Below are positions 1-60,081 of a stretch of 60,081 nt of DNA, piece by piece; positions within the stretch are counted from its first letter, which is position 1; each line of letters begins with the position of its first letter. This DNA is from Thermodesulfovibrio sp. N1 (GTDB taxonomy: Bacteria; Nitrospirota; Thermodesulfovibrionia; Thermodesulfovibrionales; Thermodesulfovibrionaceae), in assembly GCF_001707915.1 (NCBI RefSeq), contig NZ_MAVV01000006.1, positions 1 to 60,081 on the forward strand, given 5' to 3'. The notes below the pieces were generated by a model. That model was given only the letters and a program-made list of their open reading frames with translations. It made no database searches and was not told the origin of the DNA. A program made the position numbers and the translations under genes.

Positions 1-94
1 CTCTATCAATTATTACAACATCTACGCCTTCATAAGTTAGAAACTTTGCAACCTGATATCCAACCTCTCCAGCTCCTACAATAATCACACGCAT
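1..94 (-). CDS. trkA: TrkA-like K+ uptake regulator, N-terminus only
   Basis: The reverse strand opens with an ATG at 94 and encodes about 31 residues before the window edge. The peptide has the Rossmann NAD-binding glycine motif GAGEVG at residues 7-12, followed by a beta strand ending in IIDR, as in the first RCK domain of TrkA, the cytoplasmic regulatory subunit of Trk potassium channels. An AGAGGAT ribosome-binding site lies upstream. It follows the paaK-like gene with a 14 nt gap and so is probably the last visible gene of the minus-strand operon. Other RCK or Rossmann-fold proteins cannot be excluded from this short piece. Confidence 0.65.
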   Translation of the reverse strand, partial: MRVIIVGAGEVGYQVAKFLTYEGVDVVIIDR

Positions 95-108
95 ACAAAA
101 TCCTCTTT

Positions 109-1386
109 TTAATTTTTCTTCCTTTTATCTACTATTCTAACAGCTTTTCCTGGTACCCTTTGAATTGTTCCCTCTGGTACAACCTGAATTTTACTGTGAA
201 AGCCTAAAAAGTCATATAATTCAAGGTCAAGATGTTCAAGCTCTTTTTGAGTTAATCCATTGTCAGCTTTTTCAACTATAATTGTCATTTCATCTTTTCC
301 TTTTACTGTTTCTATAACAAGCTGATAATAGGGAGAAAGTCCCTTATATTTTAGTAAAATCTGTTCTACCTGTGAAGGATAGAAATTAACTCCCTTAACT
401 TTAAGCATATCGTCTGTTCTTCCACGAATTCTGCTTATACGAACATGTGTTCTTCCACAATAACATTTCTCATAAGATAAAATGCTTGATATATCCCTTG
501 TTCTGTATCTAATCAATGGAAGTCCTTCACGGGTAAGAGTTGTTATAACCATTTCACCTTCCTGTCCTTCTGGTAATGGTTCACCTGTATCAGGATTTAT
601 AATTTCAACAATGTAGTGGTCTTCCCATACATGAATTCCAGCTCTTGCGGAACAATCTATTCCGAGACCAACTCCACCTGTTTCTGTAAGTCCGATTATA
701 TCATAGGTTTTAACTCCCATTTCATCTTCAATTCTTTTTCTGTATTCATCTGACCATGTTTCAGCACCGAGTATAGCGACCTTGAGCTTAGTTTCTCTGA
801 AATCAAAACCGCTCTCACGGGCAACTTCAATAAGCCTTGCAGGATATGATGCAATTGCTCCTATTGCTGTGACTTTAAGTTCTTTAATAAGCTTAAGCTG
901 CATTAAAGACCTTCCTGCACCGGCTGGAACGATGAAAGCTCCAAGTCTTTCAGCTCCATAATGAAAACCAAATCCGCCATTGAAAAGTCCAAAAGAAGGC
1001 ATTATCTGAATTCTGTCCTTCTCAGTAAGTCCAGCACAGGCAAGGCATCTTGCCATAATTTCTCCCCATTGTTCTATATCTGCCTTCGTCATCGCATTTA
1101 TAACAGGCACTCCTGTTGTTCCTGAACTCATATGCATTCTTGAGCACTCAGAAACATCTCTGGCAATATGCTCAAAGGGATAACAATCTCTTAATTCATC
1201 TTTTGTTGTAAAAGGAAGAAATTTTAAGTCATCAAGACTTTTAAGTTCCTCAGGCTGAATGTGAATATATTTTTCTTTAAGTTTTGATTTTGAATTTTTA
1301 AGATATTTTAGGGTTTTTCTTAGTCTATTAAGCTGAATTTTTTCAATTTCTTCTCTTGGAAGAGTTTCTTGTTGAGGATTGAACAT
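109..1386 (-). CDS. Phenylacetate-CoA ligase-like arylacetate:CoA ligase
   Basis: Adenylate-forming ligase of the PaaK family (about 425 aa), expected to convert arylacetates to CoA thioesters with ATP, or the reverse. The AMP-binding loop SSGTTGVP lies near residue 88, and the adenylation core continues through GLTETGG. The C-terminal domain has the usual RTDDMLKVKGVNFYP segment. I chose the ATG at 1386 because AAGGGG lies 7 nt upstream; an ATG two codons earlier is too close to that site. The gene overlaps the 3' end of iorB by 44 nt. The order iorA-iorB-paaK is a common arrangement in anaerobes and links arylpyruvate oxidation to arylacetyl-CoA and arylacetate. The exact acid substrate is not evident. 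Confidence 0.88.
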   Translation of the reverse strand: MFNPQQETLPREEIEKIQLNRLRKTLKYLKNSKSKLKEKYIHIQPEELKSLDDLKFLPFTTKDELRDCYPFEHIARDVSECSRMHMSSGTTGVPVINAMTKADIEQWGEIMARCLACAGLTEKDRIQIMPSFGLFNGGFGFHYGAERLGAFIVPAGAGRSLMQLKLIKELKVTAIGAIASYPARLIEVARESGFDFRETKLKVAILGAETWSDEYRKRIEDEMGVKTYDIIGLTETGGVGLGIDCSARAGIHVWEDHYIVEIINPDTGEPLPEGQEGEMVITTLTREGLPLIRYRTRDISSILSYEKCYCGRTHVRISRIRGRTDDMLKVKGVNFYPSQVEQILLKYKGLSPYYQLVIETVKGKDEMTIIVEKADNGLTQKELEHLDLELYDFLGFHSKIQVVPEGTIQRVPGKAVRIVDKRKKN

Positions 1387-1816
1387 ATTCATACCCCTTT
1401 TTAAATGATTCTTTATTTTGATTATCAAAAATTTTCAAAAAATCATCACAACTAAATAATGCTGTTTTCTTTACAAATATACCAAGTAAAAAGGTGTTGA
1501 CATAACGCATTGGAACTGAAGATAAGGCTTTTTCTATCTCTTCACTGGTAAAAGTAAACACTTTGTCTCCAAAAGTTTTTGCATAATCCATCAAATCTTC
1601 ACTTAAAAGTATCACTAAATCAGCACTACCTCTTCTGACAACCCCGCTTAATCCCTCACCAATCTTCATCTGTATTTCAACAGTACCACCTTTTTTAGCC
1701 ATTCCTTTTATTTCAGTGGAACGAACCAGAAATCCCTTCATTGATGCTACTTGTGCAATCATCCTTGAAAAGAATATAACACCTTGTCCACCTTTACCAA
1801 TAATTACAAGTTTCAT
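1343..1816 (-). CDS. iorB: Indolepyruvate:ferredoxin oxidoreductase, beta subunit
   Basis: Small gamma-domain-type subunit (157 aa, somewhat short for the family) of the arylpyruvate-oxidising enzyme. The N-terminus has the family glycine motif GKGGQGV at residues 8-14, followed by EIKGMAKKGGTVEIQMKIG, which matches the conserved GMA.RGG segment of IorB. The C-terminus runs out with a helical NKESF..GYE stretch as in full-length homologues, so it does not look truncated. It lies 10 nt downstream of iorA and overlaps the ligase gene behind it. With IorA it would oxidise indolepyruvate, phenylpyruvate or hydroxyphenylpyruvate to acyl-CoA and reduce ferredoxin in the cytoplasm. Confidence 0.88.
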   Translation of the reverse strand: MKLVIIGKGGQGVIFFSRMIAQVASMKGFLVRSTEIKGMAKKGGTVEIQMKIGEGLSGVVRRGSADLVILLSEDLMDYAKTFGDKVFTFTSEEIEKALSSVPMRYVNTFLLGIFVKKTALFSCDDFLKIFDNQNKESFKKGYEYVQSSTRNSSKRRN

Positions 1817-1826
1817 CTGTCACCTA

Positions 1827-3719
1827 CTATATCAGATTGATTGCCTTTGTTGGACATATATAGATACAACAACCACAACTTATACACAATGTTTTATCAA
1901 TCATTGCCTTTGATGTTCCTTCATCAAAAACAATGGCAGGACACTCAAACTCATTAATACAAAATTTACATCCTTTACAAAGTTCTTCACTTATTTTTAC
2001 AGATTTTTTAGGATTACTCTTGAGTCCTTCCTGTGTATTTATACAAAGATGCCTGAAAATCACAACAGCTGGCTCTTTCCTTTCCTTTAAAAATTTTTTT
2101 GCTTCCTTGATAATTGTTAAAGACTTTTCATAGTCATAGGGATCAGTTACTTCTAAAAAATTTATTCCTATGGATCTTACAATGTCTTCGATAACAATAG
2201 GTTTAAGACATTCACCTAAAAAATTTTTGCTCGTTGAAAGAGTTTTCTGATTACCGGTCATAGCAACAGTTTGATTATCAAGAATAATAAGTAAAAAGGG
2301 GACTTGATAATGAACAGCATCTATTAATGGAGGAATCCCTGTATGAAAAAAGGTTGAATCACCAATTATTGAAACTATATCCTGATTTTTATTTCCTAAT
2401 TCAAAGGTTTTACTAAATGCAAATCCTAAGGAAACGCTTGCTCCCATATTAAGTACTATATCAGTAACATTAAAATTAAGTGCAAGGGTGTAACAACCTA
2501 TATCACCTGCATATATTGCTTTTTTACCGAAAACTTTTTTCACTTCATAAAGTGCTATTCTGTGACCGCATCCTGGACAAAGAGACGGTCTTTTAAGCGG
2601 TGGGATAGTAAAAATTTTTCTCTTTTTTATAAGCTTAAGATTTTCAAGAATTTCTTCACAAACTTCAGGAAGTAACTCCCCTTCTTTCGGAACAATTCCG
2701 TTTCTTCGTCCTTCTGTATTAAGTTGTAACTCAATTACTGGATAGGTCTCTTCAATAGAAACGATACGGCTGAAAGTTTTATTAATGTTAAGAATCTTCT
2801 CCTTATTTTGAGAAATTTCTCGGGACATTGAGTCCCTCGGAATGACAGAAAGTGTGGTATTCTGAGGAAGCGTAAGCGACATAAGAGTATCCCTTGACAA
2901 AGGATAGGGCATATCAAATTTTGCCAGTGTTACTTTATCCTGAAGAGAATGCTCTTCAATAAGTTCATATAAATAGGAAAATACAGCACCACTTGAAAGG
3001 ATGAGAATATTTCCATTGAAAAATAGACGGGGTATATTTTCCTTTGTGATTTCGCCAATTTTTCTATTTAAAATTTTATGTAGTTCAAGTCTTTGTTTTG
3101 GTGTTGCAGCAAATCTGCTTAACTGTTTTGTCCATTCTTTAGATGTTTTAAAATATGGATTTAACTCTTGCTTTATTATCTGATCATCTACTTCTACCAA
3201 AGCTCTTCCATGAGAAATTCTTGTTGTACTTCTTAACATAACAGGGATACCGTACTTTTCACTTAATTGAATAGCTTTTTTGGAAAACTCAAAAGCTTCC
3301 TCAACAGTTGAAGGATCTAAAATAGGTATTTTTGCTGTCATCGCCATAAATCTACTGTCCTGTTCAGTCTGGGATGAATGAGGACCGGGGTCATCAACAC
3401 TTATAACAACAAATCCAGCTACTGTTCCTACATAGGCAGAATTCATGAAAGGATCCATTGCAACATTAAGTCCTACCTGTTTCATTGTGACAGCACTTTT
3501 TATGTTTGCAAGACAGGCTCCGTAGGCGACTTCATAGGCAACCTTTTCATTGATTGCCCAATCAACATAGGCTTTAATCTCTTGATCCTTTATAATTTTT
3601 TGAGCGGTAGGGATAATTTCACTTGAAGGAGTTCCAGGATATCCCGTGATAAATCTTACTCCAGCATGAATTAATCCGTAGGCAATTGCCTCATTCCCAG
3701 AAAGATATAATTTTGACAT
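1827..3719 (-). CDS. iorA: Indolepyruvate:ferredoxin oxidoreductase, alpha subunit
   Basis: Large TPP- and Fe-S-containing subunit (630 aa, usual length). The N-terminal pyrimidine-binding domain starts MSKLYLSGNEAIAYGLIHAG and has GYPGTPSSEI. The TPP/Mg domain includes GDIGCYTL and GDSTFFHTGIPPLIDA (about residues 405-475). Two C-terminal 4Fe-4S motifs, CKGCKFC...CP and CISCGCCIYICP, form the ferredoxin-like tail. It is followed directly by iorB and a PaaK-like ligase. An oddity is that residues about 291-303 (SVIPRDSMSREIS) are encoded by DNA matching a dispersed palindromic repeat of this genome (see the repeat at 2810-2848). The segment lies in the linker between the two catalytic halves, so it is probably tolerated. 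Confidence 0.93.
   Translation of the reverse strand: MSKLYLSGNEAIAYGLIHAGVRFITGYPGTPSSEIIPTAQKIIKDQEIKAYVDWAINEKVAYEVAYGACLANIKSAVTMKQVGLNVAMDPFMNSAYVGTVAGFVVISVDDPGPHSSQTEQDSRFMAMTAKIPILDPSTVEEAFEFSKKAIQLSEKYGIPVMLRSTTRISHGRALVEVDDQIIKQELNPYFKTSKEWTKQLSRFAATPKQRLELHKILNRKIGEITKENIPRLFFNGNILILSSGAVFSYLYELIEEHSLQDKVTLAKFDMPYPLSRDTLMSLTLPQNTTLSVIPRDSMSREISQNKEKILNINKTFSRIVSIEETYPVIELQLNTEGRRNGIVPKEGELLPEVCEEILENLKLIKKRKIFTIPPLKRPSLCPGCGHRIALYEVKKVFGKKAIYAGDIGCYTLALNFNVTDIVLNMGASVSLGFAFSKTFELGNKNQDIVSIIGDSTFFHTGIPPLIDAVHYQVPFLLIILDNQTVAMTGNQKTLSTSKNFLGECLKPIVIEDIVRSIGINFLEVTDPYDYEKSLTIIKEAKKFLKERKEPAVVIFRHLCINTQEGLKSNPKKSVKISEELCKGCKFCINEFECPAIVFDEGTSKAMIDKTLCISCGCCIYICPTKAINLI
2810..2848. repeat. 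GTCATTCCG-type palindromic repeat inside iorA
   Basis: On the plus strand this 39 nt stretch reads GAGAAATTTCTCGGGAC, then ATTGAGTCCC, then TCGGAATGACAG. It closely matches the right arm of the palindromic element at 21568-21603, which ends CCCTCGGAATGACTG. The half-element contains its own small hairpin, GGGAC/GTCCC. It lies entirely within the iorA coding sequence and is translated in frame without a stop. Similar translated repeats giving a SVIPR peptide are known from other bacterial genomes. Confidence 0.7.
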
Positions 3720-3764
3720 CTATATATGATAAGAAAAATATAATTTCTAATGCAACGGGAAATT

Positions 3765-5258
3765 TTAACCAAGAAATCTTCTTATATAAGCTGCCTCTGT
3801 GAGAAGATCGGTAATAGATTGATTGAAACCATTTTTAATGATTTTTATAATCTGTGTAGTTTTTTCTCTGTGATTTAAATCAGGCTCATAGGAAATGTTT
3901 AATGAGTTAATCAATTCTATAGAGCTTATGATATTTTCTTTTAAATCTAAAGGTAAAATTTCAATGCACTTAGGATTAAAATACCGCATAGCTATTGAGA
4001 GATCAAATTCAATGTTTTTGTAAATACTCTTGATTTCTTTAAGATCTTCTTTATTTAAAATGCTTAATCCTAATAATTCTGGAGGAAGTCCTATTGAGTA
4101 AGAGGCACAACAAAAAGATATAACCCTCGGAAGCCTTACACTTCCTATGCTTCTTGCATATCCAAAAAGTCCTACATGTAATTTTCTCATTCTTCGCTTT
4201 GGTACATATTTAGAAACTTCATTAATCAGAGGAGCAAGATATTCAACTTCTTTTCTATATTGTTCCGAAGTTTTTTCAATAAAAGATTTTGCCAATTTTT
4301 CATCAAAATCTTTTAGAGGAATTCTTACAAAATTTTTAATTTTTCTTATTGCCTCTATAACATGTTCAACGGGATTATCGTATTTAAAGGCTGACTGAAC
4401 TGTAAAAGTTTCCACAGAGGAGTATTCTGATAAAACTTTTTCAACTGTATAGGGAGTCAAATTCCCTCTAAAAGGCGGAGATCCTGCTCCCAAAATTGGA
4501 TATATATCTATTTCTTTTTCTTTAGATAGCATTTCTAATTTTTTTAATGCAATTTTATTAGCAAGAATAGCACTTATTACTCCGTAATTCATAGCAGGAT
4601 CAGAACGAGCTAAAAAAACTCTTATATGACTCAAGCTTTTATTATTTAAATACTCAGAAACAATTTTATCACAACTTAACATTGATGGAACATCTTCAAA
4701 AAGAGGAATTATATTTATTTCTTCTGGTAAAAATTTTCCTATCCATTCAGCCAGTGTTATATCATTGTCATACAATTTTTTAAACTGCCTTTCGTAAAGA
4801 AAGTTTTTGTAAAAGTAATAAATCCTGTCTAATTCTATAGCTGAAGTTGTAAGAGGCAAAATTACTTCAAAAACAGGAGGATAAGTTTCATCTTCATAAA
4901 AAATTTTTGCCACATCAAAAGACCGGGGAATGCTTTCTAATGTTTCTAAAAGAATTTTTGCTTCTTCCTTTTCAACAGCAGGATTGGGAACTCTTAAAGT
5001 AAGAAAAACATCTCTTCCAAGTCTTCTTTGTTTAAAAAAATAAGGATACTTAGTAAAAAGTTTTTTTACAACATAATTGTCAACTTCTTTTCCTTCGCTG
5101 TCCCACATTTGTTCACAGCATCCAAGATGGGAAAAGGCATAATAGGCTTCTTGAATCTCATCTTCTCCTGACATATCTGATGTCTCTGCAAAAAAGGGAA
5201 TAGAGACATTGTCCGGATGCTGAGTAGACATAACTTTTGGAATTTTTCTATTGCTCAT
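3765..5258 (-). CDS. ppcA: Phosphoenolpyruvate carboxylase, archaeal type
   Basis: Archaeal-type PEPC (about 500 aa), which carboxylates PEP with bicarbonate to oxaloacetate. It is about half the length of the usual bacterial enzyme and differs in sequence. The N-terminus has the family-specific MSTQHPDN (residues 10-17). Further family blocks are SHLGCCEQMWDSEGKEVDNYVVKKL, GRDVFLTLRVPNP, the ARSDPAMNYG motif, and GAGSPPFRGNLTP in the second half. The start at 5258 fits the family N-terminus. It lies between mutL (29 nt upstream) and iorA (45 nt downstream) on the minus strand. This PEPC type is sporadic in bacteria, so its lineage here may reflect ancient transfer. It probably replenishes oxaloacetate. 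Confidence 0.93.
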   Translation of the reverse strand: MSNRKIPKVMSTQHPDNVSIPFFAETSDMSGEDEIQEAYYAFSHLGCCEQMWDSEGKEVDNYVVKKLFTKYPYFFKQRRLGRDVFLTLRVPNPAVEKEEAKILLETLESIPRSFDVAKIFYEDETYPPVFEVILPLTTSAIELDRIYYFYKNFLYERQFKKLYDNDITLAEWIGKFLPEEINIIPLFEDVPSMLSCDKIVSEYLNNKSLSHIRVFLARSDPAMNYGVISAILANKIALKKLEMLSKEKEIDIYPILGAGSPPFRGNLTPYTVEKVLSEYSSVETFTVQSAFKYDNPVEHVIEAIRKIKNFVRIPLKDFDEKLAKSFIEKTSEQYRKEVEYLAPLINEVSKYVPKRRMRKLHVGLFGYARSIGSVRLPRVISFCCASYSIGLPPELLGLSILNKEDLKEIKSIYKNIEFDLSIAMRYFNPKCIEILPLDLKENIISSIELINSLNISYEPDLNHREKTTQIIKIIKNGFNQSITDLLTEAAYIRRFLG

Positions 5259-5287
5259 AATTAGGTTTAATTATACCAAAAAATAGA

Positions 5288-6922
5288 TTACCTATGAAAC
5301 CACTTTTTAATCTCATCCTTTGAAAAAAACTTTTTTAATGGTCTTCCATGGGGACAATGTTCTGGATCAGAAGTTTTTTCAAGTTCCTTTAGCAAAGATA
5401 TAATTTCATAGGCATTTATCCTGTTATTTGCTCTTAGAGAAATATGGCATGCAACAGTGGCAGATATTTTTCTTTTAATATCAATAAAATCTGGCTTACT
5501 TGTCTCTTCCTTAAGAGTTACAGCAATGCTTTCAATTATTCCTGCAAGATCTGCATTTTTAAGAATATCTGGAATTGCTCTAATTATTATTGAGTTTTTT
5601 CCAAAATCCTCAGTTTCTATTCCAAGTTCATTAAGAATTTGAAGGTTCTCTTTTATTACAATATAATCCTTTGAATCTAATTGAATAATGTGTGGAAAAA
5701 CTAATCTAACAATTTGCTCATCCATTTTATTTAAAATTTTTTCAAAATTAACTCTTTCATGGGCAGCATGATAGTCAAGAAACAGTACTCCATCATACTT
5801 CTTTATAGCAACAATTGCATTATCCAGAGGGAAAAACTCTAAATTTTCTTGCCATAAAGCAGAAGTCTCCTTTTCAAACACATAACCCTGCATTACATAA
5901 GATGGATTTGAATCTATTTTCCATTCTTCCTTAGATTCTGACAAAATTAAAGGTTTAGAATCTGAATTTAACATTTTAAAAATAAGCTGATGAATTATTT
6001 GAGGTTTCTGAAATCTTACTTCTTTCTTTGTTGGATGAACATTAAAATCAACCTCTTCGGAAGGCATAGTTATAAAAATAAAAAACTGGGGATGATTGTG
6101 GTTAATTTGCAAAGCCTTGTATAAAGTTCCTGCAATTGAAGATTCTTTTACAGGTCTTTTATTTATAAAAATAAGCTGTTTTGATCGCCTACTTCTTGAA
6201 AGGTCTTCGATTCCTAAGAATAATTCAATTTTATAATTATCTTCGGAAATTGTTTTAAATTTAAGCATATCTAAAAATTCAGCACCAAAAACCTGGGCTA
6301 TTCTCTCCCTTTTAGAATTTACTTGAGGAGTATTTAAGACTTCCTGTTCATCAATAAATAAACGAAAGGCAATTTCTGGATAGACAAGGCAGTAGTTTTG
6401 AACAGTATCAAGAATATGTGCTTTCTCAGTAAAAGAAGATTTAAGAAATTTCCTTCTAACTGGTGTATTAAAAAAAAGATCTGTAACTTCAATTGTAGTT
6501 CCCTTTGAAAAAGCAGGTTTTATATCAATTATTTTGCCGCCAACAATGTAGGCTTCTGTTCCAATATCCTCATCTTTTTGTTGAGTAATAATTCTTAATT
6601 TGCTTACCTGTGCTATTGAATAGAGAGCTTCTCCTCGAAATCCTAATGTTTTAATTTTGAAAAGATCTCTTTCATCTTTTATTTTACTTGTTGCGTGCCT
6701 TTGAAAAGCCAAAGAAACATCATCCTTTGAAATGCCCTCTCCGTCATCAATTATTTTTATCTGTGCTAATCCATATTCTTTTATATAAACATGAATTTGC
6801 TTTGCATTGGCATCTATGGAATTCTCAACAAGCTCCTTTACCACTGAGGCAGGTCTTTCTACTACTTCTCCAGCTGCTATTTTACCAATAAGATTTTCTG
6901 AAAGTATCCTGATCTTACCCAT
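5288..6922 (-). CDS. mutL: DNA mismatch repair protein MutL
   Basis: MutL (544 aa), the GHKL ATPase linking mismatch recognition to strand removal. The N-terminal ATPase motifs are present: IAAGEVVERPASVVKELVEN with the catalytic Glu, DDGEGI, and GFRGEAL. The C-terminal dimerisation domain has DYHAAHERVNFE near residue 388, which fits the DxHA(x)2E(x)4E metal-binding motif, and the late CPHGRP. This predicts a MutL with latent nicking endonuclease activity, as in bacteria lacking MutH. It sits 9 nt downstream of the slp-like gene and upstream of ppcA. The start at 6922 matches the conserved IRILSENLIGKIAAGE beginning. Confidence 0.95.
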   Translation of the reverse strand: MGKIRILSENLIGKIAAGEVVERPASVVKELVENSIDANAKQIHVYIKEYGLAQIKIIDDGEGISKDDVSLAFQRHATSKIKDERDLFKIKTLGFRGEALYSIAQVSKLRIITQQKDEDIGTEAYIVGGKIIDIKPAFSKGTTIEVTDLFFNTPVRRKFLKSSFTEKAHILDTVQNYCLVYPEIAFRLFIDEQEVLNTPQVNSKRERIAQVFGAEFLDMLKFKTISEDNYKIELFLGIEDLSRSRRSKQLIFINKRPVKESSIAGTLYKALQINHNHPQFFIFITMPSEEVDFNVHPTKKEVRFQKPQIIHQLIFKMLNSDSKPLILSESKEEWKIDSNPSYVMQGYVFEKETSALWQENLEFFPLDNAIVAIKKYDGVLFLDYHAAHERVNFEKILNKMDEQIVRLVFPHIIQLDSKDYIVIKENLQILNELGIETEDFGKNSIIIRAIPDILKNADLAGIIESIAVTLKEETSKPDFIDIKRKISATVACHISLRANNRINAYEIISLLKELEKTSDPEHCPHGRPLKKFFSKDEIKKWFHR

Positions 6923-6931
6923 AAAATAATA

Positions 6932-7468
6932 CTACCACCAGGGAGGATAGCCATATTCAAAATACCAAGGATGTGAACCATACCAAAACCATAGAGATGG
7001 CCGCCAGTAATAGCGATGATGATAGGGAACTCTTTTTTTCCATAAATAGGTTACCTGAGCTTCAATAAAAGGGAATTTATATGGCATTTCATCAATTTTA
7101 CCTTCTTTAAGACCCCTGAATTTACCTACAACTGTTATAAGTCTTCCCTTTGAATAAACTGCACAGTCAAGAAAGTTTTTTGAAGTGGTTATAAATCTGC
7201 CCTCAGATAAATCTGTTTCAGTAGGATAACCGTCTCTGTCAAGGGGAAGATGAAGAATCTCAAAAACTGTTCCCTCTTGAGTATTAATACAATTTGTAAT
7301 CCTTCCACCCCACAGAAGTGATACATCACGGTATTTTTCAGGATTGTTTTTTACTATAGAAAATGGCACATCTCTTAAAGCAGGAATATCCTTTAAAGGT
7401 TTAGGCAAAGTAGCACATCCAGATATTAAAAATAGAAAACAGATTAATATGTAGATTTTGAACTTCAT
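6932..7468 (-). CDS. Slp-family outer membrane lipoprotein
   Basis: Putative lipoprotein (178 aa). The signal peptide ends in the lipobox LISGC, giving a mature N-terminal Cys at about residue 18. The body matches the Slp/YeaY pattern: IVKNNPEKYRDVSLLWGGRI, an EILHLPLD..GYP segment, and SKGRLITVVGKFRG. The C-terminal 30 residues are very rich in Tyr, Trp, His and Pro (YHHRYYWRPSLWFWYGS), as in other members. Its role is unknown; E. coli Slp is a starvation-induced outer membrane lipoprotein. It is the first gene of the minus-strand mutL operon and diverges from the oxidoreductase gene at 7533 across a 64 bp gap. Confidence 0.85.
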   Translation of the reverse strand: MKFKIYILICFLFLISGCATLPKPLKDIPALRDVPFSIVKNNPEKYRDVSLLWGGRITNCINTQEGTVFEILHLPLDRDGYPTETDLSEGRFITTSKNFLDCAVYSKGRLITVVGKFRGLKEGKIDEMPYKFPFIEAQVTYLWKKRVPYHHRYYWRPSLWFWYGSHPWYFEYGYPPWW

Positions 7469-7532
7469 ACTTCATTATATCAATAATGTGTTAAAATAAA
7501 AAATTCTGAAAAAAGATCTATCGGAGGTAAAA

Positions 7533-8606
7533 ATGAATAAAGTTCTAATGAAAGGTAATGAAGCCGTTGCAGAGGCTGCTGTTCAGGCAGGATTAAAATT
7601 TTATGCTGGATACCCCATTACCCCTCAAAATGAAATCCCTGAATATTTATCAAAGAGGTTGCCAGAAGTTGGTGGAGTCTTTATTCAAGCAGAAAGTGAA
7701 ATTGCGGCAATAAATATGATTTATGGTGCCAGTGCGTGTGGTGTAAGAGTTATGACATCATCAAGCTCTCCTGGAATAAGCCTTAAATTAGAAGCAATAT
7801 CCTATCTTGCAGCTGCTGAATTGCCTGCAGTTATTGTTAATATGATGCGTGGCGGACCAGGGCTTGGAAACATATCTGGAAGTCAGGCTGACTACTTTCA
7901 GGCTGTAAAAGGTGGTGGACATGGAGACTACCGTTTACTTGTATATGCTCCCTTTAGTGTTCAGGAACTCTGGGATTATACAATTCTTGCTTTTGAAAAG
8001 GCTGATGAATTAAGAACTCCTGTTATAATTCTTGGTGATGGTGTGATTGCTCAGATGATGGAGCCAGTTATACAGAGAATGCCTGAGTTAAAAAATTTTG
8101 ATAAATCCTCATGGGCGCTCACAGGTGCAAAGGGAAGACCTTCTCGCATTATAAGAACCTTACTTATGGGTGAAGGCGAACTTGAAAAACATAATTGGAA
8201 GTTACAGGAAAAATATAAACAGTGGAAGGAAAAAGAGGTAAAATACGAAACATACTTTATTGATGATTCAGAAGTAGTTGTTGTTGCTTTCGGTTCTGCT
8301 GCAAGAATAGCTCTCTCTGCCATAAAAAAACTAAGACAGCAGGGAATTAAAATTGGGCTTTTAAGACCTGTTACCCTTTTCCCTTTCCCTGAAGAACTAA
8401 TAAGACAGATTGCTCAGGAAATTGAAAGATTTATCGTTGTTGAGTTTAATGCAGGACAGATGGTTGAGGATGTTAAACTTGCTGTGAATGGAATGTCAGA
8501 GGTCTATTTCTATGGAAGACCTGGGGGAAACATTATAACAGCTGAAGATGTTTATGAAGCATTAAGCAATATGACAGCAAAAGAACAAGTTATGGCTAAA
8601 ATATAA
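7533..8606 (+). CDS. 2-oxoacid:ferredoxin oxidoreductase, alpha subunit (VorB/KorA type), orphan
   Basis: Alpha subunit of a 2-oxoacid oxidoreductase (357 aa), with the pyrimidine-binding domain and transketolase-like C-terminal domain fused as in VorB and KorA. Visible blocks are MKGNEAVAEAAVQAGLKFYAGYPITPQNEI, the ESEIAAINMIYGASA segment with conserved Glu, GGPGLGN, and VVVVAFGSAARIA...LRPVTLFPFP at the domain junction. GGAGGT lies 7 nt before the ATG. The TPP-binding beta subunit and the gamma and ferredoxin subunits normally follow directly, but here an MscS gene follows after 13 nt and no partner is in the window. The substrate (2-oxoglutarate or branched 2-oxoacid) cannot be decided. 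Confidence 0.88.
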   Translation: MNKVLMKGNEAVAEAAVQAGLKFYAGYPITPQNEIPEYLSKRLPEVGGVFIQAESEIAAINMIYGASACGVRVMTSSSSPGISLKLEAISYLAAAELPAVIVNMMRGGPGLGNISGSQADYFQAVKGGGHGDYRLLVYAPFSVQELWDYTILAFEKADELRTPVIILGDGVIAQMMEPVIQRMPELKNFDKSSWALTGAKGRPSRIIRTLLMGEGELEKHNWKLQEKYKQWKEKEVKYETYFIDDSEVVVVAFGSAARIALSAIKKLRQQGIKIGLLRPVTLFPFPEELIRQIAQEIERFIVVEFNAGQMVEDVKLAVNGMSEVYFYGRPGGNIITAEDVYEALSNMTAKEQVMAKI

Positions 8607-8619
8607 TCTTTAATGAACA

Positions 8620-9645
8620 ATGGGTGCTGAAAAAGTATTAATATCCTTTCTTGTCTTAGCTGTAACATTAGTTATTCTTTTAATTGTAAGAGCTGTTTTA
8701 TTCAATATACTTCATCGATGGGCAGAAAGAACCCATACAGAGCTTGACAACCTAATTATAAGCACAATAAAGTTTCCTTCAATTCTATGGTGCATAGGAA
8801 TATCTCTTTATATCGGAGTAGAAACATCGGAGATTCCAATAAAGTATTCTACTTATATTGTTAAATCAATCCATGTTTTAATAATTTTTTCAGTCACTGT
8901 TGCACTGGCTAATCTTGTAAGCAGGCTTTTAAGTAACTATATTCAAAATCAAAGAATTGCTGTTCAGTCAACAGGACTTCTTCATACAATTATAAAGGGA
9001 GCTATATATCTAATTGGCATAATAATCATTCTTAATATCTTTGGAATTTCCATTGCTCCTTTAATTACAGCTATGGGAATTGGTGGATTAGCAGTTGCTC
9101 TGGCACTCAAAGACACACTCTCAAATCTCTTTGCAGGAATCCATATTATGGCTGAAAAAACAATAAGAGTAGGTGATTTTATTCGCCTTGAAACAGGGCA
9201 GGAAGGATATGTAGAAGATATATCATGGAGAACAACAAGAATTAGAATGCTTCCTAACAACATGGTTATTATACCAAATAGTATGCTTGCACAGAGTGTA
9301 GTTATAAACTATCATCTTCCTGAAAAACGAATGTCCCTTCCAATCCCTGTAAGCGTAAGTTACTCAGAAGATCCTGAAAAAATTGAAAGAATACTGATTG
9401 AAGAGATTAAAAAAGCTGTACCGGAAATTCCAGGGCTTCTCAGTGAACCAGAACCAGTTGTAAGATTTATTCCAGGATTTGGAGAGAATTCTCTTGATTT
9501 TACAATTGTATGTCACATTGAAGATGTATCATATCAGTTTAATGTTCAAAATGAGATAAGAAAAAGAATCCTCAGAAGATTAAAGGAAGAAAATATTGAA
9601 ATTCCATTGCCTCAAAGAGTTGTCTGGTTGAAAAAAGATTTATAG
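8620..9645 (+). CDS. MscS-family mechanosensitive ion channel
   Basis: Small-conductance mechanosensitive channel (341 aa), acting in the inner membrane to release solutes on osmotic downshock. Four hydrophobic segments lie in the first 150 residues. They are followed by the pore helix region GIGGLAVALALKDTLSNLFAGI, which matches the MscS TM3 glycine/alanine pattern, and the beta domain start VGDFIRLETGQEGYVEDISWRTTRIR. The C-terminal alpha/beta domain is complete. It lies 13 nt behind the orphan oxidoreductase gene and may be cotranscribed with it. Its stop is 3 nt from the convergent end of the recombinase gene, with no obvious terminator between them. Confidence 0.93.
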   Translation: MGAEKVLISFLVLAVTLVILLIVRAVLFNILHRWAERTHTELDNLIISTIKFPSILWCIGISLYIGVETSEIPIKYSTYIVKSIHVLIIFSVTVALANLVSRLLSNYIQNQRIAVQSTGLLHTIIKGAIYLIGIIIILNIFGISIAPLITAMGIGGLAVALALKDTLSNLFAGIHIMAEKTIRVGDFIRLETGQEGYVEDISWRTTRIRMLPNNMVIIPNSMLAQSVVINYHLPEKRMSLPIPVSVSYSEDPEKIERILIEEIKKAVPEIPGLLSEPEPVVRFIPGFGENSLDFTIVCHIEDVSYQFNVQNEIRKRILRRLKEENIEIPLPQRVVWLKKDL

Positions 9646-9648
9646 CAC

Positions 9649-10533
9649 TTACTTTGCTCTTGGATGGTGTTTAAGATATTCCTTTTTAAGTCTATCCATG
9701 GAAACTTTAGTGTAAATCTGAGTAGTAGATATATCGCTGTGACCAAGCATTTTCTGAAGACTTCTTAAGTCAGCACCGCCTTCAAGCAAATGAGTTGCGA
9801 AACTGTGTCTTATCATATGAGGCGTAACCTCCACATTGGCAATTTTTCCCATTGCTTTGAGGTTTTGCCAGAATCTTTGCCTTGTCATTGACTGTCCACG
9901 ATTATTGAGAAAAACATAATCAGAAGCTCTCTTTTTTAATAATTTCGGTCTTAAATGAATTAAATAATTTTTAATTCTTTCAATAGTTCTTTGAGCAATG
10001 GGAACAACTCTTTCTTTATCCCCTTTACCTTTAATCCTTATAAATCCTGCCTCAAAATTAATATCACTTAATTTTAATTTTACAAGCTCACTAACTCTTA
10101 ATCCACCTGCGTACATAAGCTCAAGCATTGCAATATCTCTCAAGAAATATTTACTTTCAAGCATAACTGAAAGAAGCCTTTTTATCTCGTCAAACTCTAA
10201 AGCCTTTGGAAGCCTAAGCCACAGCTTTGGTGATTTAAGCCCTTCTGTTGGGTCATGTAGCATTTGATTTTCAAAAATCAAAAAACGGAAAAAGTGTTTT
10301 ATCGTTGAAAGAACTCTTGCAATAGAGGCAGAACTATAACTTTTTTCTTTTAGTGTTAAAAGATAATTTGTGACATCATTTTTCTTACAGCTTAAGACAG
10401 AAATATTTTTCTCATTAAGAAATCTTAAAAATGCCTTCAGGTCATTCTCATAGGATTTTACCGTGTTTAATGAGAGAGCCTTTTCAGTAAGAAGATAATT
10501 AAGAAACTTTTTGACTGCTTCTGTATTTTCCAT
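9649..10533 (-). CDS. xerD: Site-specific tyrosine recombinase, XerC/XerD type
   Basis: Tyrosine recombinase (294 aa, usual Xer length), likely acting at dif to resolve chromosome dimers. An N-terminal SAM-like core-binding domain (about 1-90) precedes the catalytic domain. All catalytic residues are visible: Arg in GGLRVSEL, Lys in GKGDKER, His-x-x-Arg in HMIRHSFATHLLEGG, His in LGHSDISTTQIY, and the nucleophile Tyr in IYTKV. It overlaps the upstream YprB-like gene by 35 nt, so the two are cotranscribed. No phage or integron features are near, so it is more likely the housekeeping XerD (or XerC) than a mobile-element integrase. Confidence 0.9.
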   Translation of the reverse strand: MENTEAVKKFLNYLLTEKALSLNTVKSYENDLKAFLRFLNEKNISVLSCKKNDVTNYLLTLKEKSYSSASIARVLSTIKHFFRFLIFENQMLHDPTEGLKSPKLWLRLPKALEFDEIKRLLSVMLESKYFLRDIAMLELMYAGGLRVSELVKLKLSDINFEAGFIRIKGKGDKERVVPIAQRTIERIKNYLIHLRPKLLKKRASDYVFLNNRGQSMTRQRFWQNLKAMGKIANVEVTPHMIRHSFATHLLEGGADLRSLQKMLGHSDISTTQIYTKVSMDRLKKEYLKHHPRAK

Positions 10534-11305
10534 TATTTATAAACTCTTCAATACCCACCTGTGTTCGTAACATATCATAAAAAATCTTTCCAATATGAAA
10601 TAAATTTTCCGTATCTGCCTTATTATAAGAGATTAAACGTTCAAGACTATCTATACTACCATTTAAATAGGCTTTCCACAGTCTTACAGCATCATATCCA
10701 TTAAGTCCTTTAAGCTCGTCTTCTCTTTCAATCAGAAACATAGTTTCAAGTTTTTTCAGTCCCCCTTGAATTCCTAATCTTTTACCTGCAAAAAAGAGAT
10801 CAAAATGGGGAATGTGTTCAATCTTTAAGTTAGGAAACTCCTTTTTCAAAAAGGGTATGTCAAAGATAGTACCATAAAAAGTAATTAAAAATTTGTGTTC
10901 GTTAATGGCTTCCTGAAGTGTCTCTTCCGTAAGATTTTCTCCTTTAACCAATGCTTTATATCCATTTACTGAATACAACCCAACAACAGTAACATATCCA
11001 CCCTTTTCTGGTGTCAGCCCGCTTGTTTCTATGTCAAGACATACTGCCTCAGATATAAATTCTTCAAAAAGTCGCCAATGTTCTCTTTTTTTTAAATTTC
11101 TGGCAAAAAAATAGCAATCTTTACAAAGCAAAGCATCATAGGCTCGGCGGAGAAATTCATCATAATTTTTTTTCTTTTCCCATTCTATATCTAAAACTTC
11201 AACACAATTAAAAAAGTCTTCCCATGTAAGAACTCCTTGTCTCCAAAGCCTTCGCTCTCTTTTTTCTCCAATTCCATCAAGAAGTATAAAAGTATTTTTA
11301 ATCAT
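10499..11305 (-). CDS. YprB-like RNase H-fold exonuclease
   Basis: Protein of 268 aa with a DnaQ/RNase H-like 3'-5' exonuclease fold. The first acidic motif is CLDIETSG (near residue 92). It is followed by the characteristic TFYGTIFDIPFLKKEFP and HFDLFFAGKRLG, and by the closing YNKADTENL with its Asp. This order matches the ribonuclease H-like domain of the YprB family. The N-terminal 85 residues include a DGIGEKRERRLWRQGV helix-hairpin-like segment. The biological role is not established. It is divergent from pabC (84 bp gap) and overlaps the Xer gene by 35 nt. Confidence 0.8.
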   Translation of the reverse strand: MIKNTFILLDGIGEKRERRLWRQGVLTWEDFFNCVEVLDIEWEKKKNYDEFLRRAYDALLCKDCYFFARNLKKREHWRLFEEFISEAVCLDIETSGLTPEKGGYVTVVGLYSVNGYKALVKGENLTEETLQEAINEHKFLITFYGTIFDIPFLKKEFPNLKIEHIPHFDLFFAGKRLGIQGGLKKLETMFLIEREDELKGLNGYDAVRLWKAYLNGSIDSLERLISYNKADTENLFHIGKIFYDMLRTQVGIEEFINNGKYRSSQKVS

Positions 11306-11388
11306 GTTTTTATTATATTAAGCTTGAGAAAATTTAGACAAGTTATAAAAAATTTTACTCGTGAGGCAAAAACATTTAAAATAAACAT

Positions 11389-12129
11389 ATGCAACTTAGA
11401 ACACTTCTTTATGGAGAAGGAATTTTTGAAACAATACTTTGGCGTGGTAGAACAAAAAAACTTTATAGACATTATGAAAGGCTAAGGTCATCAGCTCAAT
11501 TTTTCCAAATTCCTTGTCCAGATTTTGAAAGTTTCTGTAATTTTATTGAGGAAAAAACAGAAAATAGAAAAAATTTATATGTTAAGTTTTGTCTTCTTTC
11601 AAAGGGAGAAAGTCTTTTTTATGCAACACCGGAACAGTCAGAGGTTTTAATTATTGCAAAGGAATACAATCCTGTAAAAAAACCTCAAAGACTTTGTATA
11701 TCAAATATTAAAAGACATAGTTCCGATCCTGTTATATATCATAAGACAATTAATTATCTTCAAAACATTCTTATAAAAAGACAAGCTCTTAAAAACGGAT
11801 TTGACGATGCGATTATTCTTAATGAAAGGGATGAAATTACAGAATGCTCCTCTTCAAATATTTTACTTTTTAAAGATGATACGTTTTTTACGCCTTACAG
11901 AGAGTGTGGACTTTTACTTGGAACAACTTTAAAGACACTCATGGATAAATTTGAGATAAAAGAAGCAAAAATCAAAATTGAGGATTTATTTCGATATTCC
12001 GCTATTTTTATTTTAAATAGTTTAGTTGGTGTCCTACCAGTATGTAAAATAATTGATAAAGAATTTTCCTATGATGAAAATCTTATTAATTATCTAAACT
12101 CATTAATTGACGAGGAAAATAGTATCTAA
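11389..12129 (+). CDS. pabC: Aminodeoxychorismate lyase / class IV aminotransferase
   Basis: PLP-dependent fold-type IV enzyme (246 aa), assigned as 4-amino-4-deoxychorismate lyase (pyruvate plus p-aminobenzoate, folate pathway). The N-terminus RTLLYGEGIFETILWRGRTKKLYRHYERL is typical of class IV enzymes. The PLP lysine is probably in YHKTINYLQN, and the motif NERDEITECSSSNIL matches the conserved E..SSN. It abuts pabB with no gap (stop at 12129, ATG at 12130), and this neighbour decides the function over branched-chain or D-amino-acid aminotransferase. No clear Shine-Dalgarno is visible. Confidence 0.85.
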   Translation: MQLRTLLYGEGIFETILWRGRTKKLYRHYERLRSSAQFFQIPCPDFESFCNFIEEKTENRKNLYVKFCLLSKGESLFYATPEQSEVLIIAKEYNPVKKPQRLCISNIKRHSSDPVIYHKTINYLQNILIKRQALKNGFDDAIILNERDEITECSSSNILLFKDDTFFTPYRECGLLLGTTLKTLMDKFEIKEAKIKIEDLFRYSAIFILNSLVGVLPVCKIIDKEFSYDENLINYLNSLIDEENSI

Positions 12130-13182
12130 ATGCGTTTGATTCTTTCTGGAGAGTGGTTTAAAAAAAAAGGTTTTTATGAGGCTCATATTGAAAGTGTAAG
12201 TTTTTACAATAGTTTGTTGGATATTGGGGAAATACCTGCATTATCCTTTGTTGTTTTTTCCTTTGACCTTTCTGGTGAAACACTCAATTTGAATCTAAAA
12301 GAAACAGAATTTCCAAAGATTATAGTGATAAAAATTAAAAAAATTAAAAAACTCTTCGAAGTTAACAAAACACCGATATTTTTAAAATTAAAAAGTCAAA
12401 CATTAAAGAATAGCGATTTTAAATTAGGTGTCTTAAAAATTAAAAATTTAATAAAGGAAGGAACTGTCTATCAAATAAACCTAACCAACAGATTTGACTT
12501 TTACCTTTCTGGCGATCCTTTAGCATTATTTTTAAATTTTTACACAAATCAGCCTGTTCCCTATGGATTCTATCTTGATTTAGATCAATTTTATATTATA
12601 AGTGGCTCAATGGAGCTTTTCCTTGAGAAAAAAGGTTTTATCCTAAAAAGTAAACCCATCAAAGGAACATCTAAAAATTTAAATTTTCTTAAATTAAGTG
12701 AAAAGGACAGAGCAGAAAATCTTATGATAACAGACATGATGAGAAACGACATTGGAAAGATTGCTCAAATTGGAAGTGTTAAAGTCACTGAGCTTTTTAA
12801 AATAAAAAAATACAGGACTCTTTATCAGATGTATTCAACTGTTGAAGGATTTTCAGAAAAATCAATTATTGATATAATAAAAGCAACCTTTCCACCTGCA
12901 AGCGTCACTGGAGCACCTAAAAGAAAAGCAGTAGAGATGATAGATAATCTTGAACCCCATGCTCGTGGATACTACTGCGGATGTGCAGGGATTGTAGAAA
13001 ATGAAACAGATTTTACCCTTTCTGTACTAATAAGAACCGCGGTAGGAAAAGAAAATCATCTTTCTTACTATGCAGGTTGCGGTATTGTCTGGGATTCTAA
13101 TCCCGAACAAGAACTTTCCGAGCTTTATTTAAAAGTTAAAGCTTTTTATAGCCCTTGTCATTCTCAAGTAAAAAATAAATAA
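12130..13182 (+). CDS. pabB: Aminodeoxychorismate synthase component I
   Basis: Chorismate-binding enzyme (350 aa), aminating chorismate to 4-amino-4-deoxychorismate with a PabA glutaminase that is not in this window. The KPIKGT motif with Lys (about residue 178) distinguishes PabB from anthranilate synthase. Also present are DMMRNDIGKIAQIGSVKV, PPASVTGAPKRKAVEMID and the closing YYAGCGIVWDSNPEQE. The last ten residues (SPCHSQVKNK) are odd. A second copy of the 3' end of the gene lies after tupC and continues differently, so the original terminus may have been altered here. It runs directly on from pabC. Confidence 0.92.
   Translation: MRLILSGEWFKKKGFYEAHIESVSFYNSLLDIGEIPALSFVVFSFDLSGETLNLNLKETEFPKIIVIKIKKIKKLFEVNKTPIFLKLKSQTLKNSDFKLGVLKIKNLIKEGTVYQINLTNRFDFYLSGDPLALFLNFYTNQPVPYGFYLDLDQFYIISGSMELFLEKKGFILKSKPIKGTSKNLNFLKLSEKDRAENLMITDMMRNDIGKIAQIGSVKVTELFKIKKYRTLYQMYSTVEGFSEKSIIDIIKATFPPASVTGAPKRKAVEMIDNLEPHARGYYCGCAGIVENETDFTLSVLIRTAVGKENHLSYYAGCGIVWDSNPEQELSELYLKVKAFYSPCHSQVKNK
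13011..13149 (+). repeat. Direct repeat copy 1: 3' end of pabB, upstream of tupABC
   Basis: These 139 bases of pabB recur without gaps at 15564-15702, in the same orientation, on the far side of tupABC. By eye about 130 of 139 positions agree, and the final stretch up to GCTTTTTAT is nearly identical. Similarity stops abruptly after GCTTTTTAT in both copies. Confidence 0.9.
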
Positions 13183-13249
13183 TTAAGTAGGAAAGCTTAT
13201 TATGTAAACTCAGGTTGGAGACAAAACTGGAGAATTAATAAGGAGTAAA

Positions 13250-14056
13250 ATGAAAATCTTACTGGCCATTGTATTTTCATTATTTATTTTGGCAAATGCA
13301 GCAGTAGCTCAGCAAAATGTAATTGTTCTTGCAACAACCACTTCAGTGGAAAACTCTGGATTACTCAGTCATATTTTACCATTATTTGAGAAAAAAACAG
13401 GTATCAAAGTCAAAGTTATTGCAAGGGGTACAGGTGCAGCAATTGAGATGGGTAAAAGAGGAGATGCGGATGTTGTTTTTGCCCATGCAAAGGAACTTGA
13501 GCTTGAAGCTTTAAAAAAGGGCTATTTTATAAACCGTCATGATGTTTGTTATAATGATTTTATTATTGTAGGACCTAAAAATGACCCAGCAAAAATAAAA
13601 GAAATTAAAAAATCAGTAGATGCCTTTAAAAGAATTGCTTTATCTCAGAGCTTTTTTATTTCAAGGGGAGATAAATCTGGAACTCATATGAAGGAATTAT
13701 CATTGTGGCAGAGGGCAAAAATTGAACCAAAGGGACAAAAATGGTATCTTGAAGCAGGTCAGGGAATGGAAAAAACTTTAAGAATTGCAAATGAAAAACA
13801 GGCATATACACTTACTGACAGAGGAACATGGCTTGCAATAAAAGATAAGCATGACCTAACAATACTATTTCAGGGAGATCCTTTTCTATTTAATCAATAC
13901 GGTGTTATGGCAGTAAATCCGCAAAAGCATAAACATGTAAAATATAAAGAAGCTATGGAGTTTGTAAACTGGATAATTTCAAAGGAAGGACAAAATGCCA
14001 TAGCATCTTTTAAGGATAAATTCGGAAATCAACTTTTTATTCCTAATGCAAGATGA
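13250..14056 (+). CDS. tupA: Tungstate ABC transporter, substrate-binding protein
   Basis: Periplasmic binding protein (268 aa) with a cleavable signal peptide (MKILLAIVFSLFILANAAVAQ). The mature protein starts with the TupA oxyanion motif ATTTSVENSGLL, and continues with FEKKTGIKVKVIARGTGAAIEMGKRGDADVVFAHA and FISRGDKSGTHMKE. These match TupA rather than ModA and predict high-affinity tungstate binding. An AAGGAG site lies 5 nt before the ATG. It overlaps tupB by 4 nt. Tungsten uptake fits anaerobic thermophiles that use tungsten-pterin oxidoreductases. Molybdate as an additional ligand cannot be excluded. Confidence 0.92.
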   Translation: MKILLAIVFSLFILANAAVAQQNVIVLATTTSVENSGLLSHILPLFEKKTGIKVKVIARGTGAAIEMGKRGDADVVFAHAKELELEALKKGYFINRHDVCYNDFIIVGPKNDPAKIKEIKKSVDAFKRIALSQSFFISRGDKSGTHMKELSLWQRAKIEPKGQKWYLEAGQGMEKTLRIANEKQAYTLTDRGTWLAIKDKHDLTILFQGDPFLFNQYGVMAVNPQKHKHVKYKEAMEFVNWIISKEGQNAIASFKDKFGNQLFIPNAR

Positions 14057-14766
14057 ACTCTATTTTAGAATCCTTTAAACAGGCATTTTATCTTATTCTG
14101 CATCTTGATAGAGAACTTTTAGAGATAATACTTTTGTCTCTCAAAGTTTCAGGCACAGCTCTTGCAATTGCAACCCTAACAGGCTTTCCTGCGGGTGCAT
14201 TGCTTGGATTAAAAAATTTTTTTGGTAGAAACGCGATTATAACATTGCTTAATACTTTCATGGGGTTGCCTCCTGTGGTTGTTGGATTATTTCTCTATCT
14301 TTTGCTTTCCAGAAGCGGTCCTCTTGGTTTTTTAAGTCTTCTTTATACTCCCTCTGCAATGATTATTGCTCAGAGCATTCTCGCATTTCCCATTGTGGCA
14401 GCAATTACCCATTCATCAATTGTTAAAGTAAATCCTACAGTAAAACTTGCAGCCAAAACTCTTGGAGCCACACCTTTTCAGATAGCTCTGACAATGATAA
14501 GAGAAACAAGATATGGAATAATGGCTGGAGTCTGTGCAGCACTTGGAAGAGTAATGGCTGAGGTTGGAGCAATACTTATTGTTGGAGGAAATATAGCAGG
14601 ATACACCCGTGTAATGACAACTACTATTGCCCTTGAAACAGACAAAGGCAATTTTGAGCTTGCTATGGCTCTTGGGATAATACTTCTTTGTATTTCTTTC
14701 ATAATAAACATTATCTTATTTTCTATTCAGAAAAAAGGAACAAAGGAGTCCAGCCAGTGGCTTTAA
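14053..14766 (+). CDS. tupB: Tungstate ABC transporter, permease
   Basis: Inner membrane permease (237 aa) with five to six hydrophobic segments. The cytoplasmic EAA loop reads KLAAKTLGATPFQIALTMIRETRYGIMAG. The family-typical segments GLPPVVVGLFLYLLLSRSGPLG and GRVMAEVGAILIVGGNIAGYTRVMTT are conserved in TupB. It starts with an ATGA overlap with tupA and its 3' end overlaps the GTG start of tupC by 10 nt, so the three genes are translationally linked. Confidence 0.92.
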   Translation: MNSILESFKQAFYLILHLDRELLEIILLSLKVSGTALAIATLTGFPAGALLGLKNFFGRNAIITLLNTFMGLPPVVVGLFLYLLLSRSGPLGFLSLLYTPSAMIIAQSILAFPIVAAITHSSIVKVNPTVKLAAKTLGATPFQIALTMIRETRYGIMAGVCAALGRVMAEVGAILIVGGNIAGYTRVMTTTIALETDKGNFELAMALGIILLCISFIINIILFSIQKKGTKESSQWL

Positions 14767-15455
14767 GTTTAATAATTTCAAATATTAAAAAATCTTACAA
14801 AGATAAAAAAGTTCTTGATGGTTGTTCCTTTTCATTTGAACAAAGCGGAGTATATGTTTTAATGGGACCAAATGGTTCAGGAAAATCAACTCTTTTAAGA
14901 ATTTGCGCACTTTTAGAAAGTCCTGACGATGGTGAAATTATTTATTATGAAGACGGAAAAGTTGTTGAGAATAATCTAAATTTAAGAAGAAGGATTACAC
15001 TACTATTGCCAAATATTGGAATTTTCAACACAACAGTTTTTAAAAATGTTGCCTACGGATTAAAAATAAGAGGGATGAATAAAGGAGAAATAAAAGAACG
15101 AGTTGAAAAAGCTCTTGATTTTGTTGGATTACTTCATAAAAAGAAGCAAAATGCTCTCAGTTTATCTAGCGGAGAAGCAAAAAGAATGGGGATTGCAAGA
15201 GCAATTGTTTTAGAGCCCGAATTTTTATTTCTTGATGAGCCAACAGCCTCAGTGGATCAGGAAAACACGGAAATAATTGAAAACATAATTACTCAGTTAA
15301 AACAAAGGCTTAATTCAATAATCATAATGGCAACACATGATTATCAATCAGCAAAAAGAACTGGGGATATTCTTCTTTTTCTTGAAAAAGGAAAACTAAC
15401 CCGAACTTCAGTTTGCTCTGAAAGCCCCTTTCAACTCTTACAGGGCATGCTCTGA
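14757..15455 (+). CDS. tupC: Tungstate ABC transporter, ATP-binding protein
   Basis: ABC ATPase (232 aa). Walker A is GPNGSGKST, the signature is LSSGEAKRMGIARA, Walker B is FLFLDEPTASVD, and the switch His is in ATHDYQSA. I place the start at GTG 14757, which gives ALSLIISNIKKSYK and has AAAGGAG 8 nt upstream. An earlier in-frame start at 14688 would add a stretch overlapping tupB with no family match. The last residues (CSESPFQLLQGML) are encoded at the edge of a palindromic repeat that begins near the stop, so the C-terminus may be repeat-derived. Confidence 0.9.
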   Translation: MALSLIISNIKKSYKDKKVLDGCSFSFEQSGVYVLMGPNGSGKSTLLRICALLESPDDGEIIYYEDGKVVENNLNLRRRITLLLPNIGIFNTTVFKNVAYGLKIRGMNKGEIKERVEKALDFVGLLHKKKQNALSLSSGEAKRMGIARAIVLEPEFLFLDEPTASVDQENTEIIENIITQLKQRLNSIIIMATHDYQSAKRTGDILLFLEKGKLTRTSVCSESPFQLLQGML

Positions 15456-15474
15456 GCAAAGTCGAATGGCTCAG
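15452..15474. repeat. CTGAGC...GCTCAG hairpin repeat after tupC
   Basis: The sequence from the tupC stop onward holds an inverted repeat, CTGAGC at 15452-15457 and GCTCAG at 15469-15474, with AAAGTCGAATG between. The wording resembles the widespread CTGAGCAAAGTCGAA class of bacterial palindromic repeats. The following 15475-15520 continues in the same style (TTCGTGGCATCGAACTTCTC). It lies exactly between tupC and the pabB remnant, and no T-run follows, so a terminator role is unlikely. Confidence 0.55.
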
Positions 15475-15560
15475 GACGGTACTTCGTGGCATCGAACTTC
15501 TCAGAAGGGCAGTATGAAGGAAAGACAACTTTTCTTTAATCGGCAATTTAAGAAATTAAC

Positions 15561-15729
15561 TGATTTTACTCTTTCTGTTATAATAAGAACCGCTGTAGGA
15601 AAAGAAAATCTTCTTCCCTACTACGCAGGTTGCGGTATTGTCTGGGATTCTAATCCCGAACAAGAACTTTCCGAGCTTTATTTAAAAGTCAAAGCTTTTT
15701 ATTTAAAAGATGGTATCTTAAAAAAATAA
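15561..15729 (+). pseudogene. pabB 3' fragment (second direct repeat copy)
   Basis: The frame encodes TDFTLSVIIRTAVGKENLL, then PYYAGCGIVWDSNPEQE, then a tail KAFYLKDGILKK before a stop at 15729. This matches the last 50 or so residues of PabB with only three substitutions across the 139 nt core (L to I, H to L, S to P); the other differences are silent. Nothing of the remaining 300 residues of PabB precedes it. The open frame extends back only to 15466, through repeat sequence. I read it as a remnant from duplication or recombination around tupABC. Its tail may be the ancestral pabB terminus. Confidence 0.85.
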
Positions 15730-15946
15730 TTCAAGTATATTTTTTTGTTATTCTTACTTTGATATAAAAAGTTTGAATATTAGACAATCAAAAAAATTTT
15801 TTCACTACATCTTTTGTCTCGATTAAATAACTTTAAAAGAAAATATTCAAGATCACAATTTTTTAAAATTAAAGGATTAAGAATGAAAATTACTTCAAAA
15901 ATGGACATAAGTAAGATATAATAAAAATATGTGGAGAGTATAAATA
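15730..15946. other. AT-rich intergenic region before the restriction island
   Basis: This stretch is very AT-rich and holds no open frame I can support. Together with the pabB remnant it makes up the 491 bp between tupC and the restriction nuclease. Its only clear signal is the promoter at 15894-15922. I see no terminator, tRNA or attachment site. Confidence 0.6.
15894..15922 (+). promoter_or_regulatory. Likely sigma-70 promoter of the restriction-modification operon
   Basis: TTCAAA (15894-15899) is separated by 17 nt from a perfect TATAAT (15917-15922), which lies 24 nt before the nuclease ATG at 15947. A GGAGAG-like ribosome site falls between. No controller-protein gene or C-box is visible. 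Confidence 0.5.
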
Positions 15947-16579
15947 ATGTCTAATCCATTAATAGAAATATTCGAAGATGAAAAACTTGTAGAGAAGATT
16001 AAAAGACGGTTACCATATTTATTTCAACTTGCAGAATTAGAAAGTTCACGAGCAGGAAAAACAGGAATGGAAGTTGGTTCGCTTCGTGAAAAAATCATCG
16101 TAGCGTTACTAATTTATAAATTTGGCAAAGAAAATGTAGAAACTGAAATCCCTATTACTGAACCAGAAGTAGATGTAAAATTATTTGGAAAACCGATATC
16201 TATAAAAACAATCACAGGTAAAAAGTTAGCAGGAGTTAAACTCATATGGACAGTAGACCCACATAAAGCAAAAGAATTCCATAATAACTATTATCCATAT
16301 TGCGATATTCTACTTGTTCAAATTAACTGGCACAGTACAGGAGGATTTTATTATATACCCTTAGAAGTACAAAGAAAACTTTTTGATAAAGTTGGTAGAG
16401 AAAATTATATCAGACTTCCAAAGCCCGGAACAAATCCAAGAGGTGTCGAAATAACTAAAGAAGCATTGTTTAGAGTGGTGAAAGATAGTGACACCAAAAG
16501 AATTGAAATTAATTGGCAGAGAAAGGAAATAGAATCAAACGCATACAAAAAATGGGTTGACCTTTGGATGGAGGACTAA
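15947..16579 (+). CDS. Type II restriction endonuclease, probably ThaI-like
   Basis: Protein of 210 aa directly followed by a DNA methyltransferase gene, with ATG 16580 next to its stop. The middle has a PD-(D/E)XK-like arrangement: an acidic segment TEPEVDVKLFG and then PISIKTITG (about residues 68-88), where Asp and Lys would be catalytic. The N-terminal segment LPYLFQLAELESSRAGKTG, with MEVGSLREKI behind it, resembles what I remember of the ThaI family, whose prototype cuts CGCG. That family assignment is from memory and unsearched. The restriction role itself is well supported by the methyltransferase partner and the nuclease motif. Confidence 0.7.
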   Translation: MSNPLIEIFEDEKLVEKIKRRLPYLFQLAELESSRAGKTGMEVGSLREKIIVALLIYKFGKENVETEIPITEPEVDVKLFGKPISIKTITGKKLAGVKLIWTVDPHKAKEFHNNYYPYCDILLVQINWHSTGGFYYIPLEVQRKLFDKVGRENYIRLPKPGTNPRGVEITKEALFRVVKDSDTKRIEINWQRKEIESNAYKKWVDLWMED

Positions 16580-17524
16580 ATGCGAAATACTCCAAGAAAA
16601 AACGGAACAAAAACAAGTACTTTTGGTTCTCCTGGAAGAATCAATCATGACTCCACCTCTTTTTATACAAGTAGATTATACGAAGGTTTGCCCAAAGAGG
16701 AACCTGTCAAATATGTTGAAAATCTAGTCCCTCCAGAATTTATAGATAAAATCCTTTGTAAATCAAGTGAAAAGATGAATGAATTGCCTGATAATAGCAT
16801 TCATCTCATGGTTACCTCTCCACCTTATAATGTAGGGAAAGAATATGATGAGAATCTTACCTTGAATGAATATAGAGGATTCTTAAAAAGGGTGTGGAGC
16901 GAGGTTAAAAGAGTTCTTGTTCCGGGTGGCAGGGCATGCATCAATATTGCCAATCTTGGAAGAAAACCATACATTCCACTTCATGCTTTTATCATAGAAG
17001 ATATGCTTGATTTAGGATTTTTAATGCGGGGTGAAATCATATGGAATAAGGCATCAAGTGGCAGTCCTTCTACTGCTTGGGGTAGCTGGCTTTCTGCCAA
17101 AAATCCGACTTTAAGAGACATTCATGAATACATATTGGTTTTTTCTAAAGGAAGTTTTTCAAGGGAAAATCTCGGAAGAAAAAACACAATTTCTAAGGAG
17201 GAGTTTCTTGAATTTACAAAAAGTGTATGGACATTTCCTGCAGAATCAGCCACAAAAGTGGGTCACCCTGCACCTTTTCCTTTAGAGTTGCCTTATAGAT
17301 TGATTCAACTTTATACCTTTGAAGGAGAGATTGTCTTAGACCCATTTATAGGAAGCGGACAAACCGCGATTTCAGCACTTAAAACCCGGAGACATTATGT
17401 TGGATACGAAATAAACGAAAAATATGTAAAATTAGCAGAAGAGCGAATAAAAAAGTTCTCTCTTGTTTTTAATACTCCCAAATTATTTGAATTTAAAGAG
17501 GAAAAGGATAATAAAAATGGCTAA
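16580..17524 (+). CDS. DNA methyltransferase, beta-class (N4-cytosine or N6-adenine)
   Basis: Amino-methyltransferase (314 aa) of the restriction-modification pair. The catalytic motif IV TSPPYNVG (about residue 81) comes before the SAM-binding motif I DPFIGSGQT (about residue 253), which is the circular order of the beta class. SPPY rather than DPPY favours N4-cytosine. The target-recognition region lies between, with WNKASSGSPSTAWGSW. The protein is expected to protect the site cut by the preceding nuclease. The first 50 residues (RNTPRKNGTKTSTFGSPGR) are an extension before the core. It is followed by a 218 bp gap and mrr. Confidence 0.88.
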   Translation: MRNTPRKNGTKTSTFGSPGRINHDSTSFYTSRLYEGLPKEEPVKYVENLVPPEFIDKILCKSSEKMNELPDNSIHLMVTSPPYNVGKEYDENLTLNEYRGFLKRVWSEVKRVLVPGGRACINIANLGRKPYIPLHAFIIEDMLDLGFLMRGEIIWNKASSGSPSTAWGSWLSAKNPTLRDIHEYILVFSKGSFSRENLGRKNTISKEEFLEFTKSVWTFPAESATKVGHPAPFPLELPYRLIQLYTFEGEIVLDPFIGSGQTAISALKTRRHYVGYEINEKYVKLAEERIKKFSLVFNTPKLFEFKEEKDNKNG

Positions 17525-17742
17525 ATGGCATATAAAAAGCATAAAATATATGTGGTTTATTGACACTACCCCAAATAATTCCATAACTATCAGGGGGGTT
17601 TTTATGCTAAGGACAATATTTGATGACAATAAAGGGTAATTTCGGTTTTTCTATCGGAAATTGTAGTAATCTTATGACTATTGTCATGAATAGAAATTTG
17701 TTTAAAATAACTTAATGAATTTGAAAAATTTCTAAAAATGAT
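17525..17742. other. Intergenic region between methyltransferase and mrr, with repeat motif
   Basis: It contains the motif TTTTTCTATCGGAAATTG around 17646-17664, one member of the dispersed TCTATCGGNAATT family. There AATTTC and GAAATT arms make a small inverted repeat. A tiny frame of 11 codons at 17604-17639 follows GGGGGG but has no family features, so I do not call it a gene. Confidence 0.5.
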
Positions 17743-18656
17743 ATGATACCCACTTATGAAAATATAATGTTACCTTTATTAAGATTACTTGGTGATGGAA
17801 ATGAAAGACCTTTTAGTGAATTGGTAAATCAGTTGGCTGACTATTTCAAACTTACTCAAGAAGAAAGAGGGAGAAAAGTACCGAGTGGTACTCAATCAAT
17901 TTTTTATGGTCGAGTCAACTGGGCAAAAACATACCTAAAAAAGCAAGACTTTTGGATATTCCTAAAAGAGGATTTATAAAAATCACGCAAAGAGGGATGG
18001 AAATTTTAGAAAAAAAACCAGAGAAAATAGATTATGAAGATCTCGTGAAATATGATGAGTTCAGAGAATGGAGAGAAAAATCTGAAAAAACCTCAAATAA
18101 AATGCAAGTTGAGAAAAGAACATCAATAGAAACACAATCTCCAGAAGAAATAATATCCTTAAAAGTAGAGGAAATTAACAATCTTGTCAAAGATGAGTTA
18201 AAAAATAAAATTGTATCACTCACTCCAGAACAGTTTGAAAAGGTTGTAATTGATATTTTATTAAAAATGGGATATGGTGGTTCTTTTGAAGAGGCAAGTC
18301 AGCATATTGGTAAAAGTCATGATGGAGGAATTGATGGAATTATTAAACAAGATATTCTAGGTTTAGATAATGTATATATTCAGGCTAAACAATGGACAAG
18401 TGGTTCATTTGGCAGGAAAGAACTTCAAGCATTTGTTGGTGCCATTCATGGTAAAGGCAAAAAAGGAGTCTTTATAACTACTTCACAATTTACTAATGAA
18501 TCATTAGAATACGCAAAATCTCTTTCTGATATTAAAATTATTCTAATTGATGGTGATAAGTTGGTTGATTATATGATAAAGTTTAAAATTGGAGTTAAGC
18601 CCTTTAGAATTTATGAAATTTTAAAAATTGATGAAGATTATTTTGAAGAATTTTAA
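17743..18656 (+). pseudogene. mrr: Mrr-type restriction endonuclease with one-base frameshift
   Basis: Two frames join to a 304 aa protein, the same length as E. coli Mrr, a modification-dependent (type IV) nuclease. The N-terminal part (MIPTYENIMLPLLRLLGDG to VNWAKTYLKK) is the Mrr winged-helix domain. The second frame (LLDIPKRGFIKITQRGMEIL onward) completes it and carries the catalytic domain: GKSHDGGIDGIIKQD, then VYIQAKQW, matching the Mrr D...QxK motif. The break is at an A6 run (17937-17942). One more A would restore the frame. In the zero frame the run reads A AAA AAG, the classic dnaX-type slippery heptamer. Sequencing error, true inactivation and -1 slippage are all possible. It belongs to the same defence island as the preceding pair. 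Confidence 0.85.
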
Positions 18657-18661
18657 AATTT

Positions 18662-20203
18662 TTATTTTATCTTTCTCAAAATCTTCTCTAAAAGCTTCTC
18701 TACCTCCTCTACTGTTTTAATATTTATAAGTTTTTGTTCAGGGATTTCGGTTGGTGATTCAAAATTTTCCTTCTGGGCTAAGTAAATCTCCCATCGGGCA
18801 TCAGAAATATCCTGTGTATCTTTCCTCCTCATAAATCTCTCCTTTACAACACTATCAGGTGCAGTACACCATATCCAGTAAATATCTGCAAATCTAAGTT
18901 CCTTCTGAACAATATCCCGATAGACTCTTTCTCTAAATGTAGCATCTAAAACTACATCTCTGCCTTTTTTTAATGTCTCTTTTGCAATCTCTATCATTTT
19001 TTTATAAGTTTTTTCTGTATATTCTTTACTATAAATTCCCTTTTCAAAGGGTTCATAACGATGTTCTGTTGGAGCAATCCCAACAAGATTTTTTCTTACT
19101 ATATCTGAAGGGAGCCATTCTGAAAGAGTTATTTCACTTAATGCTCTTGCAAGGGTTGATTTACCTGTTCCAGAAAGTCCAAATACTACAAAAAGCTTTG
19201 GAACACCTTCTGCATAAATATAAGCAAGGTCAAAATACTTTTGCGCATTTTTTAAAGCTTCCGCTCGTTGTTCTTCTGTAAAAGCTTTATCCATTGAAGT
19301 AAAGCATCCAATTTTACCTCTTACATAGGCACGGTAGCATTTGTAAAAATTAAGAAGCTTCAATAAGTCCCTGTCATCTGATTTTTCAACATATTTTTCC
19401 ACAAAATATTTTGAAAGAGCCTCATAATCATGAAAATCTAAGTCCATACTCAAAAAGGCTATATCAGAGGCAATATCCTGACAGCGAAATCTCTCATTAA
19501 ACTCTATGCAATCATAGATATAAACTTTTTTTAAATCATCAAAGCATATATTGGCAGAGTAGAGATCTCCATGACCTTCACGAATAAAGCCTTCTTTGAT
19601 TCGTTTCTCAAAAAGAGAGGTATTTTCTTTTATAAAATTTCTTGTCCAATTAATGATATGATTATATCTCCATTTATTTAAAGCTTTTCCCACAAAGCCT
19701 TCTGTCTGGGTAAAATTTTCTTCTGTATTAAAAGAAACCGTATCAATAGAGCCAAACTGATTTACTCCTTTACCTGTTCTGACAGACTTATAAAAAGGAA
19801 CGAGTAAATCCACAATTAAATCAATATGTTTCTCTGTTAAAGCTCTGTTTTTTAAAATTTTTTGCATCATGCCATCCTCAGGAAGCCTTTTCATTTTTAC
19901 AGCATATTCAACTGGATTTTCACTGTTTTCAACTTTATATCCATCCTTAGTCAGAGAAATTGGGACTACTCCAAGATATACTTCAGGACAGAATCTTCTG
20001 TTTAGCTCCACCTCTTTTTCACAGTAAAAGCGTCTTAGTTCAAGGGTTGTGAAATCAAGAAATCCAAAGTTCACAGGCTTTTTAATTTTGTAAACTAAAT
20101 CATCAGCTAAGAAAACATAGGAAATATGGGTCTGAATTAATTTTAATTCCTTTGGTTTATGAGAAAAAGACTCTCTTTTAAGTTCCTCTGCCCAGTTAAC
20201 CAT
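18662..20203 (-). CDS. Fused APH-like kinase and P-loop ATP-binding protein
   Basis: Protein of 513 aa with two parts. The N-terminal about 330 residues resemble an aminoglycoside phosphotransferase/choline kinase fold, with the Brenner-like motif HGDLYSANICFDD and YDCIEFNERFRCQDIASD behind it. The C-terminal part is a small nucleoside-kinase-like P-loop domain with Walker A GLSGTGKST (about residue 345) and DATFRERVYRD. This architecture is widespread as 'bifunctional aminoglycoside phosphotransferase/ATP-binding protein', but the substrate is unknown. It is not evidence of drug resistance. Its ATG overlaps the lhgO stop (TAATG), so the two are translationally coupled. Confidence 0.8.
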   Translation of the reverse strand: MVNWAEELKRESFSHKPKELKLIQTHISYVFLADDLVYKIKKPVNFGFLDFTTLELRRFYCEKEVELNRRFCPEVYLGVVPISLTKDGYKVENSENPVEYAVKMKRLPEDGMMQKILKNRALTEKHIDLIVDLLVPFYKSVRTGKGVNQFGSIDTVSFNTEENFTQTEGFVGKALNKWRYNHIINWTRNFIKENTSLFEKRIKEGFIREGHGDLYSANICFDDLKKVYIYDCIEFNERFRCQDIASDIAFLSMDLDFHDYEALSKYFVEKYVEKSDDRDLLKLLNFYKCYRAYVRGKIGCFTSMDKAFTEEQRAEALKNAQKYFDLAYIYAEGVPKLFVVFGLSGTGKSTLARALSEITLSEWLPSDIVRKNLVGIAPTEHRYEPFEKGIYSKEYTEKTYKKMIEIAKETLKKGRDVVLDATFRERVYRDIVQKELRFADIYWIWCTAPDSVVKERFMRRKDTQDISDARWEIYLAQKENFESPTEIPEQKLINIKTVEEVEKLLEKILRKIK

Positions 20204-21387
20204 TATTTTTTCTCCATAAAGTATTCTTTTACAATAAACTCTGCAAAGGCAAAGGCAGAAGTAAAGGCTGGCGATATTGCATTGAGAATGTGTATTGTTT
20301 TAGACTCCTTTAAAACTACAAAATCCATAACAAGTTCCTTTTTCTTTATATCAATTAGTTGAGGTCTAATACCTACTTTAGAAGACGGTAAAAGGTCATC
20401 AATGGTTATATTTTCAAGCATATCCTTAATATCATCGTAAAATTTTTTCGCTGAATACTTTCTTATCTCCGAAAAGGCATTATTTCTAAATTTCTCATTA
20501 CTCATAAAAAGTAAAAAATCTCTCCAAAGAATTTGTAAACTCTCCAATCCTAAATTGTCAAACATTTTGTAATTTTCTCTTCCTAAGGCAGGTGTTGCAG
20601 TTGGACCAACATAAACTGTTCCATCATAAATTTTAGTAAAATGTACACCTAAAAAGGGGTTTCTTATATCTGGCACAGGATATATATTTCCTTTTACAAG
20701 AAAGTTTTTTTCTTTCCTAAGCTTTTTATACAATCCTTTAAAGGGCAAAATTCTGTAATTTAGCCCTAAGCCAAAACTATGAGCTATTTTATCTGCATAG
20801 GCACCTGCTGAATTTATGAAATATTCAAATTGAATTTTTCCTTGAAATGTTTCTATGTTATTTGAATTAATAAATTTTTTAAAACTTACCCCCTTTAAAA
20901 TTTTTATACCTGCCTCTTTAAGTTCATTTTCAAGGGAAATTAGAATTTCTCTTGGATTAATAATTGCAGTTAAAGGACTATAAAGGGCTTTTTCATATGT
21001 TTTTGCATATGGTTCTATTTCTTTTAAAGTTTTACTGTCAACAAGTTCTACCTCTGCACCATTTTGTTTTGCCCTTTTGTAAAGCTCATAAAGTACTGGC
21101 AATTCTGTTTCCTTTTTTGTAACAATGACCTTACCAGATTCAATTAGGGTGAGTCCTCTTTCTTTGCAATACTGCTTCATAAGCTGATTACCTTTTAAAC
21201 AAAACCTTGCTTTAAGTGTTTCAGGAGTATAATAAATTCCTGCATGTAGTACCCCACTGTTTCTTCCAGAGGCATGTTTGCCCAAATCAGGCTCTTTATC
21301 AAAAATTACAATATCTTTTATTCCTAAATTAAGAATCTCCTTAGCTATTGTAAGCCCTGTTATTCCAGCACCGCAGATTAAAATCAT
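20203..21387 (-). CDS. lhgO: L-2-hydroxyglutarate oxidase/dehydrogenase-like FAD enzyme
   Basis: FAD-dependent oxidoreductase of the DAO fold (394 aa). The dinucleotide-binding start is LICGAGITGLTIAKEILNLG, followed by the LhgO signature KHASGRNSGVLHAGIYY. The central VHFTKIYDGTVYVGPTATPALGRENY and the C-terminal NAISPAFTSAFAFAEF segments also fit. It would oxidise L-2-hydroxyglutarate to 2-oxoglutarate and pass electrons to quinone. It shares a base with the start of the following APH/kinase gene. Upstream is the 291 bp region with the nested repeat. Confidence 0.85.
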   Translation of the reverse strand: MILICGAGITGLTIAKEILNLGIKDIVIFDKEPDLGKHASGRNSGVLHAGIYYTPETLKARFCLKGNQLMKQYCKERGLTLIESGKVIVTKKETELPVLYELYKRAKQNGAEVELVDSKTLKEIEPYAKTYEKALYSPLTAIINPREILISLENELKEAGIKILKGVSFKKFINSNNIETFQGKIQFEYFINSAGAYADKIAHSFGLGLNYRILPFKGLYKKLRKEKNFLVKGNIYPVPDIRNPFLGVHFTKIYDGTVYVGPTATPALGRENYKMFDNLGLESLQILWRDFLLFMSNEKFRNNAFSEIRKYSAKKFYDDIKDMLENITIDDLLPSSKVGIRPQLIDIKKKELVMDFVVLKESKTIHILNAISPAFTSAFAFAEFIVKEYFMEKK

Positions 21388-21470
21388 TTTTTACTGCCTC
21401 TCATGTGCGTACTCTAAGATTTGTATTCATGGTAACTATTTTATATCAAAAATATACAAATTTTATACTT

Positions 21471-21645
21471 TAAAATTGCCGATAGAAAAACACTGATTTT
21501 GTCATTCCGAAGGAGTATGAGCGACTGAGGAATCTCCTCATTTTTCATCAGATAGATTCTTTAATGAGAGATTCCTTAGGGTATTGAACCCCTCGGAATG
21601 ACTGCATAAACGAAATATTGCTTTTATTCTGTATCGGCAATTTTA
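21471..21645. repeat. 175 bp nested inverted-repeat (MITE-like) element
   Basis: The outer ends are a perfect 14 bp inverted repeat: TAAAATTGCCGATA at 21471-21484 and TATCGGCAATTTTA at 21632-21645. Inside is a second palindrome with arms of about 35 nt, 21501-21536 (starting GTCATTCCGAAGG) and 21568-21602 (ending CCTCGGAATGAC), around a short AT-rich loop. It fills most of the gap between the radical SAM gene and lhgO and has no transposase. The outer motif recurs near 15538, 17650, 27778, 28496 and weakly 28880. The inner arm recurs inside iorA. Confidence 0.75.
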
Positions 21646-21678
21646 GGTTATACTTATCTTATTTTTTAAGAAAGGAGT

Positions 21679-22785
21679 TTAATTTTTGCATCTTATCAAA
21701 TGGATATTTCCAATTGAAACATTTTTCAGTCCTGCTTTTAAAGAAGCCTCATGGCAATCTTCAGCTAATTTTTTTGATGTAAGAGGTAGATCACTCATAT
21801 AAAAATGGGGATAAAAGGCAAGTAAACGATAGGGAATTTTAGGATTCAATGAGGCAATAAAATTAGCGATTTTGCTTACTTCTTCGGAATCTATATATCC
21901 AGGGACTAAAAGAGTGCTTGCAATAAGAAGTGGCGGAGATGGTCTTTTGTCAAAAAACTTTGCTACATAGGCAAAATTCTCCAGAGTTCTCCTGTTTGAA
22001 ACTCCTGTTAATGCAATATGAAGAGGCTCATCCCATGCTTTAATATCAAATTTGATACATCCACCAGAAATAAGGCTCAATTCAATCATCTTTTCAAGAT
22101 AAGCTTTATGAACTGATCCATTTGTTTCCCAGCATATTCTTAATATTTTCTCCTTTTTTTCTCTGATAGCTCTTCGGGATGCCTCAAGGGCAAAAACTAT
22201 TTGTGGTGAAGGATCTCCACCAAAGTAGCATATGCAGGATACAGCTGGAGTAATGCTTTTCAATAATTCATCAACTGTTCTTATTCTTGACTTAAAGGTC
22301 TCTTCTTTAAAGTGCCAGTTTTGACAATAAAGGCAATTAAAAGAGCAGGCATGAAAAAATACTGCAAGATTATAATATCCGTATTCAGCTCCTTTGGTAT
22401 AAGCAAAATCTGGATATCCAGAGCCAGTTCCTGCTGGGCAAACCCAATCTGCAACACAGTTTGTTGGAAGAGGATCAAGATACCAGCTAAGTTTTCCATA
22501 GCCATATGGAGGTACAATCAATTTCCCATTTTCATTTTTTCTTAATCCGCAGTATCCATATTCACCAGATGGAATCTTACATTCATTTACGCATATTTTA
22601 CATTGAATTCCTGTCTCTGCCTTTGGTGGAAATGGAGGTAATCCATAAGCAAGTCTACTTTCTTTATGAGATTCTGATGATACTTCTATAGCTTCTTCCG
22701 GATATTTTCTAATACAACTTAAACAAACCCCTGGATATTTAGCAATGTAAGAAGAAGATTCATTACATATTTTACAAACACCCAT
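21679..22785 (-). CDS. Radical SAM protein, pyruvate-formate-lyase-activase-like
   Basis: Radical SAM enzyme (368 aa). The cluster motif CSFNCLYCQNW (CxxxCxxC) sits near residue 148. The N-terminus has extra cysteine pairs (CKIC, CLSC) and then CKICVNECKIPSGEYGYCGLR, typical of the PflA-like/AmrS-related group. GGDPSPQ follows the core, as in activases. No glycyl-radical enzyme is adjacent, so the target is unknown. It starts 6 nt after the rhomboid stop, so the pair is probably cotranscribed. It could belong to the AmmeMemoRadiSam neighbourhood, but the partner proteins are not here. Confidence 0.85.
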   Translation of the reverse strand: MGVCKICNESSSYIAKYPGVCLSCIRKYPEEAIEVSSESHKESRLAYGLPPFPPKAETGIQCKICVNECKIPSGEYGYCGLRKNENGKLIVPPYGYGKLSWYLDPLPTNCVADWVCPAGTGSGYPDFAYTKGAEYGYYNLAVFFHACSFNCLYCQNWHFKEETFKSRIRTVDELLKSITPAVSCICYFGGDPSPQIVFALEASRRAIREKKEKILRICWETNGSVHKAYLEKMIELSLISGGCIKFDIKAWDEPLHIALTGVSNRRTLENFAYVAKFFDKRPSPPLLIASTLLVPGYIDSEEVSKIANFIASLNPKIPYRLLAFYPHFYMSDLPLTSKKLAEDCHEASLKAGLKNVSIGNIHLIRCKN

Positions 22786-22791
22786 ATTTAA

Positions 22792-23517
22792 TTATAAAAA
22801 TCTTCCCCATGCGCAGTAATAGTCAAACTGATCATCATAAATACGGAGTCTCTTTTTGATAACGAATATTCGATGTAAAATTATTCCGAAAACAAAACCT
22901 CCTATATGAGCCCACCAGGCAACTCCTCCTACATCAGTTGGGGAGAGAAGAGAACCAAGTCCTGAAAAAAGTTGAATAAAAAACCACATTAAAATATAAA
23001 AAATGGCAGGAAGGGAAAAAAAGAATGGGAAAAAAAGAATGGGAAAAAGAGTTATTACTCTTGCATGGGGAAACATTATCATATAGGCACCTAAAACTCC
23101 TGATATTGCTCCAGAGGCTCCAACTGTGGGAATCATTGAGCTTGGATTTATAAGACAGTGAATCCAGCTTGCACCAAATCCGCAAAGCAAATAAAAAATT
23201 AAAAATCTAAATGAACCCATCTTGTCTTCCACATTATCAGCAAAAATAAACATGATCCACATATTACTTATTAAATGAAACCAGCCACCATGAAGAAACA
23301 TACTTGTCAAAAAAGGAAGATAGTAAAAGGGGTCAATGGGAAGGGAGCTTACAAGCATGTATTTTGCAGGAATTAAACCAAAAATATGAAATAAATAATC
23401 TAAATCTTCTGGTGTCAACATTAGTTCAAAAATAAAAATTATTGAATTTAAAGCAATAATAAGCCATGTCATATAGGGAGTATATCTTCTTGGAAGACAA
23501 TCCCTTATTGGTATCAT
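22792..23517 (-). CDS. Rhomboid-family intramembrane serine protease
   Basis: Polytopic membrane protein (241 aa) with about six hydrophobic segments. The catalytic Ser lies in GASGAISGVLGAY and the catalytic His in WAHIGGFVFG. The HGGWFHLISNMW segment in the first loop region is also conserved. The N-terminus MIPIRDCLPRRYTPYMTW is typical of bacterial rhomboids that begin with IPxxD. It cleaves membrane-anchored substrates; none can be named. It is the first gene of a pair with the radical SAM protein. Confidence 0.92.
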   Translation of the reverse strand: MIPIRDCLPRRYTPYMTWLIIALNSIIFIFELMLTPEDLDYLFHIFGLIPAKYMLVSSLPIDPFYYLPFLTSMFLHGGWFHLISNMWIMFIFADNVEDKMGSFRFLIFYLLCGFGASWIHCLINPSSMIPTVGASGAISGVLGAYMIMFPHARVITLFPILFFPFFFSLPAIFYILMWFFIQLFSGLGSLLSPTDVGGVAWWAHIGGFVFGIILHRIFVIKKRLRIYDDQFDYYCAWGRFL

Positions 23518-23624
23518 TTTACTTCACTCCTTTTTTATTGATATTGCTTTGATGATTGTTGGTAAAATTTATCTTAACAGGGATGTTTTTAGAATGAATA
23601 ATGCGCAAAAGAGTATCTAAAAAA

Positions 23625-24833
23625 TTAGGCATCTTTGTAAATGAATAAATCCATAAGTTTAAAACCCTCTTCTATTTGAATATCAGGAGAAGTAATAATT
23701 TCCTCTGAAAATTTTCTATTTTTTGAGTATTCTTTTCTACTATCATAAATTACAAAGGGAACTGGCTCAGCAGTATGAGTTTTTACTTTTACTGGAGTTG
23801 GATGATCTGGAAGAAGAAGAATTTTAAATTCCTTAAATCTTTTTGAAGCCCCATCAAGAATCCTTTTAACAACAATGCTGTCAATGTCCTCAAGGGCTTT
23901 AATTTTCAGTTTATAATCTCCCTGATGTCCAGCCTCATCGGGTGCTTCAATATGAATATAAACAAAATCAACTCTTTCTAAGGCATTCAAAGCATACTCA
24001 GCCTTGCCAGCATAGTTTGTATCTATCCAGCCTGTTGCACCTGGAACATTTATTATGTGAAATCCTGCCAAAATTCCAAGCCCCTTTGTAAGGTCTACAG
24101 CAGAAATTAAAGCACCTGAAACTCCATATTTTTCTTTAAATGTTGGCAAAGAGGGAGTTTTACCCTGTCCCCAGAGCCATATACTGTTTGCAGGTTTTTT
24201 ACCTTCTGAAATTCTTTTTTTATTAACTGGATGATCTTTGAGAATATCTATTGACTTAAAAATAAGCTCTGTCAGAATTTGTGAATTTTTCCCTATTGGA
24301 AGATACATAGATATTTCTTTTCCTGTAATGTCATGGGGTGGAGTGCATTCCACATCTTCAGAACCACCTTTCCATAACATTATGTGTCTATAACTTATTC
24401 CCGGATAAAACTTTAATTGGTCATTGCCAAGTTTTGAGTTTACTTCCTCAATAAGAATTTTTGCTTCTTCAGAAGTAATATGCCCAGCTGAGTAATCTTC
24501 CATTAAAATTCTTTTTTTATCTAAGATTTTTAATGTTACGAGATTGCACCTGTATGCCACATCATCTTTAGACAAATTTAATCCCATACTCACAGCTTCA
24601 AGTGGAGCTCTTCCAGTATAATAAACTCTCGGATCATAGCCAAGAATACTCAAATTTGCTACATCACTTCCTGGAGAAAATCCCTGAGGAATATTTTTTA
24701 CATAACCTGCTATTCCCTTTGAAGAAAGAAAATCCATGTTTGGAGTTTTAGCAACTTGAAGAGGTGTAAGCCCTCCAAGTTCTTCTAAAGGATAATCCGC
24801 TGCGCCATCAGGAACTATAACAATATATTTCAT
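23625..24833 (-). CDS. ApgM-family protein, probably homoserine kinase analogue
   Basis: Alkaline-phosphatase-superfamily protein (402 aa) of the archaeal cofactor-independent phosphoglycerate mutase family (COG3635). The N-terminus is [19 protein letters not shown], the metal and catalytic Ser region is [12 protein letters not shown] (about 52-63), and the late [13 protein letters not shown] and LLPDHPTPV segments bind metals. It overlaps thrC by 4 nt, at the end of a run containing two threonine synthase genes. From comparative genomics this subfamily has been proposed as a non-orthologous homoserine kinase when next to thr genes, which fits here since no thrB is in the cluster. Phosphoglycerate mutase remains possible. 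Confidence 0.82.
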
Positions 24834-25903
24834 AAAAGTTTCTCCACAAAAGCTCTTACACTGTCTAAATCTGCTGGCAAGACACGAGGTTCATCAGCTA
24901 CTTTGAAGACTGTATCAGGATCTTTAAGCCCATTCCCTGTAAGGGTGCAAACTACAGTTGAACCTTTTTTAAAATATCCCTCATTGTAAAGCTTTATAAC
25001 ACCAGCAACAGTGGCTGCACTTGCTGGCTCGCAAAATATTCCTTCATAGGAGGCAATCATTTTATAAGCTTTAAGTATTTCTTCATCAGTGACTATGTCT
25101 ATTTTTCCACCAGATTCATCTCTTGCCTGTAAAGCGGTTGCCCAGCTTGCAGGATTCCCGATTCTTATTGCTGTGGCAATTGTTTCAGGTTTTTCAACAG
25201 GTCTACCAAGAACAATTGGAGCTGCTCCTGATGCCTGAAACCCGAGCATTTTAGGAAGCTCAGAGATTCTTCCTTTTTCTTTATATTCCTTGTATCCCTT
25301 CCAGTAAGCTGAAATATTTCCAGCATTTCCAACAGGTAGGACATGATAATCAGGAGACTGCCCAAGCTGATCACAAACTTCAAAGGCTGCTGACTTCTGT
25401 CCTTCAATTCTGTATGGATTTATTGAATTAACAAGAGTAATCGGGTATTCTTTAACAATTGCTCTTACAATATTTAAAGCCTGATCAAAATTTCCTTTAA
25501 TCTGAATAACCACTGCTCCATGAATCATTGCCTGAACAAGTTTTCCAGTGGCAATTTTACCCTCTGGAATAAGAACAATTGCCTTTATTCCAGCTCGTGC
25601 AGCATAGGCTGAAGCTGAAGCAGAGGTATTTCCCGTTGATGCACAGATTACAGCACGAGAACCCTCTTCTAATGCCTTTGATATGGCAAGGGTCATTCCT
25701 CTGTCTTTAAAGGAACCTGTAGGATTTGCTCCATCAAACTTAAGATAAAGCTCTAAATCAATATTTAGTGCATTGGTAAGATTGTTTACCTTTACAAGAG
25801 GGGTATTACCCTCTAAAAGAGTTACAATAGGAGTTTTTTCGGTTACAGGAAAAAACTCGTAATACTCTCTTATAATTCCTTTCCAGGGCGATTTTGCATT
25901 CAT
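24830..25903 (-). CDS. thrC: Threonine synthase
   Basis: PLP fold-type II enzyme (357 aa), converting O-phosphohomoserine to threonine. The PLP-binding Lys is in [11 protein letters not shown] (about residue 62). The phosphate-binding glycine loop is near [15 protein letters not shown], and [21 protein letters not shown] is the conserved Asn segment. The length and start ([21 protein letters not shown]) match the short bacterial ThrC. It is preceded by a NIL-domain gene 2 nt away and overlaps the apgM-like gene. The window holds a second ThrC paralogue at 26447-27691, so one may use a different acceptor. Confidence 0.9.
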
Positions 25904-25905
25904 GG

Positions 25906-26154
25906 CTATTCAATAATATCTCCTTCTATTAGTTCAACTACAACCCCCTGCTGTCTTAGGGAGTCAATGCCTTGTTGAAGATTTTCTTCAAGTCCTTCAA
26001 GTTCAAGAATCATCTCACCAAAGGTATCAGTTACTCTTGCTCTACGAATATTTGGCATGACATCGTATTTTTTTGCCATTCTAAACAGTACAGGCTCTTT
26101 AATTAATTCCTGCGGAAAGGTGAGCCTTACCCTTAATTTTTTAATCTCACCCAT
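25906..26154 (-). CDS. NIL-domain small protein
   Basis: Small protein (82 aa) that is essentially one NIL domain: [35 protein letters not shown], then GEMILELEG, then [18 protein letters not shown] domains occur in MetN and, fused to ferredoxin, in the methanogen and sulfate-reducer homocysteine-forming system. No ferredoxin domain is present here. It lies between the MoaD-like carrier (10 nt) and thrC (2 nt), so it belongs to one operon with sulfur-carrier and threonine genes. Its exact function is unknown; a ligand-binding or sulfur-transfer accessory role is an inference. Confidence 0.85.
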
Positions 26155-26164
26155 AAAATCCTCC

Positions 26165-26443
26165 TTAAAAATTCCCTCCTGCTATGGCAGGAACAATTGA
26201 AACTTCATCACCATCCTTTACCAGTGTTTCCTCTCCTTGAAGGAATCTTATATCTTCTTCATTAAGATAAACATTAATAAACCTTCTTATCTTACCATCC
26301 TGACAGAGTCTTTCTGCAAGCCCTGGATATTTTTTATCAAGGGCATTGATTATATCTATAATTTTTCCTGCCGGTGCTTCCACCACATCTTTACCATCTG
26401 TTAGTTTTTGAAGTGGTGTTGGAATCAAAACTTTTACTGCCAT
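26165..26443 (-). CDS. MoaD/ThiS-family sulfur carrier with C-terminal GGNF
   Basis: Ubiquitin-like beta-grasp protein (92 aa): VKVLIPTPLQKLTDGK, FINVYLNEEDIRFLQGEETLVKDGDEVSIVPAIAGG, then Asn-Phe. Carriers of this family become thiocarboxylated on the terminal Gly of GG. Here two residues follow, so processing would be needed first, as in carriers matured by JAMM-type proteases. It is 3 nt from the upstream ThrC gene and 10 nt from the NIL gene. This context points to amino-acid sulfur chemistry (CysO- or HcyS-like) rather than molybdopterin synthesis. No activating E1 or protease is in the window. Confidence 0.85.
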   Translation of the reverse strand: MAVKVLIPTPLQKLTDGKDVVEAPAGKIIDIINALDKKYPGLAERLCQDGKIRRFINVYLNEEDIRFLQGEETLVKDGDEVSIVPAIAGGNF

Positions 26444-26446
26444 TTT

Positions 26447-27691
26447 TTACCTCCCCTTATCATTAATTCTTTTCAAAGCTTCTTCAAAGGAAGCAAGATT
26501 TGGTTTAATATGGTAAACTTCTGCTGTCTTGCCGTTTAAAACCTCTGCTGTTTTAAGTCCATTGCCAGTTATGCACAGAACCGTGCAATCCTTTTTGTCA
26601 ATTTTGCCTTCTTTTAAAAGTTTAATGTAACAGGCAAGGGTAACTCCTCCTGCTGTCTCTGCAAATATTCCTTCAGTTTTTGAAAGAAGCTTTATTGCCT
26701 CAACTATCTCATCATCAGAGACATCCTCCATTGCACCACCACTTTCTTTTACTGCCTGCAAAGCATAAAATCCATCAGCAGGATTTCCTATAGCGAGAGA
26801 CTTTGCTATGGTGTTAGGTTTAACAGGTCTTATTACATCTGTTCCCTGTTTGAATGCTGTAGAAATTGGAGAACATCCAGTTGCCTGAGCTCCGTATATT
26901 TTTGTTTCCAATTCTTTTAATATACCAAGTTCCTTAAATTCCTTAAGGGCTTTCCACACCTTTGTAAGAAGTGAACCACTTGCGCAGGGAACAACAATAC
27001 TGTCTGGAGCTTTCCAACCAAGCTGTTCAACTATTTCAAATCCAATTGTTTTTGAACCTTCTGCATAAAAGGGTCTAATATTTATATTCACAAAAGCCCA
27101 TCTATACTTGTTTGCAATTTCACTGCAAAGTCTGTTTACATCGTCATAATTACCATCAACAGCAACGAGATTTGGTTCATAAACGATAGAAGCAACAATT
27201 TTGCTTTGTTCCAATGTGGCAGGAATAAAAATAAATCTCTTAAATCCTGCCTTTGCACCATGAGCTGATACAGCATGGGCGAGATTTCCAGTAGATGCAC
27301 AGGCAGCTGTGTCAAAGCCAAACTCCTTTGCCTTTGTAAGTGCAACAGCAACTACTCTATCTTTAAATGAAAGTGTAGGATGGGCAACTGTGTCATCTTT
27401 TATGTAAAGTTCTTTTACTCCAAGATATCTTGCAAGATTTTTAGCTTCCACCAAAGGTGTATAACCAGAATTAAGTCCAACCTGTGGTTCACCATCTATT
27501 GGTAAAAGCTCTTTATATCTCCATAATGTTTTTGGTCTTCTCTCTATAGTTCTTCTTGATAAGGCTTTCTTTATCTTTGCATAGTCATAGACTGCTTCAA
27601 GAGGACCAAAGCAGAATTCACACACATATATAGGCTCTACTGGATACTCTCTTGCGCATTCTCTGCATTTAAGTCCTTTTACATATTTCAT
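26447..27691 (-). CDS. thrC: Threonine synthase paralogue with zinc ribbon
   Basis: PLP enzyme (414 aa). The N-terminus has a zinc-ribbon pair, CRECAREYP and CEFCFGP. The PLP Lys is in HPTLSFKDRVVAVAL (about residue 109), with CASTGNLAHAVSAHGAKAG and CASGSLLTKVWKALKEF following. An excellent AGGAGGTGGG site lies just before the ATG at 27691, the start of the operon. It differs clearly from the 357 aa ThrC in the same operon. With a sulfur-carrier gene immediately downstream it may be a cysteine- or homocysteine-forming enzyme working on a phosphorylated substrate, but the sequence family is threonine synthase. Confidence 0.85.
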   Translation of the reverse strand: MKYVKGLKCRECAREYPVEPIYVCEFCFGPLEAVYDYAKIKKALSRRTIERRPKTLWRYKELLPIDGEPQVGLNSGYTPLVEAKNLARYLGVKELYIKDDTVAHPTLSFKDRVVAVALTKAKEFGFDTAACASTGNLAHAVSAHGAKAGFKRFIFIPATLEQSKIVASIVYEPNLVAVDGNYDDVNRLCSEIANKYRWAFVNINIRPFYAEGSKTIGFEIVEQLGWKAPDSIVVPCASGSLLTKVWKALKEFKELGILKELETKIYGAQATGCSPISTAFKQGTDVIRPVKPNTIAKSLAIGNPADGFYALQAVKESGGAMEDVSDDEIVEAIKLLSKTEGIFAETAGGVTLACYIKLLKEGKIDKKDCTVLCITGNGLKTAEVLNGKTAEVYHIKPNLASFEEALKRINDKGR

Positions 27692-27770
27692 TTCCCACCT
27701 CCTATTTCAATGGTTAATTTTTTATTTTAACATTTCTTTTATACTTATTTCGAAGCTGAAAGGTGTTCCT

Positions 27771-27795
27771 CTGAAATTTCTATCGGTAATTTCAG
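27771..27795. repeat. TCTATCGGTAATT motif as a small inverted repeat
   Basis: CTGAAATT (27771-27778) and AATTTCAG (27788-27795) form a perfect 8 bp inverted repeat around TCTATCGGT. The core matches the outer ends of the 175 bp element at 21.5 kb with one change in the GGCAA part. It lies about 80 nt upstream of the thrC-paralogue start, in the 165 bp gap after the DedA-like gene. No function is shown. Confidence 0.5.
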
Positions 27796-27856
27796 TAAGA
27801 TTTATTTTGTTGAGAGATAGACATAAAAACAAATTATACATTAATCGAATTGATTA

Positions 27857-28441
27857 TTAAAAAATATATTTGACCAGTAAAAAGACACAAATAACAACAA
27901 CTATAAATATCCAAGTTAACAAATTAAAATATTTATCTATGAAAGCTCGAATAGGAAATCCGAATTTATAAATTAAAGATGACAAAATAAAAAATCTTGC
28001 ACCTCGGCTGATTACTGACATGAAAACAAATATTAAAAAATTTGACTGAAAAAAACCTGCCAATATGGTGAAAACTTTATATGGAATTGGAGTAAAACCT
28101 GCAATACCTATAGCCCATGCTTCATATTTTATGAAATAATTTTTTACCATAATAAATTTATCATAATCAATGTAAAAAAACAGTATATTCTTTGCTAATT
28201 CCCAGAAATTTAGTCCTAAAAAATAACCAAAAATGCCTCCAAGCACTGAACCTATTGTGCAAATTGTGGCATAATAAAAAGCGTTCTTTGGTTTTGATAG
28301 CCCAAGAGAAATTAGAAGCACATCAGGTGGAACAGGGAAAAAGGATGCCTCTGTGAATGCAAGCACGAAGAGTGCAGGAGTTCCGTAGGGTGTATTTGCC
28401 CAATTTAAAACCCAACCATATAATCTCTTTAGCAATCGCAC
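27857..28441 (-). CDS. DedA/YqaA-family membrane protein
   Basis: Integral membrane protein (194 aa) of the SNARE-associated/DedA superfamily, YqaA branch. Features are LFVLAFTEASFFPVPPDVLL near residue 30, the GSVLGGIFGYFLGL segment, and the re-entrant FTPIPYKVFTILAGFF motif. DedA-related proteins are implicated in lipid flipping and membrane homeostasis. The start at 28441 gives a basic N-terminus MRLLKRLYGW. It appears to be a single gene: downstream is the thr operon 5' region and upstream a 515 bp region of repeats and small frames. Confidence 0.88.
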   Translation of the reverse strand: MRLLKRLYGWVLNWANTPYGTPALFVLAFTEASFFPVPPDVLLISLGLSKPKNAFYYATICTIGSVLGGIFGYFLGLNFWELAKNILFFYIDYDKFIMVKNYFIKYEAWAIGIAGFTPIPYKVFTILAGFFQSNFLIFVFMSVISRGARFFILSSLIYKFGFPIRAFIDKYFNLLTWIFIVVVICVFLLVKYIF

Positions 28442-28494
28442 AGGTTATTATTATACCATTCTTTTAATTCTTAATTTTTCACCAATATATATCC

Positions 28495-28555
28495 TAAAAT
28501 TGTCGATAGAAAATTCAAAGAGTGATTTTTTGACTCTAAGAGTCCTCTTAAGAGG
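28495..28555. repeat. Repeat motif followed by two abutting palindromes
   Basis: CCTAAAATTGTCGATAGAAAA at 28492-28512 matches the outer end of the 21.5 kb element with one base changed. It is followed by two adjacent palindromes, GACTCTAAGAGTC (28532-28544) and CCTCTTAAGAGG (28544-28555), then GGAATTTTT. The second can act as a short terminator-like hairpin in the plus direction, but no plus-strand gene ends here. It lies in the long gap upstream of the DedA-like gene. Confidence 0.5.
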
Positions 28556-28575
28556 GAATTTTTATCTAAATTTTT

Positions 28576-28731
28576 TCATTTACCTATCTTTTCCCTCCAT
28601 TTCTGCCCTCCATTCCATCCTTCTCTAACTGTTTTTTTACAATTTTTACCCCCAAAAAAACAATACCCATCTATTTCTACTTCTACTACCTTATTGATTT
28701 TTCTATATCTTAAACACACAATCTTGCACAT
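28576..28731 (-). CDS. Possible small Cys-rich protein (51 aa)
   Basis: A minus-strand frame encodes MCKIVCLRYRKINKVVEVEI, then DGYCFFGGKNC, then a Trp-containing basic tail KKTVREGWNGGQ. It has four cysteines in two pairs, unlike random AT-rich translation. Just upstream, in the -1 frame, ATG 28772 with an AGAGG site 9 nt before it starts a 20-codon frame (MIKTKYTYCEFRRRC...) that ends at 28710-28712. A single base insertion would join them into about 65 residues with seven or so cysteines. It may be a small zinc-binding protein or a remnant. I do not recognise a family, and coding is uncertain. This and neighbouring repeats are all I see in 28442-28956. Confidence 0.3.
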   Translation of the reverse strand: MCKIVCLRYRKINKVVEVEIDGYCFFGGKNCKKTVREGWNGGQKWREKIGK

Positions 28732-28956
28732 CGTCGCCTAAACTCACAGTAAGTGTATTTTGTTTTAATCATATATGTGAGCCTCTTTTATTTTTTTATT
28801 TCACCTATTGGATGATATTTTATATTACCCTTAAAATTAAAATCTTCAAAAGGAGACTCACTTGTTTGTATGTTTAATGGCAATTTTAGGTGTTGAAAAC
28901 TTCCATGAGCGAAAGGTAGTCTTTTCTCTATCATAGATTTAGAACAACAAAAAATC

Positions 28957-29175
28957 CTACTTTTTGTCATAAAAATAGGGCAGAATTATAAAATTGTTCT
29001 TTTTTTTGGGAGGATATTTTTTGAGTCTATTTAATGCTATTTCATATAAAAGTTTTGTTTTTTCTTCATCTCTTGGCTTGCGCCTTATTTTTTTTATAAT
29101 TTGACCCTCATTTATTAGTTCTTTTTTAACTAACTTTGAAACTCTCTTTAAATCTTCATATCTATACTCACTCAT
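28957..29175 (-). CDS. Hypothetical small basic protein, partner of nucleotidyltransferase
   Basis: Charged protein of 72 aa (MSEYRYEDLKRVSKLVKKEL; then IKKIRRKPRDEEKTKLLYEIALNRL; tail rich in Lys and Pro). It overlaps the preceding nucleotidyltransferase gene by an ATGA (29172-29175), so the two are translationally coupled. I do not recognise a family. Its size, charge and coupling fit the small member of a toxin-antitoxin-like pair, but it could equally be an accessory subunit. Confidence 0.6.
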   Translation of the reverse strand: MSEYRYEDLKRVSKLVKKELINEGQIIKKIRRKPRDEEKTKLLYEIALNRLKKYPPKKKNNFIILPYFYDKK

Positions 29176-29728
29176 TTTTTCAATAATTTCTCAACTATAT
29201 CTTCTATTTGCTCTTTTTTTGCTCTTTTTTTTAAATATTCTAAATCAATCTGTTCTTCCATCCTTTCTTTAATCTTTAATAGAATCTTTGCCCACAAAAA
29301 ACTATCCTCATCCTTCCACCACTTATAAGCATTAAGTCTATCAATTATCAAATCCTCAATAGAAATAATTTTAACATTAAGATTTTCATCTATTAAAACT
29401 GCATTTACTCTCTTTTCTGCTTCCTCCCCTTCTTCAAGGCTACTTCCAAGCCAATCTATATAAATATCCAAATAATCATTTAACCAAACCCTTCCAGTTT
29501 TTTTAAAGCCCCAATTCTTTAATATTTCTTCAAGTAATGTAATGTCTGCCTTGATATCAATATCTCCTGTAGTGTAACTTCCTTGAGTATATATTTCAAC
29601 TGCTAATCCTCCAACAATTATCGGCTCTTTTGCTCCTCTTTTCCTAAACTCTTCTGACAGCAAAGCCATAAAATATGCTTTTTCTTAACTGGATCTTCAA
29701 TCTTTTTTAATTCTTGTAATTGTTGCAT
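29172..29728 (-). pseudogene. Nucleotidyltransferase (DUF6036/AbiEii-like), frameshifted N-terminus
   Basis: The intact frame from 29669 (165 aa) has the minimal nucleotidyltransferase motif IIVGGLAVEIYTQGSYTTGDIDI, with the Gly-Gly and Asp-x-Asp expected of the fold, followed by an all-helical part. Upstream, the other frame starts at ATG 29728 with MQQLQELKKIEDPVKKK and flows into AYFMALLSEEFRKRG if one base is added to a T5 run (29679-29683; A5 on the coding strand). That gives about 185 aa. A TATAAT sits 6 nt before the ATG, so the transcript could be leaderless. Function is unknown. If the frameshift is real, translation could still begin at 29669. Confidence 0.7.
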
Positions 29729-29758
29729 AGTAATATTATAATTATTTTTAAGCTTGCG

Positions 29759-30637
29759 ATGAAATCTTTTCTAAAACATATAATTTTCAAAGGTGGGATT
29801 AAAATTTTTTGGACTTGGAAAAGTCTTAAAAAAAAGCATCTCCCTAATGTTGCAAAATTCATAGGAAGCCTTCTTTACTTAATTCCATGGTCAAGAAAGC
29901 ATATTGCTTTGGAAAATTTAAAAATCGCTTTCGGAAGTCAATACACTGAAAAGGAAGTTAAAAAAATTCTAAAAAGATTTATTCAGGAAGTTATTTTAAT
30001 TACTCTTGAGATTGCCTTAATTATCAAAAAAGAAGAAAAATTAAGCCCCTGGGCATTAGCTGAAGGACTTACTCATCTTGACAATGCATTAAAAGAAGGT
30101 AAAGGAGTTATTGCATTAAGTGGACACATTGGAAACATTCCTGTAATGCTTGCATGGCTTGCTGAAAAAGGTTATCCTGTGGCAGTTCTTTTCAAAGAAG
30201 GAAAGTATTTACCTAAGGGATTTCTCTTTAACCTGATTAGCTCCTATAAAATCTATCCAATCCCTTTTCGCTCTGACAGAGAGGTTCCAAAAGAGATTAT
30301 TAAAGCATTAAATAAAAATATGATAGTTTTTATACTTGCTGATCAAGCAAGACCCGGAATTTATGCGAAATTCTTTGGTAAGTATGTTCAATGTCAAAAA
30401 GGTGCCTTTGTAATTGCCTTAAGAAAGGGCTCTCCTGTTATTCCTGCATTCATTGTAAGAGAAAAGGACGGACACAAAATAAAAATTTTTGAGCAGATAG
30501 AAATGGAAGGCTCTAATTCCTTTAGCTCCACAATAAAAATGATTGAAAATTATAACTCAATACTTGAAAACTTAATAAAACTTCACCCAGAACAGTATTA
30601 TTGGTTTCACAGGAGATTTAAGAAGATGCGTTCTTAA
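29759..30637 (+). CDS. Lauroyl/lysophospholipid acyltransferase (LpxL/HtrB family)
   Basis: Membrane-associated acyltransferase (292 aa from ATG 29759), likely adding a secondary acyl chain to lipid A. The catalytic HX4-5(D/E)-like segment is ALSGHIGNIPVMLAWLAEKGYPVAVLFKE, and the later DQARPGIYAKFFGKYVQCQKGAFVIALRKGSPVIPAFI is typical of LpxL. In the first motif Asn follows the His rather than Trp, as in more distant members. A TTG start at 29720 would add 13 residues but overlaps the divergent gene's promoter, so I prefer the ATG. The 3' end overlaps the convergent dtxR gene by 20 nt. Confidence 0.83.
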   Translation: MKSFLKHIIFKGGIKIFWTWKSLKKKHLPNVAKFIGSLLYLIPWSRKHIALENLKIAFGSQYTEKEVKKILKRFIQEVILITLEIALIIKKEEKLSPWALAEGLTHLDNALKEGKGVIALSGHIGNIPVMLAWLAEKGYPVAVLFKEGKYLPKGFLFNLISSYKIYPIPFRSDREVPKEIIKALNKNMIVFILADQARPGIYAKFFGKYVQCQKGAFVIALRKGSPVIPAFIVREKDGHKIKIFEQIEMEGSNSFSSTIKMIENYNSILENLIKLHPEQYYWFHRRFKKMRS

Positions 30638-31019
30638 ATCCTCTTGTGAATTCTATTATCCTGTTTATTGTCTCCTCTGATAGGTCATGTTCCATTTTGT
30701 GAACATCTCTCATTGCCGATTGTTCACTTACCTTCAAAATCTCCCTTAAAAATTTATAAAGAATTTTTTTTCTATTTTCAATTTTTTGAGCTATTTCAAG
30801 TCCTTTTTCTGTCAATGTGATGTATTCATATTTCTGATAATTAATAAGCCCCTTTTCTGCAAGACTTTTTACAGCAACCACTACACTGGAAAGCTTCACT
30901 CCCCGTCTTTTAGCAATATCCTTTATCCTTACAACAGGCGCTTCTTTTAAAATTTCAAAGATATCGAATAGATAATCTTCAAGATTTTCAGTTAATTCTA
31001 ATTTTGTTTGTCCGTTCAC
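30618..31019 (-). CDS. DtxR/MntR-family metal-dependent repressor
   Basis: Protein of 133 aa. The N-terminal winged helix (VVRIKDIAKRRGVKLSSVVVAVKSLAEKGLINYQKYEYITLTEKG) matches the DtxR pattern. The dimerisation/metal domain follows with FLREILKVSEQSAMRDVHKMEHDLSEETINRI, containing the usual Cys/Met-x-x-Glu-His ligands (HKMEHDLS). There is no SH3-like third domain, as in MntR-type members. It lies 145 nt downstream of the feo operon's cytochrome gene. A DtxR-type palindrome sits in that operon's promoter at 36015-36036, so it is the obvious regulator, most likely sensing Fe(II). Confidence 0.88.
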   Translation of the reverse strand: MNGQTKLELTENLEDYLFDIFEILKEAPVVRIKDIAKRRGVKLSSVVVAVKSLAEKGLINYQKYEYITLTEKGLEIAQKIENRKKILYKFLREILKVSEQSAMRDVHKMEHDLSEETINRIIEFTRGFKNASS

Positions 31020-31122
31020 ATTTTAATTATAACATGAAAAATTTATATAGACTACCTATTGGATTTTTTAAAGCCTCTACTGTTTTAACTTAATTTTAAA
31101 AAAATAGCCTCCTTCAAGTTTT

Positions 31123-31160
31123 TAAAAAAGAGAGGCAGGTAATAATCTGCCCCTCTTTTT
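31123..31160 (-). terminator. Rho-independent terminator after the feo operon
   Basis: On the minus strand the sequence reads AGAGGGGCAG, an 8 nt loop, then CTGCCTCTCT followed by a T-run. The stem has a minor mismatch. It is 5 nt past the stop of the cytochrome gene and separates the feo operon from dtxR. Confidence 0.75.
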
Positions 31161-31164
31161 ACTT

Positions 31165-31632
31165 TCAATATTTAACTTTAATTCCTTCCATGTCTTCCTT
31201 CGTTATCTCTTTCCATCTCTTAAGCGTCCAGTTACCGACCCATTCTTTGAATAGCTTAAGATTTTTCTGTCTTTCTTCTTCATTTGAACCAAGATATTGA
31301 TACATATTGCCTTGTTTACCAGCAGTTTTTCCGTCATCAAGCCTTCTCATCAAAGCACCTGTATCAGGCCAAGCAGTATAAAAAATTAAATGACTGTAAG
31401 TATCCATTCTTGGACCTTTTCCCATAGAAATCCATTTATCTTTTTCTTCCTTAAAGCCATAGTACTCGGGTGTGTCTGGGCCATGACAACTTAAACATTT
31501 TGAATCAAATAAAGGCTTAATGTGTTTTCTATAGGTTACCTCATCGGAAAATGATTCCGAAGCCGATAAAAAAATGATAGCTAAAATTGAAAATACAATA
31601 AATAATTTAATATTCTCAAAACTAAACCTCAT
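31165..31632 (-). CDS. Periplasmic monoheme c-type cytochrome
   Basis: Protein of 155 aa with an N-terminal signal/anchor (LFIVFSILAIIFLSASESFSD) and one heme-binding site, CLSCH, near residue 48. A likely axial Met lies in GNMYQYLG. The stretch KPLFDSKCLSCHGPD resembles planctomycete-type and Geobacter-like small cytochromes. GGGAGGG before the ATG supports the start. It is the last gene of the iron operon, immediately before the terminator. A role in keeping iron reduced in the periplasm for FeoB is an inference from position. Confidence 0.82.
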   Translation of the reverse strand: MRFSFENIKLFIVFSILAIIFLSASESFSDEVTYRKHIKPLFDSKCLSCHGPDTPEYYGFKEEKDKWISMGKGPRMDTYSHLIFYTAWPDTGALMRRLDDGKTAGKQGNMYQYLGSNEEERQKNLKLFKEWVGNWTLKRWKEITKEDMEGIKVKY

Positions 31633-31702
31633 TTTTCTTCCCTCCCTTTTAGCTCTTAATAAGAGAATCCAAAATTCTCATGTTTGATTTCACCTTGAAA
31701 AA

Positions 31703-31942
31703 TCAAATTACAATAAGTTTTGATTTATTATTTTTTATCTCATAATCATCACCTCCTTTGGTTGATATTTTCTCTGAATACAATCGCATTTCGGAATTAG
31801 TTATCTTCTTTATTCCCTTTTTACTACAAGCTCCTGAAGCACATCCTGAACAATGTCCTTTCATTTTCCACAGGGATCGGTATAAAAGATATATAGCTCC
31901 TAAAAAAATTAACCATGCCACGATGATATCAATTATGGTCAT
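31703..31942 (-). CDS. FeoB-associated Cys-rich membrane protein
   Basis: Small protein (79 aa) starting at ATG 31942, which has AGGAGGAGGT upstream. A longer reading upstream only shadows feoB. One N-terminal transmembrane helix (IIDIIVAWLIFLGAIYLLYRSLW) is followed by HCSGCASGACSKKG, the cysteine cluster typical of FeoB-associated proteins found after feoB in many anaerobes. It lies 11 nt downstream of feoB. It is presumed to assist iron passage or FeoB assembly; this has not been shown. Confidence 0.85.
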   Translation of the reverse strand: MTIIDIIVAWLIFLGAIYLLYRSLWKMKGHCSGCASGACSKKGIKKITNSEMRLYSEKISTKGGDDYEIKNNKSKLIVI

Positions 31943-31953
31943 TTTACCTCCTC

Positions 31954-34122
31954 CTAAAAACCCAAAAACCTGCCACCTTGATATATTAAAAAAGCAACAA
32001 GCCAAGCTATTATGGAGTGAATTAAAATTGTCTGACCGTATAACTTCCAGGAACCAAATTCCTGTCTCATGGCAATACCTACAACAACACATGGCCAGTA
32101 AAGTAGAACAAATACTAAAAATGCATAGGCATTAAGAGGTGTAAATATTTCCTGAAGTTTACTCTTAAGAGTTGTCATTTCCTCTTCTTCCTCTACCTGT
32201 AAACTCTTAATTCCAAATCCTGCAAGAAGGTTTTGAAAGGCATCTACTACCGCATTAAAGAAGGAAATCGCCACATTCTTTAAATCTTCCAAAAAGCCTT
32301 TTGTTCCTTCTTTCCCTTCTGAGTTGTCTTTTTGTCCATTATCTGTTCCATATATCTGGGCCATTGTACTTACTACTACTTCTTTTGCAATTAAACCTGC
32401 CACAAGGGAAGAAGATGCTTCCCATGTGCCAAATCCGAGGGGTTCAAATACAGGGCTTATTGTCTTTCCGACTCTTCCTAAAGCTGAGTTTTCCTTTTCA
32501 ACTCCATAGGGTGTATTGAGCATAAACCACATGATAACAGATACAGCAAAAATATAAGTTCCCGCCTTTATGACAAAGTGTCTTAGTTTCTGCCAAGTAT
32601 GAATCATAAGGTCTCTGAAAAGAGGAACTCTATAGGGAGGTAACTCCATTATGAACACTGGTGCAAAGCCTTTAAAAAGAGTTTTTTTGAGAACAAGTCC
32701 AAGCAAAATAGCCATGAAAATTCCAAGAACATAAAGAGACCAAAGAACTGTAGGTGCATTCTTAGCAAAAAAAGCACCGATGAATATAGCATAAACAGGA
32801 AGTCTTGCACCACACGACATAAGTGGCACAAGCATGGCTGTTAGTTTTCTGTCTCTTTCTGTTTCAAGAACACGGGTTGCATAAATTGATGGAACATTGC
32901 ATCCAAAACCAAGAATTAAAGGAATAAATGATTTTCCATGAAGACCTATAGAATGCATAAGTCTGTCCATTATAAAGGCTACTCTTGCCATGTATCCACT
33001 TCCTTCAAGCAAAGTAATAATGAACATCATCACTGCAATTACAGGAATAAAAACAAGGACAGCTCCAACTCCTGCAATAATACCCTCTGTAACAAGGGAT
33101 ACGAACCATTCAGGACTTTTAGCAGCATTAAGTAACACAGTTGTCCATTTAGTCACAGGACCACTTATTACAGAATCAAGCCAGTCACTAAAAGGAGCTG
33201 AAAAATCAAAGGCAAGCTTGAATACAAACCACATAGCAATAAGAAATATAGGTATTCCAAGATATCTATTAAGAACAATTCTGTCAATTTTTTCTGTAAA
33301 ATCAATATGTTTTTTCTCTCTCTTCTTTAAAACATCTCTGGTAACTCCATGGGCAATTCCATATCTTATGTCAGCAATTATAGATTCCATATCTTCATCA
33401 TGGGATTTCAAAAAATGGGATACGGCCTGTTTAAGGAATTTTTCATCTCCCTTTAACCCTGTTTCTTTAAGAACCAATTCGTCATTTTCAAGTAATTTAA
33501 GAACAAGCCATCTTGAAGGATATCTGTTTAACAAACCAGGGTCATTTATCTTAAGAGCAGTCTCTACAATTTTTAATGACTCCTCTACATCTCCATAATT
33601 AAATTTTTTAGGAACAATGGGATTAATTCCACTGGCAAAATCTTTAAGAACCTGAAGAAGTTCCTTTATTCCTTCTTTTTTTGTTGCCACTGTTGGAATA
33701 GCTTTAACGCCAAGTAATTGTTCCAATTTTTCTATGTCAATTTCATAACCCTTCTTTTTTGCCTCATCATATATATTCAGAGCTATAACAACTGGAATAT
33801 CAAGCTCAAGAAGTTGAATTGTAAGATATAGATTTCTTTCAAGATTTGTAGAGTCAACTACATCAATTATAAGATCAGGTTTTTCTTTCACAAGAAAATC
33901 TCTTGCAATTATCTCTTCTTGAGTATAGGGGCTAAGGCTGTATGTGCCGGGCAAATCAACAAGATTAATTGTCAGATCATCAAATTTTATAGTTGCTGTC
34001 TTTTTTTCAACGGTGACTCCAGGCCAGTTACCAACCTGTAGATTTGTGCCTGCAATAGCATTTATTAAAGTTGATTTACCTGAGTTCGGATTCCCAGCAA
34101 CTGCTACTTTTATTTCTTTCAT
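31954..34122 (-). CDS. feoB: Ferrous iron transporter FeoB
   Basis: Inner membrane Fe(II) permease (722 aa). The N-terminal G domain has G1 GNPNSGKST, G3 DLPGTYSLS and the G4-position NIYD (NxxD). The membrane part follows from about residue 285 with two Gate repeats, including GFGCNVPSIYATRVLETERDRKLT and SCGARLPVYAIF. It overlaps feoA by 4 nt at the start. A stretch of acidic residues (EEEEE) about residue 645 precedes the last transmembrane segments. The operon carries a DtxR-type operator. Confidence 0.95.
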   Translation of the reverse strand: MKEIKVAVAGNPNSGKSTLINAIAGTNLQVGNWPGVTVEKKTATIKFDDLTINLVDLPGTYSLSPYTQEEIIARDFLVKEKPDLIIDVVDSTNLERNLYLTIQLLELDIPVVIALNIYDEAKKKGYEIDIEKLEQLLGVKAIPTVATKKEGIKELLQVLKDFASGINPIVPKKFNYGDVEESLKIVETALKINDPGLLNRYPSRWLVLKLLENDELVLKETGLKGDEKFLKQAVSHFLKSHDEDMESIIADIRYGIAHGVTRDVLKKREKKHIDFTEKIDRIVLNRYLGIPIFLIAMWFVFKLAFDFSAPFSDWLDSVISGPVTKWTTVLLNAAKSPEWFVSLVTEGIIAGVGAVLVFIPVIAVMMFIITLLEGSGYMARVAFIMDRLMHSIGLHGKSFIPLILGFGCNVPSIYATRVLETERDRKLTAMLVPLMSCGARLPVYAIFIGAFFAKNAPTVLWSLYVLGIFMAILLGLVLKKTLFKGFAPVFIMELPPYRVPLFRDLMIHTWQKLRHFVIKAGTYIFAVSVIMWFMLNTPYGVEKENSALGRVGKTISPVFEPLGFGTWEASSSLVAGLIAKEVVVSTMAQIYGTDNGQKDNSEGKEGTKGFLEDLKNVAISFFNAVVDAFQNLLAGFGIKSLQVEEEEEMTTLKSKLQEIFTPLNAYAFLVFVLLYWPCVVVGIAMRQEFGSWKLYGQTILIHSIIAWLVAFLIYQGGRFLGF

Positions 34123-34346
34123 TCTATCACCTCTACATTTATCTGCTCAGCTTCACTTTTTCTTAATGAAAGATGATATCCCTTAACAACAATATCAATA
34201 GGGTCTCCCAGGGGAGCTATTTTTTCAACTTCAACAGTTTCTCCTGGCAACACTCCCATATCCATAAGCCTCCTTTTTATAGGACCCTTTGAATTAATTG
34301 AAGTAATTTTTGCCTTTTGACCTTTCTTTAATTCACTAAGATTCAT
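34119..34346 (-). CDS. feoA: FeoA-domain protein 1
   Basis: Small SH3-like FeoA (75 aa), MNLSELKKGQKAKITSINSK followed by IKRRLMDMGVLPGETVEVEKIAPLGDPIDIVVKGYHLSLR. This matches canonical FeoA, which binds the cytoplasmic side of FeoB. It overlaps feoB and the second feoA gene by 4 nt each. Confidence 0.92.
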   Translation of the reverse strand: MNLSELKKGQKAKITSINSKGPIKRRLMDMGVLPGETVEVEKIAPLGDPIDIVVKGYHLSLRKSEAEQINVEVIE

Positions 34347-34573
34347 TGAAGCCTCCTTACCATAATTTTCATTGCCATTCCTCTACCAATAGCTATTCGT
34401 GCTTCATCAATCCTTAAAAGTAAAGGACCATGTCCCTGATTGCTTACTACCTCAACAATTTTACCTGCAAAAATGCCTATATCTCTTAAATGATTAAATA
34501 GAGATTTACCTTTTTTTACAAAATCAATAATTTCAACTTTTTCACCACTTTCTATCAAAGCAAGGGGTATCAT
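34343..34573 (-). CDS. FeoA-domain protein 2
   Basis: Second FeoA-like protein (76 aa): MIPLALIESGEKVEIIDFVK, then HLRDIGIFAGKIVEVVSNQGHGPLLLRIDEARIAIGRGMAMKI. It is more divergent than the neighbouring FeoA but keeps the SH3-like layout. Two FeoA proteins before FeoB are known in some anaerobes and may form a heteromeric partner. It overlaps the next feoA by 4 nt and follows the porin gene by 12 nt. Confidence 0.87.
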   Translation of the reverse strand: MIPLALIESGEKVEIIDFVKKGKSLFNHLRDIGIFAGKIVEVVSNQGHGPLLLRIDEARIAIGRGMAMKIMVRRLQ

Positions 34574-34585
34574 TCCTGCCCTCCA

Positions 34586-35701
34586 TTAAAAATTCAGACT
34601 AAATCTAATTCCATATATATTTCCTGCCTTTGTGCCTTCTTCACGAGTTTTATCCTGTATGTATTGATAATCAAGGGTTATGTCAGAGGATATTGCTTTG
34701 TAGCTGAAAAGCTTAAACTTCAAATAGGACTCAAATACCCGACTTCTTAAAAGTTCCTCATTTTTTGGTGGTGACTTTAAATAAGCATAGCCAATCCCTA
34801 TTTCATCATCTTTTCTTCCCCATATGCTTCCGTTTAGATTAAATCCAAAGGAAACCATTCTGTTATAATCAATCACTGCTGAGTCATCCTGTAATCCTGC
34901 ACGGAAGAATGCTCCCAATGTATCCTTTATAAGTTGCTGGTCAAAGGATACCCCAATTCCTTTTAAACTCTTGTATCCATCTGAATCCCAGTTTTTAAAT
35001 CTCTTGTTAGTTGTATAAGCATAAAGCCTGTAATTTCCCTCTCCTAAAGTTGTTTCAAGTTTATATCCTACTTGTGCTCCAATCCAGTTGAATCTCCTCT
35101 CATAATCATTCTTTGAACGCATCCCTACTAATCTAAGATGAATTTTATCCCACTCAAACTCTACTGATACTCCAGCATCATAACTTGGTAAATTTGCAAG
35201 GGGATTGTTAACAAAAGCTTCATTCATAAACTGTCCTAACTCATCATTTGCATAAATATTGTCATCAATAAAAGCTGTTGAATCAATTATTCCTGCTGTA
35301 AATTTAAGAAAGATTTCTTTTTCAATTGGAAACTTGTGAGAATACCATAGTTCAAGTAGATGATCCCTTGGATGACCATTGATGTTTTTTAAGTCACTGA
35401 ATAAATCATCAGCATTTGGTGAAAGTATAAAAGGATTAATATCTTTAAGACCACTTCCCTTTGCAAAACTTGCCCTTAAAAAAATTTCACTATTTTCAAT
35501 CGGTTTGATTGATACATTAAAATCAATAACTGTAGAACCTCTGTCTTTGTTTTCAATATCACCTTGAGTTTTGTTAAGCCATTGATAAACTCCAGTTGCT
35601 GAACCTGAAATAGATAACCATTCTATAATGTCCGCTGCATAAACTGTAAAAGGAAAAAGCAAAGATAAAACAGCAAATGCAAAACTTTTAACAGCTTTCA
35701 T
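34586..35701 (-). CDS. Outer membrane porin, OprB-like
   Basis: Protein of 371 aa with a signal peptide (MKAVKSFAFAVLSLLFPFTVYA). The mature chain has alternating hydrophobic/polar beta strands throughout and ends with FSLNF, a C-terminal Phe typical of outer membrane barrels. Segments such as HLLELWYSHKF, NIYANDELGQFMNEAFVNNP and GIGVSFDQQL resemble carbohydrate-selective porins (OprB family). In this operon an iron-related substrate or release of a chelate is likelier than sugars, but the sequence does not decide. The stop shares its region with the feoA gene 12 nt on, and the start overlaps the DUF2325 stop by one base. Confidence 0.72.
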   Translation of the reverse strand: MKAVKSFAFAVLSLLFPFTVYAADIIEWLSISGSATGVYQWLNKTQGDIENKDRGSTVIDFNVSIKPIENSEIFLRASFAKGSGLKDINPFILSPNADDLFSDLKNINGHPRDHLLELWYSHKFPIEKEIFLKFTAGIIDSTAFIDDNIYANDELGQFMNEAFVNNPLANLPSYDAGVSVEFEWDKIHLRLVGMRSKNDYERRFNWIGAQVGYKLETTLGEGNYRLYAYTTNKRFKNWDSDGYKSLKGIGVSFDQQLIKDTLGAFFRAGLQDDSAVIDYNRMVSFGFNLNGSIWGRKDDEIGIGYAYLKSPPKNEELLRSRVFESYLKFKLFSYKAISSDITLDYQYIQDKTREEGTKAGNIYGIRFSLNF

Positions 35702-36003
35702 TACATCCCTCCTTTTTGTTTGCTCTTTTTTAGATTTTCAAGACATTTTATTAAGGAACTCACTCCGCAACTATGACACATCAGATATGGACATTTTTTG
35801 TTGGGATATGCTTTTTTTATTGTTAACTTTAACTCATGGGAGACTTTATTTGTAAATATCACTATTGCATCTACATCACCAATTTTTTTCGCTGTATCCT
35901 TTTCTAATTTAGTGAAAACTCTTAACTCTACTCCCACTTTTTTTGCCTCTTCTACATAATGTTTCTTAAGCTTATCCATTCCACCAATTAATGCTACACA
36001 CAT
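35701..36003 (-). CDS. DUF2325-domain protein
   Basis: Small protein (100 aa) beginning MCVALIGGMDKLKKHYVEEAKKVG, then AIVIFTNKVSHEL and CHSCGVSSLIKCLENL, which match DUF2325, a Rossmann-like domain with conserved Cys and His. I use ATG 36003 because GGAGGT is 5 nt upstream; a TTG at 36015 would take in the Shine-Dalgarno. It is the first gene of the iron operon, directly after the DtxR-type operator. Its biochemical role is unknown. The cysteine motif suggests metal binding. Confidence 0.8.
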   Translation of the reverse strand: MCVALIGGMDKLKKHYVEEAKKVGVELRVFTKLEKDTAKKIGDVDAIVIFTNKVSHELKLTIKKAYPNKKCPYLMCHSCGVSSLIKCLENLKKSKQKGGM

Positions 36004-36014
36004 ATCAACCTCCA

Positions 36015-36036
36015 ATTATTAGGTTAATCTAATAAT
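36015..36036. promoter_or_regulatory. DtxR-type operator upstream of the iron operon
   Basis: A 22 bp palindrome (one central mismatch pair) centred on TTAGGTTAATCTAA, extended by ATTA/TAAT arms on both sides. TTAGGTTAA is the classical DtxR/IdeR half-site. It overlaps the predicted -10 element of the feo promoter, so a bound repressor would block RNA polymerase. The dtxR-like gene lies at the other end of the operon. Confidence 0.8.
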
Positions 36037-36061
36037 ATTATAATTAACTAAATTTTGTCAA
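36032..36061 (-). promoter_or_regulatory. Promoter of the DUF2325-porin-feoAAB operon
   Basis: Read on the minus strand, a perfect TTGACA (36061 to 36056) and TATTAT (36037 to 36032) are separated by 18 nt. The downstream gene starts at 36003 with a GGAGGT site. The -10 lies inside the DtxR-type palindrome. Confidence 0.65.
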
Positions 36062-36136
36062 TATAATATAATTAAATTTGTAAATTATAAATATATTATC
36101 TTGAAATAAAAATTAAACTTATTTTATATTTTTGTA

Positions 36137-36928
36137 ATGAGAATTTCGCTAATCATTACGACCTACAATCGACCTAAATACTTAAAAAGGGTGATAGAAG
36201 GGTACCTAAATCAAACTCATATTCCAGATGAGATTGTTATAGCCGATGATGGTTCTGATAAGGAGACAGCCTTAATAATCAAAAACTTACAGGAAAATGG
36301 GAAAGTTAAAATAATTCATGTATGGCATGAACACAAAGGCTTCAGAGCAGCTAAAATAAGAAATAAAGCAATAGCTCATTCATCAGGAGAGTATTTGATT
36401 ATAACTGATGATGACTCCATACCCTGCCATACACATGTGGAAGACCACTTGCGTTATGCAGAAGAGGGATACTTTATTCAGGGGCACAGGGTACTTTTAG
36501 GACCAGAAGTATCCCAGAATTTTACCTTCCAAGACATATCCATTAAGAAACTAATTCTTTACAAGCTTAAAGGTCAAGCAAGCAATGTAGTTAATGCCAT
36601 AAGATTACCTGCGCCCCTAATCAAAATTTCACAAAGCCTTAAAGGTATAAGAAGTTGCAACATGAGCTTTTTTAGAAAGGATTTCATTACTGTCAATGGT
36701 TTCAATGAGGACTTTGAGGGATGGGGGAAGGAAGATTCTGAGTTAGCGGTAAGATTTTACAGATATGGACTCAAGAGAAAAGACATAAAATTTAGGGCAA
36801 CCTGTTACCATTTATATCATGCACCTTATGAGAGAGTTAACCTCGAGAAAAACATATCACTTCTTAATTTATCAATAAAAAGTCAAGAATACTTCTGTAA
36901 AAATGGAATCGACAAGTATCTCGGCTAA
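36137..36928 (+). CDS. Family 2 glycosyltransferase
   Basis: Glycosyltransferase (263 aa), GT-A fold. The nucleotide-sugar binding start is ISLIITTYNRPKYLKRVIEGY, with IADDGSD, and the metal-binding DxD is in IITDDDSIPC. The C-terminal acceptor region FNEDFEGWGKEDSELAVRFYRYG resembles galactosyltransferase-like GT2 members. It lies alone on the plus strand and faces the LPS cluster; its stop overlaps the heptosyltransferase stop by 4 nt. It probably adds a core or O-antigen sugar, but the donor is unknown. Confidence 0.85.
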   Translation: MRISLIITTYNRPKYLKRVIEGYLNQTHIPDEIVIADDGSDKETALIIKNLQENGKVKIIHVWHEHKGFRAAKIRNKAIAHSSGEYLIITDDDSIPCHTHVEDHLRYAEEGYFIQGHRVLLGPEVSQNFTFQDISIKKLILYKLKGQASNVVNAIRLPAPLIKISQSLKGIRSCNMSFFRKDFITVNGFNEDFEGWGKEDSELAVRFYRYGLKRKDIKFRATCYHLYHAPYERVNLEKNISLLNLSIKSQEYFCKNGIDKYLG

Positions 36929-37982
36929 TCTAATTCATCAAGAACTTTTCTGACCTCTTCAATAACATCTACAGGCTTTACACTCCTTATACACTTGTTA
37001 AACTCGGAGTTAATACATTTTTCTTGCTTACAGGGTCTACACGGTAGAGACTTACCTCCATCAAATATCAGTTTTCTGTCTGTCCATGGAGAAACAATCT
37101 CAGGCACAGTAGGGCCAAAGATACCTACAGTGAATGTTTTGGCAGAGGCAACATGAATAGGTCCGCTGTCATTTCCAATAAACATATCTGAAAGTTCGCA
37201 TAGTGCTGCAAACTCATATAAATTAAGTTCACTTGTGCAAATCTCAGGCTCAGTTTTCATATACCTAAGAATATCATTAAGCACTGATTTTTCTGAGTGA
37301 CCAGCTACAAGAAAAATTCTACATTTTTCTGATAAAGCATCGCATAGCAGTGCAAAATTTTCTGCACCCCATTGGCGTAGGGGATTTCTTGCTCCAGGAT
37401 GTACAACAACTTTTTTTTGTCAGAGTTGTGATTGAAGATTGTCGGAAATTTCCTCTCAAGAGATTGGAAAGCCTCCTTTGGAATGTTGATTTTAATTCTG
37501 CTTTCAAATATTCTAATGTCCAGATATCTTAGTGTATCAAGGAGGTATTCAACCATGTGCTTCGAGTGAATTCGGGAATTTACTCGATGAGTCAAAAGCA
37601 ATTGTCTCCAACTTTTTTCATTACAGTAACTTATTCTAAATCTTGCTCCTGAGAGGTAACTTAAGATTGTTGCTCTGTCAGTCTCTGTGAGGTCTATGAC
37701 CATATTGGGTTTTAGTTTTCTTAATTTCAGTGCAAATAGAATAAATTTAATGAAACCCCATCGCTTACCTTTGATCTCACTGCGGGGAAAGGGAATGACA
37801 TTGTTAATATAGGGGCATGTGTAAAAGAAATCCTCTGTTCCCTTGTTTACAAGAACTGACAACTCCACATCTGGAAGATTTTTCTTTAAATTCTCAACTA
37901 AAGGAAGCATCCATATAGAGTCACCAAGATATTTAAGGTTTATAAGTAAAATGTGCCTAATACTTTTCAAGAAATCTCTCAT
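36925..37982 (-). pseudogene. LPS heptosyltransferase (WaaF/RfaQ-like), frameshifted
   Basis: Two frames together give a 352 aa GT9 protein. The first (37982 down) begins HILLINLKYLGDSIWMLPLVENLKK, the usual ADP-heptose:LPS heptosyltransferase start. It runs to FNHNSDKK and then continues out of frame. The true continuation VVVHPGARNPLRQWGAENFALLCDAL, leading to FIGNDSGPIHVASA and FGPT, is in the other frame. The break is an 8-base run (T8, 37411-37418; A8 on the coding strand), and one more base restores the frame. The run also reads A AAA AAG in the zero frame. It heads the downstream end of the LPS operon. Sequencing error is the likely cause. Confidence 0.85.
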
Positions 37983-37986
37983 GAAA

Positions 37987-38892
37987 CTAAACCTTCTTTG
38001 CTACACAAACTATGTAATCTGATAAACACCATTTTCTTAAATAGATTGATAACTTTTTTAGTAGAGGATTTCTCCATCCATCCTTCAACCAGTGCGACCA
38101 CGACTCGAAGAGTATCACTTTGAAGCCGGTTTTACCTAACAAAAAGGAGAGACTCCTTTTATCGAAAGAGTAGACATGCCAGGGAAAACCGAAGTGTCTG
38201 TATTCATTATCTCTGATCCCCAGTCGGCAGAGAAGATTTTTGTATTGATTCGATATTCCTCGATAATTTGGCACTTGAAGAAATAAAAAACCACCCCATT
38301 CAGACAATTCAAAACTTTTTTTTATTATGCGGACTGGATTATATACATGTTCAAGTACATCCCAGATTATGATTCCATTGAATTTGTAAGGAGGGACAAA
38401 ATTTTCTAACAGTGTGTGATTTACAGGAACTTTTAATACGTTTTTACAAATATTTGAAAGCATTAGACTTGGCTCAACTCCCTCGCACAGAAATCCCTTT
38501 TTGTTTGCTTCCAATATGAAAAGTCCAGTACCACACCCTACATCAAGAATTCTATCTCCTTGAGAGAGATATCTCTCAACTAACATTATCTTCAGTTTTT
38601 GCACATTGTATGAACGATTTCTGCTTTCCTTCCACTTTTCATAGGACCAATTATTAAATTCTGAGAGATCTGCAAATTCCTCCCGTTCATAAATTTTAAG
38701 CATTGATTCCTCTGTAAAACGGGGAGATGCATACATTAAATTACATTGAGAACATCTGTAATATCCTATTCCTCCATGGCTTCTGAAGATTAATTTTGCC
38801 TCTGGTACTTTAGATACTTCGTTCGTCTCTCTACAAACTGGACAGGTTGTCTCCTCCAGAATTCCCTCAAAGGGACCAAACTTCCCCTTCAT
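37987..38892 (-). CDS. SAM-dependent methyltransferase with zinc-ribbon N-terminus
   Basis: Class I methyltransferase (301 aa). The N-terminus carries two cysteine pairs, CPVCRETN and CSQCNLMYASPRF. The SAM motif I is ILDVGCGTGLFI (about residue 117), and the post-I acidic and IIIWDVLEHV segments follow. This layout is common in polysaccharide clusters. The methyl acceptor, probably a sugar or cell-surface glycan, is unknown. It overlaps the next methyltransferase gene upstream by 4 nt and precedes the heptosyltransferase. Confidence 0.82.
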   Translation of the reverse strand: MKGKFGPFEGILEETTCPVCRETNEVSKVPEAKLIFRSHGGIGYYRCSQCNLMYASPRFTEESMLKIYEREEFADLSEFNNWSYEKWKESRNRSYNVQKLKIMLVERYLSQGDRILDVGCGTGLFILEANKKGFLCEGVEPSLMLSNICKNVLKVPVNHTLLENFVPPYKFNGIIIWDVLEHVYNPVRIIKKSFELSEWGGFLFLQVPNYRGISNQYKNLLCRLGIRDNEYRHFGFPWHVYSFDKRSLSFLLGKTGFKVILFESWSHWLKDGWRNPLLKKLSIYLRKWCLSDYIVCVAKKV

Positions 38893-39668
38893 TTGATTGC
38901 CTCCACTATCAATGTGCGACCAAGAAGCATCGGAAAAGAATTTATCTCTCTCAAAATTTCCTGGTTTTCTATATACACCCCTAAATCATCTCTCTTGATT
39001 TTTCTCATGATCAACTTCTCAAGAATCCTTATCGGAAGATAGAAAAAAAAGAGTAGAAACTTTGCACTGTTTTTTAATCTGTCTGTGTGAAACCTTATTT
39101 CTCTGAAACCAGCTCTTTTAAATGCATAGGCAAGATAATAACAGGATACAGGATTGATGTGTCCTCCTAATCCTTTTGCATCTTTAGAAGAAATGGGAAG
39201 GGGATTATATAGCAGATGAAAACCTAAGATAAAAAATCGGATTCTACTGTTTATGTTTAAGATATTCGGAGTTGTAATTACAGCCACTCCCCCAGGTTTA
39301 AGTATTCTGTAGATTTCATTTACAAAATTAAAAATATTCTCAAGATGTTCAATAACCTCTATGGAGAAGACAGCATCAAAGGTATTGTCTTGATAGGGTA
39401 ATTTTTCGTTACAATCGCAGAAGTCAGCCTTTATCCTTTCATATTTAAATTCTTCATAGTCATAGTCACAGGCGAAAAGTCTATCTTTGAGAGAACCTTG
39501 TCCACCGCTTTCGATTATTTTTTTTGCAACAAGAGATGAAAAATAACCCTCGCCACAGCCCAAATCCAGTATCTTTCCATTCCATGGTTTGTACTTAGTG
39601 AGTATGTCGAGCACCTTCTCGTGAGTAATTGGCAATGATCTTGTCTTTATCTTGCTATTCAGGTTCAT
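38889..39668 (-). CDS. SAM-dependent methyltransferase
   Basis: Class I methyltransferase of about 259 aa from ATG 39668, which has AGAGGTG 5 nt upstream. An ATG at 39686 lacks a site. SAM motif I is ILDLGCGEGYFSSLV, followed by DAVFSIEVIEHL and ILKPGGVAVITTPN. It lies in the LPS cluster, overlapping the glycosyltransferase gene by about 14 nt at its start. The acceptor is unknown; the C-terminal half has a hydrophobic, basic segment (LLFFFYLPIRILEKLIMRKI) that may contact the membrane. Confidence 0.82.
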   Translation of the reverse strand: MNLNSKIKTRSLPITHEKVLDILTKYKPWNGKILDLGCGEGYFSSLVAKKIIESGGQGSLKDRLFACDYDYEEFKYERIKADFCDCNEKLPYQDNTFDAVFSIEVIEHLENIFNFVNEIYRILKPGGVAVITTPNILNINSRIRFFILGFHLLYNPLPISSKDAKGLGGHINPVSCYYLAYAFKRAGFREIRFHTDRLKNSAKFLLFFFYLPIRILEKLIMRKIKRDDLGVYIENQEILREINSFPMLLGRTLIVEAIK

Positions 39669-40437
39669 CTGCACCTCTTTTAGCATAATAGACTAACTCC
39701 CACAGCTTGATATATTTATAAAATGTATTTACAGCCGACGAAAAGGCAATTATTAGCCCTTCTTTTCCGTCCCTGAAACCTTGCTTTACAAGATAGGTCT
39801 TTAGAAATATAGCCAAAGAATGGGCTACTGCCTTTGAAATAGAAGGAGAACATCCAGCTCTTTGCAAATCCTTAGCGCCAAGAGATGAATAAAAGTTTAT
39901 CTTGCTTATAATTTCCTCCACATTTTCTATGGGATTGTGAATAATGGGGACATTTAATTTTTCAATAACACCATTGACCTCTACTGACTCATGTACATTG
40001 CGATTGCTAATTTTTGCTCTGTCTTTTCTAAAGAGTCTCAACACATAATCGGGCCACCATCCGCCATGTCTTATCCACTTGCCGTAGAAAAAATTTTTTC
40101 TCTGAAAAATGAAAGCATCAGCAGTTGGTGATTTCAAAACATCCACGATTCTCTCTCTTGTCTCAGGTGGAATTCTCTCATCGGCATCAATTAGTAAAAC
40201 CCAATCATAAGTACACTTCTCAACGGCGCTGTTTTTTTGATGTCCATATCCCTTCCAATTCTCAACAAAAATTCGACAGCCGAAATCTCTCGCTATATTT
40301 AATGTCCTGTCCCGACTTCCAGAGTCAACAATGACAATCTCATCTGCAAAAGAAACACTTGCTAGACAATCAGGTAGATTCTTTTCTTCATTCAAAGTTA
40401 TTATTGCCACTGAAAGAGGATTTCTTTTTGCTGCCAT
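39655..40437 (-). CDS. Family 2 glycosyltransferase, WaaE/KdtX-like
   Basis: GT2 enzyme (260 aa). The start LSVAIITLNEEKNLPDCLASV and the DEIVIVDSGSRDRT, LLIDADERIPP and NRNVHESVEV segments are typical of LPS core beta-1,4-glucosyltransferases of the WaaE/KdtX type. The C-terminus has the hydrophobic segment AHSLAIFLKTYLVKQGFRDGKEGLIIAF expected for membrane attachment. It abuts the O-antigen ligase gene. The sugar donor is inferred from family only. Confidence 0.87.
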   Translation of the reverse strand: MAAKRNPLSVAIITLNEEKNLPDCLASVSFADEIVIVDSGSRDRTLNIARDFGCRIFVENWKGYGHQKNSAVEKCTYDWVLLIDADERIPPETRERIVDVLKSPTADAFIFQRKNFFYGKWIRHGGWWPDYVLRLFRKDRAKISNRNVHESVEVNGVIEKLNVPIIHNPIENVEEIISKINFYSSLGAKDLQRAGCSPSISKAVAHSLAIFLKTYLVKQGFRDGKEGLIIAFSSAVNTFYKYIKLWELVYYAKRGADEPE

Positions 40438-41655
40438 CTATCTCTCCGCTTCGATTTTCAGATGTTTTTGAAATCCAGACAAAATAGCCAATAAAAATCC
40501 TGTTGCAAGGGATAATATCTGAGTGCTGGTCAGGCTTCCGATTATCAATACGAGTGTATAGGCTAAAACAGCAAATCCACCGATATTCTCTCGATTTCTA
40601 AAACCATTCTTCAGTAGAATTCCAAAAAGCCAAAATAGTGAAAATAAACCTAATATTCCAAAGCTGACTGACATATATAAATAGCTATTGTGGGGGTCAT
40701 CTATATTGTGAAATTCAGGGGCAAGGCTTGGATTTTCATATTTTTTCATTGCTAATTGATAACCTCCTGTGCCCACACCTATAATCGGATTTTCCAAAAA
40801 TATTTTAAAAGCACCCTGCCACATGTGAAGTCTCAGTCCTACAGATGTATTTGGATTCCTCTCTTGATATTGAACAATATCATTGTATGCTTGATAGACT
40901 CTATTCTGAACAATAGGAGACAAAAATAACAGGAGAATCATAATTAAATTGACAAAAATTATTTTTACGAAATTTTTACCAAAAAAATTATAGATCATAA
41001 TGGGGCAAAGCAATACAAATGCTAAATATCCAGCCCTGCCAGTTCCAATGAGCAGGGCAATAAAAAATAAAAAAAACATAGAGAGTATAAATATTTTTTC
41101 TTTCTTCCCTGTGGCTTCTTTAAAATAAAATGATAAAAGCAACATGCCAAAAACGAGCAAAAGGGATGAGGTTATCGATTTTTTATTAAATACTGTCGGT
41201 ATCCAAAGTAATTTGGGTATAATATCTAAAAAATGTAACAATGATAAAATTGAAAGAACTGCTAAACCGGTTAAAAACGCATTAATTAATATTTTTAAAT
41301 TCTCCTTTGTCATAAATATTGATGCAACAACAAAAGTATATAGCCAGTAATAACTTTTTGTTGCAAAGTCTAATCCCTTTATTATATCGGATGTCCAAAT
41401 AAGTCCCACCCATGGTAAAAATATAAAAACAAAAACAGGAATCATCCATCTCTGTTTAAGAACATCTATTATATTTCTGATAGCAATTCCTGAAATTATC
41501 CATATAGCTATAACAAAAAAACCCACTATTACAGATATAGATGTCGATAGCGGGATAAAAAATAAAAGACAACATAAACTTAGAAAGAGAATACTTGAAC
41601 TCTTATCTTCGAAACTAAGGAAGCTTCGAATAACTGTCATTATATTGTTCAACAT
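40438..41655 (-). CDS. waaL: O-antigen ligase-like membrane protein
   Basis: Polytopic inner membrane protein (about 405 aa, start at ATG 41655 behind GAGAGGT) with 10 or more hydrophobic segments. The large periplasmic loop contains VGLRLHMWQGAFKIFLENPIIGVGTGGYQ and the HNIDDPHNSYLYMSVSFGILGL motif with the conserved His, typical of the Wzy/WaaL family. Between msbA and core glycosyltransferases, O-antigen ligase is the best reading; a polymerase is possible. Confidence 0.8.
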   Translation of the reverse strand: MLNNIMTVIRSFLSFEDKSSSILFLSLCCLLFFIPLSTSISVIVGFFVIAIWIISGIAIRNIIDVLKQRWMIPVFVFIFLPWVGLIWTSDIIKGLDFATKSYYWLYTFVVASIFMTKENLKILINAFLTGLAVLSILSLLHFLDIIPKLLWIPTVFNKKSITSSLLLVFGMLLLSFYFKEATGKKEKIFILSMFFLFFIALLIGTGRAGYLAFVLLCPIMIYNFFGKNFVKIIFVNLIMILLLFLSPIVQNRVYQAYNDIVQYQERNPNTSVGLRLHMWQGAFKIFLENPIIGVGTGGYQLAMKKYENPSLAPEFHNIDDPHNSYLYMSVSFGILGLFSLFWLFGILLKNGFRNRENIGGFAVLAYTLVLIIGSLTSTQILSLATGFLLAILSGFQKHLKIEAER

Positions 41656-41673
41656 ATTACCTCTCATAAATTT

Positions 41674-43440
41674 TTATAAATAATTAACACCAAACTGACT
41701 ATGCCAAAGTTCACTATATAATCCCTGAAGGGCAAGAAGTTCTTCATGGGTCCCCTGTTCGATAATTCTTCCTTTATCCATAACAATTATTTTATCGGCC
41801 CTTTTAATTGTAGATAGCCTGTGGGCAATAACTATAGTTGTTCTTCCCTTTCTAATTCTTTCAAGAGCTTTCTGAATTTTTTCTTCTGATTCAGTATCTA
41901 ATGAAGCGGTTGCTTCATCAAATATCAAAATTTTAGGATCCCTTAAAATTGCTCTTGCTATTGTTATTCTCTGTTTCTGTCCTCCTGAAAGTAAAACACC
42001 TTTTTCTCCCACCACTGAATCATAATTTTTAGGTAATTTCATTATAAAATCATGGGCATCTGCTATTTTTGCTGCCTGCTCGACTTCCTCATCCGTAGAT
42101 GATATATTTCCAAACTTGATATTATTCATTACAGAGTCATTAAATAAAATAATTTCCTGAGTTACAAGGGCAATCTGTGAACGTAAACTTTGAAGAGAAA
42201 TTTCTCTAATGCTTACGCCATCAATCAATATATCTCCTTCTGTGGGATACCAAAATCCTGCAATAAGGTCAGCTATTGTACTTTTGCCTGCACCCGAAGG
42301 TCCTACGATTGCTACAGTCTCGCCAGGCTTTATTTCAAGATTAATGTCTTTTAAAGCATAATCCTTTGAAAGTGGATATTTAAAAGAAACATTTTTAAAT
42401 ACAATACTACCTTGAATATTTTTTTCTAAACCTCCTTTAACTTCTTCATCAACAAATATTATATCCCTTAATCTCTCTATGACATTTCTACCTAACTGAA
42501 AAGAGGCATTTACTTTGCTTAATCTTCGTAAAGGAGTATACATTAACATTACTGCTGTAATAAAGGAAAAAAAATCTCCAGAAGATATTTTTTCAGTCAC
42601 TACTAAATATCCGCCATAAAAAACGATCATTGCAACGCCAACTCCTGCTATAGTCTCTGTAAGTAAACGAGTAAACTCTTCTGTTCTTACTTCTCTCATT
42701 ATATTTCTATAATAATCCTGAAGTACTCCTTTATGTCTTTGAATCATATCCTTTTCCATTGTATATGCCTTAATAATCTTTAATCCATGAAGAGTTTCAT
42801 GAAGAAGCGTAGTTACTTTTGCAATTCTGAATCTTGTCTTCATACCTATTTCCTTGAGTTTTTTCCCTAACTTTGCTATAGTAAATATCATTATTGGTAT
42901 CACAACAAAAGACAACAAAGCAAGATCCCATCTACGATAAAAGGCTACTCCTGCTAAAACTATTACTGTGAGCCCTTCAACAAAAAAATCCTTTATCGTA
43001 TAGGAAACTGTATTTTTTAATAACTCCACATCATTCAAAACCCTTGAAATAATATTACCTGAGCTGTCTTTACAAAAGAAAGAAAGAGGAAGCTTAAGAA
43101 TTTTATCATAAATTTGATCTCTAATAGTTCTCACAATTTTAGCACCAATTGAACTCATTAGATAGTTGTTACAGAACATAAAAATCCCTCTTAAGCTAAA
43201 CAAAGCAAGCACTCCTATGGGAATGAGATATAAAAATTCTATAGATTTTTTTACAAAAATTTCATCCATTGCAGGTTTTACTGCCCAGGCTATTGCTCCA
43301 TTTATACCTGATATGGCTAAACTACAAAGAAGTGCCAAAATTAATCTTAATCTATGCTCCTTTATAAGTCTCCAAAAAACTGCAAAATCATCGAGCCATG
43401 ATTTCTTAAATTTCAATTTAAACTGTTTTTCTATTTCCAT
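41674..43440 (-). CDS. msbA: Lipid A/phospholipid export ABC transporter MsbA
   Basis: Half-size ABC exporter (588 aa), six transmembrane segments then an ATPase. Walker A is GPSGAGKST (about residue 379), the signature is LSGGQKQRITIARAIL, Walker B is ILIFDEATASLD, and the switch His is in IAHRLSTI. It probably flips lipid A-core across the inner membrane for the LPS genes that follow on the same strand. The waaL gene starts 19 nt downstream. Another lipid substrate is possible. Confidence 0.9.
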   Translation of the reverse strand: MEIEKQFKLKFKKSWLDDFAVFWRLIKEHRLRLILALLCSLAISGINGAIAWAVKPAMDEIFVKKSIEFLYLIPIGVLALFSLRGIFMFCNNYLMSSIGAKIVRTIRDQIYDKILKLPLSFFCKDSSGNIISRVLNDVELLKNTVSYTIKDFFVEGLTVIVLAGVAFYRRWDLALLSFVVIPIMIFTIAKLGKKLKEIGMKTRFRIAKVTTLLHETLHGLKIIKAYTMEKDMIQRHKGVLQDYYRNIMREVRTEEFTRLLTETIAGVGVAMIVFYGGYLVVTEKISSGDFFSFITAVMLMYTPLRRLSKVNASFQLGRNVIERLRDIIFVDEEVKGGLEKNIQGSIVFKNVSFKYPLSKDYALKDINLEIKPGETVAIVGPSGAGKSTIADLIAGFWYPTEGDILIDGVSIREISLQSLRSQIALVTQEIILFNDSVMNNIKFGNISSTDEEVEQAAKIADAHDFIMKLPKNYDSVVGEKGVLLSGGQKQRITIARAILRDPKILIFDEATASLDTESEEKIQKALERIRKGRTTIVIAHRLSTIKRADKIIVMDKGRIIEQGTHEELLALQGLYSELWHSQFGVNYL

Positions 43441-43481
43441 ATTTTTTCCAATAATAATTAGATAATAGAATCTTCAAAAAA

Positions 43482-44450
43482 TCAGCCTCCTATTGTTGAC
43501 ATAGGCCTTAGTGGCTTTGTCTCATCTGACATTCCCTGGGGTTTTAGTTGAATGGTTTTTATAAGCACTTCTTTTATTGTATCTTGGGAAGCACCGTTTC
43601 TTAAAAGACGCTTTAAATCAATTTCTCTGTCTGAAAAAAGACAGGGTCTTAGTTTTCCTTCTGCTGTAAGCCTTAATCTATTACACCTTGTACATATATG
43701 AGTTGTAAGAGGACTTATAAATCCAATCAAACCTTTTGCTCCTTCAAGAATAAAATATTCAGCAGGTCCTGACTTTTTAATCTGAACTGGAATTAGCTTC
43801 CCAAAAGTTTTCTCTATTCTTTTTTTTATCTCCTCTGCAGATATAAAAAGCTCTTTTTTCCAGTGATTGCCTCCAAGAGGCATAAACTCTATGAATCTTA
43901 TCTGATAGGGAACCTCAATACTCCAACGAGCAAATCTTTCTATTTCGTCATCATTTATTCCTTTCATAACAACCATATTTATTTTTAATGGATTAAGTCC
44001 TACCCTGTAAGCTTCTTCAATTCCTTCAAGAACATCTTTCAATGTCCCTAATCTTGTTATTGTTTTAAATTTTTCTTCATCTAAAGAATCAAGGCTAACA
44101 TTTACCCTTTTTAAACCTGCATCATAAAGCTTAGAAGCAAATTGTCTGAGAAGAACTCCATTAGTTGTAATCCCTATGTCTTTTATACCCTCTATTTTGG
44201 CAACTCTTTCAATAAAACTTATTATGTTCTTTCTTAAAAGAGGTTCTCCGCCTGTTATTCTTATCTTTGATACACCAATTGTTGTTGCAATTTTTATTAC
44301 TTGTAATATTTCTTCATAACTTAGTATCTCATTATGGGGAAGCAAGTTTTTGATACCTTCCTCAGGCATACAGTAAATACAACGTAAGTTACATCTATCA
44401 ATGACAGAAATTCTTAAATAATCAATAGTTCTGTTGTATTTGTCCTTCAT
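43482..44450 (-). CDS. moaA: GTP 3',8-cyclase MoaA
   Basis: Radical SAM enzyme (322 aa), the first step of molybdopterin/tungstopterin synthesis. The N-terminal cluster CNLRCIYCMPEEG and the C-terminal cluster THICTRCNRLRLTAEGKLRPCLFSD with three cysteines are both present. The C-terminus ends MSTIGG, with the conserved GG. It overlaps cpoB by 4 nt. In this window it is alone among cofactor genes. A tungstate transporter (tupABC) elsewhere in the window would feed the same cofactor. Confidence 0.94.
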   Translation of the reverse strand: MKDKYNRTIDYLRISVIDRCNLRCIYCMPEEGIKNLLPHNEILSYEEILQVIKIATTIGVSKIRITGGEPLLRKNIISFIERVAKIEGIKDIGITTNGVLLRQFASKLYDAGLKRVNVSLDSLDEEKFKTITRLGTLKDVLEGIEEAYRVGLNPLKINMVVMKGINDDEIERFARWSIEVPYQIRFIEFMPLGGNHWKKELFISAEEIKKRIEKTFGKLIPVQIKKSGPAEYFILEGAKGLIGFISPLTTHICTRCNRLRLTAEGKLRPCLFSDREIDLKRLLRNGASQDTIKEVLIKTIQLKPQGMSDETKPLRPMSTIGG

Positions 44451-45292
44451 CGTGAACTTTTAGGCGTTGATTTTTTTGGGGAGGTTTTCTTTCCCGTATT
44501 CTGACTTTTTAATATCTCTGCTATTTTCTGTTGAGCGATTTCAGCTTCCTTAGATTTAGGATATCTTTCAATAACTCTTTCAAATACAACCTTTGCTGTT
44601 TTTCTATCTTTTAATTCCATAAAAGCCATTCCTTCTTTAAGAAGCGCACCTGGTGCTTTCTCATGCTTTGGATATTTTTTTAAGAATTCTTCATAGGCAA
44701 GAATGGCATCCTCAAATTTTTTTTCATTATAATAGGTTTCACCTATCCAAAAGTAAGAATTTGGAAGAAGTTCAAAATCTGGATAATTCTTTAAAATTTC
44801 ATGAAATTTTTCCCTTGCAGAGGCAAAATTTTTATTCTTTAAATCAATATGGGCTGAATCATAAATTGCCTTAGGATCCTTTAAAGGTTCCTGTGCGAGT
44901 TTTGCAGGCTCTTGTTTTTCTACTGGATGAAGAGGTTGAGTTAACTTTGTTTGTAATTCTGCTATTTTATCATTAATCTCCTTAAATCTCTTTTCATTCT
45001 GGAAGGAGTTTTCATCAAATCTCCCTTTAAGAATTTGAAGTTCTTTTACGTAATCCTGAGTTTGTGCAATTAAGGTAAGTTGTCCTTCCTTTAAAGCTAC
45101 TGCTGTGCTTAAATCTGAAGACATTTTATCAACCCTGCCTTTAAGCTCAGAGACTTCCTGCCTTAATTGAGTATTTTCCACATAAAGCCTGGCAATATCA
45201 GCCTTGATTTGTTCAAATTCGCCAGTTGTAACACAGCCAGTTAAAATAATGGAGGCTACAATACCTGTAAATGCTATTTTTATTTTTCTCAT
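44447..45292 (-). CDS. cpoB: Tol-Pal system protein CpoB (YbgF)
   Basis: Periplasmic protein (281 aa). The N-terminus is lipoprotein-like: the hydrophobic stretch ends TGCVTTGEF, a lipobox. A coiled coil follows (about residues 30-110), then TPR-like repeats including YDSAHIDLKNKNFASAREKF, PNSYFWIGETYYNEKKFEDAILAYEEFL and a third. This order matches CpoB/YbgF, which ties Tol-Pal to peptidoglycan synthesis. Being lipidated is less usual. It overlaps pal and moaA by 4 nt each. Confidence 0.88.
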   Translation of the reverse strand: MRKIKIAFTGIVASIILTGCVTTGEFEQIKADIARLYVENTQLRQEVSELKGRVDKMSSDLSTAVALKEGQLTLIAQTQDYVKELQILKGRFDENSFQNEKRFKEINDKIAELQTKLTQPLHPVEKQEPAKLAQEPLKDPKAIYDSAHIDLKNKNFASAREKFHEILKNYPDFELLPNSYFWIGETYYNEKKFEDAILAYEEFLKKYPKHEKAPGALLKEGMAFMELKDRKTAKVVFERVIERYPKSKEAEIAQQKIAEILKSQNTGKKTSPKKSTPKSSR

Positions 45293-45843
45293 TTTTCCTC
45301 CTCTATGAACACAAAGTGTGCTCTTCTATTTTTTTGCCAGCATCCCTCATTTTGTTCAGTGCATAAAGGTTTTTCTTCACCATAACTTATTATTTCCATT
45401 TTGGATGATGATACTCCGAGAGTTATTAAATACTGTTTTGCTGAATTTGCTCTTTTTTGCCCAAGAGCAAAGTTGTATTCATTTGTTCCTCTTTCATCAC
45501 AATGACCTTCAATTATAACCTTTAGTTTGGGATATTTTTGTAAAACTGAGGCAATTTTTTTTAATGTTGGAATGTCTTCCTGTCTTATATCATATCTGTC
45601 AAAATCAAAATATATGTCCCTAATCTCTTCCTGTAGTTTTTTTATAAGTTCCGAAATTTGTTTAGAACTTAATGCCTCTTCTTCTAACTTTGTTTTATCA
45701 ATATCTGTTTTTCCTTCTATCTTTTCCTCTTTTTTTGGAACTTCTCCCTCTACTTTTCCATTGGGTATATAAATCTTTCTTTCAGCACAGGCAAAGACAA
45801 AGAGAAGACAAAAGATAATTAAAAAGATATTTTTAAAGCTCAT
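45289..45843 (-). CDS. pal: Peptidoglycan-associated lipoprotein Pal
   Basis: Outer membrane lipoprotein (184 aa) with a signal ending LFVFAC, the lipid-anchor Cys at about residue 19. A low-complexity Lys/Glu linker follows, then an OmpA-type domain with IYFDFDRYDIRQED and VIIEGHCDERGTNEYNFALGQKRANSAKQYL, which bind peptidoglycan. tolQRAB are not in the window. It is followed by cpoB as usual. Confidence 0.93.
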   Translation of the reverse strand: MSFKNIFLIIFCLLFVFACAERKIYIPNGKVEGEVPKKEEKIEGKTDIDKTKLEEEALSSKQISELIKKLQEEIRDIYFDFDRYDIRQEDIPTLKKIASVLQKYPKLKVIIEGHCDERGTNEYNFALGQKRANSAKQYLITLGVSSSKMEIISYGEEKPLCTEQNEGCWQKNRRAHFVFIEEEK

Positions 45844-45920
45844 TTTTGCCTCCTTAGAGAGTTTTTTGGTAGGCTTGTATGCTCTTTTTCATAATTATAT
45901 AATATTACATAATACAACAA

Positions 45921-47955
45921 TTAATAAAGCTTTGAAAGGTCAGCAACAGATTTAAGTAACTGAACCAATTCCTGTAAAAGGGCAAGCCTATTTCTTTTGA
46001 TATTTTCATCCCTATCCATAACAAGCACTTTATCAAAAAAATTATTTATCACTGGCGTGAGAGACTGAATATAATTTAAAGCATCAAGAAACTTAGCCTT
46101 TATTAAATATTCATTAAGTTTTTCTTTTTTTTCAATTATTTCCTTGTAAAGATTTTTTTCCTCCTTTGTAACTAAAAGAGAGGGTTTTAATTCAAATTTT
46201 TCGTAATTTTTAATAATATTGAAAACTCTTTTTACTGCAAGAAAGAAGGACTCAAAATCTTCTTTATTCTTAAATATTTTTACTGCCTGAAGCCTTTCTT
46301 CAATTTCATAAACAGGATGATTTAAGATAAAATCACCAACTGTTCTTATTAAATTTACATCATAACCTGTTCCCTCAAAATAACTCTCAAGTCTCTGTCC
46401 AATAAAACTTGAAATCTGTTCCTTTATTATTTCATCGGCAAGCTCTTTTACTTTATCAACACAATCTTTAATGCTTAAAGGATATTTTTTCTTTAAAAGT
46501 AAAGCTAAAATTCCGTTAGCAGACCTTCTCAAACCAAAGGGATCCTCGGTTCCTGTTGGAATTTCTCCAAGATAAAAAAAGGAGACAATGTGGTCAAGTT
46601 TGTCTGCTAAACTTAAAAGGCAACCAACTTCATTTGATGGTAAATTATCTGTAAAACCTTTGGGCAGGTAATGCTCCCTTATTGCTAATGCCACTTCTTG
46701 AGGTAGTTGAGCCTTTTTAGCATAATATCCTCCCATTATTCCCTGAAGTTCAGGAAATTCTCCTACCACTCCGCTTGCAAGGTCTGCCTTACAGTATTTA
46801 GATGCGATTCTTACTAAATCAACTTTTTCTGGTAAAATCTTCTGAGCAAATTCTTCAGCTATTTTTAAAATTCTTAAGCTTTTATCATATAGACTTCCGA
46901 GTTTTTCATGATAAATAATTCCCTTTGTTGCATTAAGTAGGCTGTCCAATCCTTTTTTAAGGTCTTCCTCATAGTAAAATTTTGCATCTTCAAATCTTGC
47001 TTTTATAACTTTTTGAGCTCCCTTTCTTACATTTTCATCATTTTCAGATTTAGTATTACTTACTACTATAAAGTAATTTTTTAATTTTCCTTCAAAATCA
47101 GTAACAGCAAAATATCTTTGATGGTCTTTCATTACAGTAATGAGCAATTCCTCTGGAAGCCTGAGATACTCTTCAGGAAAACTACATAAAACAGAATTTG
47201 GAAATTCAACCAGAAAGTTCACTTCGTTAAGAAGTTCTTCATCTAATAAAACCTTTCCATCTACTTGCTCTGCAAGCTCTGTGGCTTGAGTGACTATTTT
47301 ATTTTTTTCTTTTATTATGGTCAACAATAACAAAAGCGGATTCAAGAGTCTTTTCATAATCTTCTATAGAAATATAAATAGGCTTTTCAAAAAGAAATCT
47401 ATGTCCGTAGGTTACTCCAACTGTTTTTATTCCATCTATTTCAAAGGAAATTAATTTATCTTTATAAAAAGCTAAAATCCATCTTACAGGCCTTACAAAC
47501 TTTATATTTCCCATCCCCCAACGCATCATTTTTGGAAAACTAATTGAAAAGAAAAGCTCTTTTAAAAGATCTGGTAAAACCTCTTCTGTTTTTTTACCTT
47601 TTTCTCTAACTACAGCACAGACATAATTTCCCTTTCCCTTTGGCTTAATTTCAAGTTGAGAAATATCTACACCCTGTGCCTTTGAAAAAGCATAGGCAGA
47701 CTCTTTTGGATTTCCCTCTTCGTCAAAGGCTACATAAGCAGGTGGTCCCCATATGAGCTTTTGGTCTTCGGCTTGTTCTTCTGAAACTTTTGCTTTAAGT
47801 GCAAGCCTTCTTGGAGTTGCATAAGTTTTTAATTCCTCAATCTCTATCCTAAATTCAGAAAAAATTTTTTGGGAGTTTTCCTTTAATTGATTAAGTGCCA
47901 GAGGAATAAATCTTGCTGGAATCTCTTCAACACCTATTTCAAAAAGCAAATTCAT
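45921..47955 (-). pseudogene. glyS: Glycyl-tRNA synthetase beta subunit, frameshifted
   Basis: Two overlapping frames together give a normal 677 aa GlyS. The N-terminal piece (from ATG 47955, [21 protein letters not shown]) reaches FVIVDHNKRK and then hits a stop. The rest, beginning at KIVTQATELAEQVDGKVLLDEELLNEV, is in the next frame to 45921 and contains MKDHQRYFAV and the C-terminal anticodon region. The break is a T7 run (47302-47308; A7 on coding strand); removing one base restores the frame. Since glyQ immediately upstream is intact and the enzyme is essential, this is probably a sequencing error. If genuine, polymerase slippage would have to rescue it. Confidence 0.9.
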
Positions 47956-48799
47956 CTCCATACCTCTTTCTGAGATAAGCCTCTGCGCAGGACCTTGCAA
48001 GAGCCCTTACTCTTGCAATATAATTCGTTCTTTCTGCAACTGAAAGAACTCCTCTTGCATCAAGAAGATTAAACATATGGGAGCATTTAAGGCAGAATTC
48101 ATAGGCTGGTATGATAAGATTCTTTTCAATCATTCTTTTTGATTCCTGCTCAAAATCATCAAAATGTCTTTTAATAAGTGTTGGATCAGAGCAATCAAAA
48201 TTAAAATATGAAAACTCTACTTCACCTTGACGATGAATATCTCCATAAGTAAAATATTCATTCCACTTAATCTCAAAAACATTATCGACTTCTTGTAGGT
48301 ACATTGCTATTCTTTCAATTCCGTATGTTATCTCAACAGAAACCGGTTTTAAATCAATTCCTCCAACTTGTTGAAAATAAGTAAACTGAGTTATCTCCAT
48401 TCCATCAAGCCATACCTCCCAACCAAGACCCCATGCACCTAAAGTAGGAGATTCCCAGTCATCTTCAACAAATCTTATATCATGGGCTGAAAGATCTATC
48501 CCGAGAGCTTTAAGACTTTCAAGGTAAAGTTCCTGTGAAGCCTCTGGTGAAGGCTTCAAAATAACTTGATATTGATAATACTGCCCAAGTCTATTTGGAT
48601 TTTCTCCATATCTTCCATCTGTTGGTCTACGACAGGGCTGAACATATCCTGTATTCCAGGATTCTGGACCTAACACTTTAAAAAATGTGGCAGTATGAAA
48701 GGTTCCTGCACCTACTTCAAGGTCATAGGGCTGAAGCACAACACAACCTTTTTCTGCCCAGTATTTATTAAGTGTAAAAATTATATCTTGAAAATACAT
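47939..48799 (-). CDS. glyQ: Glycyl-tRNA synthetase alpha subunit
   Basis: Class II synthetase catalytic subunit (286 aa). The start [39 protein letters not shown] and the [32 protein letters not shown] segment match GlyQ. The C-terminus [35 protein letters not shown] is also conserved. It overlaps glyS by 17 nt and is divergent from the dsrN-like gene across only 38 bp. Confidence 0.96.
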
Positions 48800-48837
48800 A
48801 GATTTTCATGATACTTTAGCGTAGAGGCTTCTGTCAA

Positions 48838-50211
48838 ATGTATCCAAGAGTCCTTATAGCAGGTGTCCGTGGAGGCGCAGGGAAAACAACTGTTACCCTT
48901 TCAGTAATTTCACTTCTTGTAAAAAAAGGATTAAATGTAATTGCCTTTAAAAAAGGTCCTGACTACATAGACAGTGGCTGGCTTTCTTTATTCTCAAAAA
49001 ATCCCTGTTATAACCTTGACACATTTATGATTCCACCAGAAAAAATAGTTAAATCTTTTCTTGAAAGATCAATTGGAGACATTTCTGTAATAGAGGGGAA
49101 TAGAGGACTTTATGATGGATTAGATGCGGAAGGGTCTGTATCCTCAGCAGAGTTAGCAAAACTAATTAAATGCCCTGTAATTTTAGTAGTTGACTGCACA
49201 AAAACAACCCGCTCTGTTGCCGCAATTATTCAGGGTTTTATTAATTTTGACAAAGAAGTTCCAATTAAAGGAGTTATTCTTAATCAAGTTGCCAATGCAA
49301 GACATGAAAAAATTATTAAGGAGTCCATAGAAAGATACTGTAATGTCGAAATTGTTGGCTCAATTCCGCGTTTTAAAGATATTAAAATGCCAGAAAGACA
49401 TATGGGACTTTTACCTTATCAGGAACATGATGAAACAGAAGAAGCCAGACAGTTTATAGATAGAGCCTCCAACTGTATTGATGCAGATAAAATTATTAAA
49501 ATCGCTAAAAATGTTGAACCCATAAGCTTTAATTCTTATGATAATTCAGATACTTTAGATGGAAAGGGTTTAAGGATTGGCGTTATAAGAGACAGGGTTT
49601 TTCAATTTTATTATGAAGAAAATCTTGAAGAACTAAAAAGAACCGGTGCTTCTTTGGTTTTGATTAATTCATTAGAAGACAAAGCATTACCCGATGTTGA
49701 TGCTCTTTACATTGGTGGAGGTTTTCCAGAAACCAATGTTAAATATCTTGTTAGGAATTCCTCTCTTATGGATGATATAAAGAAAAAATCAGAGACAGGA
49801 CTTCCAATATATGCAGAATGTGGCGGATTAATGTATATTTGTAAGACCTTAATTACAGAAAAAGGTAGTTTCCCTATGACAGGAATTTTTCCTTTAACTC
49901 TCAAGATGTTTAAAAAACCTCAAGCACACGGATATGTAATTGCAAAGGTGGAACAAGGAAATCCCTTTTATAACCCTGAAACGGAAATAAGAGGACACGA
50001 ATTTCACTACTCCAAAGTTATAGATTATGATGAATTGCCGAAGATGAGCTTTAAAATTAAAAGAGGGGAAGGAATAATTGGTGAAATGGATGGTGTATTT
50101 TATAAAAATACTCTTGGAACCTATGTACATGTTCATGCTCTCGGATGTCCTCAATGGATTGAAGGTATTTTAAAAAAAGCAAAAATTTATAGGGAGAATA
50201 AAAATGCCTAA
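48838..50211 (+). CDS. dsrN: CobB/CbiA-type cobyrinate a,c-diamide synthase, probable DsrN siroheme amidase
   Basis: Glutamine-dependent amidotransferase (457 aa). The P-loop ATPase start is VLIAGVRGGAGKTTVTLSVI. The C-terminal class-I GATase-like domain has the Cys in PIYAECGGLMYICKTL and a late His in GHEFHYSK. Sequence alone fits CbiA of cobalamin synthesis, but no other cobalamin gene is nearby. The neighbours are dsrC and dsrMKJOP, where the homologue DsrN is proposed to amidate siroheme for dissimilatory sulfite reductase. I therefore prefer DsrN. It overlaps the next gene by 8 nt. Confidence 0.82.
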   Translation: MYPRVLIAGVRGGAGKTTVTLSVISLLVKKGLNVIAFKKGPDYIDSGWLSLFSKNPCYNLDTFMIPPEKIVKSFLERSIGDISVIEGNRGLYDGLDAEGSVSSAELAKLIKCPVILVVDCTKTTRSVAAIIQGFINFDKEVPIKGVILNQVANARHEKIIKESIERYCNVEIVGSIPRFKDIKMPERHMGLLPYQEHDETEEARQFIDRASNCIDADKIIKIAKNVEPISFNSYDNSDTLDGKGLRIGVIRDRVFQFYYEENLEELKRTGASLVLINSLEDKALPDVDALYIGGGFPETNVKYLVRNSSLMDDIKKKSETGLPIYAECGGLMYICKTLITEKGSFPMTGIFPLTLKMFKKPQAHGYVIAKVEQGNPFYNPETEIRGHEFHYSKVIDYDELPKMSFKIKRGEGIIGEMDGVFYKNTLGTYVHVHALGCPQWIEGILKKAKIYRENKNA

Positions 50212-51178
50212 AAAAGAAGTGCCAACATGTCTTTTTTGTAGTAGAGTTATAGCACCTCCAGAGGAAAAAATTACAGATTTTGGAGAAATAATTTATGGTG
50301 AATGCGAATGTGGTGCTATATATGTATGTGAACCAACAGGACATAATCAGGGAGAAGCCTTAGTAAATGCCTTTTTTCTTGTCTCACCAGAAGGAATAGA
50401 AAATGTTGAGTTGGGAGTTAACTTTGAAATTAGAGAAAGAGATTATGATTACAAAAACCACAAATATGTTTACATCAAAAACTGGCTTTACAGTGGAAGA
50501 CTTTTTTTTATTAAAGCCCTAACAGCAGGATTAAATATCCCTATGAAAGAGAAGACAAAAATAAATAAAAAAGATTTTATTTCTCTTTTGCAAAAAGATG
50601 ATTTTGAAACAATTCAGAAAGAATCTTTACAAAATAAAAACATTCTGAGTTGGCTAATTTCTCTTTCCTATGATAAAGAAGACCCTCTCTCATGGAAAGC
50701 AATTGATGCAATGGGATATGTTGCAAAGGCATACATAGAAATACAAGATGTAGAAACATTGAGAAATACAATAAGAAAACTTTTGTGGTCAATGACAGAT
50801 GAATCAGGGGGCATTGGATGGAGGTCAGCAGAGTTAATTGGCGAAATAATATATGCTGAGCCTTCATTATTTGAAGACATTATTCCTATTTTATGGTCAC
50901 AAAGGGAGGAGGAAAGCTTTCTTGAGAGTGTTCTTAGAAGTATTATAAAGCTTTCTAAAAAAATTAATCTCTCAGAGTACATAAAAATCGATGAAGAAGA
51001 ACTAAAAAAACTCTTAACTGACAAAAACGAAACAATAAGGGCTCTATCATTTATCTTGACAAATAAATTAAAAGTCAACTTACAGGCTCCGGAAGAATTA
51101 AAAAATGCTGTATTATCAATTTATGACGGAGGGAATATAATAAAAATAAAAACATCTGAAGCTGAAAAATTTTTATAA
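50204..51178 (+). CDS. DVU0298-like protein of unknown function
   Basis: Protein of 324 aa translationally coupled to dsrN. The N-terminus carries cysteines in CLFCSRVI and GECECGAIYVC, a likely metal-binding ribbon, followed by PTGHNQGEALVNAFF. The C-terminal 200 residues are helical and repeat-like (RNTIRKLLWSMTDESGGIGWRSAELIGEI), suggesting a HEAT-type array. It resembles, from memory, a protein family found next to dsr genes in sulfate reducers (DVU0298 family). Its function is unknown. The position suggests a role with DsrN or sulfite reductase maturation. Confidence 0.7.
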   Translation: MPKKEVPTCLFCSRVIAPPEEKITDFGEIIYGECECGAIYVCEPTGHNQGEALVNAFFLVSPEGIENVELGVNFEIRERDYDYKNHKYVYIKNWLYSGRLFFIKALTAGLNIPMKEKTKINKKDFISLLQKDDFETIQKESLQNKNILSWLISLSYDKEDPLSWKAIDAMGYVAKAYIEIQDVETLRNTIRKLLWSMTDESGGIGWRSAELIGEIIYAEPSLFEDIIPILWSQREEESFLESVLRSIIKLSKKINLSEYIKIDEEELKKLLTDKNETIRALSFILTNKLKVNLQAPEELKNAVLSIYDGGNIIKIKTSEAEKFL

Positions 51179-51197
51179 AATTATAAACTAAATTTAT

Positions 51198-51225
51198 TTG
51201 ACTTTCCAATAAAGCATACTTTAAA
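51198..51225 (+). promoter_or_regulatory. Possible dsrC promoter
   Basis: TTGACT (51198-51203) and TTTAAA (51220-51225) are separated by 16 nt, about 70 nt before the dsrC ATG. The -10 is weak. Confidence 0.35.
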
Positions 51226-51242
51226 GTTGAGTTACCCTTGAA

Positions 51243-51270
51243 GTTATTTTATTAAAGAAGTTAAAATAAC
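51243..51270. promoter_or_regulatory. Inverted repeat upstream of dsrC, possible operator
   Basis: A perfect 9 bp inverted repeat, GTTATTTTA and TAAAATAAC with a 10 nt spacer, lies between the possible promoter and the AAAGGAGG site of dsrC. It could be an operator or an mRNA hairpin. There is no T-run, so it is not a terminator. Confidence 0.45.
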
Positions 51271-51297
51271 AGCAAAAACTAAAAGGAGGTAGGTAAA

Positions 51298-51633
51298 ATG
51301 GCTTTTATTGAATTTAAGGGAAAACAAATCGAGATTGACGAGGATGGTTACATTCAGAACCTCGATGATTGGACTCCCGAGCTTGCAGAGTATATGGCTC
51401 AACAGGATGGAATCACTCTTACGGAGCAACACTGGGAAGTAATTAACTTTTTAAGAGACTACTATCAAAAATATCAGATTGCTCCCATGATTAAAATTCT
51501 TGTAAAAGAAATGGCTAAAATGTTTGGACCAGACAAAGGAAACACAAAATATCTTTACGGACTTTTCCCAGATGGACCAGCAAAACAAGCCTGTAGATAT
51601 GCTGGGCTTCCAAAACCAACAGGATGCGTATAA
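51298..51633 (+). CDS. dsrC: DsrC, sulfur carrier of dissimilatory sulfite reduction
   Basis: DsrC/TusE family (111 aa). The C-terminal arm ACRYAGLPKPTGCV has both conserved cysteines ten residues apart, with the penultimate Cys that forms the trisulfide with DsrAB. The start MAFIEFKGKQIEIDEDGYIQNLDDW is typical. An AGGAGGTAGG-type ribosome site is close upstream, consistent with high expression. DsrC carries the sulfur released from sulfite, to be reduced by DsrMKJOP encoded just downstream. A terminator follows. Confidence 0.97.
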   Translation: MAFIEFKGKQIEIDEDGYIQNLDDWTPELAEYMAQQDGITLTEQHWEVINFLRDYYQKYQIAPMIKILVKEMAKMFGPDKGNTKYLYGLFPDGPAKQACRYAGLPKPTGCV

Positions 51634-51645
51634 TTCATTCCATAG

Positions 51646-51672
51646 AGGGGCAGTCATCTGCCCCTTTTTATT
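51646..51672 (+). terminator. Rho-independent terminator after dsrC
   Basis: AGGGGCAG, a four-base loop, CTGCCCCT, then a T-run (TTTTTATTT). It starts 13 nt after the dsrC stop and separates dsrC from the RsbRD_N-dsrMKJOP operon, which would explain a higher level of DsrC transcript. Confidence 0.88.
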
Positions 51673-51717
51673 TATGGAAAGGGGGGATTAAAAAACTAAT
51701 TTTAATAGGAGAGGGAG

Positions 51718-52245
51718 ATGCCTATTAATGACCTCCTTTCAAAAAAAAGACAGAGTATTATTAATAAGTCTTTTGAGTTAACCATTGCTACTTATCCTGA
51801 AGAAAGTCAAACATTTTTAAGAGAAAAAAGCACACAATTTACAAATCCTGTTGGGTATACCATCTATCATGCTATTGAGCAAATTATTGATAAAATAATT
51901 TCTAATGAACCCATTGAAAATTTTATTTTACCTCTTGAAGAAATAATCAGGATAAGAGCTGTACAGGATTTTACTCCATCTCAGGCTGTAGGCTTTATCT
52001 TTCTTATTAAAAAAGCTCTCCAAGATGAACTTGAAAAGGATTTCGAGTCTTCTCAGATATTGGATTTTCTTTCAAGAGTAGATTCTCTTGCCCTTGTAGC
52101 ATTTGATATTTTCATGAAGTACAGAGAGAAAATTTATGACCTTAAATCGAAAGAACTGATTGACAGAACTTGGTGGATTCTCAAAAAGTACAACATTGTA
52201 TCAGAAATTAGTGATAAAACAGTAGAAACTAATAAAAAATTTTAA
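51718..52245 (+). CDS. RsbRD_N-domain protein upstream of dsrM
   Basis: All-helical protein (175 aa) resembling the RsbRD N-terminal domain: FLREKSTQFTNPVGYTIYHAI, EEIIRIRAVQDFTPSQAVGFIFLIKKAL and SLALVAFDIFMKYREKIYDLK. Similar proteins directly precede dsrM in other sulfate reducers. The fold is a globin-like sensor domain, here without a downstream effector domain. A sensing or assembly role for the Dsr complex is inference. It is 16 nt before dsrM and has a GGAGAGGGAG site. Confidence 0.78.
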   Translation: MPINDLLSKKRQSIINKSFELTIATYPEESQTFLREKSTQFTNPVGYTIYHAIEQIIDKIISNEPIENFILPLEEIIRIRAVQDFTPSQAVGFIFLIKKALQDELEKDFESSQILDFLSRVDSLALVAFDIFMKYREKIYDLKSKELIDRTWWILKKYNIVSEISDKTVETNKKF

Positions 52246-52261
52246 AGTGAGGTAGGGTGAG

Positions 52262-53252
52262 ATGGGTATAGGATTAGCTTTTATAATAGTATTAGGTTTA
52301 ATCCTTTTTTGCCTACATAGGTACAGATGTTTTAGGCTTAGATATTCTTTTTGCTGTAATATTTCCCTATGCTGCCTTCGTAATCTTTGTAATAGGATTT
52401 ATTCAAAGAGTAGTAAAATGGGGTAAATCGCCAGTGCCATTTAGAATACCTACAACTGCAGGACAACAGTTTTCACTTCCATGGATTAAATACAGCAAAA
52501 TTGACAATCCATCAACTGGATGGGGTGTTGCGCTTAGAATGTTTTTTGAAATTGCCTTTTTTAGATCTCTTTTCAGAAATACAAAAGCAGATATATTAAA
52601 TGGAAGACTCTATGTGGGTTCAAACAAATGGCTATGGATTGGAGCATTAGCTTTTCATTACTGCTTTTTAATAATTCTTGTTAGACACTTACGCTTTTTT
52701 GTTGGAGAAACTCCTTGGTGTATATCTTTAATTGATTCTATTGATTCTTTCTGGCAGATAGGACTTCCTATGCTCTATATGACAGATATAATAATTGCAG
52801 CAGCTCTTTTATATCTCCTTGGAAGAAGAATATTCAATCCTCAGGTAAAATATATATCATTGCCTTCTGATTACTTTCCTCTCTTTCTAATACTTGGAAT
52901 AGTTGCAACAGGTATACTAATGAGATACTTTGCTAAAGTTGACATTACAAGCATAAAAGAACTTACACTGGGTTTAGTCTATCTTAATCCAATTGTGCCA
53001 AAGGGTTTAGGAAGTCTTTTTTATATTCATCTTTTCCTTGTAAGTGTTCTTTTTGCTTACTTTCCTTTTAGCAAACTCATGCATATGGGTGGAGTATTTT
53101 TAAGCCCAACAAGAAATCTGGCAAACAACAACAGGATGAAAAGGCATGTAAATCCTTGGGATTATCCAGTTAAACATCGTCATTATGAAGAGTATGAAAA
53201 TGAATTTAGAGAAAAAATGAAAAAAGCTGGAATACCAGTAGAAAAGGAGTGA
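52262..53252 (+). pseudogene. dsrM: DsrM, menaquinol-oxidising cytochrome b subunit, frameshifted
   Basis: The gene starts at ATG 52262 (MGIGLAFIIVLGLILF) and loses frame at a T6 run (52305-52310). Removing one T continues as AYIGTDVLGLDILFAVIFPYAAFVIFVIGF and then the long frame to 53252, giving 329 aa, a normal NarI-like DsrM. Visible features are about five transmembrane helices and His residues in LAFHYCFLIILVRHLRF and KLMHMGGVFLSPTRN for heme b. DsrM passes electrons from menaquinol to DsrK. Since dsrK-dsrP are intact, a sequencing error is likeliest. As written, only an internally started product from 52434 could be made. Confidence 0.9.
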
Positions 53253-53256
53253 GACC

Positions 53257-54873
53257 ATGGCTGGATTACCAAAACCTGAAGAATTAATTTCTAAAGTTAA
53301 TTTAAAAAAGATGCCATCCAAAAAGTGGATGGATACTTTACCAGTAGAATTTAAACCTGGTTTTTACTGTTATGGAGCTAAAGGAAAAAATCTTGAGTAT
53401 GTTGAATTTCCAAATGCCCGAGACTGGTCACCAACAGATCCTGATTGGAAACTTCCAGAAGACTGGAAAAAAATAGTAATTGAAGGTATCAAGCAGAGAC
53501 TTGAAAGATTCAGGACATTCCATGTATTTATGGATATATGCGTCAGATGTGGCGCCTGTGCTGATAAATGTCACTTCTTCATAGGAACCGGTGATCCAAA
53601 AAATATGCCAGTCCTGAGAGCTGAACTGCTAAGGTCTGTTTACAGAAAATATTTTACCGTTGGTGGAAAACTCTTTGGAAGAAATGGTGGAGCAAGAGAC
53701 CTTGACCTTGATGTTTTAAAAGAACTCTGGTATTACTTTTATCAATGTACAGAATGTAGACGTTGTTCTTTGTTCTGTCCTTATGGAATTGATACAGCAG
53801 AAATAACAATAATTGGAAGAGAACTTATGAATCTACTTGGACTAAATACTGACTGGATATCTGGACCTGTTGCCAACTGTTATAGAACTGGAAACCATCT
53901 TGGAATAGAACCCCACACAATGAAATCAACCCTTGAATTTATGTGTAATGATATTGAAGAGATAACAGGAATAAAGATTGAACCACCTATCAATAGAAAA
54001 GGTGCAGAAATCCTCTTTGTAACACCCTCAGGAGACCTCTTTGCAGATCCTGGAATTTATAATGCAATGGGATACATGATGTTATTCCACGAGATAGGAC
54101 TTGATTACACATGGAGCACCTTTGCCTCAGAGGGTGGAAACTTCGGTTTCTTTACCTCTCTTGAAATGGCAAAGAGACTTCATACAAAAATCTATGAAGA
54201 AGCAAAAAGACTTAAGGTTAAATGGATACTTGGCGGTGAATGTGGACATATGTGGAGAGTCTGGCATCAGTATCACAATACATGGTATGGTCCTGTTGAT
54301 TTTCTTGAAGAACCTGTATCACCAATAACAGGAACAAAGTTTGAAAATGCTAAATCAAATAAAATTGTCCACATAAGTGAATTCACTGCTGACCTCATTA
54401 GACACGGAGTTCTTAAATTTGACAAATCAAGAAATGATAATCTCATTGTTACATTCCATGACTCCTGTAATACTTCAAGGGGTATGGGACTTTTTGAAGA
54501 ACCAAGATATATTATAAAAAATGTTTGTAACCACTTCTATGATATGCCTGATGAAACAATCCGCGAACAAACATTCTGCTGTGGAGGTGGTTCAGGATTA
54601 AATGCAGGTGAAATTATGGAATTAAGAATGAGAGGAGGATTTCCAAGAGCAAATGCAGTAAGATATGTTCGTGAAAAATTTGGAGTTAATATGCTTGCCA
54701 ATATATGTGCAATTGATAGAGCAACCTTACCACCTTTGATGGATTACTGGGTACCTGGAGTGAGAGTCACAGGAGTTACAGAACTTGTTGCCAATGCCAT
54801 GATAATGAAGGGAGAAAAAGAAAGAACAATGAATTTAAGGATGGAGCCACTACCAGGAAAGGAGGAACAATAA
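53257..54873 (+). CDS. dsrK: DsrK, HdrD-like iron-sulfur subunit
   Basis: Cytoplasmic catalytic subunit (538 aa). Two 4Fe-4S motifs, CVRCGACADKCHFF and CTECRRCSLFCPYGID, precede two CCG-type domains. The second of these has DSCNTSRGMG and FCCGGGSGLNAG, the site of the special [4Fe-4S] cluster that reduces disulfides. It is expected to reduce the DsrC trisulfide using electrons from DsrM. It starts 4 nt after dsrM and is followed by dsrJ with a 1 nt gap. Confidence 0.97.
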   Translation: MAGLPKPEELISKVNLKKMPSKKWMDTLPVEFKPGFYCYGAKGKNLEYVEFPNARDWSPTDPDWKLPEDWKKIVIEGIKQRLERFRTFHVFMDICVRCGACADKCHFFIGTGDPKNMPVLRAELLRSVYRKYFTVGGKLFGRNGGARDLDLDVLKELWYYFYQCTECRRCSLFCPYGIDTAEITIIGRELMNLLGLNTDWISGPVANCYRTGNHLGIEPHTMKSTLEFMCNDIEEITGIKIEPPINRKGAEILFVTPSGDLFADPGIYNAMGYMMLFHEIGLDYTWSTFASEGGNFGFFTSLEMAKRLHTKIYEEAKRLKVKWILGGECGHMWRVWHQYHNTWYGPVDFLEEPVSPITGTKFENAKSNKIVHISEFTADLIRHGVLKFDKSRNDNLIVTFHDSCNTSRGMGLFEEPRYIIKNVCNHFYDMPDETIREQTFCCGGGSGLNAGEIMELRMRGGFPRANAVRYVREKFGVNMLANICAIDRATLPPLMDYWVPGVRVTGVTELVANAMIMKGEKERTMNLRMEPLPGKEEQ

Positions 54874-54874
54874 A

Positions 54875-55276
54875 ATGTATGATGGATGGAAAATAATTCT
54901 TGGATTAATTGTTTTTGTAATAATAGTGACTCTGCCTTTTACAATGAGTATTGGAAAGCCATATGTACAACCAAAACCAAGTATTGATACTCCCGAGATA
55001 CAAAAAATGGAGAAAAAGCAGTGTATAGAGCCAAAACAGTACATGCGTGAGATGCATATAAAGATTTTATATTCATGGAAGGATTATGCAACCAGAGAAG
55101 GTAAAAGAGTATATGTAGCCAGTGATGGGAAACAATACGATGTTAGTCTACAAAACACTTGCATGAAGTGCCACTCAAATAAAGAAAAATTCTGTGATGA
55201 ATGCCACAACTATGTTAATGTAAAACCTTATTGCTGGGATTGCCATATTGAGCCTAAAGTGGGGGGAGTAAAATGA
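54875..55276 (+). CDS. dsrJ: DsrJ, triheme c-type cytochrome
   Basis: Periplasmic cytochrome (133 aa) with an N-terminal uncleaved anchor (IILGLIVFVIIVTLPFTMSIG) and three heme-binding sites in a row near the C-terminus: CMKCH, CDECH and CWDCH. This is the DsrJ pattern. It overlaps dsrO by 4 nt. Confidence 0.96.
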   Translation: MYDGWKIILGLIVFVIIVTLPFTMSIGKPYVQPKPSIDTPEIQKMEKKQCIEPKQYMREMHIKILYSWKDYATREGKRVYVASDGKQYDVSLQNTCMKCHSNKEKFCDECHNYVNVKPYCWDCHIEPKVGGVK

Positions 55277-56043
55277 TAACAAGAAGAGATTTTCTAAAAA
55301 TAGCTGCCTTTTCATCACTACTTGGTTTAGGTGGTGCTTTTACAATTAATGCTCTGGAAAAAGAGCCAGGTCAAAAAGTACTAAAAGACATCAATGCTCT
55401 CAAAGGAAAAAGATGGGCAATGGTAATTGACACAAGAAAGTTTAAAACAGAGTTAGATTTTGAAAAAGTTATAAAAGCATGTCACAAAGCCCATAATGTA
55501 CCTGAAATTGCCAATCCCCTTCATGAAGTAAAATGGATTTGGACAGATGACTATAAGCATTCATTTACTCATACTGCTGAAGAATATATTTCTGACGAGA
55601 TAAAACATAGAAAATTTCTACTTCTATGTAATCATTGCGAAAATCCTCCTTGTGTAAGAGTATGTCCTGTTAAAGCAACATTTAAAAGACCCGATGGCAT
55701 AACAATGCAAGATATGCATCGCTGTATTGGGTGTAAATTCTGCATGGCAGGATGTCCCTATGGTGCAAGAAGTTACAACTTCCTTCCACCAAGGGACTAT
55801 ATAAAAGAATTTAATCCTGAATATCCAACACGAACACTCGGAGTTGTTGAAAAATGTACATTCTGTAATCAAAGAATTGACAAAGGACAGCTTCCATACT
55901 GTGTTGAGGCTTCTGAAGGAAAAATTATATTTGGCGACCTCTATGACCCAAACTCTGAGATAAGAAAAGTTCTCTCTGAAAATATTGTCATTCGCAGAAA
56001 AGTTGAACTTGGCACACAACCAATGGTTTTCTACATAATTTAA
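55273..56043 (+). CDS. dsrO: DsrO, periplasmic ferredoxin-like subunit
   Basis: Iron-sulfur protein (256 aa) with a twin-arginine signal (TRRDFLKIAAFSSLLGLGGAF). Cluster motifs are CNHCENPPCVRVCP, CIGCKFCMAGCPYGA and CTFCNQRIDKGQLPYC, as in NrfC/HybA-like subunits. It would relay electrons between DsrJ and DsrP on the periplasmic side. It overlaps dsrJ by 4 nt and precedes dsrP by 13 nt. Confidence 0.96.
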   Translation: MITRRDFLKIAAFSSLLGLGGAFTINALEKEPGQKVLKDINALKGKRWAMVIDTRKFKTELDFEKVIKACHKAHNVPEIANPLHEVKWIWTDDYKHSFTHTAEEYISDEIKHRKFLLLCNHCENPPCVRVCPVKATFKRPDGITMQDMHRCIGCKFCMAGCPYGARSYNFLPPRDYIKEFNPEYPTRTLGVVEKCTFCNQRIDKGQLPYCVEASEGKIIFGDLYDPNSEIRKVLSENIVIRRKVELGTQPMVFYII

Positions 56044-56056
56044 GGGGAGGTAAGAA

Positions 56057-57247
56057 ATGCTTGATTTAGCGTTAAAAGGTAAACCAAGATACTGGATTTG
56101 GATATCTTTTCTAATAACAATGATACTTATTGGATTTATATGTTGGCTTAGAGAACACCATATTGGTGCAGCTTTTACAACAGGACTAAGCAGAGATGTA
56201 TCATGGGGATTTCATGTTGGTCAATTAACTTTCTTTGTTGGTGTTGCTGCTTCTGCTGTACTTGTTGTTTTGCCATACTATTTTCATAATTATAAAGCCT
56301 TTGGAAGAATAACAGTAATTGGTGAGTTTCTTGCTGTTGGATGTGTTTTAATTGCTATGCTTTCAGTTTTTGTTATCATGGGTCAACCTTCACGTGTTTG
56401 GAATGTTATACTTCATCCAACCCCCCATTCAATCATTTTTTGGGATATGTTTGTTCTTATGACTTATTTATTTTTAAATTTACTGTGTGGTTGGACAATA
56501 CTTCATGCTGAAAAAAAGGATGCTCCTCCTCCAAAATGGATTAAACCATTTATATATTGGGCAATTTTGTGGGCACCCTCAATTCATACAGTAACAGCCT
56601 TCCTGTATGCTGGTTTACCTGGAAAACCTCACTGGATGACAGCTCTTCAAGCAGCTCACTTTCTTGCAACCGCCTTTGCAGCAGGACCTTCATTACTTAT
56701 TATTATCAGCATGATTATTAGAAAAGTTTCAAAATTTGACCCAGGACAACAGGCAATTAATAAGCTTGCTGAAATAGCGACTTATGCTTTAATAATCCAT
56801 TTATTCTTTATAGGACTTGAGTTCTTCACAGCTTTCTACAGCCAGATACCAGACCATATGAAATCATTAATATATCTTTATTGGGGACTTGAAGGGCATG
56901 ATAGACTCGTCCCTTGGATGGCAATATCTACTTTGCTTGCCTTTACCGGACTTTTAATATTTATGTTCCCACCATTAAGGAAATGGAATGTGACAAAATT
57001 AATAGGTGCAATATGCATATTTTTCTCAATATGGATGGATAAAGGATTTGCCTTTGTAGTAAGTGGCTTTATTCCAAATTCTTTTGATAGGGTTACTGAA
57101 GCATGGATTGCTTTAAATGAATTTCTTGTAGCAGCAGGAGTCTGGTCTGTTGGAGCTTTAGTGATAACCGTTCTTTATAAAATAGCTATTACAGTTAAAG
57201 AAAAAGCTGTATTTGATAAATACGGACAAAAACAGGTTGTTGATTAA
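56057..57247 (+). CDS. dsrP: DsrP, NrfD-family quinone-interacting membrane subunit
   Basis: Integral membrane protein (396 aa) with about ten hydrophobic helices, NrfD/PsrC-type. The early GLSRDVSWGFHVGQLTFFVGVAASAVLV and the VTAFLYAGLPGKPHWMTALQAAHFLATAF segments are typical. AGGGGAGGT lies before the ATG. It closes the dsrMKJOP operon and is followed by a strong terminator. Confidence 0.96.
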   Translation: MLDLALKGKPRYWIWISFLITMILIGFICWLREHHIGAAFTTGLSRDVSWGFHVGQLTFFVGVAASAVLVVLPYYFHNYKAFGRITVIGEFLAVGCVLIAMLSVFVIMGQPSRVWNVILHPTPHSIIFWDMFVLMTYLFLNLLCGWTILHAEKKDAPPPKWIKPFIYWAILWAPSIHTVTAFLYAGLPGKPHWMTALQAAHFLATAFAAGPSLLIIISMIIRKVSKFDPGQQAINKLAEIATYALIIHLFFIGLEFFTAFYSQIPDHMKSLIYLYWGLEGHDRLVPWMAISTLLAFTGLLIFMFPPLRKWNVTKLIGAICIFFSIWMDKGFAFVVSGFIPNSFDRVTEAWIALNEFLVAAGVWSVGALVITVLYKIAITVKEKAVFDKYGQKQVVD

Positions 57248-57273
57248 ATTTGAATTATTAATAAGTTATAAAA

Positions 57274-57300
57274 AAGGCGGGATAAATCCCGCCTTTTTTT
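57274..57300. terminator. Bidirectional terminator between dsrP and pyrG
   Basis: AAGGCGGGAT and ATCCCGCCTT form a GC-rich stem with a 2-4 nt loop. T-runs lie on the plus side and A-runs on the other side, so it can serve both convergent genes. The T-run touches the pyrG stop codon. Confidence 0.9.
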
Positions 57301-58952
57301 TATTCAAGGGATACAAAAAGAGACGGTTTTTCTCTTAATGATGCTCTTATAAATTCTCTGAATAATGGATGTGGTTTAAAAGGTTTTGACTTAAACTCAG
57401 GATGAAACTGACATCCTAAAAACCAGGGATGATCCTTAAATTCAATTATTTCAATAAGCTGACCATCTGGTGAAGTTCCGCTGAAAACAACTCCCTTTTC
57501 TTCTAAGATAGGAATATATTTATTATTAAATTCATATCTATGTCTATGTCTTTCAGAAATTTCTTTTGTTTTATAAGCTTCATAGGCTTTTGTGCCTTTT
57601 TTAATAACGCAAGGATAAGCTCCTAATCTCATTGTTCCGCCCTTTTGCGAATCAACTGAACGAATCTCATATTGCCCTGTCCTTGGATTAAACCATCTTT
57701 CCATAAGATAAATCACAGGATGATCTGTATCAGGATCAAATTCAGTTGAATGAGCATTAAGACCAGCTAAATTTCTACTTAATTCTATCACCGCACATTG
57801 CATTCCAAGGCATATTCCAAAAAATGGAATTTTGTTTTCTCTTGCATACTTTATTGCTTCAATTTTACCTTCAATGCCACGACTTCCAAATCCTCCAGGA
57901 ATTAGTATGCCATGAGCATCTGTTAAATGAATTTTAGCTCCATCTCTTTCTATGTCCTCTGAGTTTACCCATAAAATATTAACTTTTGCATTATTAGCTA
58001 TTCCTCCATGAATTAAGGCTTCTGTAAGGCTTTTATAGGAATCTCTAAGCCCTACATATTTTCCAACAACTGCTATATTAACTTCATTTTTAGGATTTTT
58101 AATTTTGTTAATCACATCTTCCCAAGGGGTTAAGTCACACAATCTATGAGGTAAGCCAAGTTTCTTTTCTATAAGTAAGTCAAGTCCTTCGTTTTTAAAA
58201 TTCAAAGGAACTTCATAAACAGTCTCAACATCGTGAGCTGAGATAACAGCATCAAAATCAAGGTTACAGTGAAGAGCAATTTTTTTCTTAAGATTATAAG
58301 GAATTGGTCTGTCTGCTCTACAAAGAAGTATATCTGGCTGAATTCCAATTGCTCTTAAATTATTTACACTGTGCTGGGTTGGCTTTGTTTTAAGTTCACC
58401 AGCACTTTTTACATAAGGAACTAATGTTAAATGAATATATAAAACATTTTCTCTTCCAACATCATATCTGAATTGTCTAATTGCCTCAAGAAAAGGAAGT
58501 CCTTCTATATCTCCAACGGTCCCACCAACCTCTACAATAATAACATCATAGAAATTTTCTCCTGCAGCACTTTTTACTGCCTCTTTAATCTCATCAGTTA
58601 CATGGGGTACAACCTGAACAGTATGTCCAAGGTAATCTCCTTTTCTTTCCTTAGATATAACATGAAAATATATTTTCCCTGAGGTATAGTTATTAACGTG
58701 GGAAGTTGTTAAATTGGTAAATCTTTCATAATGTCCAAGATCTAAATCTGTTTCGCATCCATCATCGGTTACATAAACTTCTCCATGCTCAAAGGGACTA
58801 AGGGTTCCAGGGTCAACATTTATGTATGGATCAAGCTTTTGAATTGTAACTTTCCATCCCTTAGATTCAAGTAAGGCTCCGATAGCTGCAGCTGCTATAC
58901 CTTTGCCCAGAGCAGATACTACTCCACCTGTTATAAAGATGTATTTAGGCAT
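57300..58952 (-). CDS. pyrG: CTP synthase
   Basis: Amidoligase (550 aa), UTP plus glutamine to CTP. The N-terminal synthetase domain begins [21 protein letters not shown]. The C-terminal glutaminase domain has [15 protein letters not shown] with the catalytic Cys, and [14 protein letters not shown] with His and Glu. It overlaps kdsB by 22 nt. This pairing is logical, because KdsB uses CTP. Confidence 0.97.
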
Positions 58953-59704
58953 TTTTCCACTACCTCCAAATCTTCAGGAGTGTCTATTCCAAAGGAATCA
59001 TATTCTGTTATTATGATTTTAATTTTAATCCCATTTTCAAGAGCTCTTAACTGCTCTAAAGCTTCAATTTTTTCAAGTCTAGATTGAGGAAGTTTTACAA
59101 AATTTTCAAGAATTTCAACTGTATAACCATAAATTCCAATATGTTTGTACATATAACTGTCAAAATTGAAACCCTTAAGATATTTTTCTCTGTCAAAGGG
59201 TATGGGAGACCGAGAAAAATAAAGAGCATATCCATTTTTATCAAAAACAACTTTTACAATATTTGGATTTTGAAAGTCCCTTTCATCATTGATTTTTTTT
59301 GCAAGGGTTCCAATAAATTGGTTTGAATAAGAATATTCTCTCATAAGGTTTATTAGCTGATCTATCATTTCAGTTTTAATCAGCGGTTCATCTCCTTGAA
59401 GATTTATTATGATTGATTCTTTTTTTAAATTATATCCATATTTTATTAGTAGATTAACTGCCTCAGCAATTCTATCAGTCCCTGATGGATGGCTTTTTGA
59501 TGTCATTATAGCTTTCCCACCAAAAATTTCAACACAGTTAAATATTCTTTCATCATCAGTTGCAACAAAGACATCGTCAATTAATTTAGAAGATTTTGCT
59601 TTTTCATATACATGCTGAATAATTGGTTTATTTTTTAAGAGAGCAAGGGGTTTACCTGGAAATCTGGTAGAGGCAAATCTTGCTGGAATAATAATTATAA
59701 CCAT
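58931..59704 (-). CDS. kdsB: 3-deoxy-manno-octulosonate cytidylyltransferase
   Basis: CMP-KDO synthetase (257 aa), activating KDO for LPS inner core. The start [21 protein letters not shown] is the family signature, with [17 protein letters not shown] and [10 protein letters not shown] following. I use ATG 59704 ([10 protein letters not shown]). A start at 59749 would add 15 residues with no family match and run into lnt. No good ribosome site is seen. Confidence 0.93.
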
Positions 59705-59736
59705 AAATTTAATTTTTATGATAACATAAATATCTG

Positions 59737-60081
59737 ATGTTATTACCAACTTTTATAGAAGATATAAAAAAATATATATTGTTTTCTATAAAAAAATACT
59801 TTTTATGTTTTTTATCATCCATTTTATTAATACTAAGTTTTGCTCCCTTTGATTTATTTTTCTTTGCTTGGGTTTCTCTTTTACCTTTATTTTTATTTCT
59901 CTACAATGCACCAGATTATAAAACTGTTTTTAAAGGTGGTTTGATTTTTGGATTTTTTTATTTTTTAGGAAATGTTTATTGGATATACCACTCCCTTTAT
60001 TATTATGGATCAGTTCCTCTTTTTTTTAAGTTATATCATAGTTATTCTTTTATCTCTATATTTAGCTTTATATCCTGCTTT
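59737..60081 (+). pseudogene. lnt: Apolipoprotein N-acyltransferase, N-terminal part, frameshifted
   Basis: Starts at ATG 59737 and runs off the window. The sequence LLILSFAPFDLFFFAWVSLLPLFLFLYNA, then GLIFGFFYFLGNVYWIYHSLYYYG, matches the first transmembrane helices of Lnt. After a T8 run (60020-60027) the written frame becomes FKLYHSYSF, while the frame with one T fewer continues LSYIIVILLSLYLALYPA, which fits Lnt. It is divergent from kdsB with a 32 bp gap. The open frame was incomplete in the window, so whether the shift is real cannot be judged here. Confidence 0.75.

Follow-up and report, generated by a model that had tools for sequence, protein, structure and literature searches.

Features of the locus

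The window analysed is the whole stretch of 60,081 nucleotides of contig NZ_MAVV01000006.1 from Thermodesulfovibrio sp. N1, and all positions refer to it. The genes and repeats described from pabB rightwards are read on the forward strand. The intact pabB gene (12130-13182) encodes 350 amino acids with the tail SPCHSQVKNK; it aligns over its full length with 10 relatives and matches NCBIfam TIGR00553 (E = 4e-75), a match below the curated cut-off. Outside the genus, PabB of this type is found mainly in metagenome-assembled genomes of Aquificota, mostly at 49-58% identity (L139-L180), which suggests an old exchange between thermophiles.

A stop codon and 67 bp separate pabB from tupABC on the same strand, the only tungstate ABC transporter operon of the assembly (tupA 13250-14056, tupB 14053-14766, tupC about 14757-15455; the operon spans 13250-15455). 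TupA is a tungstate-binding protein according to its relatives in PDB (3lr1, E = 3e-79), and NCBIfam matches of TupA and TupB support the identity of the operon, though they lie below the curated cut-offs. Binding protein (TupA), permease (TupB) and ATPase (TupC) are encoded in one operon, as expected of a Tup ABC transporter. The interval 13050-16000 yielded no terminator-like site, and in DNA this rich in A+T matches to promoters are uninformative. It is plausible that tup would be transcribed by read-through from the pabCB promoter. A scan of 11300-22000 with Rfam gave no match, and the joint at 13150-13240 has no homology elsewhere in the genome.

Downstream of tupC lies the right half (15438-15553) of a dispersed, MITE-like element with terminal inverted repeats, whose left arm is missing. 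The family has 94 profile matches in this genome, about 30 of them at E below 1e-6, and the inverted ends of full copies are about 170 bp apart. The outer end (..TCGGCAATTT), mapped on 22 copies, is conserved to about five bases beyond TCGGCAATTT. A further family member with TCGGCAATTT ends is located at 21464-21652.

Next follow a truncated second copy of the pabB 3' end (15558-15702) and an alternative pabB tail, LKDGILKK and a stop (15703-15729). Genes for a ThaI-family restriction endonuclease (15947-16579; Pfam PF15514, E = 6e-101) and an N6/N4 methyltransferase (16580-17524; PF01555, E = 5e-48) come after it. Between these and mrr, a 16-mer with two mismatches (17648-17663) may be the decayed outer end of a second element in the same orientation, a match that is weak by itself. 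The type IV restriction gene mrr (17743-18656) is neighbour to AGkin, as in relative G002, and is split by a frameshift into pieces of 78 and 234 amino acids, versus an intact 304 in G002. The frameshift may be a sequencing error, or the methyl-directed nuclease may have been lost after the methyltransferase arrived.

The repeated end of pabB

Ungapped extension gave a direct repeat of 145 nt, in which copy 1, the 3' end of the conserved pabB domain (13005-13149), and copy 2 (15558-15702) are 93% identical. The initial annotation had described a 139-bp segment of pabB (13011-13149) recurring at 15564-15702 with about nine substitutions, three of them changing the protein; alignment and an assembly-wide search (1.9 Mb, 116 contigs) bear this out, the shorter version being 94% identical. 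The search found the pabB end at two places only, the second at E = 8e-56. The initial annotation had also observed that similarity stops at the same base in both copies. This is true, and is explained by the conserved PabB domain ending there (...KAFY).

The tupA start lies 100 bp past copy 1, and the tupC end about 100 bp short of copy 2. The operon was said to lie exactly between the repeats; tupABC does lie there, but so does the half element. The outer end of the element falls at about 15553 and similarity to pabB begins at 15549-15558, so that copy 2 is flush with the element end.

An assembly artefact would have to be considered in a draft of 116 contigs, the more so as the copies share identical stretches of up to 65 nt. 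The copies, however, differ at 10 sites, their flanks differ on both sides, a single contig spans both, and the genome is 99.9% complete with 0.06% contamination, so that this explanation can practically be set aside.

Comparison with related genomes

Relatives show a pabB neighbourhood free of tup. The order in G002 is pabB..mrr-AGkin-lhgO, and in G011 pabB faces AGkin directly; in both, a single pabB end is present and tup is lacking at this place, which provides the comparison with tup-less loci that the initial annotation had proposed. Other members of the genus have pabB located elsewhere. No relative examined has both pabB copies together. Neither a shared pabB-tup-fragment layout nor a tup-free locus with both copies, either of which had been named as speaking against an insertion, was found in the relatives examined.

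The tup operon was found in nine genomes of the genus at many addresses, and in eight relatives its address is other than here. In G014 tupC abuts trkA; in G004 the operon stands between paaK and trkA, the latter separated from it by an additional ORF. The equivalent point in this genome is the paaK-trkA junction at 94-109, where 14 bp separate the end of paaK from the start of trkA and, in those 14 bp, no remnant of tup was found. The window opens with 94 bases that encode the start of trkA; the gene continues on contig C75, which joins this one with no base missing. Since tup stands beside trkA in G014 and G004 but paaK and trkA are joined here, tup moved in this lineage. It now lies 13 kb from the junction, in the orientation opposite to that beside trkA. 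The position of tup is thus derived, and to this extent the earlier claim of an insertion of tup by recombination at a diverged pabB end holds. G004 also has a truncated paaK beside tup (L084, 4416-5262), another rearrangement joint near tup.

Frequent changes of the tup address in the genus might point to tupABC as an active mobile unit ended by the 145-bp repeats, excised in the manner of a transposon or integron. There is, however, no recombinase between the repeats; these consist of the 3' end of a host gene, are absent from the rest of the genome and surround tup in no relative; we regard such a unit as highly improbable.

TupABC of this genome groups with that of G012, G009 and G014, and its identities (84%) are in line with the values for AGkin (78%) and for the SDH-type protease (84-87%), so that no distant import is needed. 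By our reading of these sequences, tupABC would have been inherited vertically and then relocated. The nearest species are only about 78% identical in the AGkin protein, and the genomes compared include no immediate precursor. TupABC of G012 (L080) is only 83% identical to that of G009, versus 90% for AGkin and 94% for the protease, and this suggests that tup of G012 was replaced from a lineage near this genome.

A small gene for a ModE-like regulator adjoins tup in five relatives (G009, G012, G014, G001 and G002); a search of this genome did not find it. The separation of tup from this neighbour is likely to have been a side effect of the move. The tup genes and ModE-like regulator of G002 (L085) stand beside exo/xerD, at the place where G012 has pabC-pabB.

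Each pabB of the genus carries its own short tail after ...LKVKAFY (EK, KR, NF, SSDL, HQV, RKNF and others). The tail SPCHSQVKNK had been called odd, and insertion at a diverged pabB end was argued in part from it; as all tails differ, neither of the two here is odd in kind and that argument is not supported. Comparison of tails is for the same reason uninformative on which one is ancestral, the check suggested earlier, but the DNA downstream of copy 2 helps: since mrr, AGkin and lhgO, which accompany pabB in G002, lie along it, and AGkin also faces pabB in G011, the copy 2 tail LKDGILKK would be the better candidate for the native end of pabB.

Divergence between the copies

The copies differ at 10 of 145 nt (nine within the 139), seven differences being synonymous and three changing an amino acid: from copy 1 to copy 2, L>I at 13027, H>L at 13058 and S>P at 13063. 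When the ten differences were polarised with relatives the outcome was clear at two sites only; copy 2 is derived at two positions that are invariant in the genus (L>I and S>P). Both copies are equally far from all relatives. Either the duplication is therefore more recent than the divergence from all species sampled, or an unsampled close strain supplied one of the copies.

A copy 2 decaying in place would give about 60% non-synonymous changes; with seven of ten synonymous, P is about 0.02-0.08, depending on the assumptions. This bears on an origin in place, in which a staggered break, or a duplication associated with inversion (two inversions carrying tup from trkA to pabB and flipping it), was followed by neutral decay of the fragment. 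Colinearity of the region with G004, which is extensive save for the position and orientation of tup, fits such an event, and inversion-associated duplication is documented elsewhere (Furuta 2011, as cited in PMC8963470). Neutral decay, however, predicts mainly amino acid changes, and two inversions would be needed of which no intermediate was seen; an event of this kind is unlikely. The synonymous-rich pattern together with the two derived sites weakly favours a joint between the alleles of two strains, with some later decay.

The differences are clustered towards the 5' side, with nine in the first 67 nt and one in the last 78; the stretch without differences, 66 nt, has a permutation P of 0.02. 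The clustering is perhaps a conversion tract. With an identical run of 65 nt, RecA could possibly delete tup between the copies and restore one intact pabB.

Origin of the arrangement

The locus is no new mobile element but the scar of a local rearrangement in which tup changed its place within this lineage. For how the scar arose, the reading we prefer, and hold at about an even chance, is that tup moved to the pabB 3' end by recombination and thereby doubled that end. The single tupABC operon would have come, probably, from a place next to trkA some 13 kb distant, and its insertion would have duplicated the last 145 bp or so of the pabB coding domain. The full-length gene on the left would then have acquired a new tail; the 3' end on the right would have retained the old tail and the downstream DNA with the restriction genes, mrr and AGkin, and become a pseudogene. 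Recombination, in which DNA of a related strain probably took part, would have made the joint, one junction being in pabB or close to it and the other at the end of the dispersed element. The step between strains is weakly favoured by the synonymous-rich divergence, and the arrival of tup itself, rather than of a segment with the pabB fragment and restriction genes, may have made the duplication.

Several observations count against this reading. The clustered differences are not predicted by a simple two-allele model, and tup has no homology-marked breakpoints of its own. As for tup being the inserted unit, an element end marks the start of copy 2 and may also mark the end of the segment formed by copy 2 and the restriction genes.

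The last point allows a different unit, 15554-17663, consisting of another strain's pabB 3' end and a ThaI-type restriction system, to have been joined next to element ends, with a tup operon already in place behind pabB and upstream of the joint. The repeat would then mark the import of the restriction genes and flank tup by chance. The left boundary of the fragment is indeed flush with an element end, a second end possibly precedes mrr, and the divergence is rich in synonymous changes, of the kind expected between two functional alleles. The flush element end and the synonymous-rich divergence fit this import as well as they fit duplication by the arrival of tup. Mobility of restriction-modification genes, and their link to rearrangements, are known (PMC3031569), and ThaI-type genes were not found in the local neighbourhoods of relatives examined. 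Against this, two independent events are required, the match for the right-hand element end, a 16-mer, is weak, and no donor was found with pabB directly followed by restriction genes. We consider such an import less likely, though quite possible.

With relocation of tup as the preferred account, the locus offers a readable case of gene-order reshuffling in a lineage of thermophilic sulfate reducers, in which a partial gene duplication, an element end and an operon parted from its likely regulator come together. The scar is informative and can serve as a marker when strains are compared, but the genome plasticity that it records is of an ordinary kind and leaves the general picture unchanged. 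A bolder extension would have dispersed elements in Thermodesulfovibrio serve as joints that paste operons and restriction systems onto gene ends, tup being here freed from ModE-like control and placed, revertibly, behind folate genes; we offer this as something of a long shot.

Comparison with known systems

A transposon, which would bring a transposase or recombinase, terminal inverted repeats and a short target duplication, was considered and rejected: only tupABC is carried between the repeats, which are direct 145-nt copies of a host gene end. MITE-like elements resemble the locus in that the sequence from tupC to the fragment is an end of one such family, of which this genome has about 30 good copies, but the copy here is without its left arm and cannot alone account for the 145-bp repeat.

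In DNA duplication associated with inversion (Furuta 2011, in the account given by PMC8963470), a short duplication likewise lies at a rearrangement joint, and tup is flipped relative to its place on the trkA side in relatives. The duplicates here, however, are in direct orientation, and the arrangement would take two inversions.

The pattern also resembles insertion with long target duplication (Nobusato et al. 2000, according to PMC3031569 and PMC1643837). As in that system, a block of genes lies between long direct repeats of host DNA, the 145-nt copies bracketing 13150-15557; one copy corresponds to the ordinary locus, and restriction-modification genes are nearby. The block here, in contrast, is a transporter operon. 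The repeats of that system are near-identical at birth; the present copies are 93% identical with mostly synonymous differences, and the empty-site genomes (G002 and G011) are other species with different tails, not strains. Inserted restriction-modification genes are frequent in it, though not obligatory; because the ThaI-type genes (15947-17524) sit outside the repeats, the locus was not assigned to this class.
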